This document shows, piece after piece, positions 1-20,206 of a DNA stretch of 20,206 bases. This stretch comes from a virus. Position 1 is the stretch's first letter; every line of letters begins with the position of its first letter. A program made the translations under genes and the position numbers. The notes under the pieces were generated by a model. It saw only the letters and a list, made by a program, of their open reading frames with translations, did no database searches and was not told where the DNA came from. The DNA lies in IMG/VR virus record IMGVR_UViG_3300024519_000027, positions 1 through 20,206 of that record. One strand, written 5' to 3'.

Positions 1-94
1 TGGCCCTACAAATGTACTTCTCCTCTGCTTTTTTCTGAATTGCCTCATGTTTACGCTCCTCTAACACCATTCTTTCTATCTCCCTATCGTCCAT
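1..94 (-). CDS. Small charged protein, partial (runs off left edge)
   Basis: An ATG at 94..92 opens a frame that stays open for 31 codons to the window edge. It starts MDDREIERMVLEERKHEAIQ and is highly charged (Glu/Lys/Arg), probably helical or coiled coil. AAAGG lies 8 nt upstream as a ribosome binding site. The start lies inside the extension that would be made if the upstream gene's TAG at 131..129 were read through, so the two frames would then overlap by 11 nt. I do not recognise a family. It probably belongs to the same cluster of small genes as its upstream neighbours. The rest lies outside the window. Confidence 0.6.
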   Translation of the reverse strand, partial: MDDREIERMVLEERKHEAIQKKAEEKYICRA

Positions 95-128
95 CTCTTA
101 TGCCTTTCATTACCTGCACCCATACTTC

Positions 129-419
129 CTACTCAGGGCTTACCAAATCTATCAATTCTAATGACATTGATACAAGTGAAATTATTGCAATAAGCCCAAG
201 AAGAAGTCCAGCGGCTACAATGACCTGATCATCGTCATCCCCCTCCCTTGCTATTCCAGAACCAGTCCACATAAGTAAAAAAGCAATTCCACCTGTTATT
301 AGAAATACCACTAGGCTCTTCAATGGCTCTGCATATTGCTGCTCAATCAAAATAGGCATCATCTCCTTGGTCCTAGCTACTATCTCTGGGTCTAGCTCCG
401 ACATATCAATTATATTCAT
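129..419 (-). CDS. Small two-helix membrane protein, C-terminally truncated by an amber codon
   Basis: 96 residues with two hydrophobic segments, about residues 32-52 and 66-86, separated by an acidic loop (REGDDDD). It is a paralogue of the 111-residue protein at 1149..1484: both share xLxPExxxxTxExMPxLxxQQY near the N-terminus and a LELIDLVSPE/YELIELINPE end. The stop is TAG at 131..129, where the paralogue has TAC (Tyr). The codons after TAG encode EVWVQVMKGIRDGR and then TAG at 86..84, matching the paralogue's EVWTEVIK. With the TAG read as a residue the product would be 111 residues, the paralogue's length. The start ATG overlaps the preceding stop (TAATG). Function is unknown; a holin-like or other membrane role is possible but unproven. 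Confidence 0.8.
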   Translation of the reverse strand: MNIIDMSELDPEIVARTKEMMPILIEQQYAEPLKSLVVFLITGGIAFLLMWTGSGIAREGDDDDQVIVAAGLLLGLIAIISLVSMSLELIDLVSPE

Positions 420-655
420 TACTTACTCCAATCTTTGCACATTCTAATCAGCTTGCACCCCTCTGCATCCTTTCCATGATCTACAAATCTAATTGTGTCT
501 CTCAATTGTTGGTTTTCCAGCCTTAGCCTATCGCATTCAACCCTCGTGCATCCCAGTACTATCATCAGAATAGGAACGCACACTACTAGTCCCCATTCGC
601 TCATCCATTCTCTCATGCCCCCCTTAATCATTTCTAATGCTTCTTCAAAATTCAT
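419..655 (-). CDS. Single-pass membrane protein with short coiled coil
   Basis: 78 residues from the ATG at 655, chosen because GAGGAGAGG lies 7 nt upstream. An in-frame GTG at 682 would add nine residues but lacks a good binding site. Residues about 20-38 form one hydrophobic segment (WGLVVCVPILMIVLGC) ending in VLGC, which loosely resembles a lipobox, although the 20-residue lead before it is long for a lipoprotein signal. A heptad-like stretch follows (RLRLENQQLRD), then a C-terminal part with two Cys. The layout recalls an inner-membrane spanin, and it sits between two-helix membrane proteins as in a lysis cassette. No endolysin is visible, so the spanin idea is only an inference. Confidence 0.65.
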   Translation of the reverse strand: MNFEEALEMIKGGMREWMSEWGLVVCVPILMIVLGCTRVECDRLRLENQQLRDTIRFVDHGKDAEGCKLIRMCKDWSK

Positions 656-674
656 TTTTTTACCTCTCCTCTTT

Positions 675-1130
675 TTATTCACCTATGGTAAATCTAAACC
701 CGTGCTCAAAGACTTCACTGAATGACATATTCTTAACTTTTTTTGCTGCTGCCTTCCCTGTTCCTGTCAACTCTTCCCTTCTTTTTAGGTAGTAGTCTTC
801 AGAATCCTTATCGAGTGGTTGAACCGGCGTTGAACCCTCATTGGAGATGCCTTGATCCGTGCCTTCATCTTTATCCATCCTTTTGGACTTGAGTTCGCAC
901 AGCCATCTTACTTCCCTTGCTGCAATCCATTGCAAAGCAAACTCAAAACATAGCTCATGCTCCATCGCTATAAGCTCACCACCCATCTCTGTAATTTGCA
1001 CCCCTATCCCTTGAGCCTCACACTCTTCAGCCCCGGCTATGCGCTCTACCAAGGAGTCGTATTCCCTTTTAAGCTCGATATACGCCTCAACACTATCAAA
1101 AGTTAGAACCTCTTTCATTTTTTTCTCCAT
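675..1130 (-). CDS. Hypothetical charged protein, 151 aa
   Basis: Starts at ATG 1130 with GGAGG six bases upstream. The N-terminal half (about residues 8-80) looks helical with mixed charge. A Gly/Ser/Asp-rich linker follows (about 85-110), then a short conserved-looking end, SFSEVFEHGFRF, near the C-terminus. No family is recognised and there is no membrane segment. Within the coding sequence, around 896..909, lies a degenerate copy of the CGAACT-NN-AGTTCG repeat found upstream of other genes here (minus strand CGAACTCAAGTCCA). It lies between genes for small membrane proteins and is co-oriented with them, so it is probably co-transcribed. Confidence 0.75.
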   Translation of the reverse strand: MEKKMKEVLTFDSVEAYIELKREYDSLVERIAGAEECEAQGIGVQITEMGGELIAMEHELCFEFALQWIAAREVRWLCELKSKRMDKDEGTDQGISNEGSTPVQPLDKDSEDYYLKRREELTGTGKAAAKKVKNMSFSEVFEHGFRFTIGE

Positions 1131-1148
1131 TCTTTTCCTCCCTTATTT

Positions 1149-1484
1149 TTACTTATTAGCATTCTTTATCACTTCTGTCCATACCTCGTACTCTGGATTT
1201 ATCAGTTCTATCAATTCATACATTATTGACCATAGGCTACCAACCATAGCAACCCCTGCAAGGATAGCAACCATTAACAATACAGCCGCAGCTTCTTCAC
1301 CAGTATCATCCAGGTCTTCTCCACAAGCCCTCGCCCACTTCATGAAAAAATAAGTAAGCGCCCCAGATATAAGGAATGCCACCAAATTGTAAAGTGGGTC
1401 CGTATATTGCTGCCTTACTAACATTGGCATTAACTCGTTTGTCTTTTCTATCATCTCTGGTGTCAATTGCGATATATCAATCAT
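1149..1484 (-). CDS. Small two-helix membrane protein (intact paralogue)
   Basis: 111 residues. Two hydrophobic segments are visible, about residues 32-52 (NLVAFLISGALTYFFMKWA) and 67-92, separated by an acidic loop. The C-terminus reads INPEYEVWTEVIKNANK, an NPEY-type ending. It is paralogous along its whole length to the protein at 129..419 and shows what that gene's intact C-terminus should look like. Its ATG overlaps the stop of the 54-residue upstream gene (ATGA at 1484..1481), which suggests translational coupling. Small two-helix proteins of phages include holins, but nothing here proves that role, and having two paralogues close together is unusual for holins. Confidence 0.82.
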   Translation of the reverse strand: MIDISQLTPEMIEKTNELMPMLVRQQYTDPLYNLVAFLISGALTYFFMKWARACGEDLDDTGEEAAAVLLMVAILAGVAMVGSLWSIMYELIELINPEYEVWTEVIKNANK

Positions 1485-1645
1485 TTCTTTACCCTCTTTC
1501 TAATCATTACACCAATAAAAACCTGCTTTATCGTAAACCCATATGCAAATAGCTCTCTACTTACATGCCCCTGAACCATCTTTCGTGCACTTTGTTCCAA
1601 TGCATTTACCTTATTCATTGGTATTCGCCAGAAAAACCTAATCAT
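1481..1645 (-). CDS. 54-residue basic protein
   Basis: This short frame fills an otherwise empty 150-base gap. It begins ATG at 1645 with GGAG six bases upstream, starts MIRFFWRIPMNKVNALEQSA and ends FIGVMIRKRVKK. Its start overlaps the last 8 nt of the upstream gene (ATGATTAG) and its TGA overlaps the next gene's ATG (ATGA), so both ends join its neighbours exactly as real genes in this window do. The protein is basic and amphipathic, with aromatic residues near the N-terminus and a hydrophobic stretch near the C-terminus; it may associate with membrane or nucleic acid. No family is recognised. Confidence rests on the binding site and the paired overlaps. Confidence 0.72.
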   Translation of the reverse strand: MIRFFWRIPMNKVNALEQSARKMVQGHVSRELFAYGFTIKQVFIGVMIRKRVKK

Positions 1646-1988
1646 TGTCATCTCCAATATATTCTCTTATCTTACAAAGGGCTTCTCTTGTCTCATCCAA
1701 ATCATCTATCAGCATAAACATAATCTCATCCCTATCCGCCAAATCTTCCATTAACACCACTGCCTCATCATCTCCAAAAAATTCTATGTCTGCATATTTC
1801 GTCCCATTAATAAACGAAATGGCTACCCCGCCATCCAGCGTGGCATGAATGCAATTAAACTCAAAGCCCATCTCTTCTGCCATCTCAACAACCTTCTCAG
1901 CATCCCTAATTGCATTCCTGTTTATTACTGGAGCACCCTCTCCATCCCAATCTTCTTTCAAATCCCTAATCCACTGCATCAATTCCAT
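1638..1988 (-). CDS. WDGxGA-motif protein, 116 aa
   Basis: Start chosen at ATG 1988: it lies one base after the upstream stop (TGATATG) and has AGGA eight bases upstream. A TTG 48 nt further upstream lies inside the previous gene and has no binding site. The N-terminus reads LKEDWDGEGAPVINRNAI, followed by an alternating pattern that includes a DGGVAISFINGTKYADIEFFG stretch. This matches a widespread family of small proteins in bacteria and phages with the pattern WDGxGAxPI, a helix, then a beta-rich dGG...leW part. I know no established biochemical function for it. The C-terminal third is acidic and helical. Confidence 0.75.
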   Translation of the reverse strand: MELMQWIRDLKEDWDGEGAPVINRNAIRDAEKVVEMAEEMGFEFNCIHATLDGGVAISFINGTKYADIEFFGDDEAVVLMEDLADRDEIMFMLIDDLDETREALCKIREYIGDDND

Positions 1989-1989
1989 A

Positions 1990-2364
1990 TCATTCTTCCT
2001 TTGTTCTGAATAGGCGACAATAATTATTGCGTCCAACCACTATTGTATTATCAGCAAGATCAGACAGCGACTGACACTCACTGCGCCCATCGCAACAAAT
2101 GTAATCCTCGCACATATTGCAATTATCAACTCCAAGTGCTACGAAAAAATGAACCACTGCTTTGACATGATGCTCTTTTCTCTCTCTCACATCTGCCATC
2201 TGCTCAACAGTTAACCCCTCTAGTGGGCCAACATAGTTTTTCCTTGACTCTGCCAGCGTTCTGTACTTATGCACCCTCTTATTTAATCTACCTATTTCAT
2301 TCCTAAGCTTCTGCTCTTTCTTGCTCCATGGTGTATCGCAAAATGAACATTTCTTATCCTTCAT
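1990..2364 (-). CDS. Cys-rich probable zinc-binding protein
   Basis: 124 residues. An N-terminal CSFC pair (residues 6-9) and a C-terminal cluster CNMC..CC....C (about 82-97) with a later Cys suggest one or two metal sites. A basic helical segment between them (about residues 15-45, rich in Lys/Arg) could be a coiled coil or bind nucleic acid. The ATG overlaps the previous stop as TAATG, so translation is probably coupled; the only binding site is a G-run (GGGGGG) in the end of the upstream gene. It is followed immediately by the WDGxGA gene (one-base gap). No family is recognised. Confidence 0.75.
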   Translation of the reverse strand: MKDKKCSFCDTPWSKKEQKLRNEIGRLNKRVHKYRTLAESRKNYVGPLEGLTVEQMADVRERKEHHVKAVVHFFVALGVDNCNMCEDYICCDGRSECQSLSDLADNTIVVGRNNYCRLFRTKEE

Positions 2365-2696
2365 TACAGCCCCCCATTATGTAATCCGCTGAAATCCTCA
2401 CGTGAAGATGCATAGTGATCCACAAATATATGAGAATAATCAACCCCCGGTGGCGAATCGTCATGCAACGCCCTGAACTCAACTATCTCATCTCCGTTTA
2501 CCATAACTGTATCTACAGCCTTCATGGAAATTTTCATCCCGCGGTCACTTGCCAGCCTTATAAACGTCCTGGCCAAGCCTTTTGCATGCCTACTACAGTA
2601 GCCACAAACCAATATCGGCATCAAACATGCGTTTGGTAACATCTCTATCACCTCAAGCAGCATTCTAGTTGTTCTACCCGTTCCTCGTAGGCTCAC
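2364..2696 (-). CDS. Small P-loop-like protein, GTG start
   Basis: 110 residues starting with GTG at 2696, with GGAGG eight bases upstream. Residues 4-11 read RGTGRTTR, resembling a Walker A loop with Arg in place of the usual Lys. Residues 88-94, SHIFVDH, look like a Walker B strand ending in Asp-His. It is too short for a full NTPase domain, though small phage proteins starting with a G(T/R)GRTT motif are common. CGYCSRH in the middle might bind metal. Translation of the next gene is coupled (TAATG). The start codon directly follows a four-codon mini-ORF (ATG at 2711, stop TAA at 2699..2697). Confidence 0.72.
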   Translation of the reverse strand: MSLRGTGRTTRMLLEVIEMLPNACLMPILVCGYCSRHAKGLARTFIRLASDRGMKISMKAVDTVMVNGDEIVEFRALHDDSPPGVDYSHIFVDHYASSREDFSGLHNGGL

Positions 2697-2768
2697 TTAC
2701 AGCACCTCCATTAGATTATTTCCTTCTCCTCGCGAACTCAAGTTCGTCAATTTATTCTCCAGTCATAC
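2697..2768 (-). promoter_or_regulatory. Leader with inverted repeat and 4-codon mini-ORF
   Basis: This 72-nt gap holds, in gene direction, the inverted repeat CGAACTTGAGTTCG (2746..2733), a GAGGAGAAGGA ribosome binding tract, and then ATG GAG GTG CTG TAA (2711..2697). The TAA is followed directly by the GTG start of the P-loop-like gene. The mini-ORF's own sequence (GGAGG) serves as the binding site of that GTG. This arrangement could couple or regulate translation of the downstream gene; that is inference. Confidence 0.45.
2733..2746 (-). repeat. Inverted repeat, copy A
   Basis: Minus strand CGAACT-TG-AGTTCG, two 6-bp arms around a 2-nt centre. It ends 21 nt before the mini-ORF ATG at 2711 and 36 nt before the GTG at 2696, just upstream of the purine-rich binding tract. 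It is the same motif as at 3349, 6355 and 8485. Confidence 0.75.
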
Positions 2769-3335
2769 TTACTCATCAAACAATGCCAGCAACTGCTTAC
2801 ACGTCAACCTATCCAAATCATCCTCCCCGGCCATGGCAATTTTCAAATCGGCATCATCTACATCAATGCCCTTATTAAACTCAAATATTCCATGAGGATC
2901 TGCATCCTCGCCCTCTATTATCTTAACTATCCCCGTTAGATAGTTAGTAGGACACGTATGCTCATTGTAAAAATACTTATCATCCCCCTCCTCAGAACCA
3001 TGCCTGCCCCCTTCATGGCGCATTCCCTCTACAATTATCTTAACGTCCTTGGCGTCCTTTGCCATGTCTAGTAATACAAGGCGATCAACCTTTCGCTCCC
3101 CTGTTATTTTATAATTAACCAATCCATTATTTTTAACCAACATTACCCCAGCTCCACATGCATCACAGTACCATGGACCTACGGAAAATGAATTACGTTC
3201 TGCAAAGTATGAAATATCGTGAAAGCCTTTACATTCACCAATTGGACACCTTACAATATGTGAAACCCTCTCTTCTACTTCTGCAACGCCCTTTTTCTTA
3301 ATATCCAATTCGAATGAACCATTATCAATGTGCAC
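2769..3335 (-). CDS. Zinc-ribbon-like hypothetical protein, GTG start
   Basis: 188 residues from GTG at 3335, supported by GGAGG five bases upstream. Residues about 29-62 contain RCPIGEC and, after some 26 residues, YCDACG, a pair of Cys knuckles typical of a zinc ribbon. The rest is acidic, with repeated Asp near the C-terminus (DVDDADLKIAMAGEDDLDRL). It follows the glycosyltransferase pair but is separated from it by a 91-nt leader with a possible promoter, a 9-bp hairpin and the inverted repeat, so it may be controlled separately. No enzymatic motif is seen and function is unknown. Confidence 0.75.
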   Translation of the reverse strand: MHIDNGSFELDIKKKGVAEVEERVSHIVRCPIGECKGFHDISYFAERNSFSVGPWYCDACGAGVMLVKNNGLVNYKITGERKVDRLVLLDMAKDAKDVKIIVEGMRHEGGRHGSEEGDDKYFYNEHTCPTNYLTGIVKIIEGEDADPHGIFEFNKGIDVDDADLKIAMAGEDDLDRLTCKQLLALFDE

Positions 3336-3348
3336 TGTGTCCTCCTTA

Positions 3349-3362
3349 TGAACTCAAGTTCG
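3349..3362 (-). repeat. Inverted repeat, copy B
   Basis: Minus strand CGAACT-TG-AGTTCA; the outermost pair is mismatched (C/A), leaving 5-bp arms. Its 3' end lies 13 nt before the GTG start at 3335, immediately upstream of TAAGGAGG. It directly abuts a separate 9-bp hairpin at 3362..3382. Confidence 0.72.
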
Positions 3363-3382
3363 TTCTGGCATCTTGCCAAAAC
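3362..3382 (-). promoter_or_regulatory. Leader hairpin upstream of the zinc-ribbon gene
   Basis: The minus-strand RNA reads GUUUUGGCA-AGA-UGCCAGAAC: a 9-bp stem with one G-U pair and a 3-nt loop. No U-run follows, so it is not a standard terminator. It lies between the candidate promoter and inverted repeat copy B, giving two adjacent stem-forming elements in the leader. Confidence 0.45.
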
Positions 3383-3394
3383 CTTCTAAAACCA

Positions 3395-3423
3395 AACTTA
3401 GCTCTATTCTAACGTCCTGTCAA
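3395..3423 (-). promoter_or_regulatory. Candidate sigma70-type promoter
   Basis: TTGACA (3423..3418) is a perfect -35 box. It is followed after exactly 17 nt by TAAGTT (3400..3395), a weak -10 that keeps T-A and the final T. It sits just after the stop of the second glycosyltransferase gene and would start a transcript near 3388 that includes the hairpin and inverted repeat before the zinc-ribbon gene. The weak -10 limits confidence. Confidence 0.35.
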
Positions 3424-3426
3424 CGC

Positions 3427-4560
3427 CTATCTTTTACTTAATGCCTTTTTCCAGCACTTCACGTTGTTCGCAATTCTAGAATCTTGAACGCTCTCCAGTG
3501 CCCTCTCTGCCATATCAGCAGCATCCTGGTATCTTCCCAGATGATTATAGGTCATGCTCAACTTATCGTACCTATCGACCAAGTATACCCTAGGGTTAAC
3601 AAATAGTCTACACTCAGGTACTGGCATGTCTATGCACGCCTCTAGCCATACCTGTGCTTCTATAAACCTCTCCTGCTTATACGCCAGCTCTCCGAGGCTA
3701 CAATAGACCTCAGCCATGCCATGGAATTCGTCTAGCGCTTTCACGTACTGCTCCCTTGTGTTCACGGGGTCCCCGGTCCTATCATAGCATACCCCCATGT
3801 TCACCCGCGCGTGCCACCTCTCCTCTTTCCACACGGCAATCGTCAAGTAGTGAGTATACGCATCAATCGCCTCTTGCCACCTTGCATTCTCCTTATACGC
3901 GTTACCTAGGTAGAACCAACTCCTGGAGTTCCCAGGGTTCTTCTCTATCTCTTGCAGAAATCCGTTTATCGTCGAATCTGACCTCTGTGCGTCTCTGTCA
4001 CTCTTAGACTCAATCGCCTGATCCTGTTTCCTATGCTCAATTTTAAATAATTTGGAAAACATAGAGCTTTTAACTATTGGTACATTATGCAGTGGGTTAT
4101 TATACCTTACCGTTGGTGCAAATACCCTGCTCTGCCTATACATCTGCCTTGGTATTCCGCTTGCGTCTGGCTCAAACAATATCATCGTCTCTATACCGTC
4201 ATGGCCTTTTTCAATCGCCTCTTCAACTGCCCCCTTTACCTCTTCTGGCCTGACTACCTTCTCATGCCCGTCTAGCGTCAAGTGCCAATTGGACTGATCG
4301 CAAGCATCCAATACTATATTTCTCGCCCGCGAAAACCCCCACTCTGTATCCCCTTCATTTTTCGGGCCTTTTTTATCCAGCTCCTCTGATAAATAAATCG
4401 TAATAACCTTATCGCCTAGCCTCTTAGCAATATCAAGAGTTCCGTCACTCGACTCACTGTCCACCCCTATTACTATTTCGTCTGCGTGATCTCTTATTGA
4501 TTTGATCGTCTCTTCAATCGTCAAAACTTCATTCTTCACAACCATTGCAACTGACAGCAT
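3427..4560 (-). CDS. Glycosyltransferase family 2 protein with C-terminal TPR repeats (copy 2)
   Basis: 377 residues. Residues 1-110 form a GT-A/GT2 nucleotide-sugar binding domain: LSVAMVVKNE at the start, the ADEIVIGVDSxSxDGT segment, then HLTLDGHE where the metal-binding DxD is expected, here D-G-H. The PLHNVPIV stretch follows the catalytic domain. From about residue 195 come TPR-like helices (SWFYLGNAY...W.EAI.AY; ARVNMGVCY; EVYCSLGELAY). It is a close paralogue of the gene just upstream and starts 9 nt after that gene's stop, with AGGAG as binding site. The family transfers sugar to protein, lipid or glycan acceptors; the acceptor here is unknown. Candidates are a virion protein or a host surface glycan. 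Confidence 0.88.
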   Translation of the reverse strand: MLSVAMVVKNEVLTIEETIKSIRDHADEIVIGVDSESSDGTLDIAKRLGDKVITIYLSEELDKKGPKNEGDTEWGFSRARNIVLDACDQSNWHLTLDGHEKVVRPEEVKGAVEEAIEKGHDGIETMILFEPDASGIPRQMYRQSRVFAPTVRYNNPLHNVPIVKSSMFSKLFKIEHRKQDQAIESKSDRDAQRSDSTINGFLQEIEKNPGNSRSWFYLGNAYKENARWQEAIDAYTHYLTIAVWKEERWHARVNMGVCYDRTGDPVNTREQYVKALDEFHGMAEVYCSLGELAYKQERFIEAQVWLEACIDMPVPECRLFVNPRVYLVDRYDKLSMTYNHLGRYQDAADMAERALESVQDSRIANNVKCWKKALSKR

Positions 4561-4569
4561 TTACATCTC

Positions 4570-5706
4570 CTATTTTCTACCTAAAGCTTTTCTCCAGACC
4601 TTCACATTGTTCTCGATTCTCGAATCACGAACGCTCTCAAGCGCCTTACCAGCCATCTCTATAGCATCCCCATATCTACCCAAGTTACCATAGACCAACG
4701 AAAGTCGATCATACCTATCTACCAAATACGCCCTCGGATTCACAAATAGCATCCGGTCAGGTACAGGCATCTCTATGCATGCCTCTAGCCATAGCTGAGC
4801 TTCTACGAACATCCCCTGCCTACAAGCCAACTCTCCTAAACTGCAATAGACCTCTACCATCCCTGGGAATTCGTCCAAAGCTCTTGCGTACTGCTCCCTT
4901 GCGCTTGCCAGGTTGCCTACATTGTCATAACATACGCCCATATTTACTCGCGCGTACATACGCTCCTCCACGCACTGAGAAATCGTTAAATAATGATCAT
5001 ATGCACCTATGGCCTCTTGCCATCTTTCATCACCCCTGTATGCATTACCCAAATAAAACCACGATCTTGTGTTTTTTGGATCCCTCTCTATGTCCTTTAG
5101 TAGTCCATTTATCGTACTGTCAGACCTCTGTTCGTCCCTATCCTCCCTCGACTCAGCTGCCTGATCTTGCTTCCTATGCTCTATCTTAAATTCCTTAGAA
5201 AACATCAGCCTTTTAACTATTGGTACATTATGCAGTGGATTATTATATCTTACTGTCGGTGCAAGAATCCTTCCCTGCCTAATCATCTGCCTTGGTATCC
5301 CATTTGCGTCAGGCTCGAATAATAGCTCTACCTCTACCCCGTCACACCCTTTTTCAACTGCGTCAGCAATCACATCACTTACGTTCTGAGGATCTATTAC
5401 AGTCTCGTGCCCATCTAAAGTCAATCGATAATTGGCATCCTTACACGCATCCAGCACCATATTGCGCGCCTTCGAAAACCCCCATGTGTCATCGTCACGT
5501 GTTACTGATTCCTTTTTATCAAGTTCTTCAGATAAATAAATATCTATTACTTTATCCCCAAGCTTGTTCGCTAATTCACGGGTTCCATCATCAGATCCCT
5601 TATCTACACCTATCACTATCTCGTCTGCGTATCCCCTTATTGATTTAATAGTTCTATCTAACGTATTTATCTCGTTTTTTACAACCATTGCAACCGATAA
5701 CAGCAT
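4570..5706 (-). CDS. Glycosyltransferase family 2 protein with C-terminal TPR repeats (copy 1)
   Basis: 378 residues, same architecture as the next gene: GT2 domain (LLSVAMVVKNE, ADEIVIGVDKGSDDGT, RLTLDGHE at the DxD position), a YNNPLHNVPIV segment, then TPR-type helices from about residue 200 (SWFYLGNAYRGDERWQEAI and following). By eye about 70% of the first 64 aligned residues are identical to the second copy, which indicates a tandem duplication. Both keep the whole catalytic core, including DGHE, so both are probably functional with diverged specificity. The start at 5706 is the conserved MLLSVAMVV; the binding site is weak (GGTGGT). Placement within the late region of a phage suggests modification of virion protein or of the host envelope, which is inference. 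Confidence 0.88.
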   Translation of the reverse strand: MLLSVAMVVKNEINTLDRTIKSIRGYADEIVIGVDKGSDDGTRELANKLGDKVIDIYLSEELDKKESVTRDDDTWGFSKARNMVLDACKDANYRLTLDGHETVIDPQNVSDVIADAVEKGCDGVEVELLFEPDANGIPRQMIRQGRILAPTVRYNNPLHNVPIVKRLMFSKEFKIEHRKQDQAAESREDRDEQRSDSTINGLLKDIERDPKNTRSWFYLGNAYRGDERWQEAIGAYDHYLTISQCVEERMYARVNMGVCYDNVGNLASAREQYARALDEFPGMVEVYCSLGELACRQGMFVEAQLWLEACIEMPVPDRMLFVNPRAYLVDRYDRLSLVYGNLGRYGDAIEMAGKALESVRDSRIENNVKVWRKALGRK

Positions 5707-5725
5707 TCAACCACCAGCTTTCTAA

Positions 5726-5932
5726 CTACTCGATATCATCCCACTTTACACCAGGCTTCAAGTCCTTCAATAATGCATCCAGCCTATCCATCGCCACTAC
5801 ATATGATTCCCGCGCCCTCTTCATATTAGACCAATCAAGCGTCTCTCTTACCTCAGCGAATGTAGTAACCTCTCCAGTCTCTGTATCTATTTCGAAATCC
5901 TCATCGCCAACTTTTATCTTCTCTTTTGCCAT
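5726..5932 (-). CDS. Small hypothetical protein, 68 aa
   Basis: Starts at ATG 5932 with GGAG eight bases upstream. The N-terminal half looks like a small beta-hairpin (IKVGDEDFEIDTETGEVTTF). The rest is a single helix with Arg/Asp/Leu spacing ending KWDDIE. It is acidic and soluble, with no Cys. It lies 19 nt upstream of the first glycosyltransferase gene and may be co-expressed with it. No family is recognised. Confidence 0.7.
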   Translation of the reverse strand: MAKEKIKVGDEDFEIDTETGEVTTFAEVRETLDWSNMKRARESYVVAMDRLDALLKDLKPGVKWDDIE

Positions 5933-5981
5933 TTAAAAATCTCCATCCAATCTATCTTGCGCTTTATCCAAAGTCAACCAA

Positions 5982-6341
5982 CTAGAACGTTACTACTTGC
6001 TCTTCTTTCACATTCACCTTAATCCCCGGCCTTGAAAGCATATCCTTTAGATATCCAATGTGCTCTTCACATACCCCCAAAACACCGTGCCCGTGAATAT
6101 CTACAGCTGCTCCTGCCTCACCACCGCATATAAAACACATAGACGCTAAGGCGCTTTGCATAGGACCTTTATACTGTGGAAATGCCATCGGCCTATCTCC
6201 TCCAGGACCATTGCACTCTTTACCACAATTGAACGTCTTTCCATCACTTTGACCCAGCTGAATATGGTAATGCTCACACCATGCACAAACTGCTGAGAAC
6301 CCACTCTCCATCGCTTTTTTTGCTTTAATACTCTCTATCAT
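5982..6341 (-). CDS. Probable zinc-binding protein with two Cys/His clusters
   Basis: 119 residues from ATG 6341, with AAGGA eight bases upstream. Cluster 1, about residues 19-43: CAWCEHYH then CGKEC. Cluster 2, about residues 69-94: CFICG, then GVCEEHI. Cluster 2, C-x2-C ... GVCxxHI, resembles small zinc-binding modules of unknown role seen in phages. An inverted repeat copy sits 13 nt before the start. No catalytic motif is seen. It could act as a nucleic-acid or protein adaptor, but the sequence does not decide. Confidence 0.75.
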   Translation of the reverse strand: MIESIKAKKAMESGFSAVCAWCEHYHIQLGQSDGKTFNCGKECNGPGGDRPMAFPQYKGPMQSALASMCFICGGEAGAAVDIHGHGVLGVCEEHIGYLKDMLSRPGIKVNVKEEQVVTF

Positions 6342-6354
6342 TTATTTCCTTACG

Positions 6355-6368
6355 TGAACTTTAGTTCG
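6355..6368 (-). repeat. Inverted repeat, copy C
   Basis: Minus strand CGAACT-AA-AGTTCA, 5-bp perfect arms with one outer mismatch. The centre differs from the other copies (AA). Its 3' end lies 13 nt before the ATG at 6341, exactly as in copy B, and immediately before CGTAAGGA. Confidence 0.7.
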
Positions 6369-6374
6369 TTCTAT

Positions 6375-6719
6375 TTAATACTTCTTAGCTATAGAATCTA
6401 TTGCTTTCAATGCTGCTCCGTATTCACTGTTACCTGGCGCTAGTGGACCCTTAGTCCAATCTATTTGCCCAAAATCCCTTTTAAGCATTCTGACAATTTC
6501 TTGAAACATTTTGTCAATACTCTTTGGCATCAGGCTAGCAATGTGCTTCCTATCTTTTCCATGAAAAAGATCCACCTCCACGCCATGCCTTGAGGTGCTC
6601 CAGGTGAAATCTTTGCTACCCTTTATATGGGTAACCTCCCCCGCCCCAGCACTCGATTCTGCTACCATCTCATCTGTGTCATCCTCTAACCTAGCCAATC
6701 TCTCTATTAATTTTCTCAT
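6375..6719 (-). CDS. Hypothetical protein, 114 aa, in the connector region
   Basis: Starts at ATG 6719 with AGAGG four bases upstream. The N-terminus is a short helix (KLIERLARLEDD). A middle part with TWSTSRHGVEVDLFHG looks like beta strands, and the C-terminal half is helical (KSIDKMFQEIVRMLKRDFG). The preceding gene ends only 8 nt upstream, so it is probably translated with the structural genes. The position after probable head-tail connector genes suggests a virion or tail-completion role, but no family is recognised. Confidence 0.7.
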   Translation of the reverse strand: MRKLIERLARLEDDTDEMVAESSAGAGEVTHIKGSKDFTWSTSRHGVEVDLFHGKDRKHIASLMPKSIDKMFQEIVRMLKRDFGQIDWTKGPLAPGNSEYGAALKAIDSIAKKY

Positions 6720-6727
6720 ATGTCCTC

Positions 6728-7279
6728 TCAGATTTTTCTTTCAGGCGTATACTGTGTTCTCTTCTTCAATTCCAATTTAAACCCTACATAAGCCGTAGAG
6801 TCATTAATATATCCACTTCTTCCTGCCTTTACCACGTCCCACCACTCGCCGAATAAATAGCATACATCACCCTCTTTGGGTTCCCTAGTACTTATTGCAG
6901 TATCTGTTATCGCGCATTCCCATGCGTTTCTCGATACTCCTACTACTGAATCATACTCATGCCCGAACCCTTCAGTCCGAACATAAGGCGTCCTATTGTC
7001 TGCTTCCTGGTACTCTATCGCGCACTGAAATTCTAATACCTCTTCACCTTGAGAAATGTCAGGATAGAAATTCCACGCCTCTTCAGATATTGATGCAGTT
7101 CCCCTATCCGCAGACCCGCCGTAAAGTGGATCGTTGGTAGGTTCTCCATATAATGCATCTACATTAACACCTCTATTCAATGAATAATACTCACAGTCAG
7201 GACCTACTAATTCAATTCGCTCCTCTTCTAATTGTCTTAAATAAGTCGCGTCCTCGTCGTAGTATATTCTTGACACCAT
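6728..7279 (-). CDS. Putative virion (neck/connector) protein, 183 aa
   Basis: Starts at ATG 7279, six bases after the upstream gene ends. It is rich in aromatic residues and predicted beta. The middle holds NVDALYGEPTNDPLYGG, and the C-terminal third has EGDVCYLFGEWWDVVKAG followed by a strand-rich end. The LYGEP stretch is something I associate with virion proteins near the head-tail junction of marine and freshwater myoviruses, but I cannot confirm it here. Its position between connector candidates and accessory genes supports a virion role. It may be a tail-completion or neck protein. Confidence 0.6.
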   Translation of the reverse strand: MVSRIYYDEDATYLRQLEEERIELVGPDCEYYSLNRGVNVDALYGEPTNDPLYGGSADRGTASISEEAWNFYPDISQGEEVLEFQCAIEYQEADNRTPYVRTEGFGHEYDSVVGVSRNAWECAITDTAISTREPKEGDVCYLFGEWWDVVKAGRSGYINDSTAYVGFKLELKKRTQYTPERKI

Positions 7280-7285
7280 TTGCCC

Positions 7286-8467
7286 CTACTTTGCCTTTAT
7301 GAAATTTATTTTGCGCACATCAATATCTACCCACTGCTTGCGTAAATCCGATTGCGTAGTGTTTCCTGGGTTATGGGCAATATAGTCTTTTTTTGACAAT
7401 ATTTTGATTCTATAATCTTTGCCCCATATCATACGACCTTTCCCCGTCACCTTCATATTCCTGAGCAGGTCACGGGTGCGTGACATAGTTCCAGTGTACA
7501 TACCACCATCGCCCTGCAAAGCGTAGTCATCGTAAACTTTGCCACTATCCATCGCAATGGCAAACCACCCTTCCTCTTGTGACCTCTCTGCCATGTCAGT
7601 AATGCTCTCAATACTCTCTAGCATTGATTTAATGTCTTCATCTGAAATAGAAACGCGATCTATCTGCTTAATCATTACATTGGCTATGCTCTCGCCAAAT
7701 CCCTTGCCCTTTTTACCATCCCAGCACCTTACATCTTTACCATCTCTACGTGCTTTTCGCCCGCAAGGTCTTTTCGTCGATGCAAAATTAACTACCTTGT
7801 CTCCAGATTTCGACTTCTTATCTCCAGCATACTTGAGCTTAGTCTTGCCCTTAACGAAAGACCCGCCCTTTTTGCCAGAGATGCTGTCTGCACCTGAGAA
7901 TTTACCAGTGTTCTTATCGTGGAAAGGGTTACCCTTACCTCTACCCTTCGGCGCGCCACTAACCTTGGTTCTTTCCTCTAAATACCCTTCTATCTCATCA
8001 GCAATCGCCTCATAAGCCTCATAGTTGTCATCGTCTTCTTCCATGAACTCTTCGTAAGCCATTAAAGCAGCCTGGATGACCTCTGGCTTAATCACCATTA
8101 CATGAGGAGCAAAATGCACCGACGTCTGATGCCCAGAAACATGCATGCGCACTTCACCTGCCTCTACCAATCCTGTATTAAGCACAAAATCGTATAGGCT
8201 CTGAGCGTCCATGATGTCTTCAAAATTAAACGCCAACTCACTATCAGATTCTTTACCGGCCCATGGATACAGTGTTTTCTTGTCTTGCATCCTGGCCAAA
8301 GGTGTCAAAGTCTGAGAACCCATATCATGCTCTACTAGGCTATGGATCTTTGCCCTTAGCGCACTATCGTCTTCCTTAGCCATTCCAATCGCAGCTTGAT
8401 CTTCAGGAGATAGCATATCTTCCATTATCTTAAGCAGTTCATTCATTTCTTCAGTATCATTGTACAT
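7286..8467 (-). CDS. Phage structural or head-associated protein with NPFHDxxTGKF motif
   Basis: 393 residues from ATG 8467, with AAGGAG about 7 nt upstream. An acidic N-terminal region (about 1-165) includes LSPEDQAAIG and a run of Asp/Glu near 145. Next comes a very basic linker (about 170-265) with NPFHDKNTGKFSGADS, a motif seen in various phage head proteins, and KRPCGRKARRDGKDVRCWDG, a Cys pair in a Lys/Arg-rich setting. The C-terminal part (about 270-393) looks folded and includes GWFAIAMDSGKVYDDYAL. Inverted repeat copy D lies 17 nt before the start, so this gene may begin a separately controlled unit. Exact function is unknown. Confidence 0.68.
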   Translation of the reverse strand: MYNDTEEMNELLKIMEDMLSPEDQAAIGMAKEDDSALRAKIHSLVEHDMGSQTLTPLARMQDKKTLYPWAGKESDSELAFNFEDIMDAQSLYDFVLNTGLVEAGEVRMHVSGHQTSVHFAPHVMVIKPEVIQAALMAYEEFMEEDDDNYEAYEAIADEIEGYLEERTKVSGAPKGRGKGNPFHDKNTGKFSGADSISGKKGGSFVKGKTKLKYAGDKKSKSGDKVVNFASTKRPCGRKARRDGKDVRCWDGKKGKGFGESIANVMIKQIDRVSISDEDIKSMLESIESITDMAERSQEEGWFAIAMDSGKVYDDYALQGDGGMYTGTMSRTRDLLRNMKVTGKGRMIWGKDYRIKILSKKDYIAHNPGNTTQSDLRKQWVDIDVRKINFIKAK

Positions 8468-8484
8468 GTTCTATCTCCTTTTCG

Positions 8485-8498
8485 CGAACTTGAGTTCG
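8485..8498 (-). repeat. Inverted repeat, copy D
   Basis: Minus strand CGAACT-CA-AGTTCG, extended by one further G/C pair to 8484..8499. Its 3' end lies 17 nt before the ATG at 8467, immediately before GAAAAGGAG. It is the best-paired intergenic copy. Confidence 0.75.
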
Positions 8499-8505
8499 CT
8501 ATTGT

Positions 8506-9228
8506 TTATTCTGCAAAAAATCCTACAGGCTCTTGAAGATTGCGCATCTTCTCTTCCATCTCTTGCTCCATCGCTTCTCCATTGGCCCACATCGAGTCCC
8601 CGTCCATGGCAAAACTGCCAGATGCCCCTGGTTTCTCAGAAAATTTCATCCTAATCCCAGCCAGTGTCTTCATGGCTTGGGCCAATGCATAATTCCTAAA
8701 CACCCTCGTCTCATAATTAGTCATATAGCTAATCTCCATATCCTTCGATATATACACAACCAATACTTTTGATCCTGCGCTTGGCAGCGGACTTATCACC
8801 AATGCTCTCTTAGAGCGATCCCACTCCCAATCTCGTTCAGACGACGTCACCTGCTTGGACAATTCCCTATACTGCATATATTGCACCAATGTAGAAAATA
8901 TGTTCCCGCCAGTCCCACCTGAAACCCATGTGTATGGATTTATCTCTACATCAGCCCAACTGTACATATTTTGAATGCTATCAGACTCAATCTCGAATAC
9001 CACATCTACTACAGAATCAACGTCTGTAGCTATCAGTGCCTCAGCTACCTCTCTAGTACCAGCTAGCGTTACCAGAACAGACTTACTCTGACCTACCCAT
9101 GACTGCCACCACTCCTTAGCGTCCCGTATACTGTCGTCGACATGATCTTTTGTTAGCTCTACACCTACAGTTCCAAATCCAAGTTTTCTACAAATCCATT
9201 CTCCAATTTGTGCCTCAGTAAATCGCAT
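8506..9228 (-). CDS. Putative head-tail connector (neck) protein
   Basis: 240 residues. The N-terminus, FTEAQIGEWICRKLGFGTVGVELTKDHVDDSIRDA, fits the start of adaptor-type proteins with a small helical domain. A middle beta-rich part follows (about 50-175), and the C-terminus is helical (RNYALAQAMKTLAGIRMKF and then an acidic coiled coil EAMEQEMEEKMRNL), as in neck/adaptor proteins next to the portal. ATG 9228 overlaps or abuts the preceding stop (TAAACATG), with AAGGGA upstream. Located after the capsid cluster, it would join the portal to the tail. Family assignment is by pattern and position only. Confidence 0.62.
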   Translation of the reverse strand: MRFTEAQIGEWICRKLGFGTVGVELTKDHVDDSIRDAKEWWQSWVGQSKSVLVTLAGTREVAEALIATDVDSVVDVVFEIESDSIQNMYSWADVEINPYTWVSGGTGGNIFSTLVQYMQYRELSKQVTSSERDWEWDRSKRALVISPLPSAGSKVLVVYISKDMEISYMTNYETRVFRNYALAQAMKTLAGIRMKFSEKPGASGSFAMDGDSMWANGEAMEQEMEEKMRNLQEPVGFFAE

Positions 9229-9230
9229 GT

Positions 9231-9986
9231 TTACTTTCCCTTCTTTGGAGCCTTCTTCTTAGACTTACCCTTAGTATCCTCTTTGCCGTCAGGCGACTTC
9301 TCTCCGGTCAATATCTCATACACAGAGTCATTGATCTTCTTCATTATGTCAAATATGCTAGTCTCTCTAATTCCAACTCTTTTCAACGCCTTCAATGCAA
9401 CATCTGAAATCTCACCAATTACGCCGTTTAGCTGTGACGCGTCCATCTCGTCAGTTGTAATAATCGCCGTCTTAATATCATCTGGCAAATTATCAACGTC
9501 TATAGATGAATCAGGATCTGCGACCTCTTTCTTAGGCTCCTTTTTAGGTTCCTCTTTAGGTTCCTTTTTGGCAGGCTTACTCTTTTTGCTATCTTCACCG
9601 TCTTTATCTTTATACTCAGCATCTGATGCATTCTTATCAATTGGCTCAGCACCTGTATTGGACGAAGATGGATCGCCAGCCTCTGACATTGCAGCAAGTT
9701 TATTTTTAATCCTTGCATCCAGCGAGTTGTCGTCCGCTGTGTCATTAAGCTGGTTATCTATCTCTACGCTCATTTTTTCGTCCAACGAAGAGAACAAATA
9801 TAATTGCTCAGAGCAAAACCTAGTCCCCCCGTTGGATTCCCTTACAATTATTCCCGTTGGAACAACAGACATCACATGACCCTTCGTCACTGAGGCACCC
9901 ATTTTGGTAGACACTTCGATCTCTTCTCCATCTACAAACGCATTAAATGGCACCATATTGTCTAGCCGTCTTTCGTGTTCCAACAT
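9231..9986 (-). CDS. Lys/Glu-rich head-region protein, 251 aa
   Basis: Starts at ATG 9986 with a strong AGGAGG six bases upstream that overlaps the previous gene's TAG. The N-terminal part (about 10-75) looks like a small beta domain (FNAFVDGEEIEVSTKMG ... GIIVRESNGG). A long low-complexity linker follows, with KKEPKEEPKKEPKKEV repeats near residues 135-155. A helical segment (about 165-225) leads to a Lys-rich tail (KSKKKAPKKGK). It lies between the acidic zinc-finger gene and the neck candidate. It is probably a virion or head-assembly protein; no specific function is recognised. Confidence 0.7.
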   Translation of the reverse strand: MLEHERRLDNMVPFNAFVDGEEIEVSTKMGASVTKGHVMSVVPTGIIVRESNGGTRFCSEQLYLFSSLDEKMSVEIDNQLNDTADDNSLDARIKNKLAAMSEAGDPSSSNTGAEPIDKNASDAEYKDKDGEDSKKSKPAKKEPKEEPKKEPKKEVADPDSSIDVDNLPDDIKTAIITTDEMDASQLNGVIGEISDVALKALKRVGIRETSIFDIMKKINDSVYEILTGEKSPDGKEDTKGKSKKKAPKKGK

Positions 9987-9996
9987 CCAAAACCTC

Positions 9997-10893
9997 CTAG
10001 TGCTTATCCTGAATATGTTTAATCATTCCAAGTTCGGTTTTGAGGATTTTTTCATCCCCCTCACTCTTACATTTTAAACATAAAAAGCTCCCATTTGCTA
10101 GCTTCTCGTACTCAATATCAGAAGATTCCTCCTCTTCTTCGTCTTCTTCGTCCTCGTCTTCATCATCCTCATCTTCACTGAGATCTTCACTTAGCTCTTC
10201 GTCTTCTTCTTCCAGCTCTTCTTCGTCTTCGTCATCTTCTAGCTCTTCGTCATCTTCTTCGCATTCTTCGTCTTCCAGTTCATCTTCTTCTACTACTTTG
10301 CGAGATATTTCAACAATGTCATCGTCCGTGTTCAATTCGCCGTCTTCTCCAGGATCTACAGTAGCTATCATGATACCCACTTCTACTTCTAGTGGTTCGT
10401 CATCTCCATGCTCTTCTACTTCTGGCTCTCCCTCTATAGGCTCTTCAGCTGGCTCTTCTTCGTCCTCTTCAGGTTCTACTGGCTCTTCATCTACTAGCTC
10501 TTCTGGCTCTTCTGTCTCTTCTTCCACGAACTCAAGTTCATCTATCGCTTCTTCTTCAGGCTCTTCAACGACAACTTCTTCCTCTATGTCATCAGCCCTG
10601 TCTAACATCAACTGTACAATCATCTCGTGGCTGCGTAAAAGACCCCCACAGTCTTTTCCCAAAACATCTGGGTCTGGAACCTCAATAATAGGCTCTGCTA
10701 CTTCTACAATAAACCCAGCGTCCACAGGCGCGCTCATGTCAATCTCTTCATCAACCTTGCTTATCTTCTTTGGCTCAAAAGGAATAACTACATACTCTAT
10801 AATATCAGGCAACCCATTCGGCCTGCTGACTTTTCTAACGCCTTCATGTGTACATTTCTTCTCATAAACCCGCGTCAACATATAACTTTTCAT
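9997..10893 (-). CDS. Extremely acidic protein with C-terminal C2H2-type zinc finger
   Basis: 298 residues from ATG 10893, chosen for its AAGGAG seven bases upstream. The longer frame to 10956 would run through the terminator stem. Residues about 1-100 form a mixed N-terminal domain (LTRVYEKKCTHEGVRKV...). Residues about 105-265 are almost entirely Glu/Asp with a few Pro/Val. The last 30 residues hold CLKC, 17 residues, H-x4-H, a C2H2-like finger ending at the C-terminus. It directly follows the capsid gene. Comparable placement suggests a head decoration or accessory protein, or an acidic DNA mimic; both are inference. An inverted repeat copy lies in its coding sequence (10527..10540). Confidence 0.75.
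   Translation of the reverse strand: MKSYMLTRVYEKKCTHEGVRKVSRPNGLPDIIEYVVIPFEPKKISKVDEEIDMSAPVDAGFIVEVAEPIIEVPDPDVLGKDCGGLLRSHEMIVQLMLDRADDIEEEVVVEEPEEEAIDELEFVEEETEEPEELVDEEPVEPEEDEEEPAEEPIEGEPEVEEHGDDEPLEVEVGIMIATVDPGEDGELNTDDDIVEISRKVVEEDELEDEECEEDDEELEDDEDEEELEEEDEELSEDLSEDEDDEDEDEEDEEEEESSDIEYEKLANGSFLCLKCKSEGDEKILKTELGMIKHIQDKH
10527..10540 (-). repeat. Inverted repeat, copy E (within a gene)
   Basis: Minus strand TGAACT-TG-AGTTCG, encoding ELEF within the acidic protein. 13 of 14 bases match the intergenic copies. It may be coincidental in a Glu-rich sequence. Confidence 0.4.
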
Positions 10894-10906
10894 ATTTTTT
10901 CTCCTT

Positions 10907-10946
10907 AAAAAAAAGGGGCAAGGCCGATTCCTCGACCCGGCCCCTC
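10907..10946 (-). terminator. Rho-independent terminator after the capsid gene
   Basis: In gene direction: AGGGGC, a GC-rich interior with CGG...CGG, GCCCCT, then eight T. The stem closes with at least six pairs and is immediately followed by the U-run. The T-run ends at 10907, next to AAGGAG, the binding site of the next gene (start 10893). It probably makes the abundant capsid message end here, with partial read-through into downstream genes. Confidence 0.85.
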
Positions 10947-10957
10947 TCAAACCCAAA

Positions 10958-10972
10958 GCGCAACTAGTGCGC
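10958..10972 (-). repeat. Short hairpin GCGCA-loop-TGCGC after the capsid gene
   Basis: GCGCA-CTAGT-TGCGC (5-bp arms, 5-nt loop) between the capsid stop and the terminator stem. It may help protect the 3' end of the capsid message or be part of terminator folding. Confidence 0.4.
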
Positions 10973-10982
10973 CACTACACTC

Positions 10983-12602
10983 TTACAGAGTAGTAGTTAC
11001 AGTCGGTAGACCACTTACGTTGATCACACCGTAGTACTCAGGACGCAACATCTTAGTTGCATAGCGAGTACGTACACCTTTCGAGAATCTGAACGTATCA
11101 GGATTCAAGAAAGTAGGAGTGACTTGCAGTGGCACATATGGTGCATAGACATAACCAGCATCCAGGTAAGAATTACCCTTCAATCCAACAAGAATCTGTG
11201 TAGATGTCATGTAAGGATCTTGGTATACTGCATATTTTCTCAGCAGAGTTCCGATTCTAACGATACCATAATCGGCAGTGATAGGACCGTACGATGGGGA
11301 CTTAATGTTCTGCTCGATAGAAGCAAAATCGCCATGCGTAGAAAGCTGATCAAGCAACCCGCCAATACCAGGAGGAACTACCAGGAAGTTCGCGCCCTGG
11401 CGTCCAGAAGTCCTATGAATCTCGGCAGAAACTGCACTGATTTGAGTCAGCATCTTGCGGATGGACTCAATCTCACCAGGAACGGTACCGGAGTAAGTGT
11501 AAGCAATCGAGTGTGCCGCATTAGCAACTAAGTCACCAATAATCTCACGATCGACTTCCAACATAACTTCGTTAGCAAAGTTAGAAACAAGCTCCTGCTC
11601 CACGTCCATACCATGTTGAGCCTTCATGTCGTCAACGGCTTCTACAGTCCAGTTAGCTTTAAGCTTACGACTCTCAGCTTGAACTGGCACAGAGGAAATC
11701 TCTAGGCCAATACTAGGTACTACGGCTCCAGTTGTATCGCCAACTAGCTCGAAATTCACAAAGTACTGAACATAAATGACAGTGTTGCTTGCGAATGGGC
11801 TATTTGTTCCAGCGGTACCAGCTGCATTCACAGACCAGTTACCAGTCGTCACGTCAAATGTTCCAACGGTGTTAGTATTCGCTGTGTTATCAACTAAATT
11901 AGTAGTTACAGCTGTTTGATCCAATGTCGCAATTACTTCTACAGGTGCACTAGCTGCATCAGCGTCGAGCATTCTGTAATATACCTTCACGTAGAAAGTA
12001 CGTTGTCCAGCAGTCGCAGGCGCTCTAATAGGACTCCACTCAGGAATTCTAGCATTTGCAGTACCCTGTGTAATTGCCGTGGCCGTTCCAACACCAGTGT
12101 CAGTACAAATCGCATCATAGTCTACAAACTCAGAGCTGTAGTATTTTGCAAAGTTCTGGTTCAAGTTATCGCCAGCGTCCAATTCGCCGTCATACGCCAT
12201 CGTAGTAGGTGTATTAGAAATAGCACCCTGAGGAATCTTGCTGCCCTTGCGGCCTTCGTACTTTTTCTCAAAGTAGAATACTCCACCGATAGGTGCGCTC
12301 ATTGGCTGTACTGATACCAATTGATTGGCAATCAGGTTAGGGTAAACCCTGCGCAGGATAGGAAAGATAAACTTCGTGAACGATCCTGTGTTGGTGCTAA
12401 GTGTATCCTCATTAAACGATTTGATATGATTCATTTCGTTCTCTAAAAGAATAGCAGTTGTCTTCTTCAAATAACCACGGTCATGCTCAGTTGGGATGCC
12501 CTTCAGCATTTTGCCCCATTTATTAACACATCCGGCTACGTATGAGTCGTCATGGACTTTATCGCCCGTTGCCTCAAACATTTCTCTCGCTTCTGTACTC
12601 AT
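10983..12602 (-). CDS. Major capsid protein (T4 gp23-like)
   Basis: 539 residues from ATG 12602, with AAGGAG seven bases upstream. The conserved block ILRRVYPNLIANQLVSVQPM (about residues 76-95) is the hallmark start of the gp23-type HK97-fold capsid domain. ILLENE near residue 51 corresponds to T4's IFENQ. Residues about 160-320 form a Thr/Ala/Asn-rich beta insertion, followed by KANWTVEAVDDMKAQHGMDVE and the C-terminal core. T4 gp23 loses its first 65 residues to the prohead protease; here Glu54 (LLE) and Glu65 (FNE) are candidate cut sites. The neighbours (protease-scaffold just upstream, terminator just downstream) fit a highly expressed capsid gene. Confidence 0.95.
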   Translation of the reverse strand: MSTEAREMFEATGDKVHDDSYVAGCVNKWGKMLKGIPTEHDRGYLKKTTAILLENEMNHIKSFNEDTLSTNTGSFTKFIFPILRRVYPNLIANQLVSVQPMSAPIGGVFYFEKKYEGRKGSKIPQGAISNTPTTMAYDGELDAGDNLNQNFAKYYSSEFVDYDAICTDTGVGTATAITQGTANARIPEWSPIRAPATAGQRTFYVKVYYRMLDADAASAPVEVIATLDQTAVTTNLVDNTANTNTVGTFDVTTGNWSVNAAGTAGTNSPFASNTVIYVQYFVNFELVGDTTGAVVPSIGLEISSVPVQAESRKLKANWTVEAVDDMKAQHGMDVEQELVSNFANEVMLEVDREIIGDLVANAAHSIAYTYSGTVPGEIESIRKMLTQISAVSAEIHRTSGRQGANFLVVPPGIGGLLDQLSTHGDFASIEQNIKSPSYGPITADYGIVRIGTLLRKYAVYQDPYMTSTQILVGLKGNSYLDAGYVYAPYVPLQVTPTFLNPDTFRFSKGVRTRYATKMLRPEYYGVINVSGLPTVTTTL

Positions 12603-12633
12603 CTCAATTCTCCTTCAGTCGTAGTTGTGGCGG

Positions 12634-14253
12634 TCATTCACTTACGCCCGCCATTCGTGCCATGAAGTCCATGTCATTGCCAAGGTCGTCTTCCTTGTCT
12701 GCATTTCTATGTTCTTCGTTTAACAGTTTGTTCTCTCTCTCTTCGAGCCCACTATTTCCACGCATCAATTTCTTGCGCGCGTCCGTGATTTGCTCACGAG
12801 AAATACGTCCTGTTCCCTGCTCCGTCACCAGCTTGTCAACTACGGCCTTGGTGCTTGCGCCTTCCATAAGCCCTATCAGCTCTCTACCATTAGGCAATCC
12901 AACAACCCTTTTATGCTTGTAAAGTTCAAAACTATGTCGCTCTTCGGCTTCCTTAGATTCATCTAACGCTACCTTAAGCTCAGTCTCGACCTCACTCACA
13001 CGGCTCTCAGCATCTTTTCGCTGATTATCTGCCTCCATGCCAACTTTTACAGCTTTCCTCATTTTAACGTCCAGCGATTCAACCCTCTCAGTAAGGAGGG
13101 ATACCCTCTCACGCATTGCTGCGTTTTCTTCTCTTATCTTCATATCCTCTGGGGATATTTGCTCTTCTGTTCTAGCAGGCAGATCCCTTAGGATTGCTGC
13201 CAACTTCTCTTTCGCGTCCTCTAAGCTAACGAATTGGTGCTTGGATACGAGCTTCCTAATAGACTCAGCCATGTAATGCCCTGAGATCTCTTTCTCTATA
13301 TAAGCTGCACACTCATGCTTAATCGCCATCTCAGCACTCTTATCAGCACTATCTCTTGCTTCTGCTACTTCAAGATCCTTAGCTTTAGATGCATCGATAA
13401 TAGCTTGCTCATCCTCAGATGCCCTAAATGATGCTACCATCTCAAAGATAGCTGACAGCATAGCCTTCGCCCCGCCCATTTCTGGATCTGCGTTAAACTC
13501 TTCAGTCAACTCATTAGACAAGTCTTCTCTTGCCTCAATCAAACTCTTAGCAAGTTGCTTCTCAAATGACTCAATCATTACCTCGCGCAACTTATCATTC
13601 GATTCCTTGATAGCCTCGTCAACACCCTTTCCAACTTTAAGCTTGGCCTTGGCGATGGCGTCCTCTTGCAACGTAGCAGCTATCTGTGGAAATTCCTCAA
13701 GGAACATATTGGCAATATCAAGCCGATCCTCTTCAGTGTCTACGTCCTCAGTAAAGAACCCAGGCACTGCCGTTATAACTGCTGGGTCTGCGACGAAATC
13801 CCAAGTCTTCAAAATGAAATCGTCCTGAACAACTTCACCCTCCATCTTAGGGTCATTAGACGGCTTCGTTGATCCAAATCCACGAGAAGAAACAGGTACT
13901 GGTATTCCAGCCTCCATAAAAGACTTTATCAGCTTTCCTGCTCTGTTATTCAGTACCACTGCTTCACCTATTACTATTCCATCCTTTATTTTCAAAGACG
14001 TCATAGCATGCGAAACATCCCACAGTGATGTCTTGCCTGATTCTGGATGATCAACTGTTCCGAGTACCCGCCTATTGGAAAGATCCTCTTGAAGTCTATC
14101 AATCTCTCGCTGCATTATAGCTTCTGGGTAAATACGTCCGTTAAGGGTTGGAACACCTATGCGCCCGAATTCACCTCTAACAATTACTGTATTGCCCTTA
14201 GACTCTACTAGTGACAATTGCACTTGACTAGATTCAATTAACTGCTTTGGCAT
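12634..14253 (-). CDS. Prohead protease fused to scaffold-like coiled-coil domain
   Basis: 539 residues from ATG 14253. The start is chosen because AAGGA lies eight bases upstream, the previous gene ends 4 nt upstream, and family similarity begins here (MPKQLIESSQVQLSLVE). Residues 1-170 match T4 gp21-type prohead proteases (MEROPS S80): VRGEFG, GRIYP, TVDHPES with putative catalytic His69, and VSSRG with putative Ser122 or Ser123. Residues about 180-500 are long charged helices with coiled-coil spacing, as in the gp22 core scaffold. In T4 these are two genes; here they form one polypeptide, as in some other phages. It would build the prohead core, then cut itself and head proteins after Leu/Ile-x-Glu. 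Confidence 0.88.
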   Translation of the reverse strand: MPKQLIESSQVQLSLVESKGNTVIVRGEFGRIGVPTLNGRIYPEAIMQREIDRLQEDLSNRRVLGTVDHPESGKTSLWDVSHAMTSLKIKDGIVIGEAVVLNNRAGKLIKSFMEAGIPVPVSSRGFGSTKPSNDPKMEGEVVQDDFILKTWDFVADPAVITAVPGFFTEDVDTEEDRLDIANMFLEEFPQIAATLQEDAIAKAKLKVGKGVDEAIKESNDKLREVMIESFEKQLAKSLIEAREDLSNELTEEFNADPEMGGAKAMLSAIFEMVASFRASEDEQAIIDASKAKDLEVAEARDSADKSAEMAIKHECAAYIEKEISGHYMAESIRKLVSKHQFVSLEDAKEKLAAILRDLPARTEEQISPEDMKIREENAAMRERVSLLTERVESLDVKMRKAVKVGMEADNQRKDAESRVSEVETELKVALDESKEAEERHSFELYKHKRVVGLPNGRELIGLMEGASTKAVVDKLVTEQGTGRISREQITDARKKLMRGNSGLEERENKLLNEEHRNADKEDDLGNDMDFMARMAGVSE

Positions 14254-14257
14254 TCCA

Positions 14258-14476
14258 TTATCCTTTTTTACCTGTCTTGCCTCGCCATCGCCTGAACGAT
14301 GTTCTTGCAATTGGGTTGCGGTCGAGCTTTCTTTTCGCTTCAGGCGAGACTTTTCTCTTCGTTTTTTTCCCATCTATTCTAGCAGCTTTCTTCAGCGAAT
14401 CAAAACCAGCCATCTCTTTACGCCCCGAGGAAGTGCCAGTGCGACGATGCCACACGGCCTCCCCAAGACGGCTCAT
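14258..14476 (-). CDS. Small very basic protein, 72 aa
   Basis: Its ATG overlaps the preceding stop (TAATG at 14478..14474) and its TAA lies 4 nt before the protease start, so it fills the space exactly. It is strongly basic: Lys/Arg account for about a third of residues, with KKTKRKVSPEAKRKLDR and a GKTGKKG end. A competing frame (protease extended to 14373) overlaps it but lacks a binding site. Basic peptides in this position could be prohead core or DNA-condensing proteins; no family is recognised, so that is inference. Confidence 0.68.
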   Translation of the reverse strand: MSRLGEAVWHRRTGTSSGRKEMAGFDSLKKAARIDGKKTKRKVSPEAKRKLDRNPIARTSFRRWRGKTGKKG

Positions 14477-15516
14477 TAGTTTTTTAAGTCACCGTCACCA
14501 TTGATTTTACTTAAGCTCTTATGAATCAAGGTTAACAATGGTTTAATCTCTGCAACAAACTCGTCTTCGTTCATTACATCTTCGTCTAGTCTTCCAGCAT
14601 CCCAAGATGATGTCACTAGCTCAAATGATTCTGTGAATACGCGTGTTACAGCTTCGTCCTCGAATTCTTCAGAAAGCATATCTAATATGCCGCCGATTTG
14701 ATCAAGCAGGCTGTCGCGTACTGTTATTTTCTCTTCTTGTACGTCTTCTACCAGGCTGGCCAATTCCATTGCGAATGTAGACTCTTCTACTCCGTTATTC
14801 AATGGTGCTCTAAGTTTACTACGTCTCAATGATTTACGGATAGAAGCTTTGCCCTTGCCTGTTTTTCTCTTCTTTGCTTTCATGCGAGCTTGCTTGATCA
14901 GCTTACCCTTGCCACCAGCTGCAATAGCTGCCCTAACGCATTTTCCGCCTTTGTTTCTGTAACCCTCTGGGCATTGCTTGGATTTCACACGGCCCATTTT
15001 GCCAGATTTTGCCCTGCGTGTGATCTTAGCCTTAACTTCGCTAATCAAGAAATCAACCACTTCAGATGCTCTATCCTTCAATGCTTCATCAGAGTCTTCA
15101 GCCAGGGTCTTACTCTTAAGCTTCTCAAGCAGTGCTTCTACATCTTCTGATTCCATAGTGTCGAATGGCAGGCCCATAATAGCATCAAAAAGCTCGTTAC
15201 TCACTTCATCAGCGTCAAGAACATTAACATCCTCATTAGCGCTTTCATCTTGCTCAGGTGTCTCTACATCTTCATCGCTTGAGGTCTCTACGTCTTCGTC
15301 CTTTGGTGCTTCCACTTCATATCCGCACTCAGAGCACTTACCCTCTGCAAGCTTAGACTCGCACTTAGGACAACAAATATCCTCTTCTACACATTTAGAT
15401 TTACCCTCTACAATAGGAATTCCGCCTATGTCTGCTTGCTCTACAAGTGACATGCCTTCAAATCCCAAAATTCGCAGATCTTCCTCTAAAGACGACCCTA
15501 CAATACGTTTAACCAT
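14476..15516 (-). CDS. Zinc-ribbon protein with basic central region, probable prohead core protein
   Basis: 346 residues from ATG 15516, with GAGGAG seven bases upstream and an 8-nt overlap with the previous gene. A zinc ribbon lies at residues 49-64 (C-x2-C-x8-C-x2-C). An acidic region follows (about 70-165), then a strongly basic segment (about 165-235) with CPEGYRNKGGKC and KKRKTGKGKASIRK, then a helical C-terminal domain (about 240-346). LVE (24-26) and IVE (35-37) fit the Leu/Ile-x-Glu consensus cut by gp21-type proteases, so it may be processed during head maturation. Its place between portal and protease matches the small prohead core genes of T4. Role inferred from position and composition. 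Confidence 0.66.
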   Translation of the reverse strand: MVKRIVGSSLEEDLRILGFEGMSLVEQADIGGIPIVEGKSKCVEEDICCPKCESKLAEGKCSECGYEVEAPKDEDVETSSDEDVETPEQDESANEDVNVLDADEVSNELFDAIMGLPFDTMESEDVEALLEKLKSKTLAEDSDEALKDRASEVVDFLISEVKAKITRRAKSGKMGRVKSKQCPEGYRNKGGKCVRAAIAAGGKGKLIKQARMKAKKRKTGKGKASIRKSLRRSKLRAPLNNGVEESTFAMELASLVEDVQEEKITVRDSLLDQIGGILDMLSEEFEDEAVTRVFTESFELVTSSWDAGRLDEDVMNEDEFVAEIKPLLTLIHKSLSKINGDGDLKN

Positions 15517-16378
15517 TTTTTTGCTCCTCGTTGTCGTTGTGTTGTGATCTACCCTTTACATATGCAGTCACTACAGCCATTATTTTTGCCCGCTCAGCAA
15601 GCCCGTCGTGTGCTTCTGCTATGCGCCTGACATCCTCAGTTCGCATCAACTTTTCGGCCCTGGCAAGCGAGGTACTAATGACCTGCGCTTCAACTTTCAA
15701 CGATTCACAGATTGCACTAAAGAATTCATCCTGATCACTATCAAACACCATATTAGAGCACTCGTCAACTATTCCGTCACTTAATTTAGCAATAATATTT
15801 ATAGCTTCTCTAAGCTCGTCCTCAAATTCTGACAATTTAGACGCCGCGATCTTGGAGAACTTAGTAGATGGAAATGGTGATTCAATCTCCCTGATCCCGC
15901 CATACATCGCAGTTCTAATCTTCTCCTGGTTGGCCTCGTACATTGTATACCAACCACCATCTTCCGCTGCTTCTTCTACTTTAGACAACACATCTGATAT
16001 CCAATAGTCCTCATCGCTGTCTATCATCTGTGCTACATCACGAACTTGAGTTCGTGACATTTCTTCTCCATCTACAGCTGCTTCTACCAATGCCCTAAGC
16101 TGCCCAGCAATAAAACAAGGCATATCCTCGTCTCTAATCACTGGTATATCAGTTGTAGCCTCTGACTTTATATCATTGACGCTTTCGCCCTTTACAGCAT
16201 AAGTAATCTTCATCATGCTTCCGTTACTGTCAATTGCATATGCGTGATCATCTTGCGTAGCTAACACTCGTACTGGAGTATCACCAAAATGCTCCTGTAT
16301 AGCACTGTTAATCACTAACGTCCTATGCTCTAAGCTGGACTTAAACTTTTTATCAATCTCACTTCCCTGGATGTACAT
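15509..16378 (-). CDS. Hypothetical head-region protein, 289 aa
   Basis: Starts at ATG 16378 inside the end of the portal gene (20-nt overlap), with AAGGA nine bases upstream. The N-terminal part (about 1-80) looks alpha/beta (VRVLATQDDHAYAIDSNGSMMKITYAV). The rest is mainly helical and acidic. No family is recognised; the location between portal and prohead core genes suggests a head-assembly role. Around residue 107 there is an internal ATG (16060) with GGAG five bases upstream, immediately followed by a perfect 20-bp inverted repeat. This could allow a shorter C-terminal product of 183 residues. Confidence 0.75.
   Translation of the reverse strand: MYIQGSEIDKKFKSSLEHRTLVINSAIQEHFGDTPVRVLATQDDHAYAIDSNGSMMKITYAVKGESVNDIKSEATTDIPVIRDEDMPCFIAGQLRALVEAAVDGEEMSRTQVRDVAQMIDSDEDYWISDVLSKVEEAAEDGGWYTMYEANQEKIRTAMYGGIREIESPFPSTKFSKIAASKLSEFEDELREAINIIAKLSDGIVDECSNMVFDSDQDEFFSAICESLKVEAQVISTSLARAEKLMRTEDVRRIAEAHDGLAERAKIMAVVTAYVKGRSQHNDNEEQKNG
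16038..16057 (-). repeat. Perfect 20-bp inverted repeat, copy F (within a gene)
   Basis: TCACGAACT-TG-AGTTCGTGA on the plus strand: 9-bp arms around a 2-nt centre. It contains the same 14-bp core as the intergenic copies. It begins right after an internal ATG (16060..16058) with its own GGAG. It encodes SRTQVRD in the 289-residue protein. Confidence 0.7.
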
Positions 16379-19300
16379 GCTGTCTCGTCCTTTTTATTGT
16401 CTTGTCCAAGTTAACCACTTTAGACTCTAACCTATTTATCATTTTTACCATTTCTGGATTGCCTTGGCTAGCTTCTTGTAGCACCTTCTTAATATTATTA
16501 AGTTCTGCACTCATGTTAGACTCATTAGCCTCCTCTTCAGCAGGTGGCAATTCTTGTAATTCTGGGTACATCTTTATGATATCCGCCTGAGTCTCAGCCT
16601 CGCGCTTAGCATCTCGATCCCCTTCTTCATCCTTAGCCTTGGTAGCCAATAATGCGTCGTCTTCGCTTAGGTGCAGGATATGCTGCATTATCCAAGGCTT
16701 GCTCATCCATTCAGCCATACTACTAGCCAATGCCGCCTGAGCATTCATTACCTCTATTTGCTGCATCTCGAATATCGCCGATGGCACAGTCATCTTCAAT
16801 TGCCACTCTGTAGACCCTGGATCTATATTCAAAGCAGCCATATGTATACGTACTACCTTGCGCATGCCCATTATGAACTCTCGCTGTATACGCATACAGG
16901 CTCGAGCGAATCTTGCGTCCTGAGAAGCTAGTGTCTGAGAAGAGTCGCCTCCGTCATCATCCTTGGGCATCTTCAAAGACTTATACAGCTTGTTCTGGAA
17001 GTATTCCATCTCGTCTACCATGTTTATATCTAGGCCAGACATCACTTCAATGCGAGTGGACTCTTTTTGTCCTCTTGTTGGGATCCAAAGATCCTCATGA
17101 GCGGAATTACAAACTATTACACCGGCAGAAAGCCCGAATGTGTGGCATTTGTCGACTGTCAATGTATACGTATCTTCCCTCTCCACTAGACGTTCAACAG
17201 ACACAATCTTGTGATTAAAAGATAGCGCTGCTTCTTTGAACTCTCCAATGCCCCTATACCCGCGCGACTCAACAGCGCTAACCACTGAGTCCTTGCACAT
17301 TGGGTTAACTTTAGCACGAGGGTTTGCATCCACTATGGACTCAAATAAGCTGCCATTATTTATATGACCACCGATGTCTGCTATCGTCGCACAAGGGTTT
17401 TCCCTTATGAACAATTCCATCCCGCATATCACATTATCAGGGTAGTGCACCTTTGAACAATTTCTACCCTTGACCACTACATCTAGGCTCACAGATGATG
17501 GCTTCCCGGCCGAAAATGCAACCAATGCTGATGCCCTAAACTCTTCAAAACTATCAAACCCGTACATCCTATATGCATTCAGCAATAGATGCCTATGGAT
17601 TCCTGGGATGAACCTTTCGTCATTGTCCTCCCTTAGAATATCCATTGCTTGACCACTTTCGGCAGCCTTGGAAACATCCTCTGCACCAGCCATTGGGTTC
17701 TCTAATACTATATCCCTAACCGCAGCGATGAAATCTTCAGTAAATACATATTTCTTCTTCTCGCTCATGGCTTCTCTGTTTGCAGGAACAGCCCAGTGTG
17801 CCTTCATCATATCGCTACGTAAAACATTATTCTCAGCATGCTTGGAAGAATTATTATACTCTATTATGTGCTTGCTCGAATTTCTCTCTATATTCTGTCG
17901 GCTAATGCGAATTCTCTTTCGCTCCAAGTATGCCGGATCCCTGTGTAGCCTCTTCATCGTCCTAGATGCAGCATCGCGAAGACGCCTATCTAGGTCTTTA
18001 TCCACTTTTCTAAGCTCAGTCACCCTAGCTCCACCAATTTCCCCAAGCATACAATGATGAGAACAGTGATCCTCTCTGGTCATTGATTTCAATTCAGATG
18101 GATCATTATTAAGCTTATGCCTATCATGGTGTATAATTTTACCCTTTTCGTAAATACCAACAGCCTTTGCAACGACCCTATGCGTATAACGGTACCTTTT
18201 GCTAGCAGGATCATACACCATCTCATATCCCTGCAAACCTTTACCACTGGCTGTTACTGACAGCTTACGCCTCAATGGCATCATGGAATCCCCAGGTTCC
18301 AAGTTCTGAGCCTCTATAGTTGTGCCATCTCTTAATATGCACTTATGGTCCGGCGTTACCCTGAATGACTCCCCGTTATCCAAAGTAACTCTTACTAGCT
18401 CTGCGTCCTTCCTAGTCTTGCCTGCCCATATAACCTCGCCAGGTACAATCTTATTACCAGCATCCCTATCTACGCCATAAACCCATTGCTTTTTACCGAC
18501 CTCAAAAGCCTCTGCCATTTCAATGATGGTCTTTTCAGAACCATCTAATTGGGGCACTAACGTATCACCAGTAAGGCACATTACGTTATATTTAAGCTCT
18601 AATTGACCAGTGTTTGGGTCTATAAACTTCTTCTTCTTGAAGCCGTTCTTTACCTTACGCACCATAGCCATTGCTTCTCTAGGCGGAAGATCTCCAGTAT
18701 CTACATAGTAAGCAAACCTTGGCCCTCTAGTTAACTTCTGCACCAGTGCCGAATCCTCCATTAGCGTCAATCGCTTGAAGATCCATCTGGCCGCGTCATA
18801 AAAACTGAACCCGTACTGTGAATTCATGTTCTTGGATCTCAATCTCCAATGAACAACTTCCCACGGCCGGAAGAATATCAGCCTGGTTTTCTCTTCGTCC
18901 TTAACCCTTGGAAGACTACCACTGCTTAATTGCTTGCTAACAGCCTCATAATCGAAGTTAAATGTTCCCCTTACGTCCTGAACAAAACCCAGCAGTGCCC
19001 CTTTTTCGTCTACTATTCTTCGCATCGTAGGCGTTGGAAGCCAATTTAATCCTACTACACCCGCCTCATTGACTAATATTTCACCGAAACCATTGCCATA
19101 TTTACAGAGCGTCCTTACCGCTGGCCATATATCCTCGTCTATCCTAATTCTTCTATGCAATACGTCATCAATTATATCTCTAACTATTCTATCGTCTGAT
19201 GCTCCCCATATTGTCTTACCATGTACACTGTCTGGTATTGTAGAATCATCCGCAGCACGATCCAGAGCTTCGCTTGTAGTTGGATAATCGTCCATATTCT

Positions 19301-19505
19301 CGTAGTCAATGTAACGCAGCATCAGGTCTGTATCTATCGCTAATGTTCTACCTAATGACGATAGCCATGCGTCATTACCAAAACCAGACACACCCATCGT
19401 ATCCGTTTGAGCAGGAGCACTTACTGCTACTCCCCTGGCATCATCAACAATCTTAGCCTCTTTGTCATTGCTGTTTAGTCTTTTAATCCAGTCGCGCCAT
19501 GCCAT
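16359..19505 (-). CDS. Portal protein (T4 gp20-like) interrupted by an intein
   Basis: 1048 residues before splicing. The extein parts (residues 1-309 and 801-1048, 557 residues together) match gp20-type portals: an N-terminal clip/stem region with TRGPRFAYYVDTGDLP, KNGFKKKKFIDPNTGQL just before the intein, then HEDLWIPTRGQKESTRIEVMSG after it. The spliced length is close to T4 gp20 (524). Inserted between Met309 and Ser801 is a 491-residue intein with HNH endonuclease (separate entry). The start at 19505 has GGGAG upstream and lies six bases after the terminase stop. The portal forms the dodecameric DNA entry vertex and nucleates the prohead. Correct splicing is needed for function. Confidence 0.92.
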   Translation of the reverse strand: MAWRDWIKRLNSNDKEAKIVDDARGVAVSAPAQTDTMGVSGFGNDAWLSSLGRTLAIDTDLMLRYIDYENMDDYPTTSEALDRAADDSTIPDSVHGKTIWGASDDRIVRDIIDDVLHRRIRIDEDIWPAVRTLCKYGNGFGEILVNEAGVVGLNWLPTPTMRRIVDEKGALLGFVQDVRGTFNFDYEAVSKQLSSGSLPRVKDEEKTRLIFFRPWEVVHWRLRSKNMNSQYGFSFYDAARWIFKRLTLMEDSALVQKLTRGPRFAYYVDTGDLPPREAMAMVRKVKNGFKKKKFIDPNTGQLELKYNVMCLTGDTLVPQLDGSEKTIIEMAEAFEVGKKQWVYGVDRDAGNKIVPGEVIWAGKTRKDAELVRVTLDNGESFRVTPDHKCILRDGTTIEAQNLEPGDSMMPLRRKLSVTASGKGLQGYEMVYDPASKRYRYTHRVVAKAVGIYEKGKIIHHDRHKLNNDPSELKSMTREDHCSHHCMLGEIGGARVTELRKVDKDLDRRLRDAASRTMKRLHRDPAYLERKRIRISRQNIERNSSKHIIEYNNSSKHAENNVLRSDMMKAHWAVPANREAMSEKKKYVFTEDFIAAVRDIVLENPMAGAEDVSKAAESGQAMDILREDNDERFIPGIHRHLLLNAYRMYGFDSFEEFRASALVAFSAGKPSSVSLDVVVKGRNCSKVHYPDNVICGMELFIRENPCATIADIGGHINNGSLFESIVDANPRAKVNPMCKDSVVSAVESRGYRGIGEFKEAALSFNHKIVSVERLVEREDTYTLTVDKCHTFGLSAGVIVCNSAHEDLWIPTRGQKESTRIEVMSGLDINMVDEMEYFQNKLYKSLKMPKDDDGGDSSQTLASQDARFARACMRIQREFIMGMRKVVRIHMAALNIDPGSTEWQLKMTVPSAIFEMQQIEVMNAQAALASSMAEWMSKPWIMQHILHLSEDDALLATKAKDEEGDRDAKREAETQADIIKMYPELQELPPAEEEANESNMSAELNNIKKVLQEASQGNPEMVKMINRLESKVVNLDKTIKRTRQHVHPGK
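17106..18578 (-). mobile_element. Intein with HNH homing endonuclease in the portal gene
   Basis: Residues 310-800 of the portal frame. Splicing signs: Cys1 in CLTGDT, block B TPDH (residues 384-387), block F DKCHTFGLSAGVIVCN, terminal Asn800 and Ser+1. The penultimate residue is Cys799 instead of the usual His. The endonuclease is HNH type: HHDRHKLNNDP (from residue 459) and REDHCSHH, the classic phage form. After it come two related segments of about 72 residues (592-664 and 692-763), each with ENP near the start and GEF/EEF(R/K)xxAL near the end, probably DNA-binding modules. It is inserted immediately before the conserved LWIP region of the portal, a typical choice of a conserved site. 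Confidence 0.93.
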
Positions 19506-19511
19506 AATATA

Positions 19512-20206
19512 CTAGTCTCCCGATATTATTGTGTAACAGTCTATGTCGTCTGCTGCTGCTTCTGCCATTTCCCTAGCCTCGCCAACATCCAATTGATCCG
19601 CTGGGATAAATGGACTTACCCAAGCGTCTTTGTGTGTCCCCTTATTATTGGTACCACTGTTAAAGCCCATTGGCAAGCTTGATGAATTACTATATAACGC
19701 AAATACTGTACCAGCGCATGCGTCAGCCACGTCCTTCGATCCAGCCTCCGGATGGTCTATCTTCCCTTTAAGCCTATCGTACTCTAATTGTTTAACCTCT
19801 TCTATAAAAGGCTCGTACTTGTTATACCTTATCCTGCCCTCGTATATAGCTCTTTTTAATTCGTCATAAGGCTCTGTTGTTCTGTCAACAGACACTAAGT
19901 GTGGAGCTATGCCACGCCTTTTTACCTGTTGATGTAATTCAATATACATGTATGCATCAGATGACATCCCAGCGAACCTATACCCGTAAGCCTGTAATGA
20001 ATAAAGTAGCGTTCTAATATCAGGCATGTATATAGCCTCGCCCCTTGGAGGGTTTATCCTCATCATTACATCTATATAGTATGATGGTGCAGTCTCGTAG
20101 TACCTTCTACCATTGCCATCTCTTCTTGGTACCTCTACCATCTTCTCTATATGCCCTACGCAGAATCCAGTAGCGTCTCCTGATATACTAGTATCTATAT
20201 GACACC
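19512..20206 (-). CDS. terL: Terminase large subunit, C-terminal nuclease domain (partial)
   Basis: The frame stays open from the right edge (about 230 residues seen) to TAG at 19514. The ATG at 20141 is internal, since CHIDTSISGDATGFCVGHIE precedes it in frame. That segment holds the first catalytic Asp of the RNase H-fold nuclease (HIDxSxSGDATG). A second strand with SSDAYMYIELHQQVKRRG and the final acidic helix IDHPEAGSKDVADACAG complete the usual metal-binding set. The N-terminal ATPase lies outside the window. It packages DNA into the head through the portal encoded next, six bases downstream. The C-terminal tail (about 45 residues) is acidic. Confidence 0.95.
   Translation of the reverse strand, partial: CHIDTSISGDATGFCVGHIEKMVEVPRRDGNGRRYYETAPSYYIDVMMRINPPRGEAIYMPDIRTLLYSLQAYGYRFAGMSSDAYMYIELHQQVKRRGIAPHLVSVDRTTEPYDELKRAIYEGRIRYNKYEPFIEEVKQLEYDRLKGKIDHPEAGSKDVADACAGTVFALYSNSSSLPMGFNSGTNNKGTHKDAWVSPFIPADQLDVGEAREMAEAAADDIDCYTIISGD

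Follow-up and report, generated by a model that had tools for sequence, protein, structure and literature searches.

A putative class 1 intein in a T4-like phage portal gene, with two assisting residues that are mostly replaced together across its family

We analyzed a 20,206-base stretch of viral DNA (the window), the whole of a source record that is probably a fragment. Its T4-like portal gene is interrupted by an insert that is probably a homing-type class 1 intein in which two residues known to assist splicing have been replaced as a pair, with a block F histidine, His479, serving asparagine cyclisation. These residues, at block F position 4 (F:4, normally Asp) and the penultimate position (G:6, normally His), vary together across 237 distinct inteins of what is apparently a large, uncatalogued phage family. 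The coordination of Asn cyclisation with extein ligation in inteins is a long-standing problem, and a paired change of the two assisting residues, made apparently several times, provides natural material for studying it; in some cases Asp/His and Thr/Lys inteins can be compared within one portal polypeptide.

Table 1 Features of the portal ORF and its predicted intein (window positions; residues are those of the intein unless stated otherwise).
Feature	Position	Strand	Basis
T4-like portal (gp20 family) ORF with intein, 1048 aa	16359..19505	-	Portal_T4 E=3.1e-55, phrog_213
N-extein, portal residues 1-309	18579..19505	-	Alignment against intein-free portals
Intein, 491 residues, ORF residues 310-800	17106..18578	-	Translation, Pfam, NCBIfam, empty-site alignment
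C-extein, portal residues 801-1048	16362..17105	-	phrog_213 over 801-975
Cys1, first nucleophile (block A)	18576..18578	-	Sequence and empty-site alignment
Block B TPDH: Thr75 (B:7), His78 (B:10)	18345..18356	-	His in all aligned rows, both groups
HNH_3 endonuclease domain, residues 130-171, motif HHDRHKLNNDPSELKSMTREDHCSHH	18066..18191	-	Pfam HNH_3, PHROGs HNH families
Module copy 1, residues 276-352	17523..17753	-	Single copy in same-site inteins L003/L004
Module copy 2, residues 376-452, diverged tandem duplicate	17223..17453	-	BLAST E=3e-5 to copy 1
Thr472, F:4, normally Asp	17163..17165	-	Family alignment and Mtu RecA comparison
His479, block F position 13 (F:13)	17142..17144	-	Kept in 118/122 non-Asp/non-His inteins
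Cys490, penultimate (G:6), normally His; Cys799 of the ORF	17109..17111	-	Sequence
Asn491, terminal, cyclising residue	17106..17108	-	Sequence and empty-site alignment
Ser+1	17103..17105	-	Sequence and empty-site alignment

The portal ORF stays open over its full length, and the insert translates to exactly 491 residues, running from CLTGDT to VIVCN and followed by Ser+1 and AHEDLWIP. Pfam Intein_splicing matched residues 12-491 (E=9.6e-14), with the Portal_T4 match lying on both flanks of that domain, and NCBIfam intein_Nterm (TIGR01445) also matched (E=2.4e-11). The junction reads GQLELKYNVM^SAHEDLWIPTR in the window portal. Intein-free relatives carry the same junction without a gap (GQLDFRYNPL/SPHEDFWVPTR in L014-016 and GQLDFKYNPL/SPHEDFFIPTR in L020, with the slash marking the empty site), and because these portals align gap-free through it, both intein boundaries are fixed. 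The AlphaFold2 model of the intein had a mean pLDDT of 80.6, with the splicing blocks mostly at about 88 or more, and its top PDB matches were inteins (best E=2.7e-6), as expected of a Hint fold. A sequence-only reading of this DNA had described a 491-residue intein just ahead of HEDLWIP, with Cys1, a TxxH block B, a terminal Asn, Ser+1 and Cys799 instead of the penultimate His; all of this holds, and the intein-free portals it proposed to look for among relatives were found. Its further argument, that the portal is essential and the intein must splice, is reasonable, though a second portal gene could lie elsewhere given that the record is a 20-kb fragment.

On its sequence features, we file the element as a class 1 intein: Cys1, TPDH at residues 75-78, Asn491, Ser+1 and, in the AlphaFold2 model, the Hint fold are all present, and the residues typical of the class but not obligatory for it, F:4 Asp and G:6 His, are replaced by Thr472 and Cys490. 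Block F reads DTYTLTVDKCHTF, where the canonical comparison is VYDLTV..HNF; we take F:4, which precedes the F:13 His by seven residues, to correspond to Mtu RecA Asp422. Class 3, in which position 1 is not a nucleophile, was ruled out by the presence of Cys1, and both class 3 and a class 1/3 hybrid by the lack of the Trp(B:12)-Cys(F:4)-Thr(G:5) triplet, which was absent from the window intein and from all 233 family members tested.

Searching viral contigs with the intein sequence alone returned no match; relatives were obtained with a portal query (49 viral loci) and then with alignment-based searches, which extended the set to about 350. From these we extracted 237 distinct inteins under the conditions of Cys1, a terminal Asn and Ser, Thr or Cys at +1. 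Because extraction demanded these residues, their conservation is no evidence, and the block B His was not among the conditions. The rows stem from iterative searches that started within this family, and the frequencies below therefore do not represent inteins as a whole. Asp at F:4 was paired with a penultimate His in 108 of 109 cases, and any other F:4 residue with a non-His residue in 122 of 128, leaving one Asp/non-His and six non-Asp/His inteins, so that the rule was broken by 7 of 237 (Fisher p=6e-59, a value that ignores relatedness). With average-product correction and sequence weighting, F:4/G:6 was the top mutual-information pair among 10,011. Assembly errors could touch single sequences, without effect on this family pattern.

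Among the 122 non-Asp/non-His inteins, F:4 was Thr (80), Cys (35), Asn (6) or Ala (1). G:6 was commonly Lys (62), Ser (14), Cys (9), Arg (8) or Tyr (6), and more rarely Gln (5), Phe (4), Asn (4), Ala (3), Gly (3), Met (3) or Leu (1). At the portal site of the window, with Ser+1 as part of the pattern used to identify inteins there, 30 distinct inteins comprised 26 non-Asp/non-His, four Asp/His and no mixed cases, and the penultimate residue of the window intein's same-site relatives was Cys, Lys, Arg, Phe or Gln. We found no close relatives in sequenced isolate phages. The sequence-only reading had treated loss of the penultimate His as a trait of this intein and such inteins as uncommon, neither of which fits a family in which 123 of 237 distinct inteins lack that His. 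It also overlooked the F:4 replacement, the family-wide coupling and a duplicated module described below. Of the compensating residues that it suggested, we found no unique one; the block F His is a candidate. The F:13 His was kept in 118 of the 122 non-Asp/non-His inteins and lost in 29 of the 108 Asp/His inteins; of the 37 inteins without it, 33 had His at G:6. Among the 237 inteins, 233 retained one or both of these histidines and four lacked both. Asp at F:2 (residue 469), considered as a substitute acid, occurred in 101 of the 122 and in 54 of the 108 canonical inteins.

The converse of the window intein's state was also observed. In L003:738-1745, L018:1407-1829 and L020:6229-7236, at the portal site after DYENMDDYxET, the block F His is replaced (Ala, Glu, Ser) and the penultimate His is kept.

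The coupling could be historical, with a few ancestral lineages having carried both changes and mosaic evolution or poor tree resolution mimicking repeated joint change. We built a careful 58-row tree without the F:4, F:13 and G:6 columns. On it the non-Asp/non-His state required six changes, and a tree of the N-terminal half alone required five. A single origin appeared in 0 of 200 bootstrap trees, and a single non-Asp/non-His clade was rejected (delta lnL 56, AU p=0.0003). In favor of a historical explanation, inteins recombine, trees built from 112-155 columns have poor resolution, and an independent-pairs sign test had too few supported pairs for significance. Because the well-supported branches by themselves require no more than one or two joint switches, the number of switches is uncertain; we estimate about five to six, with weak support for individual nodes. 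Against it stand the rejection of a single clade, the top rank of F:4/G:6 after correction and the lack of mixed cases at the window's site, and we consider a purely historical coupling rather unlikely. Repeated swapping of two residues at the same time suggests that F:4 and G:6 act as a unit.

Other explanations concern the window intein itself. Cys490 might form a redox switch with Cys1 (or Cys478) that delays splicing until conditions in the cell become reducing. In intein folds, Cys1 lies close to the C-terminus of the intein, and a penultimate Cys occurs in nine distinct members of one clade. Control by disulfides is known for inteins (PMC4031507, PMC6195587), and PDB 3nzm was among the fold matches of the AlphaFold2 model. 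Same-site sister inteins nevertheless have Lys, Phe or Arg instead of Cys490, which makes such a switch improbable. The Cys478-Cys490 pair, seen in the three closest inteins, was rejected since most other Cys-penultimate relatives lack Cys478. Decay into a splicing-defective intein is a still weaker candidate, and we think it very improbable. Two canonical assisting residues are indeed replaced, and D164N and H182Q at both positions wreck splicing in PolB16, another class 1 intein (PMC10189870). The window ORF, however, is open, it belongs to a gene that should be essential, and the intein's nucleophiles and block B are preserved; about 120 distinct open sequences share its state while keeping the block B and F:13 histidines, which is not the pattern that decay gives. 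The earlier idea, that an intein canonical in other respects has lost its penultimate His in a single isolated event, is right in that this His is truly absent. It is contradicted by the family data, as F:4 has changed too and the state is common to nine other members of a well-supported same-site clade and to about 120 family members, and it retains almost no plausibility.

We therefore return to an intein with a paired replacement. Cys1, activated by the TPDH block, would begin with an N-S acyl shift, Ser+1 would take over the N-extein by transesterification, and cyclisation of Asn491 would free the intein; with the nucleophiles and block B intact, steps 1, 2 and 4 are expected to run as in class 1. 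Lacking F:4 Asp and G:6 His, the window intein would most likely rely on His479 for the chemistry of Asn cyclisation. A block F His can assume the role of the penultimate His, according to PMC5050341, which also describes a phage intein with a natural Gly at G:6 in which a Gly-to-His change slows splicing. F:4 is most often Asp, then Cys, then Trp (PMC4031507), and the single changes D164N and H182Q each nearly abolish PolB16 splicing (PMC10189870). In this family, F:4 Asp and G:6 His would work as a pair, either alone being of little use, and a G:6 freed from catalysis would drift through the dozen residues listed above. The broader proposition is that the two form one functional unit in the family's class 1 inteins, lost and regained together by lineages, and that a distinct subclass, marked by Thr or Cys at F:4, an unconstrained G:6 and a retained F:13 His and widespread among the T4-like portals of uncultured phages, cyclises Asn without either; we judge this about as likely as not.

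The sequence-only reading had also assigned the intein its own HNH domain, and our searches agree, with PHROGs HNH families and a marginal HNH_3 match (E=4.4e-5; 23.5 bits, 1.3 bits under the gathering cut-off of 24.8). Downstream, a module of about 77 residues is duplicated (score 59, where 1000 shuffles reached at most 44), with one copy each in the same-site inteins L003 and L004; that it binds DNA is possible, a guess on our part. Continued mobility is plausible, the HNH motif being intact by eye and site occupancy patchy, with empty alleles in L014-016 and L020. Spread of the element would presumably depend on cleavage of intein-free portal genes by the HNH domain, with DNA binding perhaps supplied by the duplicated module. 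Mini-inteins of 141-206 aa without an apparent endonuclease (L007:6810-7328, L018:1407-1829, L074:2312-2920 and L075:1025-1642) were found beside full-length same-site relatives, a pattern expected after homing loss.

The T4-like portal is a multi-site intein hotspot. Single ORFs of 1907-2124 aa in L032 (from 4798, on a contig shared with L065), L066 (from 2280) and L307 (from 1250) contain four inteins apiece. Those of L032/L065 and L066 are portals, in which canonical Asp/His and Thr/Lys or Thr/Cys inteins adjoin in one polypeptide. In the L063 ORF from 4059, two inteins at residues 315-1073 are separated by only 12 extein residues, and L054, L276 and L307 likewise have intein pairs spaced 12-15 residues apart. 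Together with the mini-inteins L007, L074 and L075, the family provides a large set of naturally varied inteins for protein engineering.

Elsewhere in the window, a partial ORF at 19512-20204 (-) contains HIDTSISGDATGF, resembling the L028/L038 intein site HIDTSISGD^STGF; the corresponding site is empty and has Ala. This ORF had no PHROGs match, and its position and motif suggest a terminase. After the portal, 8506-14373 (-) gave matches to a head maturation protease, a major head protein and a head-tail adaptor, and several ORFs between these head genes had no PHROGs match.

In the open-licence papers searched, neither this portal family nor joint replacement of F:4 and G:6 was described. Earlier publications do cover inteins that lack the penultimate His, inteins in phage portals and inteins with HNH domains (PMC5050341, PMC4031507). 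Among the closest known systems are mycobacteriophage inteins (Bethlehem RDF and others; Kelley et al. 2016, PMC5050341), which are also class 1, have Gly, Lys or Ser at G:6 instead of His, and led to the same proposal of compensation by the block F His; some phage inteins there lie in portal proteins. Unlike in the window family, we found no F:4 change or F:4/G:6 coupling in the searched passages of that article, where Cys, Arg, Phe, Tyr or Gln at G:6 go unmentioned; the phages are also different ones. The closest cellular relatives found, mostly GyrB/GyrA-type inteins of bacteria and archaea, have similar splicing blocks and carry an insert, but all 81 extracted carry F:4 Asp and G:6 His, and their main site is VEGDSAGG^SAKQ rather than a portal. 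Cyanobacterial-type DnaE inteins (PDB 7qil, 2keq) likewise lack the penultimate His and have the block F His, yet keep F:4 Asp; because these solved structures combine Asp at F:4 with Ser at G:6, the F:4/G:6 rule is not universal. The NrdJ-1 split intein (PDB 8ubs) gave the top PDB hit when the same-site profile was compared by sequence (E=2e-11) and was also a fold match, but it differs from the window intein in its block F, TYDIQT, which places Asp at F:4, in being split, and in its solved chain of 151 residues without an HNH domain.
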